Below are positions 1 to 64,000 of a stretch of 64,000 nt of DNA, one piece after another. The stretch is from assembly GCF_000017625.1 (NCBI RefSeq), contig NC_009712.1, forward strand, positions 1,240,001 through 1,304,000, written 5' to 3'. Source of the DNA: Methanoregula boonei 6A8. GTDB lineage: Archaea; Halobacteriota; Methanomicrobia; Methanomicrobiales; Methanospirillaceae. The notes under the pieces were generated by a model. It searched no databases, was not told where the DNA came from, and saw nothing but the letters and a program-made list of their open reading frames with translations. Within the stretch, counting starts at the first letter, position 1, and every line of letters starts with the position of its first letter. A program made the position numbers and the translations under genes.

Positions 1-1
1 C

Positions 2-478
2 CACGAGCGAATCTTCTATGAGCAGGTGACAAGGAGCATGGCAGCCCGGCAGGCTCAGGAGCTGCTTGTCCCGGCAATCATCCACTGCCCTCCCAAAGAT
101 ACTGCGATTCTCAAAAGCCTGATCCCCGCGCTTGCTCAGGAAGGTGTTATTATCGAGGAGTTCGGGGCCGGATCCTTTCTGGTCCGGGCAGTTCCTGCCC
201 TGATGGGAAAGGTGGAGGGGCCGGCAATGATTGACGACCTGGTAAGCGATCTCCTCCACAAGGACCTTGACCGCCCGGTCAGCGACCGGGAGCGCCTGAC
301 CCGGATCATTGCCTGCCGGAGCGCGATAAAAGCCGGTACGGTCTGCACCGTCGAACAGTGCCGGCGGCTTATTTCCCAGCTCAGGGCAACAACGACACCG
401 TTTACCTGCCCGCACGGCCGGCCCACCATGGTCAGGTTCACCCGCGCAAAACTGGACGAGATGTTCAAGCGGACATAA
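2..478 (+). CDS. mutL: DNA mismatch repair protein MutL, C-terminal part (partial)
   Basis: The frame is open at the left edge, so only about 158 C-terminal residues are present. It opens with HERIFYEQ, which matches the start of the MutL C-terminal dimerisation domain (usually preceded by DQHAA). Near the end it has the conserved CRSAIKAG segment and the CPHGRP motif, followed by FTRAKLDEMFKR at the terminus, as in bacterial-type MutL. MutL couples MutS mismatch recognition to strand processing; this domain forms the dimer and carries zinc-binding residues in nicking MutLs. The gene ends in an A-rich stretch facing the convergent corA-like gene. mutS is presumably outside the window. The family call is secure; the full length cannot be judged. 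Confidence 0.9.
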   Translation, partial: HERIFYEQVTRSMAARQAQELLVPAIIHCPPKDTAILKSLIPALAQEGVIIEEFGAGSFLVRAVPALMGKVEGPAMIDDLVSDLLHKDLDRPVSDRERLTRIIACRSAIKAGTVCTVEQCRRLISQLRATTTPFTCPHGRPTMVRFTRAKLDEMFKRT

Positions 479-514
479 AAAAAAATCACCATTTAAAAAA
501 AAGGAAATCGTATT
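479..514. terminator. A/T-rich bidirectional terminator between convergent genes
   Basis: The 36 bases between the convergent mutL and corA-like stop codons hold an A9 run and an A8 run. Read on the minus strand these are T-runs just after the corA-like stop, the usual form of intrinsic termination in archaea. The call is inferred from position and composition. Confidence 0.45.
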
Positions 515-2065
515 TCACATCCTGAGCCAGCCGAGCCGGTAATACACCCAAGCCGTGGCAAGCATGGCAATTCCCACAATGACTACGATCTGGGGAAGGG
601 ATATTGGCCAGGGATTACCCTCAAGGTTCGAACCAAGGAGGCTTCCTACCACCGTCGGGATAATGGTCAGTGCAGAGAGGACCGCGATCAGCTTCATGAC
701 CCGGCCCATCTGGAACGAGGTAGCATTGAAGTAATAATCATTCAGCGATGAGACGTTTTCCGTGATATCGTCAGAGATATCGTACAGGTACGATGCCCGG
801 TCCAGAAGGGCCGAGAAACGCGAACCATCCTCCATGCCATGGAGTACCACCTTGCCGGTTACAATGCTGTTAAGGACATCCCGGGTATGGAGGAGCCAGG
901 AGTGGATCCGGACCGATTCTTTTTTGAGCCTGAAGGTTTCCGAAAAGAAACTTGCCGGCTGTTCGCTTATGGGAAGCGAGCCGGTGTATTCCAGTTCGTC
1001 TTCGATGGAACGCAATGTCTCCTCCATCCTTGATAACGCATCCTGGAAGAACCGGTAGGTTATTTCCGCAGGGGTAAGGGTATCGTGTTCCAGGAGTGCG
1101 TCTTTTGCGATCAGTGCCGGGGCCTGGGGTGGCAGGGCAGAGAAAGTCAGCAGGGTGTGATCCTTACTCACAATGAGGATCCATCGCCACGCAATGAGGA
1201 TCTGCCGGGGGTTTGCCGGATTGTGGCGGCTTTCTCGGATTTTCAGGTACACCGCGGCATATGTACGGTGGGATCTTGCCCAGGGAAATGCACGTTCCCT
1301 GAGCGCCTCACTGAGAAGGCTTACAGAAACCCCGGTCAACCGGGAAATATTTGGGAGATCCGCCGGTGTGACTGAGGTAAAATCATACCATTTCATGACC
1401 CCTTCGGGGAGCCCGGTCGGGATAGTGCGATCAGCATCCGGAAGCTCGCGCAATTCCCGGGCAAGCCAGGTTCTGCCGGTACCGGCAGGGGCAGGATACA
1501 GGATACTTACAGTACACTCCTGAGCCCGGACAGTTGAGGTATCTGTATCCTGATCCGATCCGGACTCTGTGCGGGCATATACCCGGGTACCCAGCGCCGC
1601 GCTCCGGGCGAGCCGGAGCAACCGGAGCAGACGCAGGGATCCGGTTACGGTCTGGAATGCCCCGGCAAGTATGCCAGCTACCGGTGCGGCAATAATAAAG
1701 AGATCCAGGATATGCCAGGGATTTATAAAAAATTCCCGACGGTTTTCTGCAAACGCGAGCTTGAGTGTATATTCGAGAATAAAAATTACGAGGATTGCAC
1801 TGTCAAGCGTACCCAATACGACCTGTCCCGCAGGGGAAATCTCCACAAAGAACGGGATAAGGAGGACAGGAATAAGGACAAGGGAGAGTGCGATCATCAG
1901 GTAATCGGAAAAGATGGCATCAATGCTCCTCTGGAGCCGTGGACGCCGTGAACCCTGCTCCATGTCCTGCCAGTCTTTCCAGCGCATAAAGCGCTCCTCT
2001 CCATCGGTCGCCCCGCCCCCCTCGTACTGGTGGGCGCTGTCTTTTGGATCCTGACCCATACGCAT
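515..2065 (-). CDS. CorA-family transporter with N-terminal voltage-sensor-like domain
   Basis: 516 residues. About residues 45-165 look like a four-helix voltage sensor: S1 near YLMIALSLVLIPVLLIPF, S2 with the EYTLKL pattern, S3 with NPWHILDLFII, and an S4-like helix LRLLRLLRLAR with Arg at every third position. A soluble alpha/beta and long helical CorA cytoplasmic domain follows, then two C-terminal membrane helices. The first ends where CorA proteins carry GMN; here it reads GSN (LLGSNLEGNPW). CorA proteins are pentameric divalent-cation channels of the membrane. AAGGA precedes the ATG at 2065; the ATG at 2059 has better spacing and may be the true start. The CorA call is firm; ion, gating and voltage sensing are inference. 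Confidence 0.8.
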   Translation of the reverse strand: MRMGQDPKDSAHQYEGGGATDGEERFMRWKDWQDMEQGSRRPRLQRSIDAIFSDYLMIALSLVLIPVLLIPFFVEISPAGQVVLGTLDSAILVIFILEYTLKLAFAENRREFFINPWHILDLFIIAAPVAGILAGAFQTVTGSLRLLRLLRLARSAALGTRVYARTESGSDQDTDTSTVRAQECTVSILYPAPAGTGRTWLARELRELPDADRTIPTGLPEGVMKWYDFTSVTPADLPNISRLTGVSVSLLSEALRERAFPWARSHRTYAAVYLKIRESRHNPANPRQILIAWRWILIVSKDHTLLTFSALPPQAPALIAKDALLEHDTLTPAEITYRFFQDALSRMEETLRSIEDELEYTGSLPISEQPASFFSETFRLKKESVRIHSWLLHTRDVLNSIVTGKVVLHGMEDGSRFSALLDRASYLYDISDDITENVSSLNDYYFNATSFQMGRVMKLIAVLSALTIIPTVVGSLLGSNLEGNPWPISLPQIVVIVGIAMLATAWVYYRLGWLRM

Positions 2066-2195
2066 TTCCTTAAGATACGATAGTCAGGTACACTACATAA
2101 AGAGTATTTAACCTTGCAGTTTCCGGCCCGGTCGGGACGGCACCGGTTATCAGGGGAACGGCTACCAAAAAGCGGGAAAATCCCGGCAGATTGTC

Positions 2196-3143
2196 ATGCA
2201 GCAATCCCAATTCTTATCATCTTATGAAAAGATCCGTACGGGAGAAATGACGGGCGCTGTCAGGAAAAAAAAGAGCATCCAGTCTATGCTCGACACAAAC
2301 GATTTTGCCTTTTCGCCAGACATCCCGACAGAGGATGAGGGGATTCAATTCCGGAACATGGTGCTTTTGTTTTACCAATCCCGCGGCCGGCACGACATGC
2401 TCTGGCGTCACACGGATGACCCGTACCGGATCCTGGTCTCGGAAATCATGCTCCAGCAGACGCAGGTAGACCGCGTTGCGATAAAGTATCCTGAATTCAT
2501 TGCTGCATTCCCGGATGCAGCGGCCCTTGCCCGGGCCCCTCTTGCCGATGTACTGGCTGCATGGCAGGGAATGGGATATAACCGCCGGGCAGTGGCCTTA
2601 AAGAAAAGCGCTGAAAAGATGGTGGATGAATTTGGTGGTACGCTTCCCGGCGACCCGGCGGTTCTAGCCACCTTTCCCGGCATCGGGCCGGCAACTGCAG
2701 CCTCCATCTGTGCTTTTGCCTATAACCTGCCGGTGGTCTTTATCGAGACGAACATCCGCCGGGTCTTTATCCATTTCTTCTTTTCCGATGCGGACACGGT
2801 AACCGATGCAGAGATCCTGCCGCTTGTGGAACAGACCCTTGACCGGGAAAATCCCCGGGTCTGGTACTGGGCACTGATGGATCTCGGCACGGAACTCAAA
2901 AAAAAGGTACCCAATCCCAACCGAAAGAGCGCGGCTTACGTAAAACAAGCCCCGTTTGCGGGATCGGACCGGCGGATCCGGGGCCTGATCCTGAAATATG
3001 TCATAGCACATGCCCCGGTCCGGGAGAAGGCAATTGTTACTGCAGTAGCAGAAGATCCGGCCCGTATTCGCCGGATCCTTGCTATGCTTGAACGTGAGGG
3101 ATTTCTGGCAAAAGCAAAGGACGGGTTCCGGATCGCAGAATAA
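2196..3143 (+). CDS. MutY-like HhH-GPD DNA glycosylase lacking the Fe-S loop
   Basis: HhH-GPD base-excision enzyme. The MutY-type helix SEIMLQQTQV with its catalytic Glu is present, then the helix-hairpin-helix ATFPGIGPATAASICAF. Where MutY has the catalytic Asp (DGNV), this protein reads FIETNIRRVF, with Glu in place of Asp. The C-terminal four-cysteine cluster loop is absent: after ALMDLGTELKK there are no cysteines. A small winged-helix-like tail ends the protein. The family normally removes adenine from A:8-oxoG or processes T:G mismatches; substrate is not deducible here. The domain begins near residue 50, so ATGs at 2249 (GGGAG just upstream) or 2289 are possible starts. It stands alone between divergent corA-like and a plus-strand gene. 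Confidence 0.75.
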   Translation: MQQSQFLSSYEKIRTGEMTGAVRKKKSIQSMLDTNDFAFSPDIPTEDEGIQFRNMVLLFYQSRGRHDMLWRHTDDPYRILVSEIMLQQTQVDRVAIKYPEFIAAFPDAAALARAPLADVLAAWQGMGYNRRAVALKKSAEKMVDEFGGTLPGDPAVLATFPGIGPATAASICAFAYNLPVVFIETNIRRVFIHFFFSDADTVTDAEILPLVEQTLDRENPRVWYWALMDLGTELKKKVPNPNRKSAAYVKQAPFAGSDRRIRGLILKYVIAHAPVREKAIVTAVAEDPARIRRILAMLEREGFLAKAKDGFRIAE

Positions 3144-3210
3144 GCAGTCCTGTTCCGATCACCATATTGATATGCCCGGTTGTCCACATTTCCTCTCTTG
3201 AGGAACTCTT

Positions 3211-3744
3211 ATGCCGGACCTCAAAAACATCCCCGATAACGTGCGCTGGCACTACGCTGCACAGTGCGCTGCAAAACTCCCGGCGCTGTACGAGATCTCG
3301 TTCCGTGATGCCCTGGGAGAAAAATTTGCCGTGCTCGAACAGGATATCTGGATGGAAATAGCAAAGATGGTAAAGGAGATCGCTCATACAAGCTCTTTTC
3401 CGACCGGGAATGCAAAGGAGATTGCAAAGGCCGTCCAGAATGCCACCATCATTCTTTTCGGGCCCGAATACGGCGGCGAGATCATGGAAGTTTCAGATGA
3501 TGGTGCGGTGATACTGGTCAAACGCTGCCCGTTTCTGGTCCACAGTGATACGCTCTCAAGCGATCACGAACGTGCCTTCTCCCGCTGCATGGCGCTTACC
3601 CTTACGGCAGTCCCTATCCTCAACAAGGACTATACCGCACGTTTCGTGCGGGCCATGTGTACCGGCGACAAACGGTGTGAAGTGAAGATCGAGAAAAAGC
3701 CCCCGGTGTCAAAAAAAGAGGAGAAAACGGGTGTAAAGAAATAG
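3211..3744 (+). CDS. Conserved hypothetical protein with C-terminal Cys-GD-Cys motif
   Basis: 177 residues with no membrane segment and no signal peptide. The C-terminal part has RCPF, a second Cys in SRCMALTLTAVP and the pattern MCTGDKRCEVKIEKK, then a Lys-rich tail. The Cys-x-GD-x-x-Cys ending resembles L-2-amino-thiazoline-4-carboxylic-acid-hydrolase-like and V4R-like ligand proteins common in methanogens; this similarity is from memory and weak. GAGG lies 8 bases upstream of the ATG, supporting the start. Codon use matches neighbouring genes. Function unknown; a small-molecule or metal-binding role is only a guess. Confidence 0.6.
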   Translation: MPDLKNIPDNVRWHYAAQCAAKLPALYEISFRDALGEKFAVLEQDIWMEIAKMVKEIAHTSSFPTGNAKEIAKAVQNATIILFGPEYGGEIMEVSDDGAVILVKRCPFLVHSDTLSSDHERAFSRCMALTLTAVPILNKDYTARFVRAMCTGDKRCEVKIEKKPPVSKKEEKTGVKK

Positions 3745-3785
3745 CCGGATTATTCCCGGTATCCCATTTTTGGTCAGACCTGTTT

Positions 3786-3977
3786 TTACCTGAGTATATA
3801 CCCGATGATCACGCAGACAATACCCGGATAGAAGAGAACGGAAAAATACGCCCGTATCTCGGCAGGCAGGAACCCAAGCCCGTTAAGCTCGGGAAGGATC
3901 AGCAGGATAAGGCCGACAATAAAGAACAGGTAGCTGAACTGCGTTTTTGAGACAGATGAAGACTTTCCGGCACTCAT
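3786..3977 (-). CDS. Small two-helix membrane protein
   Basis: 63 residues. A short polar N-terminus (Ser/Lys-rich) is followed by two hydrophobic segments, one around FFIVGLILLILPEL and one at the C-terminal VLFYPGIVCVIIGYIL, giving a helical hairpin in the membrane. AGGGAA precedes the ATG with good spacing. It is followed on the same strand by nothing obvious, and is separated from the next upstream membrane ORF by about 80 bases. No family recognised. It is probably real because hydrophobicity, ribosome site and codon use agree. Confidence 0.55.
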   Translation of the reverse strand: MSAGKSSSVSKTQFSYLFFIVGLILLILPELNGLGFLPAEIRAYFSVLFYPGIVCVIIGYILR

Positions 3978-4056
3978 GAGGTATTCCCTGTTCCAGAGGT
4001 TGGATCCCTTCCCGTAAAAGAGTTATTACCGTACGGGATCCTGACCCGGGCGCATT

Positions 4057-4227
4057 TCAGTTGGTTTTTGTGCTGTCCCTGAGGACGAAAAAGGCCACAA
4101 GGCCAAAGACGATCCCCACGACAACGGCAAACCCCGCCGGTGTACCGATCAGGGCAACGATGATCGCGACAATAATCCCAAGGAGGATCCCCTTTACCTG
4201 CGGTGCGGTAAGACGCCAGACCTTCAT
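4057..4227 (-). CDS. Small membrane protein
   Basis: 56 residues from the ATG at 4227: a short basic N-terminus (MKVWRL), then two hydrophobic stretches rich in Ile, Val and Gly ending in FFVLRDSTKTN. A TATA-like sequence about 25 bases upstream of 4227 would give a nearly leaderless transcript. A longer version beginning at 4311 would overlap the cbiE stop as TGATG, suggesting coupling to the cobalamin operon, but its extra 28 residues look non-natural. No family recognised. The start is the main uncertainty. Confidence 0.5.
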   Translation of the reverse strand: MKVWRLTAPQVKGILLGIIVAIIVALIGTPAGFAVVVGIVFGLVAFFVLRDSTKTN

Positions 4228-4310
4228 GCCGGTTTGTTTTGATCCCGGAAGTAAATAGAGATCGCGTTTACCAAAGCCTCCCGGGGAATCGCGGTAAACG
4301 GGTACCGGCA

Positions 4311-4922
4311 TCAGGCCGGTTTCTTTGCGACTTCCCCGAATTGTCCGATCACCAGGGAGTAGAGATCCGCATCAGGCAGGGGCGGGGCTGCGAGATCACC
4401 GGTCAGGATCTGTTCATCGGGATATCCCAGATTTTCACAGACCGCGATCCGGATCTGCCCGGGAAGCCCCATGGTACCCAGGCGCCGGTATAATTCGTCC
4501 ACGTCAAAGCGGGGATCTGCAATGAGAAAAACCACTTTTTCCCGGCGGAGTTCCTCAATGGTCTCCTGCATGGCCCGGTCATGCCCCCGCCCGTGGGCAA
4601 CGATCACGGCTACCCGGGAGAGCGGGAGATGGAGCCGGGCAGCAGCTACCTGGAGGGAGGAGATACCGGGCACCACTTCCCCGGGCAGGTACCCAAGGCC
4701 GGCAAGCATAGGATCGCCGGTCGAGAGCACAACGGCATTCTCGGGGAGCTGGGCAAGGTTCCGGTAATCGCTGATGGACCTGACTACGCAGGTGGGCGGG
4801 ATGAGTTTCTGTACCATTTCGATGGCCCGGCCGGAGCCGTAAATGAGCCGTGCCGAGCGGATCACCTGTACCGCCTGCTCGGTGATCAGGCCCGGTCCGC
4901 ACCCCACACCAACGATCTTCAT
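4311..4922 (-). CDS. cbiE: Cobalt-precorrin-7 (C5)-methyltransferase CbiE
   Basis: 203 residues, the usual length of a stand-alone CbiE. Tetrapyrrole methylase fold: N-terminal VGVGCGPGLIT glycine loop, the STGDPMLAGLG motif and the VVPGISSLQVAAA motif that bind S-adenosylmethionine and corrin. It methylates C5 of the cobalt-corrin ring in the anaerobic B12 pathway; its partner CbiT methylates C15 and decarboxylates, and here is encoded separately at the head of the same operon. The ATG overlaps the cbiD stop as ATGA. It is the last recognised cbi gene of the transcript. Paralogous methylases nearby differ in these motifs, so the assignment is good. Confidence 0.9.
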   Translation of the reverse strand: MKIVGVGCGPGLITEQAVQVIRSARLIYGSGRAIEMVQKLIPPTCVVRSISDYRNLAQLPENAVVLSTGDPMLAGLGYLPGEVVPGISSLQVAAARLHLPLSRVAVIVAHGRGHDRAMQETIEELRREKVVFLIADPRFDVDELYRRLGTMGLPGQIRIAVCENLGYPDEQILTGDLAAPPLPDADLYSLVIGQFGEVAKKPA

Positions 4923-5923
4923 GGACTCTCCGCGATAACAGTTCCTTCCCGGTTCACCAGTACCACCCGCACGCGGGGATGTTTTTTCTTATATGCTACA
5001 AGGATGGGGAGTGCGACCGAAGGGAAAGAAGGCGAGGCTGCAAGCTCTTCCACGGTCGCATACCCGGTCTTATCCAGAATATGCGGTTCGATATATTTTA
5101 AGATCAGGGCCGGCAGGCCGCAGAGAGTAACTTCCCCTTTGGCCGCGGCAAGTGCTCCTTTTATCTTACCTCCGGCAAGCACTACTTCACGATCGGGAAA
5201 AAGCAGCCGGGCATACCTGAGCCCGACCCGTCCGGTAGTGATAACCGGGTCTGTTGCCCCGGCCACACGGGCTATCACCGAATCTTCAAGATGATCGTCC
5301 CAGGGTTCGACAAGACCGGTTGAACCAAGCACCGAAATCCCGCCTTCGATTCCAATCCTGGGGTTAAGGGTCTGGTCTGCAATGGTCCTCCCTTCCGGGA
5401 TTGAGAGCGTAACGGTTGCACCGGAAAGACCGGTTGCTCCAAGTGCTTCTTCCATGGAGGAGAGGATGCAGGCAAGCGGGGCTGTGCTTATGGCCGGTTC
5501 CCTTTTTTTGTACCGCGGTGTATCCCGTACAAAGTGGCCGATGCCCGGCCCGGGTACCAGCAAAATCCCTTTTTGGGCAACTGCGGCATCTGCAATAAAT
5601 TCGATCCCGGCAGTCACATCGGAGGGGTAATCGCCGGCGTACTTCCTGCACGAGGCATGACCGGCCCGGGCCTTGACCGGAAGATCTGCAGAAAGCCCGC
5701 AGGGCAGCTGAATTGTTACCCGTGAAATATCCCCGGCAAGGGAGAGTATTGCTGCCTTGCATGCAGCAGCGGCAGTCGTCCCGGTAGTATATCCCCTCAA
5801 AAGCACGGTTCCTGACGAGGTGAGTACCGCAGATCCCCCTCTGACCTTCTCAAGGCCGGCAGGATCGGATACCTTCTCTACCCATGCTGCGGGGTACACA
5901 AAACCGGTGACCGGGTCCCTCAT
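4919..5923 (-). CDS. cbiD: Cobalt-precorrin-5B (C1)-methyltransferase CbiD
   Basis: 334 residues. The family signature LRGYTTGTTAAAACKAA near residue 43 identifies CbiD, which is unrelated to the other corrin methylases. It adds the C1 methyl group after CbiG has opened the delta-lactone and released the C2 unit as acetaldehyde. Central motifs include VPGPGIGHFV and GIEGGISVLGSTG. It begins with an ATGA overlap with cbiC and ends with an ATGA overlap with cbiE, so translation of the three genes is probably coupled. Length is typical for the family. Confidence 0.92.
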   Translation of the reverse strand: MRDPVTGFVYPAAWVEKVSDPAGLEKVRGGSAVLTSSGTVLLRGYTTGTTAAAACKAAILSLAGDISRVTIQLPCGLSADLPVKARAGHASCRKYAGDYPSDVTAGIEFIADAAVAQKGILLVPGPGIGHFVRDTPRYKKREPAISTAPLACILSSMEEALGATGLSGATVTLSIPEGRTIADQTLNPRIGIEGGISVLGSTGLVEPWDDHLEDSVIARVAGATDPVITTGRVGLRYARLLFPDREVVLAGGKIKGALAAAKGEVTLCGLPALILKYIEPHILDKTGYATVEELAASPSFPSVALPILVAYKKKHPRVRVVLVNREGTVIAESP

Positions 5924-6585
5924 GGAGCCGATTCCTCAATCAGGATCGTTATAATCTCGTTTATGGCTGCAACTGCCACAGGAGTACCACCCCGTGTCCC
6001 CTCCGTGGAAACGGCGGGGATGTCAATTGTCCGCAGGAGCTCTTTTGATTCTGCTGCATTCACAAAACCCACCGGTGCACCGATCACAACTGCGGGCCGG
6101 ATACCCTCTTTGATCATAGCGCAGACCGTGAGAAGTGCGGACGGAGCGTTCCCGATCACCACAATGGACCCGGCAATCCTGTCGCGGAGTGCGATAAAAC
6201 CGGCAGAACTCCTTGTTATTCCCTGTTCCTGTGCAATATCACTGCCAAAATCGAGTGCGCAGAGGACCTCAGAATGGTGTCCTTTTTTCTGGATCCCGAC
6301 CTGGACCATGCGGATATCGGTAATGATCGGGGCACGGGCTTTAAGTGCGGCCACCGCTGCTGCTACCGGGTCGGCACTGAACCTGAGCAGGTCAGCCATG
6401 GCAAAATCGCCAACCGCGACCGAGCAGCGCTGCCGGACCCGGTCCTCAGGAGTTTTGTTCCCCACCATCTTCCGCGCAAGGGTCCGCGAGGTCTTTGAGA
6501 TCTCATAGGCCTCGGGAGTGGTTGCGCCGGGGTCAATATACGTACTTTCGGTGGTACCCGCGTGGTGTGATGATTCCTTTGACAT
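5920..6585 (-). CDS. cbiC: Cobalt-precorrin-8 methylmutase CbiC
   Basis: 221 residues from the ATG at 6585. Motifs: EAYEISKTSRTLARKM at the N-terminus, then IGNAPSAL, VIGAPVGFVNAAESKE and the glycine-rich STEGTRGGTPVAVAA near the C-terminus, all characteristic of precorrin-8X methylmutases. It moves the methyl from C11 to C12 to give cobyrinate. The start was chosen because GGAGG lies 10 bases upstream; this places the first 53 bases inside the 3' end of cbiH. Longer versions add unconserved residues. The gene ends in an ATGA overlap with cbiD. Confidence 0.9.
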   Translation of the reverse strand: MSKESSHHAGTTESTYIDPGATTPEAYEISKTSRTLARKMVGNKTPEDRVRQRCSVAVGDFAMADLLRFSADPVAAAVAALKARAPIITDIRMVQVGIQKKGHHSEVLCALDFGSDIAQEQGITRSSAGFIALRDRIAGSIVVIGNAPSALLTVCAMIKEGIRPAVVIGAPVGFVNAAESKELLRTIDIPAVSTEGTRGGTPVAVAAINEIITILIEESAP

Positions 6586-7321
6586 TGTTACCCATCCTCC
6601 ATATCCTGCTTTCGCTCCCGCCAATAATCACGGTCGTGTGCATGTCAACATCGTCCATGACATGTTCGATCTCCCCCAGTGTCACGATAACAGGGTCAGC
6701 CTGTCCCTCGCGAAGGGCATTTTTCACTATCGCTACCGGCACGGTTGGCGGATAATATTTCCGGGCATGCTCGATTGCAAGGGCAAAGTTGTGTGGCCGG
6801 CCATGGCTCCGGGGATTGTAGAGCACGACAGGAATCCCGACCGAAAATGCTGCATCGAGTCTCTTCTCGATCACTTCGAGCGGGGTTAAAAGGTCCGAGA
6901 GGGAAATGACCGCAAAATCCCCGGAGAGCGGGGATCCCACAAGGGAAGCGGCGGCGTTTGCTGCCGTAACGCCCGGCACGATCTCAACCGGGATCTCCGC
7001 CCCCGAGTGCTCCAGCACTTCGAGCACAATGCCGGCCATGCCGTACACCCCGGCATCACCGCCAGATACCATGGCAACAGTGTGGGACTGTGCAAGCTCG
7101 ATCGCTGTTTTTGCCCGCTCCACCTCTTTTCCCATCGAGCTCCGGATTACCTGCTTTCCTTCGAGCAGGGAGCCGATGGAGTCAAGGTAACTGTCGTTTC
7201 CGATGACATATTCCGCACGGGCAATCGCGTGTGCGGCCCGGACCGTCAGGTATTCCGTGCGGCCGGGACCAATTCCCACGATAAAAAGGCCGGGTGCAGG
7301 GTGCTCAGCGGGCAATGGCAA
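6533..7321 (-). CDS. cbiH: Cobalt-precorrin-3B (C17)-methyltransferase CbiH
   Basis: 262 residues. Tetrapyrrole methylase with IVGIGPGRTEYLT at the N-terminus, MVSGGDAGVYGMAG and VPGVTAANAAASLVGSPL, then VVLYNPRSHGRPH, the set typical of CobJ/CbiH ring-contraction enzymes. In the anaerobic pathway it methylates C17 and contracts the ring, forming the lactone later opened by CbiG. Its 5' end overlaps the cbiG 3' end by 17 bases and its 3' end overlaps cbiC by about 50 bases. The last 30 residues form a polar tail beyond the core fold. Confidence 0.92.
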   Translation of the reverse strand: MPLPAEHPAPGLFIVGIGPGRTEYLTVRAAHAIARAEYVIGNDSYLDSIGSLLEGKQVIRSSMGKEVERAKTAIELAQSHTVAMVSGGDAGVYGMAGIVLEVLEHSGAEIPVEIVPGVTAANAAASLVGSPLSGDFAVISLSDLLTPLEVIEKRLDAAFSVGIPVVLYNPRSHGRPHNFALAIEHARKYYPPTVPVAIVKNALREGQADPVIVTLGEIEHVMDDVDMHTTVIIGGSESRIWRMGNNVKGIITPRGYHRKYVY

Positions 7322-8177
7322 TGGTCACCTTTGAAAAAACTTTCTTGTTCATAATCAGTTCCCGGTGCTTTGAGACAGCAAGTGCACAGGGTTCGGCAAC
7401 GCCGATTAAACCGAGCCTCTTTGCCTTCGATGGAGTCCGGGGCACCTGCGCGTTAATAGTGTCATCGTCAAGGAATATTAAAGGGGCTGGGATTGAGGCA
7501 ACAGCGTCGATGAGCCCGGTCTCGCTGCATTTCTTTGCGGTCGTTGCAAAGAGCATGACCTCATCTTTTTGTATTCCCGCTTCTGCAAAAGCCCCGTTTA
7601 TCGCCCGGGTCACTTCGGCTTCAGTCACGCCCTTCCGGCAGCCGATCCCGACTGCATACGTGCCCCGGCGGATAAGTATGGAGACATCCGGGCCGGCAAG
7701 AACGATCCCGGGCCCGGGAACAGAATACACCTTGGTATTCCCGTCAAGGATCCCCGCATTGACCGCCCGTGTGGAGTCGTGGTTCACGATATCGCGACCC
7801 TCACGCTCTGCAATTCCCTCCACCGAATCATGCCCGGTAGCCTCAGTGGCCGTTGAGATGACCGGGATAAGCCCCAGTGCTTCAAGTTCCTTTGCAAGGG
7901 CATTTGCCCCATGGTGGCCACCAAGCAGAGGTACTGCATAGGAAAAATCCGGTGTGACCACAACAACAGCCGGGTCGGTCCACTTGTCCGAAAGCAGGGG
8001 AGCAATGCCCCGGACCGCGATGCCCATGGACATCAGCGCAACAATCCGCCGGGCTTTGGGAAAAACCTCGGCAAAGATTTCGGCCCGGTACTCCATAACA
8101 TCCGCATCAAGGAGTGCCGCAATCCGCCGGGCATCAGGCAGGAAGCGGGCCAGGGCGATCACAACCGAGTCTGTCAT
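7305..8177 (-). CDS. cbiG: Cobalt-precorrin-5A hydrolase CbiG
   Basis: 290 residues covering the three usual CbiG regions: an N-terminal domain with ALMSMGIAVRGIAPLL and PLLGGHHGANALA, a central linker, and a C-terminal domain with GIGCRKGVTEAEV and a Lys-rich AKKCSETGLIDA segment. It opens the delta-lactone of cobalt-precorrin-5A and releases the two-carbon fragment. The ATG overlaps the cbiF stop as ATGA. Its place between cbiF and cbiH is common in archaeal cbi operons. Confidence 0.92.
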   Translation of the reverse strand: MTDSVVIALARFLPDARRIAALLDADVMEYRAEIFAEVFPKARRIVALMSMGIAVRGIAPLLSDKWTDPAVVVVTPDFSYAVPLLGGHHGANALAKELEALGLIPVISTATEATGHDSVEGIAEREGRDIVNHDSTRAVNAGILDGNTKVYSVPGPGIVLAGPDVSILIRRGTYAVGIGCRKGVTEAEVTRAINGAFAEAGIQKDEVMLFATTAKKCSETGLIDAVASIPAPLIFLDDDTINAQVPRTPSKAKRLGLIGVAEPCALAVSKHRELIMNKKVFSKVTIAIAR

Positions 8178-8920
8178 GAATAGAGGTACGAAGTGATGTG
8201 GCCTTCCTTTCTGGTGCCGACAACTCCCCCGATAAGGAGCAGGGCGGTATGCTCGATCCCGGCTGCACGTGCCTTTGCCGCAATATCGGCAACATTGCCC
8301 CGGACAATCTTCTGGTCAGGCCACGAGGCATGGTACACCACCGCAGCCGGGGTTTCCTGAGGGCAGGTGAGTTTTGCCGTGATCTCTTCAAGTTTTTCCG
8401 TGCCAAGGAAAACCACCAGGGTAGTGTTGAGGAGCGAGAATTCAGCAAGCTGATCTTTTTCCAGGGTCTTACCCGCCGGCCGGGTCACGATCACTGATTC
8501 GGAAACGCCCCGGAGGGTGAGCTGGGTCTTAAGTGCTGCTGCAGCGGCAAAGAGTGAGGAGACGCCGGGCACAACCTCCGTTGCCACGCCCCGGGCCTCA
8601 AGGATCTCCATCTGCTCGACAATTGCCCCATAGAGAGCGGGATCGCCCGAATGGAGGCGCACGACCTTTTTCCCGGCCTTTGCATTCTTTTCCAGTGCAT
8701 CGACCATATCATCGAGGTGCATGCCCCAGCTGTCCTGTTTTACGGCAGCTCCCGATTGCTCCACAAGAACAGGGTTCACAAGCGATCCTGCGTAGATCAG
8801 GACATCTGCGGTGTTGACCAGTTCCTGTCCCTTGACCGTAATAAGACCGGGATCCCCGGGTCCGGCACCGACAAACCAGACCTTTGCCCCGGTATCCCGG
8901 GATTTTTTTGCCATGGTCAT
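8174..8920 (-). CDS. cbiF: Cobalt-precorrin-4 (C11)-methyltransferase CbiF
   Basis: 248 residues. VWFVGAGPGDPGLITVKG at the N-terminus, YAGSLVNP, VRLHSGDPALYGAI and VPGVSSLFAAAA are the CobM/CbiF signatures. It methylates C11 of cobalt-precorrin-4. GAGG precedes the ATG at 8920 with nine-base spacing; a second ATG two codons on is less likely. The gene follows cbiL by 2 bases and overlaps cbiG by ATGA. Fold and motifs separate it clearly from SUMT, also in this window. Confidence 0.93.
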   Translation of the reverse strand: MTMAKKSRDTGAKVWFVGAGPGDPGLITVKGQELVNTADVLIYAGSLVNPVLVEQSGAAVKQDSWGMHLDDMVDALEKNAKAGKKVVRLHSGDPALYGAIVEQMEILEARGVATEVVPGVSSLFAAAAALKTQLTLRGVSESVIVTRPAGKTLEKDQLAEFSLLNTTLVVFLGTEKLEEITAKLTCPQETPAAVVYHASWPDQKIVRGNVADIAAKARAAGIEHTALLLIGGVVGTRKEGHITSYLYS

Positions 8921-8922
8921 AG

Positions 8923-9528
8923 TCAGCGCCTCGCGTACAGAACGCTCATGTAATCGGTCTTCTCCGGGATCTTGTCATCCCGGTACACTTTCATATCAGG
9001 AAAGAACATCCGCTCAACGAGAACAAATTCGCGGTATCCCTCTTTTTTGAGGCCGGCAATAATCTTTTGCGGGTGCCGGGCCTTAAGCCGGATCAGGGCC
9101 GAGGGTTCTGCGCCATCTGAAACCACAAAACCGCCATTGAGCGGGACGTCAGCTGCTGCAGCAAAGGCCGTGATTGCACTGATGCCGGGCTCGGTCCGGC
9201 AGGAAATACCCGGGTGATGTTTTTCAAGAATGGAGCAGAGACGCGAGAACGTGGAAAAGAAGTTCGGGTCGCCAAGGATCCCGAAAACCGCAAGGCCCGT
9301 TTCTGCAACAGGGGCGATCTTTTCTGCATTGGCCTCCAGGCACGCCCGGATCCGGTCCTCATCATCGGTCATGGGAAAGTCAAGCATCACGGACTCGCGG
9401 TACGGGGCAACCAGGTCTGCGGCAATCCGGCCCGGGACAAATACGGTGTCTGCCTCTTTGAGCAGCCGGACGGCACGGAGTGTTAAGAGCTCGGGGTTTC
9501 CCGGGCCAAGGCCAAGTCCTACGAGCAT
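8923..9528 (-). CDS. cbiL: Cobalt-precorrin-2 (C20)-methyltransferase CbiL
   Basis: 201 residues, shorter than most bacterial CbiL but normal for methanogens. Motifs: VGLGLGPGNPELLTLRA, FGILGDPNFFSTFSRL and the TEPGISAITAFAAAADVPL stretch. It adds the C20 methyl, the first methylation specific to the corrin branch after cobalt insertion. It overlaps the 3' end of cbiT by 10 bases and is followed after 2 bases by cbiF. Substrate (cobalt-bound versus metal-free precorrin-2) follows from the anaerobic context, not from the sequence itself. Confidence 0.9.
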   Translation of the reverse strand: MLVGLGLGPGNPELLTLRAVRLLKEADTVFVPGRIAADLVAPYRESVMLDFPMTDDEDRIRACLEANAEKIAPVAETGLAVFGILGDPNFFSTFSRLCSILEKHHPGISCRTEPGISAITAFAAAADVPLNGGFVVSDGAEPSALIRLKARHPQKIIAGLKKEGYREFVLVERMFFPDMKVYRDDKIPEKTDYMSVLYARR

Positions 9529-10061
9529 GCGGCACCAGCCCCGACAATGATATACACCGGATCGATCGGTTTGAACATGAAACTCTTGCCGAGTGCACAG
9601 GAGCGGGACACCTGGACGTTTACCGCCTCGCGGAAGATCCCCAGCGCCTGCATCGTGGCAGTAACGGTTGCAAGGGTGGAGACTAAAACGGCATTGACCA
9701 CGATCACCCGGCGGACTCTCTTTGCAATCAGCGGCAGGAACGTTTCGATCTGCTGCGAACCCCCGACAAATGCGCAGTCAAAAAGGGGAGCAGATGCCAG
9801 GAAATCTGCCGCTTCCCCGCAGAAGAATTCGATATTGGCTGCACCGGCCTCCTGTGCTGCTTTTTGTGCATACGCAATTGCCTCCGGACGCCGGTCAATG
9901 GCGTACACTTTCTTTGCCCGCAAAGCAGCCGCAATTGCCACCTTGCCGGTCCCGCACCCGAGATCAAGAACTGTATCACTCGAGGTAATGTTCATCTTAA
10001 ATAACGAGACTGCAAGGATCTCGTCCTGGGTCGGACCGCCGGCAGGCGCTGCATTGGCCAT
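9519..10061 (-). CDS. cbiT: Cobalt-precorrin-6B (C15)-methyltransferase, decarboxylating, CbiT
   Basis: 180 residues. Class I SAM methyltransferase with motif I VLDLGCGTGKVAIAAAL and GPTQDEILAVSLFKM at the N-terminus, as in archaeal CbiT. It methylates C15 and decarboxylates the C12 side chain. First gene of the cbi operon. The ATG at 10061 (GTG at 10067 is an alternative) lies about 30 bases downstream of a TATA-like element near 10092, so the transcript may be leaderless or nearly so. Confidence 0.9.
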   Translation of the reverse strand: MANAAPAGGPTQDEILAVSLFKMNITSSDTVLDLGCGTGKVAIAAALRAKKVYAIDRRPEAIAYAQKAAQEAGAANIEFFCGEAADFLASAPLFDCAFVGGSQQIETFLPLIAKRVRRVIVVNAVLVSTLATVTATMQALGIFREAVNVQVSRSCALGKSFMFKPIDPVYIIVGAGAACS

Positions 10062-10082
10062 CTTCACAATTTAGGTTACGGT

Positions 10083-10098
10083 AAGGTATTAAATTCTT
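10083..10098 (-). promoter_or_regulatory. TATA-like promoter of the cbi operon
   Basis: On the minus strand the A/T-rich sequence AAGAATTTAATACC lies with its centre near 10092. Archaeal TATA boxes sit about 26 bases before the start site, which would put transcription start at about 10061-10068, right at the cbiT start codon. Seen: the A/T box and spacing. Inferred: promoter use. No cobalamin riboswitch-like fold was noticed. Confidence 0.4.
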
Positions 10099-10263
10099 GT
10101 TTACGTTCAAAAGAAAAGCATGGCCGAAAAATTCAGCCCGGCTCGTTAACAGGTCCTGACAGTATGGTGTGCGGAGCCCTTATCGCAGAACCGTTCCCTG
10201 CCGAGAGGTATATATGGCGCTCCTGCAACATTACCTGTAGGGATATTCCCGGGAGCGGATCCA

Positions 10264-11364
10264 GTGAACGAGACTTCTTCGCCTGGCACCCTGTACAATG
10301 CCCCGGACCGGCTCAAGCTGATTGTCCTTGCCATCCTTGTCCTTGTTGGCGTGTTTCTTGAGGGCATTGTCCATTATCTGTACCACATCTCGGCCGTGTA
10401 CACGCAGTTCTACTACCTCATAGTGGTCGTAGTCTGCCTGTGGTACGGCCGGGCCGCTATTGCGATTGCACTCTTCTTTGGGGCTCTCCAGATTGCAGTA
10501 AGCTGGCTGCTTGCGCCGGACTCCCTGCCGTACGAGGCCATTATCCGGGCGCTGATGCTCCTTCTTGTGGCGATCGTGATCTGGAAGATCGTGGAGGAGA
10601 TGACGGGATATTACAACCGGCTCCTTATCCAGAATGCAGAGCTTAAGGATCTCAATGCCCGGCTGGACGCATCCCGTGAAGCATTCCTTACCGCAAACAA
10701 GAAACTCAATCTTCTTTCCGGCATTACCCGGCACGACATAAGGAACCAGCTGACCGCACTCCTTGCATATATCGAACTCTCCCGGATGATCCAACAGGAT
10801 CCCGAGATGACCGCTACCATTGACAAGGAAGAGCTCGTGGCAAACAACATCCTGCGCCAGATCGAGTTTACGAAGGACTACGAAGATATCGGTGTAAAAA
10901 CGCCTACATGGAACAACGTGGCAGAGGAGATGAGAATCCTTTTGCCGCAGCTCAAATCTGCCGGAATCGCCCTTGAGATCTCCACTGGCGATCTCGAAAT
11001 TTATGCTGACCCCCTGCTCGAAAAGGTTTTTGAGAATCTGGTGGACAATTCCCTCCGTCATGGGGAGCATGTCCGGCACATTACCGTGTCATACCGGAAA
11101 AATCCTGACGGTCTGGCGCTTATCTACCGCGATGACGGAGTGGGTGTGGCAGCCGCAGAAAAAGAGAAGATCTTTGATCGTGGTTTTGGGAAGAACACCG
11201 GCCTTGGACTCTTTATCTCCCGTGAGATCCTTTCAATTACCGGCCTTTCCATCAGTGAGTGCGGGACACCCGGGACCGGGGTGCAGTTTGAGATCGGGGT
11301 ACCGGAAGGGAGATACCGGTTTATCGGGAGCACGGAATCAGTGAATGATGGACAGGGACGCTGA
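10264..11364 (+). CDS. Membrane sensor histidine kinase
   Basis: 366 residues starting at GTG, with GGGAG about 10 bases upstream and a TATA-like box at 10207-10216. Four hydrophobic helices occupy roughly residues 20-115 with short loops, so it senses within or near the membrane. A coiled coil leads to the phospho-acceptor region (SGITRHDIRNQLTALLAYIEL, His of HDIRNQ) and an ATPase domain with N-box VFENLVDNSLRHGE, G1 box YRDDGVGV and G2 box GLGLFIS. The same kinase core recurs in three other proteins of the window. No receiver domain and no adjacent regulator, so its output partner is unknown. Confidence 0.88.
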   Translation: MNETSSPGTLYNAPDRLKLIVLAILVLVGVFLEGIVHYLYHISAVYTQFYYLIVVVVCLWYGRAAIAIALFFGALQIAVSWLLAPDSLPYEAIIRALMLLLVAIVIWKIVEEMTGYYNRLLIQNAELKDLNARLDASREAFLTANKKLNLLSGITRHDIRNQLTALLAYIELSRMIQQDPEMTATIDKEELVANNILRQIEFTKDYEDIGVKTPTWNNVAEEMRILLPQLKSAGIALEISTGDLEIYADPLLEKVFENLVDNSLRHGEHVRHITVSYRKNPDGLALIYRDDGVGVAAAEKEKIFDRGFGKNTGLGLFISREILSITGLSISECGTPGTGVQFEIGVPEGRYRFIGSTESVNDGQGR

Positions 11365-11447
11365 ACCTGTCATTTCCCGGCATACGGGATTACCCGGTGG
11401 CCTTCCCTGTTATCTCGAACATAACAGGGAAAAAAAGAATCCGGGTG

Positions 11448-11915
11448 TTAACCCTCTTTTTGTTTTTCCGGTGCTGGAGATTCTTCTTTTTTCGGCGGGT
11501 ATCTGATCGACACATCGGCCTTTTTTATCAGGTAGTACGCGGCAGCAAGCCCGACTATGATAATTCCAATGCCAACGAGCTCCCCGGAATCGGAGGGTAT
11601 CGATGTTGGGTCGAGCAGGATTACTTTTCGGGCGATTGCGATGATCGCAAGGAGCACAACCACTTCCACGTGGATCACATTTTCGACAATGTATGCCTTC
11701 ATTGTGTCCAGCAGCTCGACCGTGATGAGCACGAGTAAAAATGAGCCGAGCACGGCCACGATCTCCTTGTTGTCCAGCAGGCTTATTCCCGGATTGAAAA
11801 GGTCACCGATAAACGTCCAGATCAGCTCGGCTATTGCGCAGACCAGCACTGCACCAAGCAAAATGATGAGGATCGTATACACGATCCGCTCGAATTTGTT
11901 GATCTCTTCAATCAT
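11448..11915 (-). CDS. PsiE-like phosphate-starvation-inducible membrane protein
   Basis: 155 residues. Four hydrophobic helices with the PsiE pattern: FERIVYTILIILLGAVLVCAI, an acidic helix LVLITVELLDTMKAY, then VIHVEVVVLLAIIAIARKVILLD and a last helix GIGIIIVGLAAAYYLI. The C-terminal tail is Lys/Glu/Pro-rich. PsiE proteins are poorly understood integral membrane proteins. The ATG overlaps the cobA stop as TGATG, so it is probably translated with the tetrapyrrole genes. In related operons hemD often sits near cobA; here this gene takes that position. Role in tetrapyrrole metabolism is not implied by the family. Confidence 0.75.
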   Translation of the reverse strand: MIEEINKFERIVYTILIILLGAVLVCAIAELIWTFIGDLFNPGISLLDNKEIVAVLGSFLLVLITVELLDTMKAYIVENVIHVEVVVLLAIIAIARKVILLDPTSIPSDSGELVGIGIIIVGLAAAYYLIKKADVSIRYPPKKEESPAPEKQKEG

Positions 11916-12679
11916 CAGAGGTCCCCTCCCGGGGGGATCAGGTCCGGCTGTGCAGGATTGTAGAGCCGGACAACATCGCCAATCACAATCACGGCTGGGG
12001 GTTTTATCCCGGCCGTTGTTGCCAGGTCCCCGATACCGGCAAGCGGGCCGGTGGTGACCCTGCGGTCCCGCCTCAGGCCGCGTTCAATGATCGCAACAGG
12101 GGTGTCCGGGCTCTTGCCATTTGTAAGCAGGGCTTTTGCAATGTTTGGCAGGTTTGCCACCCCCATCAGGATCACAATCGTGCCCCGGCTCTGCGCAAGC
12201 AGTTTCCAGTCAAGGGCCGGTGCCGGCTTGGCAGGATCCTCATGGCCAGTGAGGATAGTCACCTGCGAGGCGTACTTCCGGTGCGTGACCGGGATCCCTA
12301 CCGAGGCCGGGACAGCAAGGGCGCTTGAGATCCCCGGCACCATCTCAACCGGGATACCGGCGGCCCGGACGGTTTCGAGCTCTTCGCCGCCCCGCCCGAA
12401 GAGGAACGGATCCCCTCCTTTCAGGCGAACCACTACACGACCCTGTTTTGCCCGGTCCACCATCATGTTTTCGATCTCGCGCTGTTCGAGAGTGTGATGG
12501 CTGCCGTACTTTCCGCAATCGATCTTTTCTGCCTTTTCCGGGAGTGCCGAGAGGATCTCCTCCCCGGGCAGCTGGTCATAGAAGATGACATCTGCCGATG
12601 CGATCAGGTCTGCTGCACGCTGCGTTAAAAGCCCCGTGCCGCCCGGGCCGGAGCCCACAAGATAGACTTTTCCGGTCAT
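11915..12679 (-). CDS. cobA: Uroporphyrinogen-III C-methyltransferase (SUMT)
   Basis: 254 residues. VYLVGSGPGGTGLLTQRA, the VRLKGGDPFLFGRGGEE motif and VPGISSALAVPASVGIPVTHR are the classical SUMT signatures. It methylates uroporphyrinogen III at C2 and C7 to give precorrin-2, the branch point to siroheme and to cobalamin or F430. Stand-alone CobA form, without CysG oxidase or HemD domains. It starts with an ATGA overlap with hemC and ends in TGATG with the psiE-like gene. Its product feeds both the linked sirC gene and the cbi operon a kilobase away. Confidence 0.95.
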   Translation of the reverse strand: MTGKVYLVGSGPGGTGLLTQRAADLIASADVIFYDQLPGEEILSALPEKAEKIDCGKYGSHHTLEQREIENMMVDRAKQGRVVVRLKGGDPFLFGRGGEELETVRAAGIPVEMVPGISSALAVPASVGIPVTHRKYASQVTILTGHEDPAKPAPALDWKLLAQSRGTIVILMGVANLPNIAKALLTNGKSPDTPVAIIERGLRRDRRVTTGPLAGIGDLATTAGIKPPAVIVIGDVVRLYNPAQPDLIPPGGDL

Positions 12680-13560
12680 AACGAGATCCCGAGTGTGTGG
12701 TATGCTTCCTCAATCAGGGCGCCCGCCCGTTCCCGCAGGGCATTGCCCTCTGCCCGGGCTTCTTCAAGTGTCCCGATCTTCTTTTCGATACGTTCTGCCC
12801 GTGTGCCGTCAAGGGAGAGGACTTCGGCAATCAGGCTGCCGTCCTTGCAGTAGATGCCCATGGGGGTAAAGCAGCCCGCTCCCACCTGCTCCATCACGGC
12901 CCGCTCTATGGCAACGTCTTTTCGTGTTGCCGGGTGATCGAGGCTCGAGAGCACTTCCATGATCGAGGGGTCGGCCCGGCTCACCACCGCGATCGTTCCC
13001 TGGTTAGGGGAGGGGACAAACTTCTCCGGGGGAAGCCGTTCGCCCGGGATCCGGATCCCAAGGCGCGAGAGCCCGGCCTCAGCAAGCACTACGGCATTGT
13101 ACTGGCCTTCGCTCATCTTTCGTATCCGTGTGTCCACGTTCCCCCGGAGATCGCGGATATCAAGACCCGGGTCATGGCGGAGGAGCTGGGCCCTGCGCCG
13201 GGTGCTGGACGTACCGACAACTTTTACTGCGGATACCGGGCCGGTGAACGCAAGGTAATCGGCGGGGGAATCGCGTTTGAGGATGGCAGAGGTAAACACG
13301 CCGGAGGGCCGGATCGCGGGGATGTCCTTCATGCTGTGCACGGCGCAGTCGATCTCGTTATTGAGAATCGCATCATCCAGCGCCCGCACAAAAACACCCT
13401 GCTTTCCAATCTCATGGAGGGGAACTCCCGTGACCTCGTCACCCTGCGTGCTGATAATCTTCTGTTCTACTTCGATACCAAGTGCCTCGATCTTCTTTAT
13501 TACGATCGCAGTCTGGGCAAGCGCTAAACGGCTGCCCCGGGTCCCTATCCTTACAGGCAT
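12676..13560 (-). CDS. hemC: Porphobilinogen deaminase (hydroxymethylbilane synthase)
   Basis: 294 residues. [14 protein letters not shown] at the N-terminus, [16 protein letters not shown] (substrate-binding arginines), [10 protein letters not shown] and the C-terminal GAGCFTPMG, whose Cys carries the dipyrromethane cofactor. It polymerises four porphobilinogens into hydroxymethylbilane. The start overlaps the hemL 3' end by 10 bases, and the stop overlaps cobA as ATGA. The next enzyme, HemD, is not recognisable in this window. Confidence 0.95.
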
Positions 13561-14792
13561 GCGGTGTAACCCCCGGCAAGAGTGGCAAGATCGTCAGAGG
13601 TATGAGCCGCAGACAGGAAATTGGTCTCGAACTGCGAGGGAGGGAGGAAGATCCCGCGGGCACGCATCTTCTCCCAGAACCGGCCAAAGGCAGCCGTATC
13701 GCATTCTTTTACCTCAGTATAGTTTTTCGGGGCGCTGTCCCGGAAGAAGTACTTGAACATCGAACCGATCCGGACAAACGACCCTCCGGCCCCGCCACCG
13801 ATTGAATCCCCAATGGCCCGGGCCTTCTCCGCGAGATCGGGATAGATCCCGGGGTGGTCGTGGAGCCAGCGGATGGTAGCAATCCCGGCGGCAAGAGAGA
13901 GGGGATTACCCGAGAAGGTGCCGGCCTGGTACACCGGGCCCTGCGGCGCCACAAGGGACATGATCTCCTTTCTTCCGCAGAATGCCCCAATGGGAAGGCC
14001 GCCTCCGATGATCTTCCCAAGCGTGGTAAGATCGGGTTTCACGCCAAACATCCTCTGTGCCCCGCCAATGCCGAGGCGATAGCCGGTGATCACTTCATCG
14101 AAAATGAGAAGCACGCCGTACGCGCTCGTGATCTCCCGGATCTCCCGGAGATAATGGTCTTCGGGCAGCACCGGCCCTATGTTCCCGAGCACAGGTTCGA
14201 TGATAAGCGCGGCAATGTCATGGTGCGAGGCTAGCATTGCTTCGAGTGCCTCGGCATCGTTGTAAGGCAATTGCCGGGTGTGGGCTACGAGTGCCGGAAG
14301 AACGCCGGCGGAATCCGGGACGCCCATCGTTGTTGCACCCGAACCGGCTTTTACCAGCACCGCATCGTGGGCGCCATGGAAGCCCCCTTCGATCTTGATG
14401 ATATCGGATTTTCCCGTGAACCCCCGGGCAAGCCGGATCGCAGCCATAGTGGCCTCAGATCCGCTCGACACAAACCGGGCCATCTCCATGCCCGGGTGAT
14501 CGCCGGTTATGAGCCGGGCAAACTCCGGCTCGTATGGTGTGGGCGTGCCGTAGAGCCAGCCCTTTTCCAGCTGTGCGGCGATTGCCTTTTTGATCTCCGG
14601 GTGCGCATGTCCGAGAAGCAGGGGACCATATGCCATGCAGCAGTCGATCAGATCTTCGCCATCAACGGTAGTGATATGGGCACCTTGTGCATGAGCCGTG
14701 TAGAAGGGATAGGGTTTGATTGCCCGGACCGGGCTTGATACCCCGCCGGGCATCAGTTCCTTTGCCTGCGAGAAGAGTTCCTCGCTCTTCAT
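13551..14792 (-). CDS. hemL: Glutamate-1-semialdehyde 2,1-aminomutase
   Basis: 413 residues from the ATG at 14792. PLP-dependent class III aminotransferase fold: [17 protein letters not shown] at the N-terminus, [35 protein letters not shown] and the PLP-lysine region [18 protein letters not shown]. It converts glutamate-1-semialdehyde to 5-aminolevulinate. The start at 14792 forms an ATGA overlap with the hemB stop and has GGGTGG upstream, so it is preferred to the ATG three codons earlier. Operon order hemB-hemL-hemC-cobA matches substrate flow loosely. Confidence 0.95.
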
Positions 14793-15766
14793 GAGAGCCA
14801 CCCGCAGACATCGTACGCAAAATAGGTGATGATGAGGTCGGCCCCGGCCCTCTTGATGCAGGTCAGTGTCTCAAGCACGGTCTCCTTCTCTTTTATCCAG
14901 CCGCGTTCCGCTGCCGCTTTTATCATGGAATACTCCCCGCTTACCTGGTACGCGGCAACCGGGAGGCCGAGCGTTGCCACATCTGCGAGCACATCCAGGT
15001 ACGGGCCGGCCGGTTTGACCATCAGGATATCGGCGCCCTCATCGGCATCGAGCTGTGATTCAAGAAATGCCTCGCGGCCATTGGCCGGGTTCATCTGGTA
15101 GGTGGTACGGTCGCCAAACGAGAACCCGGATTCCGCTGCCTCGCGGAAGGGGCCGTACAGGGCGGAGGAAAATTTTGTGGAATACGAGAGGATCAGGACT
15201 TCTTCGTACCCTGCCGTGTCAAGGGCCGCCCGAATGGATCCTACCATCCCGTCAAGCATGCAGGACGGGGCCACGATATCGGCACCGGCCTCGGCATGGC
15301 TTGTGGCAATTTTATTCATAAGCAGGAGCGACTCATCATTAAGGAGATCCGGCCCGCTGCACCGGCTGTCCCCCACGATCCCGCAGTGCCCGTGGCTTGT
15401 GTATTCGCAGGCGCAGACATCGGTGATCACGAGCATGTCGGGGCAGGCTGCCTTGATATTTCGTACTGCCTGCTGCACAACCCCCTGCGGGTCGTATGCA
15501 GCGGTTGCACCCTCATCCTTGTGCGCCGGGATCCCAAACAGGAGAACCGCCCGGATACCCCGGTCCCGGAATTTCTGTACCACCGCTGCGATCCCGCTGA
15601 CCGGGTACCGGAACTGCCCGGGCATCGAGCTGATGGGCACCGGGGCAGACGCTGTTTCATCAACAAAGAGCGGGGCGACAAGATCGTTTTTGCTTATGGT
15701 CGTCTCGCACAACAGGGGCTGGATCGTGCGGGACCGGACCCGCCGCATTCGTCTCGTTGGGAACAT
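14789..15766 (-). CDS. hemB: Porphobilinogen synthase (ALA dehydratase)
   Basis: 325 residues from the ATG at 15766, giving the usual archaeal start MFPTRRMRR. Metal-site cysteines appear in [16 protein letters not shown], and the two Schiff-base lysines in [16 protein letters not shown] and [12 protein letters not shown]. It condenses two 5-aminolevulinates to porphobilinogen. The three cysteines indicate a zinc-type enzyme. A longer frame to 15811 adds 15 unconserved residues. First gene of the hemB-L-C-cobA transcript; its start region lies back-to-back with a lipoprotein gene on the plus strand. Confidence 0.95.
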
Positions 15767-15889
15767 TCGCACCACAGACCTTTGACGCTTGATAACAGAT
15801 TGCTGATGCATGGTATTTATGGTTATATTATCCGGGTACCGCCGGCCCGGCCGGTAACCTATATCCCGTTTACCGTTTCACCTGTCCTT

Positions 15890-16555
15890 ATGCAGTATAT
15901 GCCGCGATATATCGCCCCGGTATTTCTTGTGATGACGTTCATTGTGCTTCTCTGTGCCGGCTGTACCTCCCCTTCCGGCATCCCATCGGGTACTCCGGCA
16001 GCCACCCCTTCCCCGGCAGGGAATCTCTCGCTAGCCCCGCTGGCCCTCAACCCGGCCGATCTTCCTGCCGGTTTTGTGCAGCAGTCCGGCCGGTACAAAT
16101 CCCCGGATGAAGTCAGCGCTGCCGCAAAATACCTGGGCTGGCAGCAGGGCTACGTTGCAAATTTTACCTCTGCCGGAAACGTTTCCTCAGGCACAACTAC
16201 GATCACGCAGACGATTACACAATACAATACCACCAACATGACCGAACTTGTCGGGATTGTGAGTGCTAACGAAGAGCAGCATACCGGGCTTGGATTTATT
16301 GCCCTTGATCCACCGTCCGGTATTCCCGGCGCCCGCGCCATCAATGCCATCGTGGTAAATATTTCCGGCAGTTCCTCATCTGTAGGTGGGGGGATCCTTC
16401 CCGTAGCACAGGCTACATCAGCGCCGGTTACCGGCTATATGGAGGTCATCTTTGGGAAAGGACAGGTCTTTGAAGTGATCCGGATGACCGGCCCTGGTGC
16501 ACAGTACAACACGCTTGCCGCACTGGCACAAACGGCATATGCAAAATCCGGGTGA
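15890..16555 (+). CDS. Secreted lipoprotein, unknown function
   Basis: 221 residues. A signal peptide with hydrophobic core ends in the lipobox LCAGC (about residue 25), followed by a Ser/Thr/Pro/Gly linker (SPSGIPSGTPAATPSPAG), so it is predicted to be lipid-anchored on the outer face of the cell membrane. The remaining about 180 residues have a regular alpha/beta pattern with Asn-Thr-rich turns, no Cys and no motif I can name. A TATA-like ACCTATATCC about 29 bases upstream would give a leaderless transcript from the ATG at 15890 (15899 is an alternative). It is divergent from hemB. Gives no sign of linkage to tetrapyrrole metabolism. Confidence 0.75.
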   Translation: MQYMPRYIAPVFLVMTFIVLLCAGCTSPSGIPSGTPAATPSPAGNLSLAPLALNPADLPAGFVQQSGRYKSPDEVSAAAKYLGWQQGYVANFTSAGNVSSGTTTITQTITQYNTTNMTELVGIVSANEEQHTGLGFIALDPPSGIPGARAINAIVVNISGSSSSVGGGILPVAQATSAPVTGYMEVIFGKGQVFEVIRMTGPGAQYNTLAALAQTAYAKSG

Positions 16556-16744
16556 GCCCTCCCGGGAGTTTGCCGGGCAATCACTTTTTTGGGGTGCGTG
16601 ATGTGCCGGGGGTTCCGGTACAGGAAAAATCCCCTTTTATCCCGGTAAGTGCGGGCCTGATCCGGAGAATCCTTCCTTGCAAAGCCACACGATTGCAGCA
16701 GGTCTGCTCTTTACCCTTGCCGGTGTGGCATTGTGCCCATAGAA

Positions 16745-16782
16745 AAAAAGAGAGGAAGCGAAAAGAAAGAAATCTCAAAAGC
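16745..16782 (-). terminator. T-rich terminator after the small CxxC gene
   Basis: The plus strand is A/G-rich here, so the minus strand reads as pyrimidine with T-runs (TTTCTTTCTTTT and later T7). It begins right after the minus-strand stop at 16783. Such T-rich runs terminate archaeal transcription. Confidence 0.4.
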
Positions 16783-16944
16783 TTACTCAGCGGTCGGTGA
16801 CCAGACCGGACAACCCTGGCGCCGGATTTTGTAGATTTTTGGTTCTGAAAGCGGTGATGCGCCGGTGTTGTCGCACCGGGGCATGAGCAGTTCTGTACGC
16901 GGAATGAATGCCCCGCAGGTCTCACAGGTGTGCTGGTGATCCAT
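16783..16944 (-). CDS. Small CxxC protein (53 residues)
   Basis: Short ORF: MDHQHTCETCGAFIPRTELL opens it, with a CETCG knuckle, later RCDNTG and RRQGCPVW, giving four cysteines (Cys-x2-Cys, then two single Cys). This could bind one zinc as a small ribbon. An A/T-rich promoter-like region (with AATAAATAC) lies 20-50 bases upstream, and a T-rich terminator follows the stop. It sits alone between hemA and the lipoprotein gene. No family recognised. Support is from the cysteine pattern, its own promoter and terminator, and codon use like the host. Confidence 0.5.
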   Translation of the reverse strand: MDHQHTCETCGAFIPRTELLMPRCDNTGASPLSEPKIYKIRRQGCPVWSPTAE

Positions 16945-17038
16945 AGTTGTTCAATAGTACTTTATCAAAAAATGACGTATTTATTCATTCCTATTAACTT
17001 TTGAGAAACAGCAAGCAATCATGTTCTTCCCCCGCCAG

Positions 17039-18313
17039 CTACTCCGTACCTTCCCGGGAATCCGCCGCACTGCCCCGGGTCAGGGCCCTGACAAGCGCCT
17101 CTGCGGCATCCCGGTCTCCTTCTTCAGCACAGGCCCGTATCGAGGCGGTTGCATCCGTCAGGATCTTTTTTGTGAGCACCCGGGAGAGATCATCGATTAC
17201 CCCGGCGGTCCGCTCATCCATGTTCCCGAGCCGGGCAAGCGCCCGGTCCCGCTCACGCACACGCACTGCTTCTGCCCAGGTATGAAGTGCGGCAATACAG
17301 TCATCGGCAGACTTCCGGTGCAGCTGGCGGATAAAAAGATCCAGCTCGTCGTCCACGTATTCCGCTGCCCGTTCTGCCTCTGCCCTTCGGGTACTCATGG
17401 TCTGCTCGTTTACCTGCCGCAGGTCATCGATGGTAAAGAGCCGGACGCCATCGATAGCACCGGCGCCCTCCTCCACGTCCCGGGGCTGGGCAATATCCAC
17501 GAGAATGAGCGGACGTGGGTGGCCCTCCACCGGCCAGCACCGGTCCCGCATGGCTTCTTTGAGTGCTGTCTTATGGATGACCGGGTGCGGTGCCGAGGTG
17601 CAGGAGATCACCACGTCCGAGAGGGTGATGTAATGGTACAACTCGTTCATCCGGACGGCCACGCCGCCGATCTTCTCTGCAAGTATTACCGCCCGGCCAA
17701 AGGTGCGGTTGGCGACATACATCGCGGTCAGGTGTTTTGCGGCAAGCGCCTGGGCCACCAGGAGGCCCATCTCCCCGCTCCCCACCACAAGAATGTGCCG
17801 GCCTTCAAGTGTCCCGAGTTCGGATTCGGCAAGGAGGACTGCGGCAGAACCCACCGAGACTGCGCCCCGGTTGATCTTTGTGGTCCGGCGCACCCCGACA
17901 CCAACATGCACAGCCTTGTTGATGCAGAGCGAGAGAAACGGGCTTGCCGTGCAGGCGGCCTCACCATCGGCAAGACTTTTTTTGAGCTGCCCGATGATCT
18001 GGTCCTCGCCCACGATCATCGAGTCAATGCCTGCGGCAAGCGAGAAGAGGTGGCGGAGGGCCTCGCGGCCTTCGAGCAGGAAAAACCCTTTGCGTTCCTG
18101 GCTTTCGAGGAAATCCCGGAGCGAGGCTGCATCGCCTTCCACGATCACTTCCACCCGGTTGCAGGTCTGGAGGAGCAGGGCGCCGGCAAACTTCTTCTGT
18201 GCCGCGGCAAGAAAGGCCGGCTCGTCCCCGAACCGGAAGGCTTCAAGGGCGAGGACGTCCGCAGTATGATGACTGACGCCGGCCACGGCGAATCTTGACG
18301 GGTGCTTACTCAT
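17039..18313 (-). CDS. hemA: Glutamyl-tRNA reductase
   Basis: 424 residues. VAGVSHHTADVLALEAF at the N-terminus, the catalytic Cys in LLQTCNRVEV, GEDQIIGQLK, and the NADPH domain with VVGSGEMGLL, then VANRTFGRA. It reduces glutamyl-tRNA to glutamate-1-semialdehyde, the first committed tetrapyrrole step and the usual point of heme feedback. The C-terminal helical dimerisation domain is complete. The start overlaps the 3' end of sirC by 8 bases. It is separated from hemB by a lipoprotein and a small CxxC gene, so the set is split in two transcripts. Confidence 0.95.
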   Translation of the reverse strand: MSKHPSRFAVAGVSHHTADVLALEAFRFGDEPAFLAAAQKKFAGALLLQTCNRVEVIVEGDAASLRDFLESQERKGFFLLEGREALRHLFSLAAGIDSMIVGEDQIIGQLKKSLADGEAACTASPFLSLCINKAVHVGVGVRRTTKINRGAVSVGSAAVLLAESELGTLEGRHILVVGSGEMGLLVAQALAAKHLTAMYVANRTFGRAVILAEKIGGVAVRMNELYHYITLSDVVISCTSAPHPVIHKTALKEAMRDRCWPVEGHPRPLILVDIAQPRDVEEGAGAIDGVRLFTIDDLRQVNEQTMSTRRAEAERAAEYVDDELDLFIRQLHRKSADDCIAALHTWAEAVRVRERDRALARLGNMDERTAGVIDDLSRVLTKKILTDATASIRACAEEGDRDAAEALVRALTRGSAADSREGTE

Positions 18314-18932
18314 TGAGATACCGCCCGCTCACCCGCTCCCATGCCCGGTCCGGCGATTCGGAAAGAAGCGTCCAGACCGTCTTGTCGCGGAGCACATCCC
18401 AGAGGATCCGGCGCCGTTCCTCGGGCGTGGTCATTCGCTCCTTCAGGGTTTCGCGCAGCCGGTGCTGGAGTGCCACCATCGCATCGAGCGCCGGGTAACG
18501 CTTCTCGATCTCCTGCCGGATAAACCGGGAGACCGCGGGACTCTGGCTTGCGGTGCTCACTGCAATCGTGTAAAACTCTCCCGCGGATATTGCCGGGATC
18601 ACCACATCGCCCGGCTTCCCGTCAGCGTTATTGAAGAGCACGCCATGCTCTTTGCAGAGCGCACCGATCCGGTCGTTCTCGGCCTTATCGGACAGCGCAC
18701 CGATCACCAGAAACGCCGGCCCGATAAACCGCAGGAGCTCTGCATCGTCCGCTTCCCGGGTATCGAGCGTCTCAATCTGGACCGGCAGGGCACGGACCGA
18801 GGGTGTAAACGCCCGGCTCACCACCAGCACGTCGGCCTCCTGCGAGAAGTGAGCGGCCTTCCTTGCCGCCACTTCCCCGCCGCCGAACACGACAATCTGC
18901 TTACCTGCACACTCCACAAAAAGTGGAATCAT
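18306..18932 (-). CDS. Precorrin-2 dehydrogenase (siroheme synthase N-terminal type)
   Basis: 208 residues. Rossmann NAD-binding start IPLFVECAGKQIVVFGGGEVAARK, the NNADGKPGDVVIPA segment and the STASQSPAVSRFIRQEIE motif of the CysG/Met8 N-terminal domain. It oxidises precorrin-2 to sirohydrochlorin and may chelate iron or cobalt. In methanogens sirohydrochlorin serves siroheme, F430 and cobalamin. The length fits a stand-alone Met8/SirC form without a methylase domain. First gene of a two-gene operon with hemA. Confidence 0.88.
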   Translation of the reverse strand: MIPLFVECAGKQIVVFGGGEVAARKAAHFSQEADVLVVSRAFTPSVRALPVQIETLDTREADDAELLRFIGPAFLVIGALSDKAENDRIGALCKEHGVLFNNADGKPGDVVIPAISAGEFYTIAVSTASQSPAVSRFIRQEIEKRYPALDAMVALQHRLRETLKERMTTPEERRRILWDVLRDKTVWTLLSESPDRAWERVSGRYLNE

Positions 18933-19100
18933 TGATCAATATGATAGAGCGATGCCGTATTTGAGGACTGTCATTTGCATCCGGGTGAGGGGATGAAGTG
19001 GAGAAGTGAAGGCGAATCTCCTAAGCAAACCAGCCGGGCCCCGGCCCGGCTTCCGGGGCAGCGCCTGCCGATCCTGCCTGTTCCGGGCACCCACAGGTCG

Positions 19101-19112
19101 ATATACTTAAAT
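19101..19112 (+). promoter_or_regulatory. TATA box of tRNA-Gly
   Basis: ATATACTTAAAT lies 31-42 bases before the tRNA. With normal archaeal spacing of about 25 bases, transcription would begin a few bases upstream of the mature 5' end. Confidence 0.5.
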
Positions 19113-19142
19113 GGTAAGAATACCCACATTGTAGAGCACACT

Positions 19143-19214
19143 GCGCCGATAGTGTAGTGGTTATCACTAGGCGTTGCCAACGCCTAAACTCGGGTTCGAG
19201 TCCCGATCGGCGCA
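19143..19214 (+). tRNA. tRNA-Gly (GCC)
   Basis: The seven-base acceptor stem GCGCCGA pairs with TCGGCGC. The anticodon arm is AGGCG-TT-GCC-AA-CGCCT, with anticodon GCC. The T arm is CTCGGGTTCGAGTCCCGA with the TTCGAGT loop. The discriminator is A and CCA is not encoded. It is 72 nt with no intron. An AT-rich orphan gene follows it on the opposite strand, so the 3' end may have served as an integration point; no duplicated 3' end was found within the window. Confidence 0.95.
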
Positions 19215-19372
19215 CTTCTTGTTTTGTGGGTTTGAAGGGAGAGCAGATGCTTTCTGGTTTGTTGTTTTTTCAATTTGATTGTGTCACCCGTTGCGGATTA
19301 TGACAATGTTCAAATTTATTATAATGTATACTTTAAAAAAAAATTGGAGAAAATCCCAACATTTGTACGCAA

Positions 19373-20188
19373 TTATTTTGGTACCTGTTGCATCAAAAAT
19401 ACTACAACAGGATATAAAAGAGTGAAATGGTCGGCCAGAATGTTAACAAATTGTTGGTATTTCTCTAAATATTTCTGTCTATTATTTAAACCTTGAAATT
19501 CCTTTACTTTCGTTTTTAATTCTTCCTGCTTAACTCTATCCTCAATTTTATTCTCAATAAAATCACATGCCGCATAAAATGATTGAATGGGAAGAATCAT
19601 TTCATTATTAAAGATACCGGTGTTGTTGATATTAATTATTGGCTGTTGGAATTCTTTCATTTGAGATTCAAAAATTTCCTTCTCGGGGATTTTTTTGTAC
19701 GGCAATAAAAGGGATATTTCTAATAATGCAAGAACAATACCTTGTTGTTTAGAGAATAATCCAAGAATTTGTTGTGCTAGTGATTGCGGATCGTATTGAC
19801 ATCTAATCTCTTCATTAAATTGGAGTAAATCTGATATTCCGTAAAAAGTATGAACTTTTGTTGTAACAATCGTTTTATCCAATATGGAATTTGGTCCCGT
19901 ATAATCTATCATTTTTCCATCATGTAATTCTCTGAATTCAGGTTCCTTTTCCTCATATAAAATTTGAACCAAAAAATGAGAATAGGTGTACCAAAACTCA
20001 TAGTGTTTAATTATGAAATTATGATATTCAGTACGATCTCGATCAAGAGTTTTCCATTTTTCACTAGTAATTGGAGATTTTTTTGGATTTCGAATAGATA
20101 TAAATAAATGTTGGATCTCATTCTCAATTATTAACGCATCTTTCGCTAAATGATCAATTTTTGGTTTAAGACTAGTGTAATTATCCAT
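19373..20188 (-). CDS. AT-rich orphan gene, unknown function
   Basis: 271 residues, largely helical, rich in Lys, Ile, Asn and Gln. There is no recognised motif; the C-terminus ends in a hydrophobic stretch (LYPVVVFLM). Base composition is far more AT-rich than all neighbours, and codon use (AAA, ATT, AAT) is likewise foreign. It lies just downstream of tRNA-Gly, which is a typical integration site. A perfect 15-base palindrome (20199-20213) lies 11 bases before the ATG, possibly an operator. Probably horizontally acquired, perhaps a host-defence or mobile-element cargo gene; nothing in the sequence proves a role. Confidence 0.65.
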   Translation of the reverse strand: MDNYTSLKPKIDHLAKDALIIENEIQHLFISIRNPKKSPITSEKWKTLDRDRTEYHNFIIKHYEFWYTYSHFLVQILYEEKEPEFRELHDGKMIDYTGPNSILDKTIVTTKVHTFYGISDLLQFNEEIRCQYDPQSLAQQILGLFSKQQGIVLALLEISLLLPYKKIPEKEIFESQMKEFQQPIININNTGIFNNEMILPIQSFYAACDFIENKIEDRVKQEELKTKVKEFQGLNNRQKYLEKYQQFVNILADHFTLLYPVVVFLMQQVPK

Positions 20189-20198
20189 AATGGTATCT

Positions 20199-20213
20199 AT
20201 CCTAAATTAGGAT
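20199..20213. promoter_or_regulatory. 15-base palindrome upstream of the AT-rich gene
   Basis: ATCCTAAATTAGGAT is a perfect inverted repeat with a single central base. It ends 11 bases before the start codon at 20188, where a repressor dimer could block transcription or initiation. Seen: symmetry and position. Inferred: operator function. Confidence 0.4.
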
Positions 20214-20439
20214 TATAATAACTAGATACTTCAAACCTTTGTAGAAGTTTAGAGATGATTTTTCATTTCAACTCCTATTTTCACGTAGGATTATTCCGAA
20301 TAATTCTATCTTCATCAGATTCTCTGTCGAGATGATGGGTGGATGTACCGAGCTAGACATAACCCAGCTTTCTCTCAGTTTTTCTTTAATGGCGGGAGAC
20401 AAATTTTGGGAGCGGCCAAAGAACATTTGGTAAAACGAT

Positions 20440-20615
20440 CCCACCCCCTCCTCGCTTTGCTCGGAGTCGCTCGGGCGCCTCGTCGGGCCCTCGCTGGGCA
20501 AGTGCGTGTGTGCGCCCGCTCCATTCTCCTCATAGTCCCATCCACCGAACCTGATCCCGCATCGGGATCCCGGTAAGTGCGTAGCGCAAAACCCGACGAG
20601 GCGTTTTGCGCGTCT
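20440..20615. repeat. GC-rich element with nested inverted repeats
   Basis: This stretch is much more GC-rich than the AT-rich gene beside it. It holds a 12-base inverted repeat, CGCCTCGTCGGG (20476-20487) against CCCGACGAGGCG (20592-20603); a hairpin GATCCCG-CAT-CGGGATC (20553-20569); and a perfect 9-base hairpin GCGCAAAAC / GTTTTGCGC (20584-20611). A 125-codon minus-strand ORF crosses it but has low-complexity content and no ribosome site. It may be a dispersed repeat, a structured RNA or the border of the tRNA-Gly island. The remaining bases from 20214 to 20722 show no gene. Confidence 0.4.
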
Positions 20616-20722
20616 GGCATCGTTTTGTTTCAGCCGCTCATACACTTCCGTTTCCCAGGCCCGGACAAAACCGATGACAATTCTTTATCCCATGAGCCCG
20701 GCCAGAAATAATAGGAGAGACC

Positions 20723-21292
20723 ATGAAAATCATCGGAATTATCGCAAGTCCGCACAAAGAGGGCAATACCGCCTGGGCCGTAAACAAAATACTCGAAGGT
20801 GCGAAAGGACGGGGCGCGGAAACCCGGTCATGGTCGTTCAGCGATCTGGATATCAGCCCGTGCAGGGGTTGTCTTTGCTGTCACGATGGGAGCGATCGGG
20901 GTTGTGTAATCGATGACGACATGCAGGAACTCTATGACGCACTTGATGATGCCGATGCCATTATCCTTGGCTCACCGGTGTACATGGGGCAGATGAGTGC
21001 GCAGGCAAAGATATTCACCGACCGGTTGTTTGCGAAAATTTCTCCGCGATTCTCACCGCATTACAAAGAAAAAGTTACAAAACAAAAGCTGGTTCTTGTG
21101 TTCACTCAGGGAAATCCGGATCCCGGAATGTTCCGTGAGTATTTCGATTACACGAAAAAAATGTTCCGGATGCTGGAGTTCGATGTCAAAGATGTAGTTG
21201 TGATTGCCGGCATGCGGGAGAAACCGGCGCACGAACATAAAGATCTGCTCACTGCCATGAATAAGGTAGGATCATCGCTGGTTTCGGAATGA
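20723..21292 (+). CDS. Iron-sulfur flavoprotein (flavodoxin-like, ISF type)
   Basis: 189 residues. Flavodoxin-like fold: IGIIASPHKEGNTAWAV is the FMN phosphate loop, followed by the compact cluster motif CRGCLCCHDGSDRGC, which reads C-x2-C-x2-C-x7-C and matches the 4Fe-4S site of methanogen ISF, then DADAIILGSPVYMGQMS near the isoalloxazine. ISF passes electrons from ferredoxin to acceptors such as oxygen or peroxide and is linked to oxidative-stress defence. GGAGA precedes the ATG by a few bases. It stands alone between two non-coding stretches. Confidence 0.88.
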   Translation: MKIIGIIASPHKEGNTAWAVNKILEGAKGRGAETRSWSFSDLDISPCRGCLCCHDGSDRGCVIDDDMQELYDALDDADAIILGSPVYMGQMSAQAKIFTDRLFAKISPRFSPHYKEKVTKQKLVLVFTQGNPDPGMFREYFDYTKKMFRMLEFDVKDVVVIAGMREKPAHEHKDLLTAMNKVGSSLVSE

Positions 21293-21374
21293 TCACCGGC
21301 GTCGTAAGGACAGGATAACCGGGGCAGGCCTGCCAGGTCCCACCCCACGATCCACCCTATCTGACTTACCCTAA

Positions 21375-21638
21375 TCCGGGCCCGTATTGAGCCCGGATGA
21401 CCCCTTTTTGGACATCGTAAGAGCCCGTATTGGGCTCCGTTTTAATCCGGGCGCAAATAGGCCGTATTTTGTCAATCGGACGAAATAAAACGTCCTTATA
21501 AACGCGTTTTACGGCCCGATCTCAGGCCCGGATGGGTTTTCGTTCGATCCTGAAAATAAACGCTGCCGGATGGCCGCTATTGCCCGATTATGGGCATTAT
21601 ATGCGGCTCAATTTGGGCGTATTTTGGTGAAATATGCC
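21375..21638. other. Array of six hairpins in a non-coding stretch
   Basis: The 533 bases between the flavoprotein and the next gene hold no credible ORF but several hairpins: TCCGGGC/GCCCGGA (21375-21397); GAGCCC-GTATT-GGGCTC (21421-21437); an outer pair ATCCGGGC (21445-21452) with GCCCGGAT (21526-21533) enclosing GGACG/CGTCC (21478-21495); a nested pair GCCGC/GCGGC around TGCCC/GGGCA (21573-21607); and GGCGTATTT/AAATATGCC (21616-21638). GTATT recurs in or beside the loops, and CGTTTTACGG recurs twice. It may be a structured non-coding RNA or a degenerate repeat array; strand is undetermined. Confidence 0.45.
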
Positions 21639-21825
21639 TTTAAAATGATTATTTTCCACGCGAACTAAAAAGGAACGTTTTACGGGCGTATTTTGCGAGA
21701 TAACCGGGGAATCTGACCCGGGGGATTTCCCTCCCGGGGCAACAGGACTCCCTGATCGCGGGGATGCGGGATCAGCCGGCTCCCGCAATATCCCGCTTAC
21801 ACTTCCCGGATGACCGGGCCACGGC

Positions 21826-23244
21826 TCACACATTTGTCTTTGTAAGCCGCCAGGCCCCGTTGGGAATCAGGATCTCGAAACGTGCGCCTTTCCCCAAGAT
21901 CCCGGTCTCGCGAATCGTGATCCCGGTGATCAGCAGGATCTCCCGTGTGAGAAACAGGCCCATGCCGGTGTTCTTCCCAATCCCGCGCTCGAAGACCTTC
22001 TTCTTTTCTTCCGGCGGGATACCTGCGCCGTTATCCTCGCAGACAAGGATCAGCCCCTCATCGGAGACCTGCTCGAAAAAGGTGACGGTTGTGAGAGTCT
22101 CCCCTCCGTACCGTAGTGCGTTATCGATCAGGTTGTAGAAGACTTTTTCCAGCAGCGGATCAGCAAAGATCCCAATCCCTTTGACCTGCGAGACAATGGC
22201 AATTCCCGGCCGGGAACAATCGGGGATAACCCGCTGCAGGATTGCCTCTGCCTCCTGCCAGATCGGGGCATTCACTCCTACTTCCTGGTACTCCCGGGTA
22301 AAGGAGATCTGGTGCTGGATGATCTCCACGGAATTTTTGATCTCCTGGAGCAGTTCATCGCGTTCCGCCATCTCTTTGCTTGCCAGAGACATGTCAATGA
22401 GGCCTAGAAGCCCGGTGATGGTGTTGAGGATGTCATGCCGGGTGATGTTATTTAACAGGTTGAGTTTCTTATTGGCAAGCACAAAACTTTCTTCGGCCCG
22501 CCGGCGGTCCGTGATATCCCGGAGGGTGCCGTAAATCCCGATCGGCCTGCCGTATACATCCATCCTGACCGTGCTGCGCTCTTCCACCCAGTGAATGTAC
22601 CCCCATTTGTCCACGACCCTGAACACGGTACTTTCCTGCCGTTCGCACGAGAGAACCTTCAGAAAATTCTCCCGCACGATCTTCCTGTCCTGCGGGTAGA
22701 CAAAATCGCAGAAACCTCCAAGAACCAGATCTTCGACCAGATAGCCGTACTTGTTTACGTGCGGCGAGATGTAGGTGACAATACCGTTTACATCCAGCGC
22801 AAATAGGACATCGGCGGTGTTCTCGGCAAGGGCACGGTACTTCTCCTCGCTTTCCTTAAGTTTCTGGTCAAGCTGGGATTTGAACAGGGAGAACTCGATG
22901 ACCGTGCGCAGTTCGCGCTCATCATAAGGCTTGATGATATAGCCGTACGGCTGCGTGATCTTGGCCTGCGCTGTAATGTTCTCGTCGGCAAATGCGGTCA
23001 GGTACACCACCGGGACCGCAGAAAACTTCTGTATCTCTTCAGCGGCAGCGATCCCGTTTATGGTCCCGGCAAGATGGATATCCATCAGGATCAGGTCAGG
23101 AGTTGCATCACGGGCGAGCCGGATCGCTTCCTCCCCGGTGGTCGTAATGCCGGCGATCTGGTAGCCAAAGCCAAGAAGTGTGAGCTTAATGTCTTCTGCT
23201 ACCAGCCGTTCGTCTTCAACGATCAGAATCCGTGCGGCCGCCAT
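21826..23244 (-). CDS. Receiver-PAS-histidine kinase
   Basis: 472 residues, soluble. Receiver domain at residues 5-120 (ILIVEDERLVAEDI, phospho-acceptor Asp in LILMDIHLAG, Lys in IIKPYDERE), coiled-coil linker, PAS domain at about 135-250, then the His motif ITRHDILNTITGLLGLI and an ATPase domain with NLIDNALRYGG, EDNGAGIPPEE and GMGLFLTRE. The receiver at the N-terminus suggests that phosphorylation from another kinase tunes this one. The kinase core matches those of the other sensor kinases here. A TATA-like element lies near 23265-23280 on the minus strand. No DNA-binding output. Confidence 0.88.
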   Translation of the reverse strand: MAAARILIVEDERLVAEDIKLTLLGFGYQIAGITTTGEEAIRLARDATPDLILMDIHLAGTINGIAAAEEIQKFSAVPVVYLTAFADENITAQAKITQPYGYIIKPYDERELRTVIEFSLFKSQLDQKLKESEEKYRALAENTADVLFALDVNGIVTYISPHVNKYGYLVEDLVLGGFCDFVYPQDRKIVRENFLKVLSCERQESTVFRVVDKWGYIHWVEERSTVRMDVYGRPIGIYGTLRDITDRRRAEESFVLANKKLNLLNNITRHDILNTITGLLGLIDMSLASKEMAERDELLQEIKNSVEIIQHQISFTREYQEVGVNAPIWQEAEAILQRVIPDCSRPGIAIVSQVKGIGIFADPLLEKVFYNLIDNALRYGGETLTTVTFFEQVSDEGLILVCEDNGAGIPPEEKKKVFERGIGKNTGMGLFLTREILLITGITIRETGILGKGARFEILIPNGAWRLTKTNV

Positions 23245-23484
23245 TGCTTATTACATTCTGGGGAAGCGATATCGTATAATGATTCTGAACCGGACACCGC
23301 AATTCTCTGGTACCGGGAAATATCGATCGTTATCATCCTGATCAGCGATCCCCGGATTTTTCAGAGACAGGAAGGGGCGTTCATTCTACCGGCAGCATAA
23401 CCGTCCGGCAGGGAGGCAGCCTGAGGACTCCACGTTCTGGAATGCCCGGCAGGGTTTCACTCATGTACTGGTTCCTGTAAGAGA

Positions 23485-23847
23485 TCACAGCAACACACCG
23501 GATCCGGAACTGTGATAGAGCCATAGCTGCCAGCAATTGGAAACGATCGGCAGCACACCAAATACGATAATGATGATCACCATAAGGCCGGCGACCACGT
23601 TGCGCCAGTGGAAATCCAGTTTCATCCCCAGATAGGCAAGAGATCCGGCTGCTATTGCAAAACTGATAACTTTAACCGCAAGCATCAGCCACGGATGAGC
23701 CGCGACCGGTGCAAAGATCAGGTTCTTCTCGGAACCGCCATGGGCAAGAATAGCGGCGGTCGTAACCGCATCCCCGATCTCGCACAAAATACCTATTACA
23801 ACGAGGTTCCACAAATTCGGGCCCTGACCGCTCCGGTGTATTCCCAT
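23485..23847 (-). CDS. Small membrane protein, DUF5658-like
   Basis: 120 residues from the ATG at 23847, which has GGAGAT about 12 bases upstream. Three or four hydrophobic helices: LWNLVVIGILCEIGDAVTTA with an Asp and Thr in the first helix, GGSEKNLIFAPVAAHPWLML, then two helices ending in FGVLPIVSNCWQLWLY. The D-x-x-T and G-x-E-x-N pattern resembles DUF5658 proteins of methanogens. It follows the long kinase gene on the same strand after 28 bases, so it may be co-transcribed. A longer start at 23892 or 23931 would run into that gene. Function unknown. Confidence 0.6.
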   Translation of the reverse strand: MGIHRSGQGPNLWNLVVIGILCEIGDAVTTAAILAHGGSEKNLIFAPVAAHPWLMLAVKVISFAIAAGSLAYLGMKLDFHWRNVVAGLMVIIIIVFGVLPIVSNCWQLWLYHSSGSGVLL

Positions 23848-23875
23848 AGTATTTTTATCTCCGGTCAGTTCCCGT

Positions 23876-26680
23876 TCATGATGTACCGGCATTGGCAAAC
23901 CGGAACGTCCCGCCCGGCAGCGTAATCTCAAAGCGAGCCCCGGATCCCGGTGTCCCGGCCTCGCGAATGGTTATCCCGGTAATGGAAAGGATCTCGCGGA
24001 CCAAAAAGAGACCGAGACCTGTATTCTTCCCAAAGCCCTTGTCAAAGATCGCTTCTTTGTTCTTATCAGGAATTCCTGCACCATTATCTTCCCAGGAAAG
24101 CACAAGACCTTCGGAAGCTGTTGTGCAGGTGATCCTGACCCGGTCTGCCTTTTCCCCGTGGCGCACGGTATTGTCAAGCAGGTTGTAAAAGACTTTTTCC
24201 AGCAGCAGATCGGCATAGATCTCCAGGCCGTCTGTCTCATTCTGAAGGGAGATGCCCGGGGGCAACGCAAGTTTTGCAATGACCTTTTCCAGCGCCTGCC
24301 ACTGGGGCTCGTTTGTGCCAAGATCCTTGTATACCTTGGTAAAATCGATCTGGTCCCGTATCGAATGGGTCACAGACCCGATCTTTTTCAAGAACGCCCG
24401 TTCCGAGGGTTCATGAGCTGCCTCTTCGGCAAGGAGCAGGTGACTGCGGATGACCGTGATATTGTTGAGGATATCGTGTCGGGTGATACTGGAGAGGAGG
24501 TTTAACTGCCGGTTTGCCTGGCGCAGTGCCATCTCTGCACGTTTCCGTTCGGTGATATCAGTGAGCATGGCAAATGCGCCAAGAAATTCCCCGTTACATC
24601 CCTTGAGGGGAGTAGAACTTATTTGTACCCAGATGACTGAACCATCTTTCCTGACCTGCCGGAGTTCCATATGCCCGCTGATTCCCTGCCGACGGTTTTT
24701 GATCTCGGCATCGGATGTGAGACGGTCGCCGGGATCGATAAAATCGGTAATACACCGCCCAAGCATCTCCTTTTCCACATATCCGTGCATTTCCGCCATA
24801 CGTGCATTCACGAAAGTGATTTTGAGATCCGGGTCCCACATCCAGATACCTTCATGGGTGGTCTCCACAATCCGCCGGAATTTCTCCTCACTTTTCCGGA
24901 GATCATTCTGGTTCCTGCCCAGTTCTTCAAGGTTCTGGCGAAGCTCTTCTTCGGTTGCGGTCATCTCCTCATAGGCAGCTTCGAGGCTGGCGTTCTTTTC
25001 TTTTAAGGCAAACTCCGTATCTTTTTGTGCCGTAATGTCGGTAACCATCGCAAACGAGCCGTCAAATGTCCCGTCCGCGGCAAAAAGGGGAGTTGCAGAT
25101 ACAAGACCCCACCGAACCTCGCCTTTCTTGGTCAGGTATCGCCATTCGTACGAGCCGGCCTTGCCGATCTTTCTCTCTTCAAGTTTTTGCCGCAGGTCAA
25201 CCCGCTCATCTTCAGGGATATACGAATAAATATCCCTGCCAATCATTTCTTCCGGCGGGTACCCGAGAAATTCTGCAAACTGCCGGTTAACAAATGTAGT
25301 CCTGAATTCCCGGTCCATGGCCCAGATGCCCTCGCGGGCAGTCTCCACAATGCGCCGGTATCGCTCCTCGCTTTTCCGGAGTTCATGCTGGTTCTCTATC
25401 AGTTTCTCGAAATTCTGGCGGATCTCCTCTCCGGTTGCGGTCAGTTCTTCGTATGCTGCCTCGAGATCCGTATTTTTCTTTCTTAAGGCCTCTTCCTGCC
25501 GGAACTCCTTGCTGATGTCCGAGAAGATCGTGGCAAACCGCCCGGCTTTTGGGGAATATACAGAGATCCGGAAGTGTTTGTCCATGGGAGGGAAGTAGGT
25601 GACAAAGGACTCGGGTTTCCTTGTCCGGGCCACGCGGGAATAAATATCCAGGTACGGGGAATCGGACGTTTTGTATGCCTCCTTCCCGGTCTTCCCGATT
25701 ATCTCTGCAGCCCTGATGCCAAGGATCCGTTCAAATGACGGGTTGACAGAAAGGATCCGGTAATCCGCAACCCTCCCGTCTGTGCCGACAACCAGTTCGT
25801 GGGTGGCAAGCCCCTCTTCCATATTGGTAAAAAGGTTACGGAATTCTTCCTCTCTTCTTGCCAGGACAGTGGAGCTCTTTTCAAGTTCAGCGTAATTCCA
25901 TTGTAATACCTTTTCGTTTGCGGCCAGTTGCGCAAAGGCCGCCTGGAGTTCCTCGTGTTTCTTGGCAAGTTCTGATTCCATGCCCTTTACTGCAGTAATA
26001 TCCATTACAATACCGGTCACGATCTGCGGAGATCCGTCGGGATTGGACCGGGTCACTCCCCCGATATCCCGGAACCAGTGGTAACTCCCGTCGGCAGCGC
26101 ATATGCGGTAGTCCACCAGGTACCGGGGCACCTTCCCGGTTATGTGATCTTGCATGGCCTGCATCGTTCGTTCATAATCCTCCGGGTGAAGAAGGGAGGT
26201 AAAATCAGAATAGTGGACAAAACGCTCCGGGGAATAGCCAAGGATCGTTGCCTTGCGTGCATCGAACCTGACCGTACCCTGCGGCAGTTCCATCTCCCAC
26301 CAGGCAAGATTCCCCATCTCCAGTGCGGTCTCAAGCCTGACTGCGTTGGCCCTGCCCCTCTCATCAGCCCGCGCTTTTTCAATTGCAATTCCAATCACCG
26401 TTGCAATGGTTTCAAGAACGATCCGGGCATGGGAGGAGATCTCGTCTCCCTCTCTGGAAGAGAGTGCCATGCAGCCGATGGTATGGTCCTGTGAGTTTAC
26501 CGGGATTATTGCATATGCACGGACACCGGATGCGGCCGTGGTACCCGGATGAACCGGCGCGCTTTGCCTGCCAGCAAAATAACAGGGTTTCCCCGGCAGT
26601 GACAAGAGAGGTAAAGGTGGTGCCGGCGGGGTACTGGGCCACAGAGACACGAAGTTCGGCCTGTACATTGTTGCTAACAT
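23876..26680 (-). CDS. Multi-PAS histidine kinase, 3' part of a frameshifted gene
   Basis: About 900 residues in this frame. It opens with the C-terminal half of a GAF domain (AGRQSAPVHPG onward), has four PAS domains at about residues 110-225, 265-390, 430-545 and 560-680 separated by coiled coils, and ends with the His motif ITRHDILNNITVIRSHLLL and an ATPase domain with NLLDNTVRHGE, EDNGAGIPDKN and GLGLFLVRE. The first about 35 residues before the GAF match are out-of-frame translation. The N-terminal half of the same GAF domain is in the gene at 26412-27614, so one extra base near 26580 has split a single gene. If joined it would exceed 1200 residues. Confidence 0.85.
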   Translation of the reverse strand: MLATMYRPNFVSLWPSTPPAPPLPLLSLPGKPCYFAGRQSAPVHPGTTAASGVRAYAIIPVNSQDHTIGCMALSSREGDEISSHARIVLETIATVIGIAIEKARADERGRANAVRLETALEMGNLAWWEMELPQGTVRFDARKATILGYSPERFVHYSDFTSLLHPEDYERTMQAMQDHITGKVPRYLVDYRICAADGSYHWFRDIGGVTRSNPDGSPQIVTGIVMDITAVKGMESELAKKHEELQAAFAQLAANEKVLQWNYAELEKSSTVLARREEEFRNLFTNMEEGLATHELVVGTDGRVADYRILSVNPSFERILGIRAAEIIGKTGKEAYKTSDSPYLDIYSRVARTRKPESFVTYFPPMDKHFRISVYSPKAGRFATIFSDISKEFRQEEALRKKNTDLEAAYEELTATGEEIRQNFEKLIENQHELRKSEERYRRIVETAREGIWAMDREFRTTFVNRQFAEFLGYPPEEMIGRDIYSYIPEDERVDLRQKLEERKIGKAGSYEWRYLTKKGEVRWGLVSATPLFAADGTFDGSFAMVTDITAQKDTEFALKEKNASLEAAYEEMTATEEELRQNLEELGRNQNDLRKSEEKFRRIVETTHEGIWMWDPDLKITFVNARMAEMHGYVEKEMLGRCITDFIDPGDRLTSDAEIKNRRQGISGHMELRQVRKDGSVIWVQISSTPLKGCNGEFLGAFAMLTDITERKRAEMALRQANRQLNLLSSITRHDILNNITVIRSHLLLAEEAAHEPSERAFLKKIGSVTHSIRDQIDFTKVYKDLGTNEPQWQALEKVIAKLALPPGISLQNETDGLEIYADLLLEKVFYNLLDNTVRHGEKADRVRITCTTASEGLVLSWEDNGAGIPDKNKEAIFDKGFGKNTGLGLFLVREILSITGITIREAGTPGSGARFEITLPGGTFRFANAGTS

Positions 26681-27614
26681 TCAGATCCAGGGAACCGGTA
26701 GAGGGGTCGATAAGGTAAATTTCACCGGAATCAAGCCCGGACGCTTCGAGGGCAAACGAGAGACAGATGTTTAGGGTTTCTGTAAGCCCCCGGACTTTCT
26801 GGAGGGCAGTTGTCAGTTCGACTTCAGCACGGAGGATCTTATTTTCCCGGATACGTTCGCTGATATCGCGTATGACGGATACAACCACTTTTTTCCCGCT
26901 CATGAGCGCGACATGTGCATGGATCTCGACCGGTATGCGGGTGCCGTCTTTCCGGATATGTTCTGTTTCAAAAATCAGATTTCCTTCGTTTTTCAGAGTA
27001 TTCCCAATTTTGTCGAGTGGACGGCTGTGCTCTTCTACGGCAAAATCAAGCGGCGTCTTTGTCAGGAGTTCGGCCCGCTCGTACTGCAGCATCCGGCAGG
27101 CAGCATCATTGACGTCGATAAATTTCCCCGGCAGGTAGTTGTCGTCAATCTCATGAATGTGAATGGCGTCATTGACGCTGTTGAAGATCTTGTGGAATTT
27201 TTCATCACTCTCATGGAGTGCAAGATCTGCCCTGTTGCTCTGGACGGTCTGGCGGACCCGGTGAACGAGCTCGGTGAACTGCGCCTCGGGATCGCCACCC
27301 TTCTGGAGATAGGAGTTTGCCCCGCTGTTGATCGCCTCAATAACGATCTCTTCACGGCCCCGTCCGGTAAAAATAATAAACGGCAGGGTGTGGTATTCCT
27401 TCCTTACCTCTTTGAGAAATTCGATGCCATTCATCTTAGGCATTTCATAATCTGAGATAATGGCATCGTAATCCAGGAGAGCAAGTTTTTCAAGCGCCAC
27501 TTTTGCGGAAAGTGCGGTATCTACCTTGAAATCTCCCAGTTTCCCAAGATAGATTCTGCCTACCTCAAGGAGGTTTGGATCATCATCGACATAGAGAATG
27601 GTCACCGGGGACAT
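26412..27614 (-). CDS. Receiver-PAS-GAF sensor, 5' part of a frameshifted gene
   Basis: Receiver domain (TILYVDDDPNLLEVGRIYL, phospho-acceptor Asp in YDAIISDYEMPKMNGIEFL), PAS domain at about residues 140-255 (IHEIDDNYLPGKFIDVNDAA) and the N-terminal half of a GAF domain (YLIDPSTGSLDLNVSNN). After TSLVTAGETL the frame turns into junk, while the matching GAF continuation appears in the +1 frame. An insertion of one T in CCCTGTTATTTTGC (minus strand, about 26580) explains this. ATG at 27614 is preferred to GTG at 27629 because a GGTGAG-like site lies upstream and a hairpin covers 27629-27651. A TATA box lies at 27686-27693. Confidence 0.82.
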   Translation of the reverse strand: MSPVTILYVDDDPNLLEVGRIYLGKLGDFKVDTALSAKVALEKLALLDYDAIISDYEMPKMNGIEFLKEVRKEYHTLPFIIFTGRGREEIVIEAINSGANSYLQKGGDPEAQFTELVHRVRQTVQSNRADLALHESDEKFHKIFNSVNDAIHIHEIDDNYLPGKFIDVNDAACRMLQYERAELLTKTPLDFAVEEHSRPLDKIGNTLKNEGNLIFETEHIRKDGTRIPVEIHAHVALMSGKKVVVSVIRDISERIRENKILRAEVELTTALQKVRGLTETLNICLSFALEASGLDSGEIYLIDPSTGSLDLNVSNNVQAELRVSVAQYPAGTTFTSLVTAGETLLFCWQAKRAGSSGYHGRIRCPCICNNPGKLTGPYHRLHGTLFQRGRRDLLPCPDRS

Positions 27615-27628
27615 GGAGTTCTCGCTCA

Positions 27629-27651
27629 CCGGAAAATCTCGATTTTTCCGG
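27629..27651 (-). promoter_or_regulatory. Hairpin in the leader of the split kinase gene
   Basis: CCGGAAAA-(7-base loop)-TTTTCCGG, a perfect 8-base stem, lies just upstream of the ATG at 27614 and overlaps the GTG at 27629. It partly covers the ribosome site, so it could tune translation. Confidence 0.35.
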
Positions 27652-27685
27652 ATTAATGTTTGCCATTTTTATATTCCTCTCGTCG

Positions 27686-27693
27686 TTTTATAT
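27686..27693 (-). promoter_or_regulatory. TATA box of the receiver-PAS-GAF gene
   Basis: On the minus strand GGATATAAAAC is close to the archaeal TATA consensus. A start about 25 bases on would give a leader near 45 nt that includes the hairpin at 27629-27651. The rest of 27652-27901 shows no gene. Confidence 0.45.
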
Positions 27694-27901
27694 CCCTTTT
27701 CATCTGATCCACAGCACGTATATGGTGTACGGTTATCGGGAATTTACAGGCAAAACCGGGAATTTATGATGCGGTTGTCCGGATCCCCAAAAGGACAATG
27801 TATCGGTTGCTGAGTGTGCAGGATCTTTTATGGGCCGGCCCTGTGCCCGGAAAAAAACAAACGCGTGTCGTTTTGCCGGAACGGGAAACCGGGAAAAATG
27901 G

Positions 27902-28441
27902 TTAGGGCAATCGCACAACTGCGCTTTCCCCGGGCTGTGGACTTCCAGTCAGGCGGGCATTCTCCGGGAATGCACCTACAGCGCTGACAATGGCCCGGTA
28001 AAAGTTAGGGAATGGTGACTGCGAACCCGGGGATAATTTTTCTACGAACCAGACCTTGTCGTACTGCCGGGCCTCATCTTCCAGCATTTCTGACCGGAAG
28101 AGAACAAAATACACAAAAGGTACCGCTTTTCCGGCCTTTCGTGCCTGTTCAAGAAGACTGATTCCTTCCCCGTGTTCAAAGTTGTAATCGGTGATCACCA
28201 CATCGTAATCGATGTACCGCATCTTGTCCAGGGCCTCGCCCACGGTCAGGCAGAGGTCTACGATCATGTTTCCCTGAGTCTCAAGATATTCGCACACGAT
28301 CTCCAGGAGCCGGGGTGATTCGTCCACGTACAGGACTGAAATCGCACGGCTGGCATGAGAGTCCGGCCCCGCAAAAGAAGCGGCCGTAAGGCCGCTTCCC
28401 CTGCTTCCCTGGCTTGCACCGGGATCGTTTACTATTGCCAT
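27902..28441 (-). CDS. Response regulator (receiver domain only)
   Basis: 179 residues from the ATG at 28441, which has GGGGAGG nine bases upstream; three earlier ATGs lie too close to that site. A 30-residue Gly/Ser-rich leader precedes the receiver: ISVLYVDESPRLLEIV, phospho-acceptor Asp in YDVVITDYNFEHGEGISLL, and WFVEK in place of the usual K-P loop. No output domain. It follows cheW by 28 bases and is the last gene of the chemoreceptor operon, so it may take the CheY place, although the acidic pocket (D-E-S) is not typical CheY. Confidence 0.78.
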   Translation of the reverse strand: MAIVNDPGASQGSRGSGLTAASFAGPDSHASRAISVLYVDESPRLLEIVCEYLETQGNMIVDLCLTVGEALDKMRYIDYDVVITDYNFEHGEGISLLEQARKAGKAVPFVYFVLFRSEMLEDEARQYDKVWFVEKLSPGSQSPFPNFYRAIVSAVGAFPENARLTGSPQPGESAVVRLP

Positions 28442-28469
28442 ACGTCTCATCCTCCCCATACCTTTTGGC

Positions 28470-29075
28470 TTATGCCGCAATCTCTTCCGGGGCGGTACTG
28501 GCAAGATCTATCCCGACCTCGTTATCCGAGACCAGGCGTTTTATGTCAATCAGGATGAGGAGCTCGTTTGCATCGCGGTCCTTGATTCTGACACGTTTCT
28601 TGATGATACCAATAATTGCGGAGTTGTTCTGTTCCACTGAGGAGGTGCTCGTATCTACTGCGGACTGGTCGAACGTGGTGACTGATGAAACATTGTCAAC
28701 CATAATGCCGGTCTTGGACCGGGTGATGCTGTCATCAAGGACAATAATCCTGCAGTTCTCATCGCTTGCACCCTCCTTGCGCGGAATATTGAGCCGTTCT
28801 TTTAGGTCGATGATGGTGGTGATCTCCCCACGAAGATCGATGATTCCCTTGATGTAGGCCGGTGTATCCGGCAGCTGGGTAATAGTCTTGTATTCGACTA
28901 CTTCCCGGACATTGAAGAGATCCACGGCAAAGTGCTCTTTACCCAGCAGGAACTCCACGACCTGGACTGTGTTTGCTCCTGCGCCGCTTGTTCCCCGCCG
29001 TAACGCCTCGGCCCGCGACCGGATTGCGGAAGGGGAGAGAGATCCCCCACTACCGTTTTCTGATGTCTTTGTCAT
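28470..29075 (-). CDS. cheW: Chemotaxis adaptor CheW
   Basis: 201 residues. A 35-residue polar N-terminus precedes the CheW fold: VQVVEFLLGKEHFAVDLFNVREVVEYK, LPDTPAYIKGIIDLRGEITTIIDL and the final GVDNVSSV-like segment (GIMVDNVSSVTTF). CheW links receptor signalling domains to CheA. It follows the receptor gene after 20 bases. No cheA is present, so CheW must either couple to a distant CheA or connect the receptor with another kinase. The C-terminus has a longer acidic tail than bacterial CheW. Confidence 0.93.
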   Translation of the reverse strand: MTKTSENGSGGSLSPSAIRSRAEALRRGTSGAGANTVQVVEFLLGKEHFAVDLFNVREVVEYKTITQLPDTPAYIKGIIDLRGEITTIIDLKERLNIPRKEGASDENCRIIVLDDSITRSKTGIMVDNVSSVTTFDQSAVDTSTSSVEQNNSAIIGIIKKRVRIKDRDANELLILIDIKRLVSDNEVGIDLASTAPEEIAA

Positions 29076-29095
29076 ATCTGTTCCCTCCTGTTGGC

Positions 29096-32041
29096 TTACT
29101 GGGCGCTCGCTGTGTTCGATGCCGCGCCTCTGTCTGCGCTGATCCGTACCGATGCATCGACCTTAAACCCTGCGATCTCGTGACTGACATCCTCGACAAT
29201 GGTGTTCACGTTCTGGATGACTTTGGTGATCTGGTCGATGGATGCGGACGCCTCTTCGGTTGCTGCAGCTGCGTCGGTTGCCTCTTTTGCGGTCTCACTG
29301 ATCAAGGTGCTTACGGTTGTGACACTGGCAGTAACTTCTTCGACTGATGCGGCCTGCTCTTCTGCGGATGCAGCTACGCTTGAAATGTTCTTGTTGATGT
29401 CGTCGATCGAGGTGACAATCTTGTTGAATACCTCGAGGGTCTGGGTAAGGGCGCCGCTGCCTTCCCTGACACCATCATTTGCAGATTCCACGGCCTCAAC
29501 TGCACGCTGGGTCTGCTTCTGGAGCTCACCGATCATCTGGCGGATCTTCTCTGCGGAGTTCTCCGACTCCTCGGCAAGCGACTTGACCTCGGTGGCGACG
29601 ACCGCAAATCCGCGGCCTGCTTCACCGGCGCGGGCTGCTTCGATTGCCGCGTTGAGGGCAAGGAGATTGGTCTGGTTTGCCAGGTTTGCAATCAGGACCA
29701 CGATGTCCCCGATCTTGTCCATCTGGGACTTGATATCAAGGATAATCGTGTTAACCTCTGCGGAGGACTTGGTGATGCCGTCCATTCCCCGGTCTGCCTT
29801 ATTTGCGAGATCGGTACCTTTCCGGGAAAGTTCTTCTGACTGTTTGGCAAGCTGGGCAACTGCATCAGCACGGGAGGCAACTTCCTGGACCGTGTTTGAG
29901 AGGTCTTCCATTGCCTTGAGTACCTGCTTGATTCCTTCCCCGCTCTTGTCTGCATTCGAGCTGACTGCACCGGCGTTCTTTGCCACCTGGTTTGAACCGG
30001 CAGAGACCTCCTCTGCGCTTGCGCTGGCTTCCTGGGCGCTCGCTGAAAGTTCGTTGACACGGTCATTGACCTTGCTGAGTGCCGAAGAAACCTGGATACC
30101 CACGTTATTGAGGGATTTCTTGAACCGGATAAAGTCCCCGCGGACCTGGAGGTCCTCGTTTACGCGGGCGGTAAAGTTCTGCTTTGCGTACTCATCTGAG
30201 ATGCGCATGGCCTCGTTTACTGGGTCGATGACTGCATCGAGCGTGTCGTTAACACCGTCAACGATCTTCTTAAAGTCACCCTGGTGCTTGGATGCATCGG
30301 CACGGGTCCCGAGTTTTCCTGCAACCGCTGCTTCCGAGAGCATGTTTGCATCTTTAACCAGGAGATTGACAGCGTCAATGCACTGGTTGAGGTTGTTTTT
30401 GATAACGTTGAAGTCGCCGTTGTAGTTGTCAGTGATCCTTGCCGGGATGTTGCCTTTGGAGATCTTGTCTACATAATCAGCAGCTACATTGAGCGGACCG
30501 ATGACCGAGTCAAGGCAGTCATCAACACCCTGGACAATCTTCCTGAAATCACCCTGGTGTCGGGATGCATCAGCGCGGGTATCGAGTTTGCCTTCAACTG
30601 CCGCCTTACTGAGCATGTTTGCGTCCTGGACCAGGAGATTGACAGCGTCAATGCACTGGTTGAGGTTGTTTTTGATAACGTTGAAGTCGCCGTTGTAGTT
30701 GTCAGTAATCCTTGACGGGATGTTGCCCTTGGAGATCTTGTCTACATAATCGGCAGCTACGTTGAGCGGACCGATAACGGCATCCAGGCAGTCATCAACA
30801 CCCTGGACGATCTTCCTGAAGTCACCCTGGTGTTTGGATGCGTCAGCACGGGTGGAGAGCTTGCCCTCAATTGCTGCCTTGCTGAGCATATTTGCTTCCT
30901 GGACCAGGAGGTTGACTGCGTCGATACACTGGTTGAGGTTGTTCTTGATCTCGTTGAAGTCGCCGTTGTAGTTGTCCGTGATCTTGGCCGGGACATCTCC
31001 CTTGCTGATCCGGTCTACATACTCTGCGGCAACGTTGAGCGGGCCGATCACTGCGTCAAGACAGTCGTCAACACCCTGGACAATCTTCCTAAAGTCGCCC
31101 TGGTGTTTGGATGCATCAGCACGGGTATCGAGTTTACCTTCAACTGCTGCCCTGCTGAGCATGTTTGCATCTGCAACAAGGAGGTTGACTGCGTCAATAC
31201 ACTGGTTGAGATTGTTCTTGATCTCGTTGAAGTCACCGTTGTAATTGTCGGTGATCTTGGCCGGGACATCTCCCTTGCTGATCCGGTCTACATACTCTGC
31301 GGCAACGTTGAGCGGGCCGATGACCGAGTCAAGGGTCTGGTTAACGCCCTCAACGATCTTCCTGAAGTCGCCTTCATGTTTGGATGCATCAGCACGGGTA
31401 TCGAGCTTACCCTCGACTGCGGCCTTGCTGAGCAGGTTTGCATCCTTTACCAGGAGGTTGACTGCGTCAATACACTGGTTGAGATTGTTCTTGATCTCGT
31501 TGAAGTCACCGTTGTAATTGTCGGTGATCTTGGCCGGGACATCTCCCTTGCTGATCCGGTCAACATACTCCGCTGCTACATTGAGCGGGCCGATGACCGA
31601 GTCAAGTGTATCGTTGACGCCCTGGACAATCTTGTGGTAGTCTCCCTGGTGTTTGGATGCATCAGCACGGGTATCAAGTTTGCCCTCGACTGCGGCCTTG
31701 CTGAGCATGTTCGCATCTGCGACAAGGGCCTTGAGATTCGTGCGCAGGAGTTCGATATTGTCGTTGATAAACGCCTTCTTGCCCGGGAATTTCTCCAGCG
31801 GTGCTTCGAAGTTGCCCTTGGCAAACTCGGCAACAGTTGCCATAGCCTTCTTCTTTACCGTGATGTGCCCGTTAACCATGTTGTTGATACACTGGGCCGC
31901 GGTCTTTGCCGAACCCTGGTACTTTTCGACCGGTATAAGTACATCAATATCCCCTTTGTCGTGCGCGTCCGACATGTGCTCTATATCGACAAGCAATGTG
32001 TTGAACTCTTTTCCCAGTTTCATTTCATCAATAAACGTCAT
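29096..32041 (-). CDS. Soluble poly-HAMP methyl-accepting chemotaxis protein
   Basis: 981 residues from the ATG at 32041, which has GGAGGGG six bases upstream; the ATG at 32056 lies within the upstream ORF. No membrane segment. After about 110 residues come five nearly identical 91-residue units (each [17 protein letters not shown] at its start and [20 protein letters not shown] at its end) and a partial sixth, each resembling a pair of HAMP domains. The signalling domain follows with the hallmark tip [20 protein letters not shown]. It is the likely cytosolic receptor for the adjacent CheW. Signal unknown. A Ser/Ala-rich tail ends the protein. Confidence 0.92.
30362..31726 (-). repeat. Five tandem 273-bp coding repeats in the receptor gene
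   Basis: The five 91-residue units are encoded by near-identical 273-bp DNA units; stretches such as the one around CGTTGTAATTGTCGGTGATC recur at exactly this spacing. A sixth, diverged unit continues to about 30240. Such repeats can change number by recombination and may be misassembled from short reads. Confidence 0.85.
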
Positions 32042-32219
32042 TTTTTTCCCCTCCATTGTTGAATAACCAGATTCCTTTCATCGCAAGCGGCAGCGGGCCA
32101 AAGTCCAGCGTGCCGTCAATATTTGTTCGTACCTCGATACCGTCCGGGACTGCATCCGGATCCGCAATCCTGCCGGATGTTGTTTCCCAGCCGGATTCTG
32201 TGATTGCACAATTCTCCAT
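32028..32219 (-). CDS. Small ORF 3 upstream of the chemoreceptor
   Basis: 63 residues, acidic, soluble, with Gly/Asp/Pro-rich turns ([20 protein letters not shown]) and no cysteine pair of note. GGGGAGAGAAG precedes the ATG. It begins 12 bases after ORF 2 and its end overlaps the receptor start at 32041 by 14 bases, so translation is likely coupled. No family recognised. Together with ORFs 1 and 2 it forms a leader operon of tiny proteins before the receptor. Confidence 0.5.
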
Positions 32220-32231
32220 TCTTCTCTCCCC

Positions 32232-32405
32232 TCATTCTGCTACAACAAACGCAAGACTGATACGGAAGTGTCCGCTTCCGGCCAAGAGAACTGCCTTCCG
32301 GTTCTCCTGGCCCGGTTCCGGGATTCCATGAGCCTCTGCAGCCTTCATGAAAATGTAGCGGGCCCAGAGATCCTGTGTTGTTGTATCCCTCCCAATGTGA
32401 CTCAT
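32232..32405 (-). CDS. Small ORF 2 upstream of the chemoreceptor
   Basis: 57 residues: MSHIGRDTTTQDLWARYIFM begins it, with an amphipathic helix, and a hydrophobic C-terminal strand (FRISLAFVVAE). The ATG overlaps the stop of ORF 1 as ATGA. Its stop is followed after a ribosome site by ORF 3. It is too short for confident family assignment, and no motif is recognised. Evidence is the overlap, the ribosome sites around it and codon use like the host. Confidence 0.5.
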   Translation of the reverse strand: MSHIGRDTTTQDLWARYIFMKAAEAHGIPEPGQENRKAVLLAGSGHFRISLAFVVAE

Positions 32406-32629
32406 GGTCTCTCGCTCAGTTCTCCAACCTGAGTTCTGGCAGGAAACTGCACGCTGACGGTCTTTTCCGGTATGCAGTCCGGAAATGCTCCAAGAGTACA
32501 GTAGTCGTCAAATTTCGTACTGAGTTCATCCAGCACGCCAAAGTACGCGTGCAGGTCGGCAGCAACAGAATGACCCTGTATGACCCTGCCGATCGAGTTC
32601 TGATGAACAGTTTGTGTTTCCCCTGACAT
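32402..32629 (-). CDS. Small ORF 1 upstream of the chemoreceptor
   Basis: 75 residues, soluble, with a helix around VAADLHAYFGVLDELSTKFDD and two cysteines (CTLGAFPDC). CTGGAG lies upstream of the ATG at 32629. First gene of the receptor transcript; an AT-rich divergent promoter region (32640-32843) separates it from the plus-strand kinase gene. No family recognised. If the ATGA overlap with ORF 2 arose by frameshift, ORFs 1 and 2 may once have been one protein. Confidence 0.5.
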   Translation of the reverse strand: MSGETQTVHQNSIGRVIQGHSVAADLHAYFGVLDELSTKFDDYCTLGAFPDCIPEKTVSVQFPARTQVGELSERP

Positions 32630-32639
32630 GTTCTGCTCC

Positions 32640-32843
32640 AGTTCTGTGACTGCCGGGATACCCTCTTTTGTTCAGCAGTTTGGGAACTAAATAACAATAA
32701 TCATCAATAATATTTAATATTTTCTACTTATGATGATTACTAAAAGCGTTTAGAATAGTTAGTCGAATACAATGATTTGTAATAGTCACATTAATGATAT
32801 TTATAAATAATGAGCACCGATATTTGAGATAAGGAGGGTAGGT
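32640..32843. promoter_or_regulatory. Divergent AT-rich promoter region
   Basis: This 204-base gap is strongly AT-rich. On the plus strand TTTATAAAT (32800-32808) lies about 40 bases before the kinase ATG, a good TATA box. On the minus side the region before ORF 1 holds TTAAATATT and TATTTAG. The shared region suggests that the receptor operon and the HTH-kinase may be co-regulated. Confidence 0.45.
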
Positions 32844-34523
32844 ATGGAAAGGGAAAGCGAACAGGAACGGATCCGGGAGTTATTAAAGGGCAATCCCAAG
32901 GGCCTGACTATTGAGGAAGTCTCAAAGAAGCTTGGGCTTAACAGGTCCACCGCAGCAAAATACCTGACCTCCCTGGTAGTCTCCGGCCAGGCGGATATGC
33001 GGACGCTGGGGCCGGCAAAGCTCTTCTACCTCACCCAGCGTCTCCCGATGACCAACCTGCTCTCGCTCGCATCCGATCTTATCCTCATTCTTGACCAGGA
33101 TCTTTTTATCCAGGAGGCAAACAATCCGTTCCTCTCCTTTTTCCACCAGACCAAGGCGGCACTCAAAGGAGTACGGATAGAGCACTCCCCGCTTGCATCG
33201 TATTTTGGCGGTGAGCACCTTGCAGCCCTCACAAAAGCTTTGGAAGGAGAGGAGACTGCATTTGAGACCCGGTTTGAGAACGAGGGAAGTATCCGGTATT
33301 TCCGGACAAAATGTATTCCCCTTGTCTTTGAGGAAGGTGGGAGGGCGGCAGGTATCATCTTTGAGGATATCACAGAGATGAAGCAATACCAGCACGATCT
33401 GGAAGAACAGGTACGGCTTCGGACTGCGGAACTGGAGCAGACCAATACTGCTTTAAAAAAAGAGATCGCGGAGCACACCCGGGCAGAAGAGTCCCTGGCC
33501 AGGAACGAGCGTCGGCTTCGCCGTGCTGAGGGCGTGGCGCATTTTGGCAACTGGGAATATTACCATGAGGAAAAGAGGGTCTTTGTGTCGGAGGGCATGC
33601 GAACCCTGTACGGCATTTCCGGCAATGAACCAACCCTCGACGAACTCGGGCAGATCACGCTTCCTGAATATCGGCCCGTTCTTGGAGCTGCCGTCAGGGA
33701 CCTGATCCGGGAGAATAAACCCTTCAATGTTGAATACCGGATCCAGAGGCCGGTGGATGGCACGGTAGTAGACGTCCAGTCCATTGCAGAATATGATCCG
33801 GCACGAAAGGCTGTTTTTGGTGTGGTTCATGATATTTCCGAGACCAAACGGGCAGAAGACGCGATCCGTAAGGCCACCAAACAGATACTGCTCTTAAACA
33901 GCGTGACCCGGCACGATATCCTCAACCAGCTCAACACCCTGCTCGCTTATCTTGATCTCACCAAAAAGTCCGCAGAAAGCAACCGGGCCATACTTGATCT
34001 TGTTCAAAGGGAGCAGAGCGTTGCAGAGACTATCCGGCGCCAGATCACATTTACCCGGGACTACCAGAGCATCGGGATCCAGCCGCCGCAATGGTACAAT
34101 GTAAAGGCAACGGTAGCGCATATCCTTGAGACCACCGATCTCGGAGGGATATCGGTTTTTATAGACACCGCAAACCTTGAAGAGTATGCCGATTCCCTGA
34201 TCGAGAAAGTCTACGCCAACCTTATTGATAATACCGTACGCCATGGCGGGAATGTTTCAGAGATACGTCTCAGTTATACCTACCGGGACGAGGATCTTGT
34301 TATCCTGTACGAAGATAACGGGACCGGGGTCTCCCCTGATGATAAGGAACAGATCTTTGAGAGGGGTTTTGGCCACAATACCGGCTACGGCCTGTTCCTG
34401 GTTAAAGAGATCCTGTCCATTACCGGTCTTTCCATAAAAGAGACCGGTCATTATGGGAAAGGGGCTCGCTTTGAGATCCTTGTTCCCAAAGGGGCCTATC
34501 GTTTCCCGGAACCTTCATTATAG
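32844..34523 (+). CDS. HTH-PAS-PAS-histidine kinase
   Basis: 559 residues, soluble. Residues 1-66 form a winged helix-turn-helix (GLTIEEVSKKLGLNRSTAAK), then a PAS domain at about 70-185, a coiled coil, a second PAS at 226-340, the His motif VTRHDILNQLNTLLAYLDL and an ATPase domain with NLIDNTVRHGG, YEDNGTGVSPDD and GYGLFLVKE. GGAGG sits eight bases upstream. A DNA-binding domain on a histidine kinase is unusual; it may bind near its own divergent promoter or help the kinase act on transcription directly. It faces the receptor operon, so it may be part of the same circuit. Confidence 0.88.
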   Translation: MERESEQERIRELLKGNPKGLTIEEVSKKLGLNRSTAAKYLTSLVVSGQADMRTLGPAKLFYLTQRLPMTNLLSLASDLILILDQDLFIQEANNPFLSFFHQTKAALKGVRIEHSPLASYFGGEHLAALTKALEGEETAFETRFENEGSIRYFRTKCIPLVFEEGGRAAGIIFEDITEMKQYQHDLEEQVRLRTAELEQTNTALKKEIAEHTRAEESLARNERRLRRAEGVAHFGNWEYYHEEKRVFVSEGMRTLYGISGNEPTLDELGQITLPEYRPVLGAAVRDLIRENKPFNVEYRIQRPVDGTVVDVQSIAEYDPARKAVFGVVHDISETKRAEDAIRKATKQILLLNSVTRHDILNQLNTLLAYLDLTKKSAESNRAILDLVQREQSVAETIRRQITFTRDYQSIGIQPPQWYNVKATVAHILETTDLGGISVFIDTANLEEYADSLIEKVYANLIDNTVRHGGNVSEIRLSYTYRDEDLVILYEDNGTGVSPDDKEQIFERGFGHNTGYGLFLVKEILSITGLSIKETGHYGKGARFEILVPKGAYRFPEPSL

Positions 34524-34563
34524 GATCCGCCGATCTGATTCCCACCTTTTTGGGGAAAGCCAG

Positions 34564-35154
34564 TTACTCTTCTTTTGCATTCCGAAGTGAGCGGGCAAGG
34601 ACCGCGTTACAGTCAGTAAGAAGCGGCGGGCCGTGCCCAAAATAGATTGCAGCAACATTCCTGCTGCAGATCATTTCAAACGCCTGGATAAATTCCGGTG
34701 CATATGTGGCATCGGAATTCCGTATAATAAGCGGCGTATCCCCGGCAAAAAGGACAGCGTCATCCGCACAATACAGGCAGATGGAATCATGGCTGTGCCC
34801 GGGTGTGGGAATTACTTCGCATTCCCGGTCGCCAAGGAAGAGATGTTCGCCCCCTTTGAGCACGACATCAACCCCGGAAAGAGAAGATGCGGCTGCGTAC
34901 ACCACCGGTGAGAAAAGTTCCCGGATCTGCGGCAGCAGTGAGACATGATCGTAGTGGCTGTGGGTCAGGATCACCTGTTCCACCCGTTTCTTGCCTACAC
35001 CGGTAGATGCAGACATAAGATCTTCAAGGATTGCCGGGTCACGTCCGACATCAACCAGCGTGTTTTTGTCAGCAATCGCATTCCGGGTGCCGGTCACAAG
35101 GTAAACGTTTGACGTATAGATCTGGTCCCGGGTGGAAAGGTTGCGTATTTTCAT
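34564..35154 (-). CDS. Metallo-beta-lactamase-fold hydrolase
   Basis: 196 residues. The zinc motif THSHYDH (HxHxDH) is at about residue 64, a further His in PTPGHSHDS, the Asp in FAGDTPL and a last His in YFGHGPP, so all metal ligands are present. Typical of glyoxalase-II-like and related MBL-fold hydrolases; substrate unknown. The ATG overlaps the cheR stop as ATGA, so it is made together with the methyltransferase. Context may link it to signal turnover, but that is inference. Confidence 0.85.
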   Translation of the reverse strand: MKIRNLSTRDQIYTSNVYLVTGTRNAIADKNTLVDVGRDPAILEDLMSASTGVGKKRVEQVILTHSHYDHVSLLPQIRELFSPVVYAAASSLSGVDVVLKGGEHLFLGDRECEVIPTPGHSHDSICLYCADDAVLFAGDTPLIIRNSDATYAPEFIQAFEMICSRNVAAIYFGHGPPLLTDCNAVLARSLRNAKEE

Positions 35155-35768
35155 GTCGGTCCGGGGATTTTTCTGAAAACCTGGGCATTTGCCACAACCT
35201 GTTCGAAATGATCGCCAAGCTCCGGCGGCATCTTCTGGGTCTGCTCGGTAATAAGGAAACAGCCGTCGTCAAGTGCATCATAGAACATTTTAAGGACCCG
35301 AATCCGCTGTTCTTCGGTGAAATGCAACAACACATTTTTGCAGACAATCAGGCCCATGTTGGGACGGACTGCCTCGTAGGTCAGGAGATCTTTTCGTTCA
35401 AAGGTCAGGCGCTTGCGGATCTCGTCAGAGATCCTGTAGTACCCTTCACGGCTCTCATCCGGGGCAAAGTATTTTGCAAAGATATCCTTTGGGATCCGTT
35501 CGAGTTCTACCTGGGGATAGGATCCGTCTTCGATAATTTTTGCAAACAGGTTGCTTGAATCGATATCTGTGCAGTAAAGCCGGACGTTTCGGAATATCAT
35601 CTGGCCCATATTCTCCCTGAGAAGGATAGCAATGGTGTAGGGTTCCTGGCCCATGGCACACCCGGCACTCCAGATGTTGATGTATCTCCGGCTCCCGATC
35701 ACCGGGAGAACGTATTCACGAATCATATCTAGGGTCTGGTAATCCCGAAAAAAATACGTAAATGCCAT
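35151..35768 (-). CDS. CheR-type methyltransferase lacking the N-terminal domain
   Basis: 205 residues from the ATG at 35768 (AAAGGA upstream). It carries the CheR SAM-binding domain: WSAGCAMGQEPYTIAILL, then YCTDIDSSNLFAKII, GYYRISDEIRKRLTF and NVLLHFTEEQRIRVLKMF. The usual four-helix N-terminal CheR domain, which helps bind receptors, is absent; the protein starts at TYFFRD. It may methylate glutamates of the poly-HAMP receptor 3 kb away, but no CheB methylesterase is seen. Coupled by ATGA to an MBL-fold gene. Confidence 0.85.
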   Translation of the reverse strand: MAFTYFFRDYQTLDMIREYVLPVIGSRRYINIWSAGCAMGQEPYTIAILLRENMGQMIFRNVRLYCTDIDSSNLFAKIIEDGSYPQVELERIPKDIFAKYFAPDESREGYYRISDEIRKRLTFERKDLLTYEAVRPNMGLIVCKNVLLHFTEEQRIRVLKMFYDALDDGCFLITEQTQKMPPELGDHFEQVVANAQVFRKIPGPT

Positions 35769-35853
35769 GGAGTCCTTTCCGCTATGTCTGATCTGACCGT
35801 GAGTACCATATATGGGTTTTGCGGATCCCTGCAAAATCATGGCCCCGGCCTAG

Positions 35854-37893
35854 TCAGAACAGTGTCGCGTTTCCTGTCCCGGGTTTTTTAACGCCCGGTA
35901 CGTTACCGGACCTGACAGGCATCTTCTTCCCGGGCGCTGCGGACGGGTATGCAGCAAGGATCTCCTCCCCTGCCCGTTCAAGCAGCGTCCGGTAGAATGC
36001 GGTATCAAACGAGATCGCTGACCCGGCCGGCACCACCCGGTAATGCCGGGCATCCTCAACCACGTACCGGATCTGCATACCGGGCGAAAGCTCGATCCCC
36101 TGGTCACGGTACGCCTGAACGGCAGCTCCTTCCAGGCAGCGGTGGCGGTACACAAGCCGGCTGATCCGGCGGCCGATTGCCATCTGTTGAGGGTCTGCGG
36201 CAGGGAGGGCCAAAATCGCCTCCCGAAAGATCTGCTCTGCTTCCTCTTTTGTCTCTTCCAGCTCCGCAATGGTTGCCGCCCGCTTCATGACACCAAGCAT
36301 CCGGCACTGCACCTCCTTTATGAATGGTGGCGTATCATGCCGGCGTGCTGCAATTCCCCGCACCCGGATGTGCCCATCTGACAGTTTCCCGTAGTACCGG
36401 TTGTACGCGCCAAAGCCGTCTGCCAGCGGCAAAAAGACAATCCAGTCGAAATGTTCGGCATCAATGGGATAACGGGTTTCCCGTTCGATCCGCTCCCGGA
36501 GCGTCTCGATTGGCAGGTTCCCCTGCACCCAGAGGCAATCCACAATCCCGTGGAGGACGGTAAATCCCATCTCTTCTGCAATCTCCTTGGTGCGGAGCAG
36601 GATCTCCCGGGATGCTGCCGTGATCGCCTCATGTACTTCGATCCTCCCGAACTTCGCGTTCCTGTACCCCGTGTACCCGAAACAGGTCACAAGCATCCAC
36701 TTGAGGATCGCATCCGGGCCCCGCAGCCGGGGATCGGTCTTTTTTTGCCTTTTTGTGGTACGGCGCAACCCGATCACGGGATCAAGCACGGCGGGCAAAA
36801 ACCCGGGCCGATCGTTATGACCAAGGGTTTCAGGAGAGAGATTCTCATTTACAATAATCGTTGGGTACAGGGACGTAAAATCGATCTCATCCACTGACTC
36901 ATATGTCCCCGGTACCGGCTGGAACATCAGACCGCCCCGGTCTGCGGCCTGGAGTTCGGCGATCTTTCGTACCTGCTCGGGCTCGTTCTTGCGAAACGGC
37001 ACCGCAATCCCCTGACGGAGGGCTTCCCGGATCTCGTAGCTGCTAATCAGTGTCCCGGGCGTAAGCCGGGACGCCGGACCGGGCGGGATGCCGGCAAGCC
37101 GGGATGCTATGAGCATCCCGGAAAGTCCGCCGGCATGATATGCAAACGACTGCTCCGTGTCAATGAGGATGCGCCCCTCCGGGACAAGTGCCGCCCCCTT
37201 GTGTTCCATGCGCCCGTAGCTCCAGTACGACCGTGCACTCTGGTTGCGGTACTTCCCGTTCCGGGAAAAGGGAACAGTGATTCCGTACTGCCGGGCAAGG
37301 GTAAGGAGACCGGGTACGGCCAGATCGGCATCCGGCATGAGAATAATATCGGGATCATGTGATGCAATCTGCCCGGCAAGGTCTGCGAGCACATCCCCGG
37401 CCTTTCCGTCCAGCCTGCAGGTTTCCCCGCTGCATTCCAGATCGAACTCCAGTGACGGGGCGGAAACGACCGGGTTGCCCCGGGTACGGAGTTCCAGGAT
37501 TGTGAGATCGTGCGCAACATCAGGGGAGAACCGGTCCCCGTCATTCCCGGTGCACGGGACGATCCCGCGCTCTGCCATGAAACGCTGATCGCGGCGTACG
37601 TCCACATTGAAAAGATCGGTGTCGTACTGCGCCTGCCGCTCGATCGCTTCGGCCACATCCCGCCCCGCATGGATGGCATACCCCGGGACATCACCGAATA
37701 TCGTGAGGATGGCGCACTTCTCTGCCCCGTACTGTGTTTCCAGCGCTGCGATCAGCTCGTGGCAGGCTGTCGGATCACGGAAAGAGACGTAAAAGGGCGG
37801 GTCATAGGGTGTGTGGATCTTTTGTACAGTGCCCCCCTCCTTTACCCAGAGGTCTACGCCACCGTCCCGGTACGCAGAATCAAGGATCCACAT
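35854..37893 (-). CDS. PolB2-like family B DNA polymerase with degenerate motif C
   Basis: 679 residues, shorter than replicative PolB. Motif [10 protein letters not shown] is intact; motif B appears as [15 protein letters not shown]. Motif C, normally YGDTDS, reads HGIVDCLW, so one of two metal-binding Asp residues is missing. Exonuclease motifs are weak (EFDLEC for Exo I; the Exo II N-x3-FD is replaced). The C-terminus ends in GNATLF, similar to archaeal PCNA-binding ends. Archaeal PolB2 proteins are known for altered active sites, and some still act in translesion synthesis. The ATG overlaps an upstream reading frame by 14 bases. Catalytic activity is doubtful. Confidence 0.82.
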
Positions 37894-38134
37894 GGCCCTC
37901 TTTTTCTCCCCTCAACACATCCTGGCGCCGGAGGATTTCTATAAGAGCCAAAAAGACCACGGCTTCAAGGGTATCATCGCAGCCGGGAAAATCTGCTCGG
38001 GAATGCAGCCGTACAAGTTCTGCAAGCTGTTCTCCATAATGCCGTTCTCTTTTTTTGAGCGCCCGGGCAGACCGGGCCCACCGTCCTGCGATATCGCCTG
38101 CCTCCGGTCGGGCATCTGCCTCACCCCTTTTCGT
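37880..38134 (-). pseudogene. Reading frame without a start codon, upstream of the polymerase
   Basis: 84 codons with natural-looking helical protein (ERHYGEQLAELVRLHSRADF, then LEAVVFLALIEILRRQDVL). It is in frame with the upstream gene but separated from it by the TAA at 38135-38137, and has no ATG, GTG or TTG near its 5' end. Its stop lies 14 bases inside the polymerase gene. Either the TAA is a mutation or sequencing error joining two genes, or an indel removed the real start. An ATG in another frame has a ribosome site but codes poor protein. Confidence 0.45.
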
Positions 38135-38653
38135 TTACAACACCTCCAGGGTCCGCTGGCCGGTGCCGGAAGACCGTGGTATGCGCGGGCGGACGCCCGG
38201 GGATTGTGGAGACGGATCTTCAGCAGCACAGATCTCAATAAACCGGCCGGCCCTCCGGGCAAGGGCAAGGAATGTGCGATCCGGTACCGGCGTGTAGAGG
38301 ATTACCAGCGACTCCCGCCCGGCATCGGCAAGTGCATCTGCCGCGGGTCCGAGCATCCCGTGAGTCCCGGTAAACAGTTCAGGGTCGTGCTCGACAAAGA
38401 TCACTGTGTGGCCGGCCTCGCGGACAAGCGCGAGGAACTGGTGGGCGGTGAACGCCCGGCAGATCTCAAGGTTCTTTGAGGAGCGGTGGAGACCGGACAG
38501 GAGCCGGGAGTAATTGCCCCCGATATACAGGAAAAGGAACCGTTGGATCTCCGCGGTGTTGTTGAGGGCCGCTGCCATCTGCCGCTCGGGCATTACAACA
38601 GCGGCAAAACTCCCGGGCTGGAGAAAAATGCCCCGGCGGATCTCGATCTGCAT
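38135..38653 (-). CDS. Conserved hypothetical protein upstream of the polymerase
   Basis: 172 residues from the ATG at 38653. It begins MQIEIRRGIFLQPGSFAAVV, has a helical middle (FLFLYIGGNYSRLLSGLHRS), a FVEHDPELFTG segment and a second alpha/beta part with SLVILYTPVPDRTFLAL, ending QRTLEVL. The Val-rich strand plus EHD motif gives it the look of an enzyme or P-loop-like fold without a P-loop, but I cannot name the family. It lies upstream of the polymerase on the same strand, with the open frame at 37880-38134 between, so a replication or repair role is possible. GTG at 38698 is an alternative start. Confidence 0.65.
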   Translation of the reverse strand: MQIEIRRGIFLQPGSFAAVVMPERQMAAALNNTAEIQRFLFLYIGGNYSRLLSGLHRSSKNLEICRAFTAHQFLALVREAGHTVIFVEHDPELFTGTHGMLGPAADALADAGRESLVILYTPVPDRTFLALARRAGRFIEICAAEDPSPQSPGVRPRIPRSSGTGQRTLEVL

Positions 38654-38735
38654 AGCACCGGATCCCTGCTGCAGGGCGCATGATAAAGAGCCGGCCACGC
38701 GGAGGGTGAAAGTGAAAACTTAGATCAGGCTGCAC

Positions 38736-39359
38736 TTATATCCCGGGATCATCGCCCCAGGGCTTCAGGCTGTCCCGGTCCCGCATCAGCATAGCCCGGC
38801 TCCGTGCCCGGGCCCCGGAGAGCATCCGGTGCCGGGCAAAATCATATTCGCAGAGGATCCGGGTGTTCTTAAGCAGGGTTACCCGGACCGGATGGGGACT
38901 GTGGACAACCGGTTCCTGGTGCCGGATATACCATCTTAATCTCATGAATGTCAGCCAGTCCAGCTTCATGGCAAGTGTAGAGTGGAACTGAAATTCTTCT
39001 GCGGGCACGCGATCGTAGTCACGGAGCGTGCAGTAGGGGAGAAGCGCCTCTGCCAATGTGGCCCGGAACTGCCGGAGGCAGTCATCCGGGATGATGGTGA
39101 CAAAGACGACCCGGGATGTATCAAAAAACCCGTATCCCCCAACGCCGTACTGCGGAATCCCGGCCAGGTTTTCGCAGACCCGGGTAAAATCCCGGATAAG
39201 CCGTTCCTCATCCCTGGTAGAAAACGGCCCGGCAAGCGTGATATGCGGGACAACCTGCCGGTCCCGGATGGGGAACTTTTCTTCGAGACGGGCAGAAAGC
39301 GCATGGATCTGGTGCATGACCGGGCCCATCTGGCGGATATCGATCAGGTAACGGGTCAA
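38736..39359 (-). CDS. 2H phosphoesterase (2'-5' RNA ligase family)
   Basis: 207 residues. Two His-x-Thr/Ser-x motifs, HITLAGP near residue 40 and HSTLAMK near residue 149, are the paired catalytic sites of 2H phosphoesterases, which act on 2',3'-cyclic phosphates or 2'-5' links in RNA. Starts at TTG (39359) with GAGGTG six bases upstream; the next ATG is 10 codons on and would remove a conserved strand. The C-terminal 50 residues are Arg-rich, suiting RNA binding. Bordered by the polymerase group and a divergent kinase gene. Confidence 0.82.
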   Translation of the reverse strand: MTRYLIDIRQMGPVMHQIHALSARLEEKFPIRDRQVVPHITLAGPFSTRDEERLIRDFTRVCENLAGIPQYGVGGYGFFDTSRVVFVTIIPDDCLRQFRATLAEALLPYCTLRDYDRVPAEEFQFHSTLAMKLDWLTFMRLRWYIRHQEPVVHSPHPVRVTLLKNTRILCEYDFARHRMLSGARARSRAMLMRDRDSLKPWGDDPGI

Positions 39360-39438
39360 GTGTACACCTCACTACATTTGATAGGCCATAAAATGAAATA
39401 GCATTTATCCGATCTCCCTTGAGGGAAGCGACAGTCCC

Positions 39439-39939
39439 ATGAAAAACATTATCCTTATCGGTTTGCCAGGCGCAGGAAAAAGCACCACGGGCGTGATCCT
39501 GGCAAAGACGCTCGGTATGGGCTTTATCGATACTGACATTCTGGTACAGGATCGTGCCGGCAGGATCCTCCAGGAAATCCTTGACTATGAAGGCCCCGTC
39601 GCATTCCTGACAACTGAGGAAAAAGCAATCATCTCCTTAAACTGCACCGGTACGGTCATTGCCACGGGAGGCAGTGTGGTCATGAGCCCAAAGGCAATAG
39701 CACACCTGAAAAAGACGGGCGTGATCGTGTACCTGGAGCTCTCTTTTGCCGCAATGAAACGGCGCCTTGCAAACATCACAAACCGGGGTATTGTCCTCCT
39801 TCCTGGGCAAACCCTCCGCCATATGTTTGATCAGCGGGTGCCACTGTACGAGAACTATGCCGATCTTACCGTCCGCTGTTCAAAGAAGGATGCCGAATCT
39901 GTTGTACAGGAGATTGTGACAGGTTTCCAGACAGGATAA
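39439..39939 (+). CDS. Shikimate-kinase-like P-loop kinase
   Basis: 166 residues. P-loop GLPGAGKST, Asp pair in GFIDTDILVQD, the GGS motif in VIATGGSVV and the DLTVRCSKK tail. These match AroK-type shikimate kinases in length and order. Most archaea use a GHMP-type shikimate kinase instead, so this may be a paralogue with another substrate. The usual Arg of the LID region appears within MKRRLANITNRG. GAGGGAAG precedes the ATG. It stands alone between divergent genes; no aro genes nearby. Confidence 0.75.
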   Translation: MKNIILIGLPGAGKSTTGVILAKTLGMGFIDTDILVQDRAGRILQEILDYEGPVAFLTTEEKAIISLNCTGTVIATGGSVVMSPKAIAHLKKTGVIVYLELSFAAMKRRLANITNRGIVLLPGQTLRHMFDQRVPLYENYADLTVRCSKKDAESVVQEIVTGFQTG

Positions 39940-40002
39940 CGACGCAGCCGGCCTGAGCCTGATCCGCGTGAGAGGGGAATATCTCGTGCCCGGATTTACC
40001 GG

Positions 40003-42465
40003 TCACCACCATCTTTTAAGCATCAGGTACTTGATCGTATCGTTGATTCCAAACGAGAAGAACGCGGCCATGGCGATCACGGTAAGTGTCGCAGCCGGCG
40101 GGATGGGTACCAGCCCGGGAACACCCATGGTGAGAAGCACCGCAACAATCCCCATGTCTGCAAGGGACACAAGAAGGAGCGGAATGCTGGGCGCCGAATC
40201 CCAGAAATGTCCCCGTTCCCTGACCACAAAGACAGTCATGATCCCAAAGTAGAAGAGGATCGCAAAGGCAAACGACTGGAGCCCGGAAGTAGTGGCGGCA
40301 AGCCCGAACGGCCCGCGGCCCACATTCAGGATGAGCAGGGACTCGATCACCACAAGGACGCCCATCACAAGCGAGGACCGCACAAGACCGGTGATCTCCC
40401 AGCTGTCCGGGTGTTTCGATCCCCGCACATTATCGGTGGAGAGCGAGAGCGTGACAAAGTCGATCACAAAGAGGAGCAGCACAACGCCGAAGACCGAGAT
40501 GACAAACTGCCCGGTAAGGAGGAAAGCCACGACCACGAAGACAACAACCTGGAAGGTCTTGACCACCTTGTTGAAGATCCAGGTGAGGATCCGCTGGTGC
40601 ATCATGCGCCCGACCAGCACGAGATCCACGATGTTTTCAAGGCCCTCCCCGGTCAGGACCACGCTTGCCGCACCCTTTGCCACGTCAGTAGCGCTTGCCA
40701 CGGCAATGCCCACTTCGGCCTGTCGGAGCGAGGGAGCGTCGTTGATGCCATCGCCGGTCATGCCGACAATATGGCCCTGTGCCTGGAGGCTTCTGACAAT
40801 CGCGTACTTGTCCTCCGGGTAGACCCGGGCAAACCCGGCGCTCTCTTCGATCAGGGCGGATGCCCGGGCCGGGTCGGCCTCCTTTACCTTCTCAAATTCT
40901 TCTGCCCCCGTGATGGTGCCGGCAAGCCCGACCTGCCGTGCAGTCTCCTGAGCGATCGGCAGGGCGTCACCGGTCAGCATCTTTACGGAAATACCCAGTT
41001 TCTGGAGCTCGCCAACAAGGTGCCGGGCATCCGGGCGGGGGAGGTCCTGCATGGCGACAATCCCGACGATACTGAGGGGATCATCACCGGCACCTGCGGC
41101 CACGGCAAGTGTCCGGTACCCTTTTTCTGCCCATCCCCCGGACTGCTCCCGAAGCCGGGCAGGATCGGTGCCGGTGAGCTCCGCAATGGCAACTATGGCC
41201 CCCTTGGCCACCCGGAGGGTGGTGCCGTCCTTTTCCACAACCGCTTCGGTCCGCCGGGTTGCCGGGTCGAACGGGATAAACGACCGCCGGGTATAGCGGT
41301 CCTGTGGTGCACCCCGTTCCTCCGCTGTAAGAAGGAAAGCACGATCAATGGGATCGTGGTTAGCCGCTTCCGAGGCAAGCGCCCCGTACAGGATAACGTC
41401 GGCCTCGCTCCAGCCATCCCCGGGAAGAATGCCGGTAACGGTGAGGCGGTTGGTGGTAATAGTACCGGTCTTATCCGTGCAGAGGGTGTCCATGGTGGCC
41501 GCATCTTCCGCAGCATTGAGCCGGGTGACCAGAACACCGCGCCGGGAGAGTTCCACCGAACCAAGCGCGAGCGTGATCGTAAACATCGCCGGCAGGGCAA
41601 CCGGGATGGCAGAGGCAAGGAGCACGAGCGCAAGCGAGAGGATATCTACCAGGTGCATTCCCGAAACCAGCGCTACGACAAACGCAGCTGATAGGGAAAG
41701 GCCCACGATCACAAAGAGCCATTTCACCACGCGGGCGGTTACTTCCTCGGCCTGGAGCCGCGGGCGGGCAAACTGCACCAGCTCGGTTGTCTTCCCGTAA
41801 TAGGTCCGGGCCCCGGTAAGGAGGACAAGGCCGGTAGCCTCGCCCGAACGGATCACCGAGCCGGAGAAGAGCAGGGAGGATGGCGCCTTTTCCATCGGCA
41901 GAGATTCTCCGGTAAGGGAGGACTGGTCCACGGCTAGCTTCCCGTCAAGCACCTGAAGATCGGCCGGCACAAAGTCCCCGGCCCGGATCCGCACGATATC
42001 TCCGGGAACAAGGTCCCGGGCAGGAACAACCAGCCAGCTCCCGTCCCGCAGTACCCGGGCATTGACCCGGAGCCGCTGCCTGAGTGCATCCACGGCCTTT
42101 GAGGCCTTCTGCTCCAGAAAAAAACCGAGCACGGCATTGAGGACAAGGAGGGCAACGATAATGTACACATTGGCATAATTGCCAAGCACAAGGGAGAGGA
42201 CGATGACGGCTTCGAGCATCCATGCGGTGGGGCCGGAGAACTTTCTGGCGAAATTGAGGAAAGGAGAGGGCTTTTTTTCCGGGATCTCGTTGTAACCGTA
42301 CTGTGCGATCCGGCGCCTGTGTTCCACAGCAGACAGGCCGTTTGTGGGATCCGCACCGGGGTTGGCAACCAGATCACCGGTTTCCATGGCTACGGAAGCG
42401 ACGAGGTTTTCCACGGCATCCTGAGTTTCTGGCATTGTATCCCCGGTACTACGTATCAGGCTCAT
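40003..42465 (-). CDS. P3A-type proton-translocating ATPase
   Basis: 820 residues. Order of domains: N-terminal cytosolic part (GLSAVEHRRRIAQYGYNEIPEKK), actuator with LTGESLPMEK, membrane helix with PVALP, phosphorylation motif CTDKTGTIT, nucleotide domain, and hinge MTGDGINDAPSL. A run of C-terminal membrane helices includes FVIDFVTLSLSTDNV with the Asp typical of proton ATPases. These traits are of plasma-membrane P-type H+-ATPases, also common in methanogens. The TATA-like ATCTATATCC near 42487 lies about 22 bases from ATG 42465; ATG 42435 has a weak GGGGAT site and could be the start. Convergent with the shikimate-kinase gene. Confidence 0.9.
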   Translation of the reverse strand: MSLIRSTGDTMPETQDAVENLVASVAMETGDLVANPGADPTNGLSAVEHRRRIAQYGYNEIPEKKPSPFLNFARKFSGPTAWMLEAVIVLSLVLGNYANVYIIVALLVLNAVLGFFLEQKASKAVDALRQRLRVNARVLRDGSWLVVPARDLVPGDIVRIRAGDFVPADLQVLDGKLAVDQSSLTGESLPMEKAPSSLLFSGSVIRSGEATGLVLLTGARTYYGKTTELVQFARPRLQAEEVTARVVKWLFVIVGLSLSAAFVVALVSGMHLVDILSLALVLLASAIPVALPAMFTITLALGSVELSRRGVLVTRLNAAEDAATMDTLCTDKTGTITTNRLTVTGILPGDGWSEADVILYGALASEAANHDPIDRAFLLTAEERGAPQDRYTRRSFIPFDPATRRTEAVVEKDGTTLRVAKGAIVAIAELTGTDPARLREQSGGWAEKGYRTLAVAAGAGDDPLSIVGIVAMQDLPRPDARHLVGELQKLGISVKMLTGDALPIAQETARQVGLAGTITGAEEFEKVKEADPARASALIEESAGFARVYPEDKYAIVRSLQAQGHIVGMTGDGINDAPSLRQAEVGIAVASATDVAKGAASVVLTGEGLENIVDLVLVGRMMHQRILTWIFNKVVKTFQVVVFVVVAFLLTGQFVISVFGVVLLLFVIDFVTLSLSTDNVRGSKHPDSWEITGLVRSSLVMGVLVVIESLLILNVGRGPFGLAATTSGLQSFAFAILFYFGIMTVFVVRERGHFWDSAPSIPLLLVSLADMGIVAVLLTMGVPGLVPIPPAATLTVIAMAAFFSFGINDTIKYLMLKRWW

Positions 42466-42609
42466 GTGCGATCCTGACGGGGATATAGATTTGTACGGGG
42501 TACCAGGAAACGCGGGCCTTTAAAAAACGCCTCTTACTGGTGAGGGAAAGTAAACCGGTGCGGGGAGAGGACAGGTTCATCCACCGGTGCAGCCGGATTC
42601 AGGCGTTTT

Positions 42610-43094
42610 TTAGCCGTTTGTCAGGGGAGGCTGTACTTTTCCCGGAACCAGGGTTACCCCGGGCGTAACCGTCTGGTTTACCGCACGGCAATGGTTGCAG
42701 GCAGAGTCGTCATGGGTGAATTGTGCAATAATGAGAGGAAGCATATCTACAAGAATGATAGCACCAAGGATTATGCCGATTTTTTTTTAGCGTGCCCATG
42801 ACTGTACTTCTTCCCGGGCAGGTCTGTAAAAGGTGCAATGAGTGAAAAAGAGATTGGAGCAAGTTTGATCTTTTCCCCGGGCAGGACAAGAATTACCGGA
42901 GCCAGGAGTTCCCGTATCTTTTTTTCCCTGAAGAAGGAATCTGCAGTGTGATGAGCAGCAGTGGAATTTGCACAAAGATTACCGCCACTACGGCAAAAGA
43001 CGTACAGCAGGAATATGATCCCCGGAGAAGAGCCGGATACCCGCTCCCGGTATAATGTGGGCTCCTGAAGGGCGGGTACAAAAAAGGCGGGCAT
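42610..43094 (-). pseudogene. Decayed small membrane-protein gene
   Basis: Three frames each give part of a plausible membrane protein. The first, from 43094, runs MPAFFVPALQEP to IIFLLYVF. It continues in another frame as AVVAVIFVQIPLLLITLQIP, then in a third as RELLAPVILVLPGEKIKLAPI. A last part is KIGIILGAIILVDMLPLIIA, ending near CNHCRAVNQ at 42610. The breaks fall in short homopolymers (T4, A7 and A9 on the minus strand). This suggests a pseudogene, or base-call errors in homopolymers. The original would be about 165 residues with several hydrophobic segments. No family recognised. Confidence 0.35.
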
Positions 43095-43154
43095 ACCGTA
43101 AAGTACAATCTTTAAAATAGCCCGGTCATCCAAGAAATGTGAGGACGAGAACAC

Positions 43155-43817
43155 ATGACCCCAGAAACCGGAAATGAAAACGCAGTCCTGGACAGGATTA
43201 TCGGGGAGCGTCGTACCCACAGGAAGTTTACCGCAGCGATCCCTCCCGATGAGATGATCGAAAGCCTCATCCATGCCGGCCTCCATGCCCCGTTTGCCGC
43301 ATCGGCAATCGGAAGTACCTCGGATTATTTCAGGAAATTTTTTGTGATCCGCAGGGATTCAAAAACCATGAGTGCGCTTGCCCTCTTAGTCTTTGCCGAA
43401 GTCAATACCCTGGCGGCTGCCCTGGAAAAAGGGATGGCACACGATGTTGCGCTGCGGGAACAGGCCACTGCTTTTACCGATCGTCTGGCAATGATCCGGA
43501 AACTGGGCAGGGTTCCCGGCGTTGGCACCGCACCGTTTTACCTTGTTGTTGCCGAGAAAAAGGGATTTCCCCCGGTTGAGCAGCAGTCCCTTTTTGCCTG
43601 CATGGAGAACATGTGGCTGAAAGCAACAGCGCTTGGCCTGGGTTTCCAGGTAGTTTCGGTCACGGCACAGATGGCAGATAATGAACAGTTCTGCCGGCTC
43701 CTGGGAGTGGAACCCGGGAAGTGGGCGTTTATGGGATGTGCTACGGGCTACCCTGCCGAACAGTTATCACCATCAATCCGGCCATCTGTTGGCGAAGTCA
43801 CCACCTGGATGGGATAA
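43155..43817 (+). CDS. Nitroreductase-family flavoprotein
   Basis: 220 residues. Opens with the FMN-binding pattern IIGERRTHRKFTAAIPPDEMIESLI and HAGLHAPFAAS; later APFYLVVAEKKG and the MENMWLKATALGLGFQVVS helix, all typical of NADPH-dependent nitroreductases and related oxidoreductases. The family binds FMN and acts as a dimer; the substrate is not predicted. GTGAGG lies upstream of the ATG. The C-terminus has YPAEQLSPSIRP where the family has a G-x-P-x-x turn. No operon partner. Confidence 0.85.
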   Translation: MTPETGNENAVLDRIIGERRTHRKFTAAIPPDEMIESLIHAGLHAPFAASAIGSTSDYFRKFFVIRRDSKTMSALALLVFAEVNTLAAALEKGMAHDVALREQATAFTDRLAMIRKLGRVPGVGTAPFYLVVAEKKGFPPVEQQSLFACMENMWLKATALGLGFQVVSVTAQMADNEQFCRLLGVEPGKWAFMGCATGYPAEQLSPSIRPSVGEVTTWMG

Positions 43818-44007
43818 ACCAGACTCCGGGGAACGGTGCCATTTGCCCGGCTCTTCTGTTTTTATGTAAACAAATACACTGTTGACTGTGATATCATAAA
43901 GAAAACATAAAACCAAAATAAAATAGCATTATTTCCGCAATCAAGGATATTACATGAACGTTTACAAATCGAGTGAATTGACTACATAAGTGAGCTGGAT
44001 GCGTTTG

Positions 44008-44679
44008 CTACTCTGGCCACGTCTCGGCCACGACTTGGCAGAAGCCAGGAGTCGGATTTTCAACGATTGCTTGGCGCACCATCATCTTCTGAAATCCGGC
44101 ATAGGCAATCGGATTTTTCTCAATCTCGGCAAAGTGGATGTTGAAATACTCCTCGGCGCTCATGCCGATATTGTCGGGCATGGGACTCGGAAAGTTCAGG
44201 GACTGCGCAACGAAATTCAGTAGTCTTTTTTCTGTCGGAGCTGACGGGGATGCGGCAGGATGATCGCGCCAAAAGGCAACCATTATCCGGTTCGCCTCAT
44301 ACTCGGCTTGCCAGCGGTTTAAAGGTCGTTGAGCTATCTCCTGCAACCAATGTCCGAGTTCATGCGCCACAAGTAGGTTGTTGAAAACCTCGCTATGTTG
44401 ATCACGATCTGACAAGCCCAACGTTCCTACCGCAGCAAAGCGCTCCAAAGCGGTTCGTTGAGCAGGTTGAAGTACTTCATACGGGATGATAATAATCGCA
44501 CGTCCCACGGGGTCATAGCGCATTGATCCCGGAGTCATAGCGACCTGTATTGTCGGTTTGAATGGTGGCTGTCTGCCGCAAGCCACAACAGATGAGTAAA
44601 AGGCGTCGAGGACAGGCTGGGCCTGCATGGCTGCAGCGCTCACGTATGAGGATTTGATAATTTTTTTGGGGAACTGCAT
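44008..44679 (-). CDS. Putative zinc metallopeptidase (HELGH)
   Basis: 223 residues from the ATG at 44679, preceded by GGAGATGA; an ATG at 44709 lacks such a site. The HELGHW motif at about residue 111 (VAHELGHWLQ) gives two zinc ligands and the catalytic Glu, and a downstream Glu in QAEYEANRIMVAF is a likely third ligand. No signal peptide, so it should be cytosolic. Codon use and composition differ somewhat from neighbours, and the surroundings are AT-rich, so transfer from bacteria is plausible. The substrate is unknown. Family name cannot be given with confidence. Confidence 0.7.
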   Translation of the reverse strand: MQFPKKIIKSSYVSAAAMQAQPVLDAFYSSVVACGRQPPFKPTIQVAMTPGSMRYDPVGRAIIIIPYEVLQPAQRTALERFAAVGTLGLSDRDQHSEVFNNLLVAHELGHWLQEIAQRPLNRWQAEYEANRIMVAFWRDHPAASPSAPTEKRLLNFVAQSLNFPSPMPDNIGMSAEEYFNIHFAEIEKNPIAYAGFQKMMVRQAIVENPTPGFCQVVAETWPE

Positions 44680-44709
44680 ATTCATCTCCAGATCAGGTAT
44701 TGGTCTCAT

Positions 44710-45030
44710 AAAAAACAGGCCGTTTTTTTGGCAACGAATTGTTTAATATTTACGGTGGCATCTCAAAACATTGAATTTGATTTTTTAATAACCTAGTGCT
44801 TAGGTTGCGAGTCGGTTTTTGAATAGGCAGAGACAGTTTCCATTTCGCAGCGCCATCCTGTCCGACACTCCATTTCCCGGACCCGGGCCCATATGAACCC
44901 GTGAAGCTGTTTACATGGTCAAAGGAATAGAGATACCGGTTTGTCCTTTTTGGAATGCATTGGTTCACGATTGATTCTGTAAACAAAAAACATTCAAAAA
45001 AAAGAGAGATACGAATCGTACCCCGGAAGA
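44710..45030. other. Non-coding stretch between metallopeptidase and peptide genes
   Basis: This 321-base stretch is AT-rich at both ends with a GC-rich middle (CCCGGACCCGGGCCC around 44877). Minus-strand frames give a 74-residue tail with natural-looking parts but no ribosome site or start. It may be a gene remnant or the border of transferred DNA. No RNA structure stands out. Confidence 0.3.
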
Positions 45031-45114
45031 TTACTTCTTCTTGGGGGCTGCCTTCTTTACGGCGGGTTTTTTTTCGGGGGCCTTCTTTGCGGCCGGTTTC
45101 TTTGCTGCAACCAT
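45031..45114 (-). CDS. 27-residue Lys/Ala/Pro peptide, histone-H1-tail-like
   Basis: The peptide is built of AAKKP, AAKKA, PEKKP, AVKKA and APKKK blocks, with 12 Lys and no acidic residue but one Glu. This matches C-terminal tails of histone H1 and of bacterial H1-like proteins that bind DNA. GGGAGG lies upstream of the ATG, and a TATA box AAATATTTATC sits 50-60 bases upstream (45165-45178). The stop is followed by A-rich sequence. It is too short for the usual gene callers. Promoter, ribosome site and codon pattern support a real gene; DNA binding is inference. Confidence 0.6.
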   Translation of the reverse strand: MVAAKKPAAKKAPEKKPAVKKAAPKKK

Positions 45115-45164
45115 ATTCGTTCCACCTCCCACCGGAAAGGGTTATAATTTTCATTATTCTACGA

Positions 45165-45178
45165 ATAGATAAATATTT
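45165..45178 (-). promoter_or_regulatory. TATA/BRE promoter of the 27-residue peptide gene
   Basis: On the minus strand CCAAAATATTTATC combines a BRE-like purine stretch with a TATA box. A start about 25 bases downstream would leave a leader of roughly 30 nt containing GGGAGGTGG. The remaining bases to 45504 hold no gene; a minor plus-strand ORF there is a shadow. Confidence 0.45.
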
Positions 45179-45504
45179 TGGTCAAAATGATATTTTCGGG
45201 CATAGAATTTGGATGATTTACCATTTTGTCCATTGGATGCAAAGGGACACCGGAATAGGACCCCAATCTGGAACAATTGGGAGGAAATTGCGCAAACTTC
45301 CTCTTTTGGCCCGGTTTGTCAAAATCGACACACGGGAAGGGAAAAATCCCGTCTCCAAGGTCATCAGGATGCGCGCGCAAAGCCCGTTCCGGGGGTATTT
45401 CTTTAAAAAAACGTTTCCAGAAGTATCATCGGGTCCAGTGTATTATACAACAGAAAATAAAAAAAGATAATCTTTAAGAATACCCGTTGTCCCAGTGAGT
45501 ATTG

Positions 45505-45858
45505 ATGAAAAAGCAGTTTATCATTGGAGCGACCGGGGGGTTTCTTGGGATTGCCACAGCAGCATATGTCATTTTTTTCTCGCATTCCCCGGATATTACG
45601 CTCTCGGGTGTACAGGCTGCCCTTTTCTCCAGCCTTGGCCTGATGGGAGCAGCGATCGCAAATACCGAGACCCGGTTTGCCGGCTGGATGCTTCTGTCTT
45701 CTTCGGTATGGATCCTGCTTTCCGTTCCTCTTGCCGGCACGTTCGATCTCCTTGCCTGGTACCTGCCGACCATCATCCTTCTTGGATGTGCAGCGGCACT
45801 CTGTTTTACCGAGCCGGAGATGGACGAAGATCTTCCTGCAGAAGAAACGGACAACTAA
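45505..45858 (+). CDS. Four-helix membrane protein, unknown function
   Basis: 117 residues from the ATG at 45505 (TTG at 45502 is an alternative). Hydrophobic helices lie around FIIGATGGFLGIATAAYVIFF, VQAALFSSLGLMGAAIAN, WMLLSSSVWILLSVPL and LLAWYLPTIILLGCAAALCF, with an acidic tail (PEMDEDLPAEETDN) on the cytosolic side. No charged residues sit within the helices, so transport is not obvious. No family recognised. Convergent with mrpG. Composition and codon use match the host. Confidence 0.6.
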   Translation: MKKQFIIGATGGFLGIATAAYVIFFSHSPDITLSGVQAALFSSLGLMGAAIANTETRFAGWMLLSSSVWILLSVPLAGTFDLLAWYLPTIILLGCAAALCFTEPEMDEDLPAEETDN

Positions 45859-45950
45859 AACCGGATCCCCGGTAATCCCCCCTCCCGGCCCCGGTCCTGC
45901 TGGCTGCGAACCCCTCTGCATCCACGCCGGCATCTGCAAAAGAGTGAATC

Positions 45951-46289
45951 CTATTCTTTTTTCTCCCGGGGGGGCCCGACCGGAACGGCTGCATGGCACA
46001 GGACAACGGTGGCAAGGTGATTGAGCACGATCACAAGCACAAGCATCAGGATCGCACTTATGGAATAGAGCAGATACTGAAGCCCGCCGAAGGAAAACCA
46101 TGCAAACATACCATAGCATATTCCGGCAATGGTCACAAGGGCGGTGGCAAGAATTCCGGCCCGGATTCCGGTAAAAGACCTGCTCCGGATATCCGGGAAG
46201 AGAAGCAGGCCGATCACGGCAATAGCTCCGAATCCCACAGCAGCCAGGAGCAGGAGAGTAATAAGCAGATCCAGCAGCCAGTCGATCAT
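45951..46289 (-). CDS. Mrp-type antiporter subunit G (MnhG/MrpG)
   Basis: 112 residues with three membrane helices. GLLLFPDIRSRSFTGIRAG matches the MrpG pattern G-x2-R/L-FPD-x2-R, and the third helix and Pro-rich tail fit. MrpG is a small subunit of the Mrp Na+/H+ antiporter and of related energy-converting hydrogenases and Fpo-like complexes. The ATG overlaps the mrpF stop as ATGA. The other subunits (A-E) are not beside it, so it may join a complex encoded elsewhere. Confidence 0.8.
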   Translation of the reverse strand: MIDWLLDLLITLLLLAAVGFGAIAVIGLLLFPDIRSRSFTGIRAGILATALVTIAGICYGMFAWFSFGGLQYLLYSISAILMLVLVIVLNHLATVVLCHAAVPVGPPREKKE

Positions 46290-46549
46290 GGGGCCGCCTC
46301 CTTTCTTACCTGGGATATCCTGACGGTTGTTGCAAAAACAATGCAGGCAAGAAGGCCGGCGATAAGGACCACGAGAAGGCTGCCAAGAGCCACAGTCAGT
46401 GCAAGCGAGCCCGCGCAGGCAAGAGTGGTGGCTACGTTAACTGCGATCAACCGGTCATTCAGCGTGGGACCGGGGAAAATGCGCAGTATTGCACAAAGAG
46501 TAAGAAGAAAAAAACCCGCTGCTGCAATAAACCAGATATCAATCGTCAT
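46286..46549 (-). CDS. Mrp-type antiporter subunit F (MnhF/MrpF)
   Basis: 87 residues with three membrane helices. The core FPGPTLNDRLIAVNVATTLAC matches the MrpF signature R-x2-x-GP-x2-DR-x-AV/L-x. It begins with a perfect ribosome site, GGGAGGTGATC, nine bases before the ATG. It precedes mrpG with an ATGA overlap. Isolated FG pairs can complete antiporter or hydrogenase modules of methanogens; which complex this pair serves cannot be told here. Confidence 0.82.
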   Translation of the reverse strand: MTIDIWFIAAAGFFLLTLCAILRIFPGPTLNDRLIAVNVATTLACAGSLALTVALGSLLVVLIAGLLACIVFATTVRISQVRKEAAP

Positions 46550-46559
46550 TCTCGATCAC

Positions 46560-46572
46560 CTCCCGGAAAAAT
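46560..46572 (-). promoter_or_regulatory. Near-perfect Shine-Dalgarno site of mrpF
   Basis: GGGAGGTGATC on the minus strand is complementary to the full 16S 3' end. It is the strongest ribosome site noticed in the window and suggests high translation of mrpF-mrpG. Confidence 0.55.
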
Positions 46573-46737
46573 CGACAGGATCCTTCCGTTCGGCTGTCAC
46601 CGTATCAGAATGGTAGGGAGTACATATCAAACCTCCCAAAATCACCTTCAAGGAGAGCCGGAATCCGTACTATTTACCTCATCCCGGGAGGATTTGGCGC
46701 TTATCATTTTATCCCGAAAGAGCGAACAGATGAGAGA

Positions 46738-48132
46738 ATGCACCCTTCTTATCTTGGCAGGATCCTGCTCTCCTGGTGCGATCGGTGCCATACGCCGGTT
46801 CTGGGGAAGACCTGTGCTGCCTGCGGCTCACCAACCCGGAAAGTGCCCCTTACGCCACCAGGTGATGCGCGACCGGCATTTCCTGCGGACATTGAACTTA
46901 TCAACCGCATTTTTTGTGAGCACTTCGGTGCACCGCTGGTACCTGAAGGCCACCTGGTCCTGCTCAACAAGGTCCCGGATACAGACCGGATGGAAGAGAT
47001 CATTATCGGCGGGGGAATTGCCGGATCCATACGGTACCTCCCCAAAAAACGCCGGTGGGAACCAATTCCCCGCCCGGAGGCCTGCACGCTCTTTTACCCA
47101 ATACAACGCGTAGTTACGGTCGACGACACTGCAGTGCCATTCATCAGGGATCAGGGGATGAGTGTGCTCCGTCCCGGTATGGCTTCTATCGAAGACCATG
47201 TGGATACCGGAGACGAGGTCTTTATTCTTGCAAAAGACGGCACCTGCATTGCGGTGGGCAGGGCAAAAGCCGGGGCAGAAGAGGCGCGGGCCATGCAGAA
47301 GGGCCAGGTCGTGCGCACCCGCAGGAATACTCCCTCGACCATTGTTCCCGGGAGAGCCACGTGGAAGGATGCAGTCCGTTCTAATGCCGCAGTTCTTGAC
47401 CGGGTTGAAACCGAAGCGGTAACCTTTGTAAAAAACGTGGCCAGGGCATATCCTCTCCAGCCCACCATCTCGTACTCCGGGGGAAAAGACAGCCTTGCAA
47501 CCTTTCTTGTGGTAAAAAAGGCGCTCGGGAATGTCCCCCTGCTCTTTGCCGATACCGGCCTTGAATTCCCCGAAACATATGCAAACGTGGATGCCATGGA
47601 GCACCAGTATCAGGCAAAGATAATCCGGACACCCGCCGCAGAAAAATTTTGGACCACCCTTGCCCGGCAGGGCCCGCCGGCAGTCAATGCCCGCTGGTGC
47701 TGCAGCATCTGCAAGCTCCTGCCGGTAGCCGAAACCATCCGCTCGACATGGGGCGAGTGTCTCTCGTTTATCGGCCAGCGCAGGTACGAATCGCTCTCGC
47801 GTGCACAGAGTGACAGGATATGGAGAAACGCGATCGTAAAGGTACAACTCTCCGCAGCACCGATCCAGGACTGGACGGCACTCCATGTCTGGCTCTACCT
47901 CTTCCGGGAGGAGGCGCCCTACAACCAGCTCTACGAACACCGGCTGGATCGGATCGGATGTTTCATGTGCCCGTCAAGTGATATGGCATTAATCCACATG
48001 ATCGAGGCCGATTTTCCCGGTCTCTGGAGCGGGTGGATGAAGCATCTGGAAGCATGGAGGGACGCGCAGGGCCTGCCCGCTGGCTGGATCGAAAGCGGGG
48101 CATGGAGAATCCGGGAGGAAAAGCATGGGTAA
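46738..48132 (+). CDS. PUA-domain PAPS-reductase-like protein with zinc ribbon
   Basis: 464 residues. An N-terminal zinc ribbon (WCDRCHTPVLGKTCAACGS), a middle region at about 130-215 resembling a PUA domain (VDDTAVPFIRDQGMSVLRPG, then GDEVFIL), and a C-terminal PAPS-reductase-type ATP pyrophosphatase domain with the PP-loop SYSGGKDSLATFL. Later cysteines in WCCSICK and CFMCPSSD may bind an iron-sulfur cluster. This architecture is common in methanogens and is not proven to reduce PAPS; RNA thiolation or sulfur transfer is possible from the PUA domain. Its 3' end overlaps hisH by eight bases. Confidence 0.85.
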   Translation: MHPSYLGRILLSWCDRCHTPVLGKTCAACGSPTRKVPLTPPGDARPAFPADIELINRIFCEHFGAPLVPEGHLVLLNKVPDTDRMEEIIIGGGIAGSIRYLPKKRRWEPIPRPEACTLFYPIQRVVTVDDTAVPFIRDQGMSVLRPGMASIEDHVDTGDEVFILAKDGTCIAVGRAKAGAEEARAMQKGQVVRTRRNTPSTIVPGRATWKDAVRSNAAVLDRVETEAVTFVKNVARAYPLQPTISYSGGKDSLATFLVVKKALGNVPLLFADTGLEFPETYANVDAMEHQYQAKIIRTPAAEKFWTTLARQGPPAVNARWCCSICKLLPVAETIRSTWGECLSFIGQRRYESLSRAQSDRIWRNAIVKVQLSAAPIQDWTALHVWLYLFREEAPYNQLYEHRLDRIGCFMCPSSDMALIHMIEADFPGLWSGWMKHLEAWRDAQGLPAGWIESGAWRIREEKHG

Positions 48133-48733
48133 GAAAATCGCGGTCATTGATTACGGCCTTGGGAACCTGCGCAGCGTGATGCGCGGGATCGAAGCGGCAG
48201 GGGCGGATGCGATTGTCACCGGGAATGCAGAAGAGATCGCAGCGGCCGACGGGATTGTGCTCCCGGGCGTGGGCGCTTTCCATGAGGGTATGGAACAACT
48301 GGGCTCACTCAGGGACACGGTGAATGCAGCAACCCGGGAGGTTCCGCTCCTTGGCATATGCCTCGGAATGCAGATGCTCATGGACTCAAGCGAGGAACAC
48401 GGGCTCCACCAGGGACTTGGGCTTATTCCTGGCCGCGTGCGCCGGTTTCCTTCTGTACCCGGGATCAAGGTCCCGCATATGGGATGGAATACGATCCGGC
48501 TGGAGAAAGAAAAAAACCCGCTCTTCTCCGGCCTTTCCCATGAAGCATATATGTACTTTGTACACTCGTATTATGCGGACACTACACCGGAATATACGCT
48601 TACTACCACGGAGTATATCCTCCCGTTTGCCTCTGCAATAGTCCGCAATAATGTGTACGGCGTCCAGTTCCACCCGGAAAAAAGCGGCGCGGCAGGTGTA
48701 GCACTGCTGAAAAATTTTGTCGGTTTGATCTGA
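48125..48733 (+). CDS. hisH: Imidazole glycerol phosphate synthase subunit HisH
   Basis: 202 residues. Class I glutamine amidotransferase: IDYGLGNLRSVMRG at the N-terminus, VLPGVGAFHEGM, the nucleophile Cys in LLGICLGMQMLM, and the His/Glu pair in VYGVQFHPEKSG. It makes ammonia from glutamine for HisF, which forms the imidazole ring of histidine and AICAR. Overlaps the PAPS-reductase-like gene by eight bases; hisF is not here. Length is typical. Confidence 0.95.
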   Translation: MGKKIAVIDYGLGNLRSVMRGIEAAGADAIVTGNAEEIAAADGIVLPGVGAFHEGMEQLGSLRDTVNAATREVPLLGICLGMQMLMDSSEEHGLHQGLGLIPGRVRRFPSVPGIKVPHMGWNTIRLEKEKNPLFSGLSHEAYMYFVHSYYADTTPEYTLTTTEYILPFASAIVRNNVYGVQFHPEKSGAAGVALLKNFVGLI

Positions 48734-48820
48734 CCGTCACGATCTGCTGCAACAATCCCCACACACTTTGCGGAATACAATGAGGAATCTTTTTAATGCC
48801 GGCGATTCGACCAACTAGGC

Positions 48821-49654
48821 ATGAAGAAGTTTCTGTGTACTCTCATCCTGCTCTCCTGCTTTCTCGTGGGATCGGTATCTGCATATGGCATATACCTGAA
48901 CTGCACGCCGCTCACCCTCCCGGTCGGCCAGACCCTCAAGTGCGCTGTTAATTCGGATTTTCCGCCGGGCACCAGTTTCAGCCTGAACTTCTACCAGAAG
49001 CAGTATACAGCAACCCTGATTTCCAGCCAGACAATGACCATCCAGCCAAGCCAGACTACCCAGTACGCCCTCTTTGACACCACCGGGCTTAAAGGAGGCC
49101 AGTATGATGTAGAGGTCGCATGGAACGGCAATGTACCGGCAATGCGTTCGGATTCTATTTCCGCCCAGCTTGTCCAGCTTACCGATCGCTCGGGCGAGAT
49201 CACGATGACATCTGCCACCACCCAGGATCTTGCTGACGCGCTGGTGATCGCGGGAACCCTCAAGAATGGCGGGAACAGCGGTATCCAGATCCAGGTGGAT
49301 GGTGCCTCCGCGGGGCGGGTCTTTGGCCCGCAGTATATCCCGACCACAAATAATATCCAGACCGGCGATGGCTCCTTCTCACAGACGGTAGCTGTAACCC
49401 AGCCGGATAATTATACCGTTAAGTTCTCCGATACAAACGGGGTTATCACATCTGTTGTCTTCCAGGTCACTGCCCCTACAACCGCAACCACGATCCCCAC
49501 GGTATCCACTCCTGTACCCACCCCGTCAACCCCCCAGGTAACCTATACCCCTATCCTGAAACCCACAACTGCAAAATCCCCCCTGCCCGTACCCCTTATT
49601 ATCGGGGCACTGGGAATCGGAGTCCTGTTCGCAGTCAGGAGAGAAAAAGAATAA
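48821..49654 (+). CDS. Surface protein with signal peptide and C-terminal anchor
   Basis: 277 residues. A signal peptide (FLCTLILLSCFLVGSVSAYG) is followed by beta-rich sequence of two Ig-like parts, then a Thr/Pro linker (TPVPTPSTPQVTYTP) and a C-terminal membrane helix PLIIGALGIGVLFAV with basic RREKE. This is the layout of cell-surface proteins of Methanomicrobiales, exposed outside and held by the last helix. The Thr/Pro linker is probably glycosylated. A TATA-like CTTTTTAAT about 28 bases before the ATG suggests a leaderless transcript. Stands alone between hisH and the convergent alaS group. Confidence 0.78.
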   Translation: MKKFLCTLILLSCFLVGSVSAYGIYLNCTPLTLPVGQTLKCAVNSDFPPGTSFSLNFYQKQYTATLISSQTMTIQPSQTTQYALFDTTGLKGGQYDVEVAWNGNVPAMRSDSISAQLVQLTDRSGEITMTSATTQDLADALVIAGTLKNGGNSGIQIQVDGASAGRVFGPQYIPTTNNIQTGDGSFSQTVAVTQPDNYTVKFSDTNGVITSVVFQVTAPTTATTIPTVSTPVPTPSTPQVTYTPILKPTTAKSPLPVPLIIGALGIGVLFAVRREKE

Positions 49655-49771
49655 TCCTGTAATATCTCTTTTTTAGAGTCATGCAGCACCGGTGCCGGCA
49701 TTAACTGATTCTTAAATAAAACAAAAAAAAGAACTGCGCTTCATCCAAGGAAAGTCCGCCATCGATCCGGA

Positions 49772-50374
49772 TCAGCGTCTCTTTTTCCAGAGATATGCCT
49801 CGTAGCAGAGCAGGACGATGATCACAAGCACACCACCACAGAAAAAGGCAAGTGCCGGATCGAGCGACGCTGAAGGCGCCAGGGCAGTATCGGAAACAGC
49901 TTTTGCTACATAGACCCGGCCGCCTTCCGCACCAGCACTGTTCATCGCAAAAGAAGCAGCTTCCGGAACCGCCTGCGGTCCGAAAAGTGGGGCTAGGGCA
50001 AAAACGGAGAGCGACCCGGCAACAACGATCGCAAAAAGGGAGCTGTACTTGAGCAGGAGATCCCGGACATTGGTCCGTTTCGGCGCTACAATCAGGAGCC
50101 GGTCGGTAAGCGCATACATCTTCACCTCGCGCCCCTTGATGCTGTACCGGGTCTCTGAGATCTTAATAAGACCTGCGTCAAGCAGGTTTTCCGTGTGGTA
50201 CTTTACGGTAGTAAGCGGGATTTTGAGTTGTTCAGTAATATCGGTAAGGCTCTTTGCACCGGCCGCAAGAAGGGAAAGGATGTCGCTTGCGGTCTGGCTT
50301 GACATGGCTTTTGCTATCTTTGTGGCCTGTTCGTCACCGGGTTCCAGCACTACGACATCTTCGGTCATGTTCAC
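49772..50374 (-). CDS. HTH transcriptional regulator with C-terminal membrane anchor
   Basis: 200 residues. A winged helix at about 25-95 (ILSLLAAGAKSLTDITEQLKIPLTTVKYH) like ArsR-type regulators, then two membrane helices (SSLFAIVVAGSLSVFALAP and LAFFCGGVLVIIVLLCYEAYLW), with a 45-residue loop between them facing outside. A membrane-held regulator could pass an external signal directly to DNA. The ATG overlaps the alaS stop as ATGA, an odd operon pairing. No ligand motif recognised. Confidence 0.8.
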   Translation of the reverse strand: MNMTEDVVVLEPGDEQATKIAKAMSSQTASDILSLLAAGAKSLTDITEQLKIPLTTVKYHTENLLDAGLIKISETRYSIKGREVKMYALTDRLLIVAPKRTNVRDLLLKYSSLFAIVVAGSLSVFALAPLFGPQAVPEAASFAMNSAGAEGGRVYVAKAVSDTALAPSASLDPALAFFCGGVLVIIVLLCYEAYLWKKRR

Positions 50375-53115
50375 TTCTTCTGCAGCGCGGCAATGATACG
50401 TTCGCGCCCGACATTTAAGGCAAGGTCAAGCTTGTCCACTTCTGGTCCGCCACCCTGCGCCATCTGGGGTTTTCCGCCGCCTTTGCCGCCAAGGAGGCTG
50501 CAGAGCTGCCCGATAATATCCCCGGCATTGACCCGGGCATCTCCCGAGGCGAGGACAATCCGTGCAGTCTCGCCCGGTGTGGCAAGGAGGGCAACACCGC
50601 CTTTTTCCGAAAGCGAGGTAGCAATGGACGAAAGTTCCCGGGGGGCAAGATCAATGCGTTTTACCACAACCGGGATTCCGCCGATGGATTCGGGCTGGAT
50701 GGCCTGGATCTCAAGCTCGACAAGCCGCTGGCTCATGCGCTCGATCTCTTTTTTCTGGTCTTTCCATTCCGAAAAGAACCGGGTCACGGTAGGCGGGAGG
50801 TTCTCAAGCTGGACCGAGAGGACATCAGCGGAAGAGGCTGCGATCTGCTCCAGGTGTTGCATGTAATAGACAGCAGCAGTCCCGGCAGCAAACTCTATCC
50901 TTTCTATTCCATCCTGGATATGCTCGACCCGGAGGATCTTAATGGCACCAATCTCCCCGGTACTTCTGCAGTGGGTGCCGGCGCAGGCCTCGATATCCCC
51001 GGCCACTTTAACGATACGAAGGTCCTTGCCCGGCGGGACACCCCCCTGGTACAATGCAAAGCCGTATTCCTGCTCGGCCTTGGTTCGGTTTTCAATAGAG
51101 ATCTCCACCGGCCGGTTTGCCATTACCATCCGGTTTGCCTCGATCTCAATCTTACGGAGTTCGTCCGGAGTGATATGCTTGAAGTGCCGGATATCGATGC
51201 GTGAGCTTTCGGGTCCTTTTTGCGCCCCGGACTGGTGGATGTGGACGCCGAGCACCGCCTTTGCGGCATGGAGAAGGATGTGGGTAGCCGTATGGTGGCG
51301 CATGAGCGAGAAGCGCCGCTCCTCATCAATCATACCCTTCACCCGCTCGCCGCGCTGGAGAACTCCCCCGCTGATGTGATGGAGGATCACTTCGCCGACT
51401 TTTATGACATCATCAACACGGGCCATGCTATCGGAGCCCACAAGGCTCCCGGTATCTGCCGGCTGGCCGCCACCCTCCGGGTAGAAGAGCGTCTGGTCAA
51501 GCACTGCGTATTCATCAAAGAAATCAATGACCACTGCCTCAAACTCGGTGTCACCCGGCTGCTCGTAGTAAAGTTTCTTTGTGGGAGGAAGGGCGCTGAC
51601 CCGCTCTGCATAGCCGGCGGTTTTGTCCGGGGCAGCCTCCTTTTTGGATTCTGAGTGCATATCGGCGATCTGGGAATAGAAGTTATCCGGCAGATCGATG
51701 ACTGCACCCTCCTTTGCCGCAATATCCTTGATCATCTCTGGGGGAATGCCGTGGGAGTCATACAGGGTGATGATCTCGGCAAGCGGCACGCGCTGGCTCT
51801 TTGCCTTGTAGGACTTTGCCACTTTCTGGACAATCCGGGTCCCGCGGTCAAGCGTGATGGCGTACTTTTCAACCTCGCGGTCAACGATCTCGCGCACCAC
51901 GGCAATGTCCTGCTGGAACTTGTCCATCCCAATAATCTTCATCTGCTCTTCGATGAGATCGGCCAGCGTGTCCTGCATCTTAAACTCGTTCATCATCCTC
52001 AGGGTCCGGCGGATCACAAGCCGTGCAAGGTAGCCTTCCCGGACATTGGAGGGCACAATGCAGTCGCCAAGCATATAGGCAAGGCAGCGGGTGTGGTCCA
52101 CGATCGCGTACACCTTCTCGATGGGCGTAATCATCCGGTCGAGTTTCTCCGGTGAGATCTCGATGGCTGCCGCAACCTTCTTTCGGAGGTTAAAGAGGTT
52201 GGAACCCGAGATATCCATGAGGCCGGCAAACCGGGCGTTCATGGCAAGGATCTTCGTGTAGTCCTTGTTCTCCAGAAGGTGCGAGATGCCGGCTGAACTC
52301 ATCACCCGGCTGACCATGTCGGGGAAGACCGCATCATAGATAGTTGGTGAGCCCTTCGATGCCCAGACCAGCCTTTCCAGGCCATAGCCGGTATCGACAA
52401 TGCGGAGCTTCATCGGGTAGTACTTCTCGCCGTTGAGATCGTAGCCGGGGTGGCTGGTCTTCTGCCGCCCGAGGCTCATGAAGACAAGGGTGGCGACCTC
52501 AAGACCCCCGATCATCACCTCAACACTCGGGCCTGCATTCCCGCCGCCGATCCACGGGTGCTCCTTGTAGGTGACCTTGTTGAGGTCGCCCCCGATTGAC
52601 GCAAGGAACTGGTCGCAGAGTTCGACCGTGCGATCCTTCCAGTAGATCTCTTCAGTGGGGGTGTTGAACGCGTGGTGGGCGAGCATCTCGAACGTGGTCA
52701 GGTGCCGCCCCGAACGGCCAACGGAATCGAGGTCGTTTAACCGGATGCAGGGCTGGGAGATGGTAAGGGGGTTTGCCGGCGGGGGGACAACACCTGCGGT
52801 CACAAACGGCTGGAAATCGGCAATGGAGGCAATGGTGAGATATATATCATCCCGCCAGCGGGCAGCTACCGGGTACCGTTCAATACGGGTGTGCCCGTTC
52901 TTTTCAAAAAAAGAGAGAAATGCCTCGCGCATCTCGTCAACCGTATGGGGGGCAAAAACAGGACTGCCAATGAAGGAATAGGGTACGCAGGGAGCATCGC
53001 CACAGTCCTCACGGGAACTGTCGCGCGTCCAGAAAGCAGAACCGCAGGATTTACAGATCTTCCGGGTAAATCCCTGTTCCTTAAAATAATCAAGCTGGTA
53101 TTCTTCTTCAAGCAT
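50371..53115 (-). CDS. alaS: Alanyl-tRNA synthetase
   Basis: 914 residues from the ATG at 53115, giving the archaeal start MLEEEYQLDYFKEQGF and a Cys pair (CKSCGSAFW). Catalytic core with RWRDDIYLTIASIADFQPF, editing domain with HTATHILLHAAKAVLG and CAGTHCRSTGEIG (zinc-site His/Cys), and a glycine-rich C-terminal domain (GGKGGGKPQMAQGG). It charges tRNA-Ala. Followed through an ATGA overlap by a membrane-anchored HTH regulator gene. The archaeal N-terminal extension is complete. Confidence 0.97.
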   Translation of the reverse strand: MLEEEYQLDYFKEQGFTRKICKSCGSAFWTRDSSREDCGDAPCVPYSFIGSPVFAPHTVDEMREAFLSFFEKNGHTRIERYPVAARWRDDIYLTIASIADFQPFVTAGVVPPPANPLTISQPCIRLNDLDSVGRSGRHLTTFEMLAHHAFNTPTEEIYWKDRTVELCDQFLASIGGDLNKVTYKEHPWIGGGNAGPSVEVMIGGLEVATLVFMSLGRQKTSHPGYDLNGEKYYPMKLRIVDTGYGLERLVWASKGSPTIYDAVFPDMVSRVMSSAGISHLLENKDYTKILAMNARFAGLMDISGSNLFNLRKKVAAAIEISPEKLDRMITPIEKVYAIVDHTRCLAYMLGDCIVPSNVREGYLARLVIRRTLRMMNEFKMQDTLADLIEEQMKIIGMDKFQQDIAVVREIVDREVEKYAITLDRGTRIVQKVAKSYKAKSQRVPLAEIITLYDSHGIPPEMIKDIAAKEGAVIDLPDNFYSQIADMHSESKKEAAPDKTAGYAERVSALPPTKKLYYEQPGDTEFEAVVIDFFDEYAVLDQTLFYPEGGGQPADTGSLVGSDSMARVDDVIKVGEVILHHISGGVLQRGERVKGMIDEERRFSLMRHHTATHILLHAAKAVLGVHIHQSGAQKGPESSRIDIRHFKHITPDELRKIEIEANRMVMANRPVEISIENRTKAEQEYGFALYQGGVPPGKDLRIVKVAGDIEACAGTHCRSTGEIGAIKILRVEHIQDGIERIEFAAGTAAVYYMQHLEQIAASSADVLSVQLENLPPTVTRFFSEWKDQKKEIERMSQRLVELEIQAIQPESIGGIPVVVKRIDLAPRELSSIATSLSEKGGVALLATPGETARIVLASGDARVNAGDIIGQLCSLLGGKGGGKPQMAQGGGPEVDKLDLALNVGRERIIAALQKK

Positions 53116-53608
53116 CAAACGCACGTCCGTGATATCACTATCGGGATACTATGATGAATATGCATGCCGGTGCAAACGGGAGAAAGGTGTGGCCGGTTTC
53201 CCAAAACCGGATGGGGAAAATAACATACGACCGGACAATCGTCCCGGTATACCGGTTGAATCTTCATTCACCAGTTCTTAGTTCCTTAAGGAAAAATGGT
53301 TTGCGCTGGAAAGCAGGCATAAGAATATGCTCCCCTCATATTCACCCTATAATTTCCCAGATATATACGGGCAAAGCCCGCCCGGCAGGAAGTCAGGAAA
53401 AAGAAGTAACAAAATAAACAAGTAAACCAAATCAGCTCATTATGCGCCACGAGATTACCGGGACTGCTGAGCAGCATGCAGGATCCGGGACAGGAACCGG
53501 CACCACCCGGTTACCCTGCATTCATCATATCCGCATTCTGCCCGGGCACCGGTCGGGAACGGCAGACAAAACCCACAAAAATTCCGGGGTACCGGGGGTG
53601 CTGTGAGG
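53116..53608. other. Divergent intergenic region between alaS and moeA
   Basis: The 493 bases hold no convincing ORF. A perfect hairpin CCGGTTT-CCCA-AAACCGG is at 53193-53210, in the likely leader side of alaS. TATA-like AGATATATAC is near 53360 on the plus strand, far from moeA. Its function is not evident. Confidence 0.35.
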
Positions 53609-54817
53609 ATGAGCAGGTTCTTAGAGGTTATCGATGTACCCGGGGCCGTTGCAACAGCAATCCGGATCGCACCGGATCCCGTGCCGGAAGAGATTCCTGC
53701 GGATGAAGCGCCCGGGCGTGTGACCTGTACTGATGTGACCGCCAACGCCGATATTCCCGGATTTGATCGCTCGATTGTTGACGGGTTTGCGGTCAGAGCT
53801 GAGGACACATCAGGTGCCACCGACTCTGCCCCGGCACTGCTCCGGAGCACGGGCCGGGTTGCCATGGGCGAACCTGATGGGGGTCTTGCTGTTGCTCCCG
53901 GTAACTGCGTATATGTCCCCACGGGCGGCGTTCTCCCGAAAGGTGCCGATGCGGTTGTTATGGTGGAGCACACCGACACCGAGGGCGAGACGGTGCTGGT
54001 AAAGCGCCCGGTTGCCCATGGAGAAAACGTGCTGATGCATGATGAGGATTACCGGCGCGGCGAGGTGATCCTCCCGGCCGGGCGGAGGATCACACCGCAG
54101 GATGCCGGAGTCCTTGCAGCCTGCGGGAAGGTCTCCCTGACCGTGGCAAAAAAACCGGTGATTGGGATCATTTCCACCGGAAACGAACTTGTGCCGGTAA
54201 CTGCAGTTCCCGGTCCGGGCCAGGTCAGGGATGCCAATACCTCCATGCTCGTGGCATACCTCCGGGAGTATGGCTGCACTCCCCGGGTGTACGGGATTGT
54301 CCGCGACGAGCGTGAATCCTTTGAGGCCACTCTTGCAAAAGCGCTCCCGGAATGCGATGTGGTCCTCATCTCCGGGGGAAGTTCAAAGGACGACCGGGAC
54401 ATGACTGCATCAGTCATTGCCCGCATGGGCGAGGTACTGGTCCACGGGATAACGATTGCCCCGGGTAAACCAACCATCATCGGGACGATCGGGAAAACAC
54501 CGGTCTTTGGACTTCCCGGCCATCCGGCCTCTGCCTACGTAGTGCTTCTTGTGATCGTCCGGCCGCTGCTGGCTCACATGCTGGGAGAGAAGAAGACTGC
54601 CATCACAACCACGAGGGCAACCCTTGGCAGTAACATTCCTTCCCAGAAAGGCCGCGAAGAATATGTCCGGGTAAAACTCGCAAACGGGATCGCCCACCCG
54701 ATCTTTGGCAAGGCAGGTCTGCTCAACACGCTTGTAGAGAGTGACGGGTTGGTCTGCGTTGCGGCCGGCCAGGAAGGGCTGGAGCAGGGAACCGAAGTTG
54801 ACGTTATCCTGTGGTAA
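53609..54817 (+). CDS. moeA: Molybdopterin molybdenumtransferase MoeA
   Basis: 402 residues. Motifs: DVTANADIPGFDRSIVDGFAV at the N-terminus, GVLPKGADAVVMVEHTD, ISTGNELVPV, VVLISGGSSKDDRDMT and FGLPGHPASAYVV. It inserts molybdate or tungstate into adenylated molybdopterin; methanogens need this for formylmethanofuran and formate dehydrogenases. Start: the ATG at 53609 (GTG at 53603 is an alternative), with GGGGGTG upstream. Proteins of this type occur in two copies in many methanogens. No other mo genes adjoin it. Confidence 0.92.
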   Translation: MSRFLEVIDVPGAVATAIRIAPDPVPEEIPADEAPGRVTCTDVTANADIPGFDRSIVDGFAVRAEDTSGATDSAPALLRSTGRVAMGEPDGGLAVAPGNCVYVPTGGVLPKGADAVVMVEHTDTEGETVLVKRPVAHGENVLMHDEDYRRGEVILPAGRRITPQDAGVLAACGKVSLTVAKKPVIGIISTGNELVPVTAVPGPGQVRDANTSMLVAYLREYGCTPRVYGIVRDERESFEATLAKALPECDVVLISGGSSKDDRDMTASVIARMGEVLVHGITIAPGKPTIIGTIGKTPVFGLPGHPASAYVVLLVIVRPLLAHMLGEKKTAITTTRATLGSNIPSQKGREEYVRVKLANGIAHPIFGKAGLLNTLVESDGLVCVAAGQEGLEQGTEVDVILW

Positions 54818-54838
54818 CGCTGCCCGGTATAGCCTTGG

Positions 54839-55156
54839 TTACTTTTTCCAGGACTCCTGGTACCATGCGTCAACGGTCTCGTATGCCCCGGTCAGCTCCG
54901 CAATCCTGACCGCAAGGATGTGCCCGCAGGGCTTCTGCCGGAATGCAAAATCCCGGCACGTGCAGACGCCCTCGCTTACCACATGATCGCCGGAAGACCC
55001 GGTGACTACAAAAAAATCGCGATATTTTTTCACCAGGCCCTGCGTAACGGCATCCAGCGCTTTCTTTCCCCGTGATCCGTACATTTCGATAAGCGCTGCC
55101 CGGCTCTCCTCGTCAAGGCACTTTTTCTCACCGATCCTCTGCCAGGGATCGATCAT
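54839..55156 (-). CDS. SWIM zinc-finger protein
   Basis: 105 residues. The SWIM pattern C-x-C-x(n)-C-x-H is clear: CTCRDFAFRQKPCGHILA near residue 65. SWIM domains bind DNA or protein in recombination and chromatin factors. The rest is helical: an N-terminal KALDAVTQGLVKKY stretch and a final helix. The ATG overlaps the Nif3-like stop as ATGA, a tight coupling. Stand-alone SWIM proteins of this size are common in haloarchaea and methanogens, with unknown roles. Confidence 0.85.
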   Translation of the reverse strand: MIDPWQRIGEKKCLDEESRAALIEMYGSRGKKALDAVTQGLVKKYRDFFVVTGSSGDHVVSEGVCTCRDFAFRQKPCGHILAVRIAELTGAYETVDAWYQESWKK

Positions 55157-55860
55157 GGATAAACGGACATCTGCGGCGGATCGTCAATATACTGCCAGCC
55201 TTTCTGCCGGGCAAGGCGCTGCATGGCGGGGGCTTCGAGCGCGTAGTGGGTCGATTCTATGCAGGGAAGGGGAGCTGCCCGGGCAACGGAGAGTTTCATT
55301 TCCGCGGAAAGAAATGCCTCTGCGCCCTGTGCCTCAGCCTCGGCCATAAGGGAGAGATCAAACCCGCTGCCGGCCACAATTGCAAGGTTCCGGTGGGAGG
55401 CAAGCGTTCCCCAGACGCGGAGGTTGCCACCCAGCCGGGCTGCCATTTCAGAAAGCGGCAGGGTACAGGTGCCGACAAGACCAAGGGAAAGCGGGCGGCA
55501 TTCGCTCATGCCAAGGAGCCCGGCAAGCGCATCGTTCACCCCTTCAGCCGCGCGGTCGAAGTTTGTGTGCATCACGTACACGTTAAGGTCCCCCCGGATA
55601 ATCTCGCGCACCAATGCGGCCGTGCTTCCTGTAATGCTGGTCAGCGGGGTCCAGAGAGGGGTATGGTGGACCACGAGCATTTCCGCACCGGCTGCAACTG
55701 CCTGCCGGACCACCGCGGGCGTTGCATCAAGGGCACAGCAGATCGTCTGTATCTCCGGCCGGCCTTCGATCACAAGGCCAATCCGGCCGGTATCAAAGTC
55801 CTCGGCAAGTGACGGAGGGGCAAGCGTCTCCATCTCCCGGGTAAAGGCACGCAGGTCCAT
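55153..55860 (-). CDS. Nif3-like dinuclear metal protein
   Basis: 235 residues. DFDTGRIGLVIEG at the N-terminus, VVHHTPLW (metal His pair), YVMHTNFDRAAEGVNDALA and the C-terminal EAFLSAEMKLSVARAAPLPCIESTHYALE are the conserved NIF3/YbgI metal-binding segments. It forms a hexameric ring with a two-metal site; some members act as GTP cyclohydrolase I type 2. ATGA overlap with the SWIM gene downstream. The family role remains poorly defined. Confidence 0.88.
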   Translation of the reverse strand: MDLRAFTREMETLAPPSLAEDFDTGRIGLVIEGRPEIQTICCALDATPAVVRQAVAAGAEMLVVHHTPLWTPLTSITGSTAALVREIIRGDLNVYVMHTNFDRAAEGVNDALAGLLGMSECRPLSLGLVGTCTLPLSEMAARLGGNLRVWGTLASHRNLAIVAGSGFDLSLMAEAEAQGAEAFLSAEMKLSVARAAPLPCIESTHYALEAPAMQRLARQKGWQYIDDPPQMSVYP

Positions 55861-55955
55861 ATAGTAGGAATGGTGCAGGACCGGGATAAAAACACTTCAT
55901 ATTACTCTGGATAATAACAGTTATTTTTAATATTCATAAAACGACATTTCCAGAT

Positions 55956-57464
55956 ATGCACAAATCCATCGGGCAGATCAACGAGCGGATCCGCGACGGC
56001 AGTGCCCATGTTGTCACCGCGGAGGAGATGCCCCGCATCGTTGACGAGCTGGGCGAGGAAGGGGCGCTCAGGGAAGTTGACGTTGTCACCACCGGAACGT
56101 TTGGCGCGATGTGTTCGTCCGGCGCTTTTTTGAACTTCGGGCACTCGGAGCCACCGATCCGTATGGAGCGGATCTGGCTCAATGATGTAGAAGCATACGG
56201 GGGCCTTGCCGCGGTGGACACCTACATTGGGGCAACCCAGCAGTCAGAGACACTTGACGAGCGGTACGGCGGAGCGCACGTCATCGAAGACCTGGTATCG
56301 GGAAAATCAGTTGAACTGCGGGCAAGCTCCCGGGGTACCGACTGCTACCCGCGCAGGACGATTACCACCGAGCTCCTGCTGGAAAACCTCAACCAGGCGA
56401 TCATGTGCAACCCGCGCAATGCCTACCAGCGGTACAATGCGGCAACCAATACCACCGACAGGCTCCTGCATACCTACATGGGAACGCTCCTTCCCAATAC
56501 CGGCAATATCACGTACTCGGGCGCCGGGCTGCTCAACCCGCTCACCAACGATCCCCACCTGCGGTTGATTGGAAGCGGTGTCCCAATCTTCCTGTGTGGT
56601 GCGAAGGGTATGGTTGTTGGGGAGGGGACCCAGCATTCACCCGGTGGCGGTTTTGGCACGCTGATGGTGACCGGCAATCTCAAGGAAATGTCTCCCGAGT
56701 ACCTCCGTGCTGCCACCATGACCGGCTACGGTGTTACGCTCTACGTTGGAATTGGCGTACCGCTACCGGTGCTTGACCTTGACGTGGTCCGGGCAACTGC
56801 CGTCCGGGACGAGGACATCCCGGTTGACCTGCTTGACTATGGCGTGCCCAGCCGCGCCCGCCCGAAGGTCAGGAGCGTCACCTATGCCGAGCTCCGGTCC
56901 GGTTCCGTGGAGATCAACGGGGAGCAGGTGCGCACCTCGTCCCTGTCGAGTTTCCGCAGGGCGCGGCAGGTAGCAGCAGAGCTCAAAAACTGGATAGGAA
57001 AAGGAAAGATGGAGCTTGCGCTTCCCACCCGCCCCATCGATGCCACAAAAAAAGTGCACCCCATGCATGAGACCACGAGCGGCCCGCGTGTGCTCGACAT
57101 CATGGACCGACAGGTGGTCAGTGTGAGCGAGGGTGAGGAGATCCAGACTGCAGCGCAGAAACTGCTCAAAGGGGAGACTAACCACCTCCCGGTCATCGGC
57201 CGTGATGGCAGGCTTGCCGGGATCATAACCACTTTTGATATCTCTAAAGCCGTGGCAAACCCCGGCAAGGCATCGACCGTGGGCGATATTATGAAAAAGA
57301 AGGTGGTGACCACGACAACTGATGAGGCGGTGGATGTTGCCGTACGAAAGCTCGAACAGAACAACATCAGTGCGCTGCCCGTCCTTGATGCCGATCGCCA
57401 TGTGATCGGGATGCTCACGGCAATAAATCTCGGGAAGCTCTTTGGCGGAAGGTGGCTGAAATGA
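55956..57464 (+). CDS. Homocysteine-forming DUF39 protein with two CBS domains
   Basis: 502 residues. DUF39 (COG1900) at about 1-360: VTTGTFGAMCSSGAFLNFGH holds conserved Cys, then DCYPRRTITTELLLE and HSPGGGFGTLMVTGN; two CBS domains at about 380-500 (ILDIMDRQVVSVSEGEEIQ and VGDIMKKKVVTTTTDEAVD). Family members convert aspartate semialdehyde to homocysteine using sulfide-derived sulfur with the NIL-ferredoxin partner; this is known from Methanosarcina MA1821/MA1822. The stop overlaps the next ATG as ATGA. A TATA-like TTTTTAATATTC is about 30 bases upstream. CBS domains may sense a nucleotide or S-adenosylmethionine. Confidence 0.9.
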   Translation: MHKSIGQINERIRDGSAHVVTAEEMPRIVDELGEEGALREVDVVTTGTFGAMCSSGAFLNFGHSEPPIRMERIWLNDVEAYGGLAAVDTYIGATQQSETLDERYGGAHVIEDLVSGKSVELRASSRGTDCYPRRTITTELLLENLNQAIMCNPRNAYQRYNAATNTTDRLLHTYMGTLLPNTGNITYSGAGLLNPLTNDPHLRLIGSGVPIFLCGAKGMVVGEGTQHSPGGGFGTLMVTGNLKEMSPEYLRAATMTGYGVTLYVGIGVPLPVLDLDVVRATAVRDEDIPVDLLDYGVPSRARPKVRSVTYAELRSGSVEINGEQVRTSSLSSFRRARQVAAELKNWIGKGKMELALPTRPIDATKKVHPMHETTSGPRVLDIMDRQVVSVSEGEEIQTAAQKLLKGETNHLPVIGRDGRLAGIITTFDISKAVANPGKASTVGDIMKKKVVTTTTDEAVDVAVRKLEQNNISALPVLDADRHVIGMLTAINLGKLFGGRWLK

Positions 57465-57847
57465 AACTGCTCGTGAACTTCAGTAAAGGCAAAAAGAACG
57501 CCCCGATCATCGCACAGGTGGTAAAAGAGACCGGCGTTCTCATCAGTGTTGAACGGGCCGTCATTGACTCATCCGAGGGCGAGGCGCTCATCGAGGTACC
57601 GGACAACCAGTGCAAACTGGTCAGGAGCAGCATGACCCGGCATGGCGCCTCGGTCCGGCTGCTTGAACACGGGATCAATGTCAATACCAGCGAGTGTGTG
57701 GACTGCGGAGCCTGCATCTCCATCTGTCCCCGCGAGGTCTTCTCCTTTGACACAGACTGGAAACTGGCAATTGCGGAAGACCGGTGCATTGTCTGCGGCA
57801 AGTGCGTGCCGGCCTGTCCGCATTCGGCGCTCACACTTCCCCTATGA
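57461..57847 (+). CDS. NIL-domain 4Fe-4S ferredoxin
   Basis: 128 residues from the ATG at 57461 (GTG at 57452 is an alternative). N-terminal NIL domain (KLLVNFSKGKKNAPIIAQ), then two 4Fe-4S motifs CVDCGACISICP and CIVCGKCVPACP. Partner of the preceding DUF39 enzyme in homocysteine formation from aspartate semialdehyde; it supplies electrons for sulfur reduction. AAGGTGG precedes the ATG. ATGA overlaps tie it to the genes on both sides. Confidence 0.92.
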   Translation: MKLLVNFSKGKKNAPIIAQVVKETGVLISVERAVIDSSEGEALIEVPDNQCKLVRSSMTRHGASVRLLEHGINVNTSECVDCGACISICPREVFSFDTDWKLAIAEDRCIVCGKCVPACPHSALTLPL

Positions 57848-58560
57848 TCCGCGAACCGTTCCGGTACCGGGAGACATTTGCCGCGATCCTCGCGGATACC
57901 CCGGCACATGCGGATGCGGCAAAGAGAGGAATGATCGCCGCCCGGCAGGTGCTTGAATGCTACATTGCCCGGGATCCTTTTTTTGCAAGCACCTTTTTTC
58001 CCTACGAGCCGGAAACCGATGAGACCCTGATCTGCCACATGGCAAATGCTGCGGCACATGCCGGTGTCGGACCCATGGCAACGGTTGCGGGGGCGATTGC
58101 CGCGGCCGGCATCAATGCCATGATGGATGCAGGGGCAACTTTTGGCGTGATCGATAATGGCGGCGATATTGCCCTTGTCAGCGACCGGGACGTCCGGGTG
58201 GGAGTGCATGCGGGGTCTGCCCCGGTCTCGGACAGGATTGCTTTTATTGTGCCGCCACAGGAGCAGCACTCCTATGGCATCTGCACCTCATCGGCCACGG
58301 TCGGCCCGTCCATCTCGTTTGGGATGGCAGACGCAGTCACGATCTTTGCCCGCGATCCTCTCGATGCCGATGCATGGGCCACTGCCGTCTGCAACCGGAT
58401 CCGGCCGGATGACCATCGTGTGCTTGAAACGATCGATCCTTCCCGGGTGGACGGGGTGTATGCTATCATGGGAGAATCTGTGGTCTCGTGGGGGAAGGTA
58501 CCACCGGTGGTTCCCGCCCGGGTCGATGAGCAGCTGATCGCTGCAGGCGACCGGTTATAA
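57844..58560 (+). CDS. UPF0280 family protein (ApbE-like fold)
   Basis: 238 residues from the ATG at 57844, which overlaps the ferredoxin stop as ATGA. FRYRETFAAILADTPAHADA at the N-terminus, GVGPMATVAGAIAAAG, then GVIDNGGDIALVS and SATVGPSISFG, the UPF0280/COG2122 pattern. The family is distantly like FAD:protein FMN transferase ApbE. It is often beside DUF39/NIL genes and needed for homocysteine synthesis in some methanogens, so it may load a flavin or sulfur; this is inference. Confidence 0.88.
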   Translation: MIREPFRYRETFAAILADTPAHADAAKRGMIAARQVLECYIARDPFFASTFFPYEPETDETLICHMANAAAHAGVGPMATVAGAIAAAGINAMMDAGATFGVIDNGGDIALVSDRDVRVGVHAGSAPVSDRIAFIVPPQEQHSYGICTSSATVGPSISFGMADAVTIFARDPLDADAWATAVCNRIRPDDHRVLETIDPSRVDGVYAIMGESVVSWGKVPPVVPARVDEQLIAAGDRL

Positions 58561-58965
58561 TGTTGACTCGATGTACGAGAGGCTGTCATCAACGGCGCTT
58601 GGTCCAAAGAACGTTTTTAAGGGCTCTTTCCCGTCGGTTACAACAATTTCGGGGATGCCCTTTTTTATGCGGAATACCCGGTTGAGCAGTTCGATCTCGT
58701 CAATTTCAACACCGTGCTCAAGGGATGAGGCTGGTTCAAGTTCGAGCCGTTCGCGCACCAGCTCGTCCGGTGCATTCCGGAAGAAATAGTAAAAGACCTG
58801 CCAGGCATTCAGGAGGTCCGAGACCAGGAGCTCGGAAAGGACCGGGCCGGGCAGGACCTGCAGCCGGCGCACAAGTGCGTCCTCATCCTCACCGCTCTCT
58901 TCAAGCAGGCAATCTGCAATCCTGACCAGTTCGGTAAAAGAGGGCGCCGGGCCATCGCTGTCCAT
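58555..58965 (-). CDS. Conserved hypothetical protein, acidic helical
   Basis: 136 residues from the ATG at 58965. Strongly acidic and helical: LVRIADCLLEESGEDEDALV, RNAPDELVRERLELEPASS, and a beta part IPEIVVTDGKEPLKTFFG near the end. No motif recognised. It lies head-to-head with the plus-strand gene at 58985, so they share promoter space of about 20 bases, and it overlaps the UPF0280 3' end by 6 bases. An upstream in-frame start at 59016 would invade that neighbour. Probably real given codon use. Confidence 0.55.
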   Translation of the reverse strand: MDSDGPAPSFTELVRIADCLLEESGEDEDALVRRLQVLPGPVLSELLVSDLLNAWQVFYYFFRNAPDELVRERLELEPASSLEHGVEIDEIELLNRVFRIKKGIPEIVVTDGKEPLKTFFGPSAVDDSLSYIESTL

Positions 58966-58984
58966 AGTACTTGTGGAGGCCCGT

Positions 58985-59329
58985 TTGGCAAAAAAGATAC
59001 GGGACAAAGACACCACGGCAATAAACTATAATGAGACCGGGCGGGAATGTGTACAGGTGAAAAACGAGGACACGGACTGGATGGTATATCACCTCCTCGC
59101 GCAGGAAAACAGGATCGCCCTTGAGGCGCTAACACAAAAGGCCGGCCTTGACCGGGACTCTGTGGCTGATTCCCTTGACCGGCTGGACCGCGCTTTCCTG
59201 ATTGAACGGGACGGGACAACGATCCGGGCCCTTTCTGTGGGCGAGTCCATGCTGAGGTGCCAGGCAAAATATGACAATACCCTCCCGTACGTGTTCGAGA
59301 ACGGCGTAGTAAAAGCAAAAAAGAACTGA
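58985..59329 (+). CDS. Small winged-helix-like protein upstream of trm56
   Basis: 114 residues starting at TTG (58985), chosen because GGAGG sits five bases upstream; the GTG at 58973 has no ribosome site. Content: helical N-terminus ([20 protein letters not shown]), a winged-helix-like middle ([21 protein letters not shown], then [15 protein letters not shown]), and a short tail KAKKN. It may bind DNA or RNA. It leads a conserved run of archaeal information-processing genes, which supports a real gene. No family name can be given. Confidence 0.65.
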
Positions 59330-59333
59330 TATT

Positions 59334-59864
59334 ATGGCAGGAAAAGAAGTAGTCATTCTCCGGATCGGCCACCGTCCCGAGCGGGACCAGCGGGTGACCA
59401 CCCATGTGGCCCTGACCGGCCGGGCGCTTGGCGCGTGTGGCATGTATCTTGCGGCAAGCGACAAGGGCGTGGTGCAGAGCGTACTTGATGTTGCCGAACG
59501 GTGGGGAGGGCAGTTCTTCTGCGAGGATAATATCAGGTGGCGCACCTGCATTAAGGACTGGAAGGCTGCCGGGGGAAAAGTGGCCCACCTTACCATGTAC
59601 GGGATCAACCTTCCCGATATCATCGAAGAGATCCGGCCGTGTGAAAAACTGCTGGTGGTTGTCGGGGCCGAGAAAGTGCCCGGCGAGATGTACGGCCTCG
59701 CTGACTATAATGTTGCGGTAACCGGCCAGCCCCATTCGGAGATCGCGAGCCTTGCCCTCTTTTTGGACCGGTACCATGACGGCAGGGAATTTGCGGGCGA
59801 ATTTCCCGGGGCAAAGATCCGGATCATCCCCTCCCGGGCCGGGAAGCAGACGGAGGAGTTGTGA
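59334..59864 (+). CDS. trm56: tRNA (cytidine(56)-2'-O)-methyltransferase Trm56
   Basis: 176 residues. SPOUT-type archaeal Trm56: [20 protein letters not shown] at the N-terminus, [20 protein letters not shown] and the [17 protein letters not shown] loop are distinctive. It methylates C56 in the T-loop of archaeal tRNAs. Starts 4 bases after the previous gene's stop. Its stop overlaps the next GTG as GTGA, so the two are probably co-translated. Confidence 0.92.
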
Positions 59865-60934
59865 AAGGACGGGTCCTTGTTGCCGGTTTTACCACGCGCC
59901 ATGTGGCAGAGTCTGCCTCACGTGCAGGTTACGAGGTCTGTTCTATCGATCATTTCTGCGACCAGGATCTTTCATGGTACACCCGGGACAGGATCCGTTT
60001 TGAAGACCTGTCAGACCTCCCCGGTGCGATCGCGCAGATGTGCGAACGCTATGTTTTTGATTTTGCGATAGCCACATCGGGAGCAGAGGATATTTCCTTC
60101 CCGGTGCCGCTCTGCGGAACACCCCGGGAACGCGTGGAGCCGTTACTGGACAAGCTTTCCATGCAGCAGTTCTTCGAAAAACTGGGTGTGCCGGTACCGC
60201 GAATCGCAGCCGACGGCCAGTACCCGATTATGGCAAAACCCTGCCGGGGAGCAGGAGGATGGCGGAACGCGGTGATTCCCGATGCAGCCGCAGAAAAAGC
60301 CTGGGCCTCACTGTACCCGGAGATCCCCTACATCCGGCAGGAGGTGGCAAAGGGAATCCCGGCAAGTGTCTGTTGTGTTGCAAACGGTACGGCTGCGCGG
60401 GCAATTGCAGTAAACGAGCAGGTACTCCGGGGCGAGGGTGAATCCGCATACGGCTTCTCCGGTTCGATCACTCCTTTCGATCATCCACTCGCCCCGGAGA
60501 TGATCGCCCTTGCCGAAACAATTGTTGCTGCAAGCGGCTGCATGGGAACACTGGGGATCGACTTTGTGGCAGGAGAAAAAACCCCGTATGTTATCGAGGT
60601 TAACCCGCGTTTCCAGGGCACCCTTGATACGGTGGAGGCCGCATACGGGTGCAACCTTTTCCAGTACCATATGGATGCGTGCGCCGGGACAATCCCTGAA
60701 AAATCTCACGCGCACCAGTACGCAGCACGGCGGATCCTTTTTGCAGACCGGGACTTCACCCTCACTGATAACTTAAAGGATCTGGCCCCCGTGATCGCGG
60801 ATATTCCCTGGCCGGGCACATTCTTTGAGGAGGGTCAGGCCGTAACCAGCGTGTCCGGGACAGGTCCCACCCGGAACGCCGCACAAAAAGCGCTGGATAA
60901 GAATATTAGCACTGTCCGACAATATATGCGCTGA
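59861..60934 (+). CDS. ATP-grasp carboxylate-amine ligase
   Basis: 357 residues starting at GTG, which overlaps the trm56 stop; GGAGGAGTT precedes it. ATP-grasp fold: [16 protein letters not shown] for phosphate loop and Lys, [19 protein letters not shown], and [19 protein letters not shown] with the metal-binding Glu and Asn. It joins a carboxylate to an amine using ATP. Methanogens have several such enzymes in cofactor synthesis (methanofuran, coenzyme F420 and others); this one's substrate is unknown. TGATG ties it to TFE. Confidence 0.82.
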
Positions 60935-61455
60935 TGGATCCTGTGGAAGAAGTGCTTAATAACCCGGCTACCCGGGCATATATTCACCGGCTGATCGGAG
61001 ATGAGGGGATCAATCTCCTGGAGCGGTTCCCCAAGGATGGTGAGCACAGCGATGAGGATCTTGCTGCAAGCACGGGCATCAACCTCAACTCCGTGCGCCA
61101 CACGCTTTATACCCTGTACGAGAAACGGCTTGCCGAGTACCACAGGATCAAGAACAACGAAACCGGCTGGCTGACCTATCTCTGGCAGCTCAGGATTGAC
61201 CTGCTCTACGATGCCATCCGCGAGGATATGGAGACGGTTCTTTCAAAACTTGAACGCCGGGCGCGGTTCGAGGAAGAGAACGACTTTTATATCTGCAAGG
61301 ACTGCCACGATATCTACACCTTCACCGTAGCCATGGGGGGTAACTTCACCTGCCCGAACTGCGGACAGCCACTTTCGCATTTCGAGAACGAGACACTGGC
61401 AAAAGCGCTCCGGGCGCGCATCGAGATCATGAAAAAGACGCTCGGCCATGCCTGA
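60934..61455 (+). CDS. tfe: Transcription factor E (TFE, TFIIE-alpha)
   Basis: 173 residues. N-terminal winged helix at about 1-85 (GDEGINLLERFPKDGEHSDE, then STGINLNSVRHTLYTLYE), coiled linker, and C-terminal zinc ribbon with CKDCHDIYTFTVAMGG and CPNCGQPLSH. It stabilises the open complex with RNA polymerase, TBP and TFB at weak promoters. Start overlaps the ATP-grasp stop as TGATG. Its stop overlaps the HD gene by eight bases. Confidence 0.95.
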   Translation: MDPVEEVLNNPATRAYIHRLIGDEGINLLERFPKDGEHSDEDLAASTGINLNSVRHTLYTLYEKRLAEYHRIKNNETGWLTYLWQLRIDLLYDAIREDMETVLSKLERRARFEEENDFYICKDCHDIYTFTVAMGGNFTCPNCGQPLSHFENETLAKALRARIEIMKKTLGHA

Positions 61456-61945
61456 AAAGCCGGAACGCTGCATTGATCTTCTCAAAAAAGCTGGCTGTAA
61501 ACCGAAGGTTATCGCTCATTGCGAGGCCGTCTGTACCTGTGCACGGGGTTATGCCCGGCAGACCCCGCTTGCCGATACGGATCTGGTGATCGCAGGCGCC
61601 CTCATTCATGATATCGGCCGTGGCAGCACGCATTCTTTAGGGCATGCGCAACGAGGGGCCGATCTCCTGCGCGGGATGAAATGTCCCGAGAAACTTGCAC
61701 GGATCGTGGAGTGCCACACCGGCGCCGGCCTTTCTGCAGACGAATGTACGCTCCTTGGCCTTCTTCCCCGCGACTGCATGCCGCAGACCATAGAAGAGAA
61801 GATTGTCACGAACGCCGATAACCTGATTGCCGGTGCAAAACGGGTAACCATCGAAGAGGAGATTGCGGGCGCGATCCACCTGCCAAGAAAGATCAGGAAA
61901 AGAATGTACCGCCTTTTTAATGAAGTGGAACTGCTCACCCTTTAA
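61448..61945 (+). CDS. HDIG-domain phosphohydrolase
   Basis: 165 residues. HD motifs: HCEAVCTCARGYARQ, ALIHDIGRGSTHSLGHAQRGADLL (HDIG), ECHTGAGL and IVTNADNLIAGAKRV. Such HDIG proteins hydrolyse phosphate esters, often nucleotides; archaeal members of this type (TIGR00295-like) are uncharacterised. It overlaps TFE by eight bases, in a tight run of information-processing genes, which hints at nucleotide or RNA metabolism. Confidence 0.88.
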   Translation: MPEKPERCIDLLKKAGCKPKVIAHCEAVCTCARGYARQTPLADTDLVIAGALIHDIGRGSTHSLGHAQRGADLLRGMKCPEKLARIVECHTGAGLSADECTLLGLLPRDCMPQTIEEKIVTNADNLIAGAKRVTIEEEIAGAIHLPRKIRKRMYRLFNEVELLTL

Positions 61946-61959
61946 AAAAAGTTCCCGGT

Positions 61960-62460
61960 TTACAGAATAACCTGCCGCACCTGCGGGAGGGCCCGGATCT
62001 CATTTGCCACACCGTCAGGAAGCGGGTTCTCAATGATGATCACAAGCTTCGGGTCCTCCGAGAGCTGGGGATCGGTGACAAAGATCTGGCGGATCGCAAG
62101 CGAATGGTTTGAGAGTACCCGGAGTGCGGCGCTGACAATCCCGCGCTCGTTTGCGTCCTTAGGCATCACCACAATGACCGAGTAGCCAAGGGTTTCAGCC
62201 ACCCGGCTCAGGTCGGGTGTGGCCCGCATATTCAGGAAGATCTCGCGCAGGGAAGTCTTTTCAAGGATGCGCCGGGCAGTTGAATCCACAACGCGCCTGT
62301 CCGATCCAATGGCCTTTGCAATGGAGGTGGCGGGGATCTCGATACCGTTACAACAGACTCTTCCTTCCTCGTTGATGCCAAACCCGTTTTCGAGAAGAAA
62401 CCGGACCACCCGGGACTGGGAGGGCGAGTCGGCAAATTCGCGGATGATATCAGCCCACAT
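61960..62460 (-). CDS. ACT-domain regulator of amino-acid metabolism (COG2150-like)
   Basis: 166 residues from the ATG at 62460. N-terminal helix-turn-helix-like region (EFADSPSQSRVVRFLLENGF, then IPATSIAKAIGSDRRVVDST), then an ACT domain (SVIVVMPKDANERGIVSAALRVL). The family is known in archaea as a predicted amino-acid-responsive regulator. The first 65 residues of the longer frame to 62655 look like noise, so the ATG at 62460 is chosen. It faces the HD gene convergently. Ligand unknown. Confidence 0.82.
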   Translation of the reverse strand: MWADIIREFADSPSQSRVVRFLLENGFGINEEGRVCCNGIEIPATSIAKAIGSDRRVVDSTARRILEKTSLREIFLNMRATPDLSRVAETLGYSVIVVMPKDANERGIVSAALRVLSNHSLAIRQIFVTDPQLSEDPKLVIIIENPLPDGVANEIRALPQVRQVIL

Positions 62461-62713
62461 GTATGCACCGGGTATAACGCAGGAAAATATACATGTATGC
62501 ATCGGTGCTGCCATCAGCGTATACGATTGCAGCGATCGCCCGTTTCTTCCGCGGCAAATGCTGGATCGTCGGCCCCTGGTGAGTTTCCTGACAGGGGCAG
62601 GACGGAATCGGCCATAACATTCTTTTAGATAGACAACCTTTTTGTTATGGCACAAAAGGCAGGCCAGAGCACATTCTCCGGCGAAAAGCCACAGTGCAGT
62701 AATTCTTCATTGG

Positions 62714-62798
62714 GCGAGGGTAGCCAAGCCAGGTCAAAGGCGCTAGGTTGAGGGCCTAGTCTCGTAGGAGTTCTTGGGTTCGAATCCCATCCCTCGCA
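62714..62798 (+). tRNA. tRNA-Leu (GAG)
   Basis: Acceptor GCGAGGG pairs with CCCTCGC. The anticodon arm CTAGG-TT-GAG-GG-CCTAG has anticodon GAG. A long variable arm (TCTCGTAGGAGTTC) marks it as class II, and the T arm TTGGGTTCGAATCCCA is canonical. Length 85 nt, discriminator A, CCA not encoded, no intron. Beyond it, 62799-63031 has a TATA-like TTTAAATATTT near 62925 but no gene. Confidence 0.95.
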
Positions 62799-63031
62799 CT
62801 TTTTCTGATTTGATTGAGCGTTATCTGGGTTCTGTCATGTCTGAAGGATTTGGAAAGATATCAACATCGAAAAGAGAGAGTCAGATCCCGCAGCCTTGAA
62901 AGAACCATCTTTAAGACTGTTTAAATATTTGGCGGGGTAGTGATTGACGGAGTCTTTTCTTCGGGTCACAACAACGCACCAGAACCGGCAGCTCTTTCCT
63001 GACAAGGATAACCTCTGAAAATTCCAGCCGG

Positions 63032-63925
63032 CTATCCCTCAACAACCTTGATAAGTGATTCTATAACCTTGTCTACACTTGCCCACGTGGCACTGTCTCC
63101 GCGCCGGATAATAAACGGTCGTCCTTCGTCACCGGCCTTCCGCATATCAATATCCAGGGGGATCGCACCAAGGAAGGGAACCGAGAATTCTTCTGCAATC
63201 TTTTTACCGCCACCTTTACCGAAGAGATCGATCTCCTCGCCGCAATGGGGGCAGATCATGCCGCTCATGTTCTCGATGACCCCAAGCACCGGGATGTTGA
63301 GTTTTTCCACAAATTTTATGGCCTTTTTGGAATCAAGCGTAGCAACATCCTGAGGTGTTGTTACAATCACTGCACCCCGTACATTAGGCGCAAGCTGGAC
63401 TATACTAAGAGCCTCATCACCCGTGCCCGGGGGAAGATCCACAACGAGATAGTCAAGCGAACCCCAGTTGACATCTTCAAGGAACTGACGGATTGCCGCC
63501 GTCTTCATGGGTCCGCGCCAGATAATCGGTGTACTCGTATCCGGGAGAAGGAGTGCCATGGAGATAACCGAGAGCGAGCCGGTAACGTGAACCGGTTCGA
63601 TCCTCTTTCCTAATGTAAGAAGTTTATGGCTTTCAATGCCCAGCATTTTCGGAATAGTTGGGCCGTGGAGATCGAGGTCAAGAAGTCCGACATTGTAGCC
63701 ATGGCCGGACAAAGCATAAGCAAGGTTGACTGAAACAGTCGATTTTCCCACACCTCCTTTCCCTGAGAGCACAAGGATTACATGGTTAACCCCGATATTT
63801 GCTTTTGAAGGAAGGCCGGGTTTTGCTTCGGAGCAACTGCTCGCAGAGGGGCAACCGGCGCACGTATGTGAGCAGGTCTCTTTTGTGGGTTTTTCCGGGG
63901 GTGTACCATTAGTTTGTTCTGCCAT
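63032..63925 (-). CDS. Mrp/ApbC-type iron-sulfur cluster carrier
   Basis: 297 residues. N-terminal cysteine-rich part CSHTCAGCPSASSC, deviant Walker A VLSGKGGVGKSTVSVN, DLDLHGPTIPKMLG, VVDLPPGTGDEALSIV, and the cluster-binding CPHCGEEIDLFGKGGG. It assembles and delivers 4Fe-4S clusters. The extra N-terminal cysteines may hold a second cluster, as in Nbp35. It follows a partial frame at the right edge by three bases, so it is likely second in an operon. Confidence 0.93.
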   Translation of the reverse strand: MAEQTNGTPPEKPTKETCSHTCAGCPSASSCSEAKPGLPSKANIGVNHVILVLSGKGGVGKSTVSVNLAYALSGHGYNVGLLDLDLHGPTIPKMLGIESHKLLTLGKRIEPVHVTGSLSVISMALLLPDTSTPIIWRGPMKTAAIRQFLEDVNWGSLDYLVVDLPPGTGDEALSIVQLAPNVRGAVIVTTPQDVATLDSKKAIKFVEKLNIPVLGVIENMSGMICPHCGEEIDLFGKGGGKKIAEEFSVPFLGAIPLDIDMRKAGDEGRPFIIRRGDSATWASVDKVIESLIKVVEG

Positions 63926-63928
63926 GGA

Positions 63929-64000
63929 TTACCCCCGGACAACGAATCCATAGAGAAGATTGTATCTTCGTAGATTCTCCGTTTGTGCTCTCATCCGGCC
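63929..64000 (-). CDS. C-terminal end of an unidentified protein (partial)
   Basis: The frame is open to the right edge and stops with TAA at 63929-63931. It codes the ending RAQTENLRRYNLLYGFVVRG. Three bases separate it from the ApbC start, so the two are probably one operon. Too short to identify; evidence is position and lack of stops. Confidence 0.4.
   Translation of the reverse strand, partial: GRMRAQTENLRRYNLLYGFVVRG

What the first reader, a model, noticed from the sequence alone, without database searches (positions are those of the whole stretch)
45031..45178. 27-residue Lys/Ala/Pro peptide with a strong promoter and ribosome site
It resembles histone H1 C-terminal tails and has TATA, BRE, ribosome site and stop. 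If made, it is one of the smallest DNA-binding proteins and would be missed by annotation.
Basis: partly seen in the sequence, partly recalled or inferred. Interest (0 to 1): 0.6.

Follow-up and report, generated by a model that had tools for sequence, protein, structure and literature searches.

The report
Conserved tiny lysine-rich archaeal protein gene
A methanogen carries a real, selectively maintained gene for a 27-residue, strongly positively charged peptide that looks like a free-standing histone H1 tail and probably coats DNA or another polyanion in the cell.

Summary
On the minus strand at 45031-45114 an ATG ORF encodes MVAAKKPAAKKAPEKKPAVKKAAPKKK, with a strong Shine-Dalgarno site, an archaeal-type TATA element and a T-tract downstream. 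It is a gene, not chance. A matching short ORF is in 30 of 39 genomes of the genus and 8 of 8 of a sister genus, in none of the other 185 genomes of the order, with no hits for the reversed control pattern. Two further genus members carry it cut at a contig end or expanded to 120 aa. Indels keep frame, and pN/pS is 0.18 in frame against 2.08 and 1.63 in the other frames. Promoter and leader are conserved, the upstream neighbour mostly, and downstream genes vary, so it is a single-gene unit. The peptide is five KK runs exactly five residues apart. Best reading: a disordered polycation that binds DNA (or RNA or polyphosphate) electrostatically, like the KPAA tail of AlgP or an H1 tail, without a folded domain. 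Expression and binding are not shown. Tryptic fragments are at most six residues, so ordinary proteomics would miss it. Similar micro-genes occur in unrelated bacteria, apparently convergently.

The parts
45031..45114 (-). 27-aa KAP micro-ORF, ATG to TAA: MVAAKKPAAKKAPEKKPAVKKAAPKKK
   Evidence: conserved in the genus, pN/pS 0.18 in frame
45123..45129 (-). Shine-Dalgarno GGAGGTG, 8 nt before the ATG
   Evidence: conserved at the 95% level or above in the g1 upstream alignment (26 rows) and in all 8 g11 rows, but GGAGGTG was also part of the pattern that picked these ORFs
45123..45144 (-). conserved 22-nt leader TAACCCTTTCCGGTGGGAGGTG, probably the 5' UTR
   Evidence: 31 of 39 genus genomes at up to 2 mismatches, 0 control hits; alignment
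45169..45183 (-). BRE/TATA-like element GACCAAAATATTTAT; a start of transcription near 45142-45147 is inferred from spacing
   Evidence: conserved among 26 upstream regions of the genus while the spacer towards the leader varies; single exact copy in the window
44996..45024 (-). terminator-like hairpin (45024-45006) and T8 tract
   Evidence: two terminator-like sites in the region against 0.9 (sd 0.9) in shuffles, so weak alone
45505..45858 (+). divergently transcribed 117-aa membrane-protein ORF, syntenic neighbour (listed from a TTG at 45502 as 118 aa)
   Evidence: found at E up to 1e-5 only in the two genera that have the micro-ORF (32 of 108 family genomes)

Best explanation
This is a single-gene transcription unit for a disordered polycationic microprotein, a free-standing equivalent of a histone H1 C-terminal tail. 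Shown from sequence: a conserved gene with its own promoter-like element, leader, strong ribosome site and stop, under purifying selection as a peptide, built of KK-x-x-x pentads with net charge +10 (range +9 to +13 among relatives). Inferred: it is made in quantity and lies along the phosphate backbone of DNA without sequence preference, neutralising charge and helping to condense the nucleoid alongside the genus's histone-fold proteins. Function rests on charge and KK spacing rather than a fold, which is why the same locus can be 24-30 aa in most species and 120 aa in one.
For: Conservation in 30 of 39 genus and 8 of 8 sister-genus genomes, plus a contig-end copy and a 120-aa version. pN/pS 0.18 in frame, 2.08 and 1.63 out of frame. 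KK starts at 5, 10, 15, 20, 25; spacing 5 in 100 of 135 intervals of 35 distinct peptides; 1 of 200,000 residue shuffles of the window peptide reached the observed spacing. Single-gene unit with varying downstream genes, a feature that PMC7613761 (passages) uses as a criterion for nucleoid proteins. A 112-aa paralogue behind the same leader passes the Pfam cut-off for HC2 (59 against 40 bits). PMC9239181 (passages) states that KPAA-repeat peptides bind DNA in vitro. Histone fold in 37 of 39 genus genomes, MC1 in 0 of 39.
Against: No expression, proteomic or binding data. Cationic composition fits RNA, ribosome or polyphosphate partners equally well; polyphosphate kinase is in 38 of 39 genus genomes. 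Two fairly complete genus genomes (G089, G054) and five less complete ones gave no micro-ORF, so it is not essential throughout the genus or is too changed to be found. The 27-mer itself reaches only 13.8 bits against the HC2 cut-off of 40, and the 120-aa version 32.9.
Confidence: 0.55

Rival explanations
1. The peptide binds polyphosphate (or anchors polyphosphate granules to DNA), as proposed for the KPAA tail of AlgP, acting as a counter-ion or coacervation partner of granules.
For: AlgP with KPAA repeats associates with polyphosphate granules (PMC9239181, passages); polyphosphate kinase PF02503 is in 38 of 39 genus genomes.
Against: The kinase is far more widespread than the micro-ORF (it is also in 7 of the 14 control genomes) and is present in G089 and G054, where no micro-ORF was found; no genetic link between the two loci was seen.
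Confidence: 0.15
2. The peptide binds RNA or the ribosome, as a small basic ribosome-associated protein.
For: Net charge +10, very short, strong ribosome site.
Against: Repeat number and length vary from 24 to 120 aa at one locus and no solved chain matches at E up to 10; a ribosomal protein would be expected to keep its length.
Confidence: 0.15
3. The locus acts as an RNA (leader or small RNA) and the peptide is incidental.
For: A 22-nt leader is almost invariant in the genus.
Against: Selection is on the reading frame; indels keep frame; no Rfam match at E up to 1; folding z only -1.64; downstream genes vary, so no leader-peptide target.
Confidence: 0.08
4. Chance lysine-rich ORF with chance signals.
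For: Short low-complexity ORFs and TATA-like motifs arise by chance.
Against: Conservation over two genera, zero control hits, frame-specific selection.
Confidence: 0.01

Closest known systems
AlgP and PhaF KPAA-repeat tails (Pseudomonas)
   Same: Lys/Ala/Pro repeats, disordered, H1-like composition, repeat number varies; KPAA peptides bind DNA in vitro (PMC9239181, passages)
   Different: There the repeats are a long C-terminal tail on a helical N-terminal domain (352-aa AlgP); here the tail alone is the whole gene product, with KK pentads
Histone H1-like nucleoprotein HC2 (Pfam PF07382)
   Same: Composition; a 112-aa paralogue behind the same leader passes the Pfam cut-off
   Different: The 27-mer and the 120-aa version are below the cut-off; a compositional match is not proof of descent
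Lysine-rich 74-aa candidate nucleoid protein WP_019177984.1 of Methanomassiliicoccus luminyensis (PMC7613761, passages)
   Same: Small, basic, lysine-rich; single-gene unit
   Different: 74 aa, another order; its sequence was not compared here
KAP micro-ORFs of unrelated bacteria and MAAAKPDKK... ORFs of Methanomassiliicoccales (loci L116, L121, L153, L162, L119, L148, L149; L129, L146, L147)
   Same: 23-30 aa, MAAAK start, KKK end, purine-rich ribosome site
   Different: Leaders, promoters and neighbours differ from the archaeal ones; probably convergent

Membership tests
HC2 / H1-like nucleoproteins (PF07382) | Pfam gathering score of 40 bits | tested here: not met
   13.8 bits for the 27-mer, 32.9 for the 120-aa version; 59.0 for the 112-aa paralogue
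AlgP/PhaF | N-terminal domain followed by a KPAA tail | tested here: not met
   the ORF is the repeat alone, 27 aa between ATG and stop
Archaeal histone or MC1 | histone fold or MC1 domain | tested here: not met
   only HC2 was listed for the 27-mer in Pfam at E up to 1; the genome's histone-fold gene lies elsewhere, at G000:C1:1063162-1063347, and MC1 was not found
Nucleoid-associated protein (functional class) | single-gene unit | tested here: met
   divergent neighbour upstream, varying genes downstream; by sequence only, no transcript data
Nucleoid-associated protein (functional class) | binds DNA with low specificity and is abundant | not testable with these tools
   needs binding assays and expression data

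The most novel reading that the evidence does not exclude
A free-standing histone tail: a 24-30 residue KK-pentad peptide made from its own single-gene unit that acts in trans on the chromatin of an archaeon with histone-fold proteins, and a design reached independently in several bacterial phyla, so that very short KAP polycations are a recurrent, overlooked class of nucleoid protein.
Probability: 0.3. Interest if true: 0.8.

Novelty: new variant of a known kind. Interest (0 to 1): 0.58.

Why it matters
It would be among the smallest gene-encoded nucleoid proteins: a histone tail without a histone. It is easily missed by gene callers with length limits and by trypsin-based proteomics, since its longest tryptic fragment has five or six residues in all 35 distinct peptides examined. 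It makes a testable question concrete: how short can a chromatin protein be, and is KK spacing the thing selected?

Tried and rejected
RNA reading: no Rfam match up to E 1 and unremarkable folding. Leader-peptide reading: downstream genes differ between loci. Acidobacterial and Bifidobacterium hits of the wide scan are starts of an acyl-carrier-like ORF of about 80 aa in which the pattern fits by chance (the name acyl carrier protein is recalled from the sequence, not from a call), and several other hits there are out of frame or lysine-poor; I dropped them. Of 40 distinct micro-ORFs, five (L119, L129, L146, L147, L149) were dropped from the genus statistics because they come from other groups. 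Hits inside longer frames were not counted as micro-ORFs; the one scanned against Pfam (L208, 149 aa) is a CMD-domain protein with a KAP N-terminus. The G089 hit is not lysine-rich and the control pattern hit there as well. Within the order of one alphaproteobacterial carrier only 3 of 33 genomes matched; a fourth carrier, L121 in G233, is in that list but its ORF exceeds the allowed gap. Literature: Methanoregula with small protein (listing), lysine-rich / H1-like / archaea / small protein (listing), nucleoid proteins of Methanomicrobiales (none), peptide strings KKPAAKK, AAKKPA, KKAAPKK (listing), chromatinization (listing), Mboo (listing), nucleoid + lysine-rich + microprotein (none), small ORFs in methanogens (listing), H1/KAP in bacteria (listing). 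No title or start of abstract in these listings describes such a microprotein in Methanoregula; I did not read the listed papers beyond the four named next. Read only by term search (passages returned): PMC7613761, PMC9239181, PMC13260811, PMC11456600. One literature search was left unused.

Full report
What is there. The minus strand at 45031-45114 reads ATG-GTT-...-AAG-AAG-AAG-TAA, a 27-codon ORF for MVAAKKPAAKKAPEKKPAVKKAAPKKK. GGAGGTG lies 8 nt before the ATG at 45123-45129, within the leader TAACCCTTTCCGGTGGGAGGTG (45123-45144); GACCAAAATATTTAT lies at 45169-45183; a T8 tract lies at 44996-45003. The genome is a single contig of 2,542,943 bases; from memory this is the size of Methanoregula boonei 6A8, and relatives found by the scan carry the name Methanoregula, but the window's own name comes from no call.

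It is not chance. No other ATG ORF of 20-60 aa in the window (308 in all) has 35% lysine, and 100 Markov windows of fifth order gave none among 49,480 ORFs. A protein search of 39 genus genomes gave short-frame matches over the whole peptide in many of them. A DNA pattern fixing only the ribosome site, ATG, length and the KKK-stop end matched 38 of 232 genomes of the order: 30 of 39 in the genus, 8 of 8 in genus g11 of the same family, none of the other 185, and no hits with the reversed control. Of the nine genus genomes without a match, G103 has the ORF at a contig end and G082 has the same promoter and leader followed by a 120-aa KAP protein. The other seven (G089, G054, G090, G092, G104, G105, G107) gave nothing convincing with a looser pattern; five of them are 66-82% complete, while G089 (99%) and G054 (94%) look like real absences.

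It is selected as a protein. In 35 distinct micro-ORFs of the two genera all length differences are whole codons, and differences per codon position are 0.156, 0.120 and 0.367. Pooled over groups of equal length, pN/pS is 0.18 in frame, and 2.08 and 1.63 in the two shifted frames. Pairs are not independent, and the 26 sequences in the seven groups were chosen by length and similarity out of the 35, so this is a strong indication rather than a formal test. One group of three g11 sequences is weaker (0.59).

It is a unit of its own. In 26 upstream regions of the genus the TATA/BRE stretch and the leader are conserved while the spacer between them varies; genus g11 has its own conserved leader ending in the same GGAGGTGGA. 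The leader is nearly single-copy: 31 of 39 genus genomes match at up to 2 mismatches, none of the other 69 family genomes do, and no control hit appears. The divergently oriented membrane-protein gene upstream is kept at most loci (25 of the 40 loci examined, which include five from other groups and some cut short), Mrp-like genes lie beyond in many, and the downstream genes differ; that neighbour occurs only in these two genera. So it is neither a leader peptide of a fixed operon nor a fragment of a larger gene.

The repeat. KK runs start at residues 5, 10, 15, 20 and 25. Across the 35 peptides the spacing is 5 in 100 of 135 intervals, net charge +9 to +13, composition 43% K, 40% A, 10% P. 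One of 200,000 residue shuffles of the window peptide reached its spacing. The 120-aa version and the 112-aa paralogue in G073 continue the same pentads. Every tryptic fragment is at most 6 residues long in the 35 peptides, which would hide the protein from standard proteomics.

How it probably works. A pentad polycation with no folded domain most likely lies along nucleic-acid phosphates. KPAA-repeat peptides bind DNA in vitro and AlgP's KPAA tail is needed for granule positioning (PMC9239181, passages). The genus has histone-fold proteins (37 of 39) and no MC1 (0 of 39). I therefore favour a nucleoid role (0.55), with polyphosphate (kinase in 38 of 39) and RNA as live rivals. None of these steps beyond the gene itself is shown.

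Elsewhere. A scan of the GTDB-based genome collection with a related pattern returned 67 stretches. Translated, most of the in-frame lysine-rich ones are Methanoregula or Methanoregulaceae/Methanomicrobiales; others are four alphaproteobacterial or 'proteobacterial' loci (L116, L121, L153, L162) that share a leader, a TTGACT-type promoter stretch and a strong terminator-like repeat, single cases in Methylomirabilota, Deltaproteobacteria and Nitrospirae, and three Methanomassiliicoccales or Thermoplasmatales-labelled loci with a related but partly acidic ORF. Their signals differ from the archaeal ones, so independent origin is the simpler reading; with such low complexity, descent cannot be tested by sequence.

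Verdict. The DNA-binding function is an inference. Novelty lies in the tail being the whole gene.

Noticed in passing
L116, L121, L153, L162 (bacterial loci, around the matches): KAP micro-ORFs of 23-30 aa in alphaproteobacteria/proteobacteria with shared promoter-like, leader and terminator-like sequence.
   Followed up: partly
L149, about 130 bases upstream of the micro-ORF at 3881-3977: Two lysine-rich KAP micro-genes in tandem, each with its own GGAGGTG, in a Nitrospirae contig.
   Followed up: no
L208 (G004:C16), 149-aa ORF on the minus strand: Carboxymuconolactone-decarboxylase-family protein (PF02627, E 1e-17) with an N-terminal KAP tail that resembles the whole micro-ORF; frames of similar length with KAP stretches occur in other genus genomes.
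   Followed up: partly
L206 (G073:C55:28800-30800): Second copy of the leader in front of a 112-aa KAP protein that passes the HC2 cut-off: a length-expanded paralogue.
   Followed up: partly
45951-46549 (-): Two small ORFs resembling Mrp antiporter subunits G and F but below Pfam and NCBIfam cut-offs.
   Followed up: no
L129, L146, L147: Conserved 26-aa ORF MAAAKPDKKADKKAAPAKDEKPAKKK (one substitution in L147) in Methanomassiliicoccales/Thermoplasmatales-labelled contigs with conserved flanking genes.
   Followed up: partly
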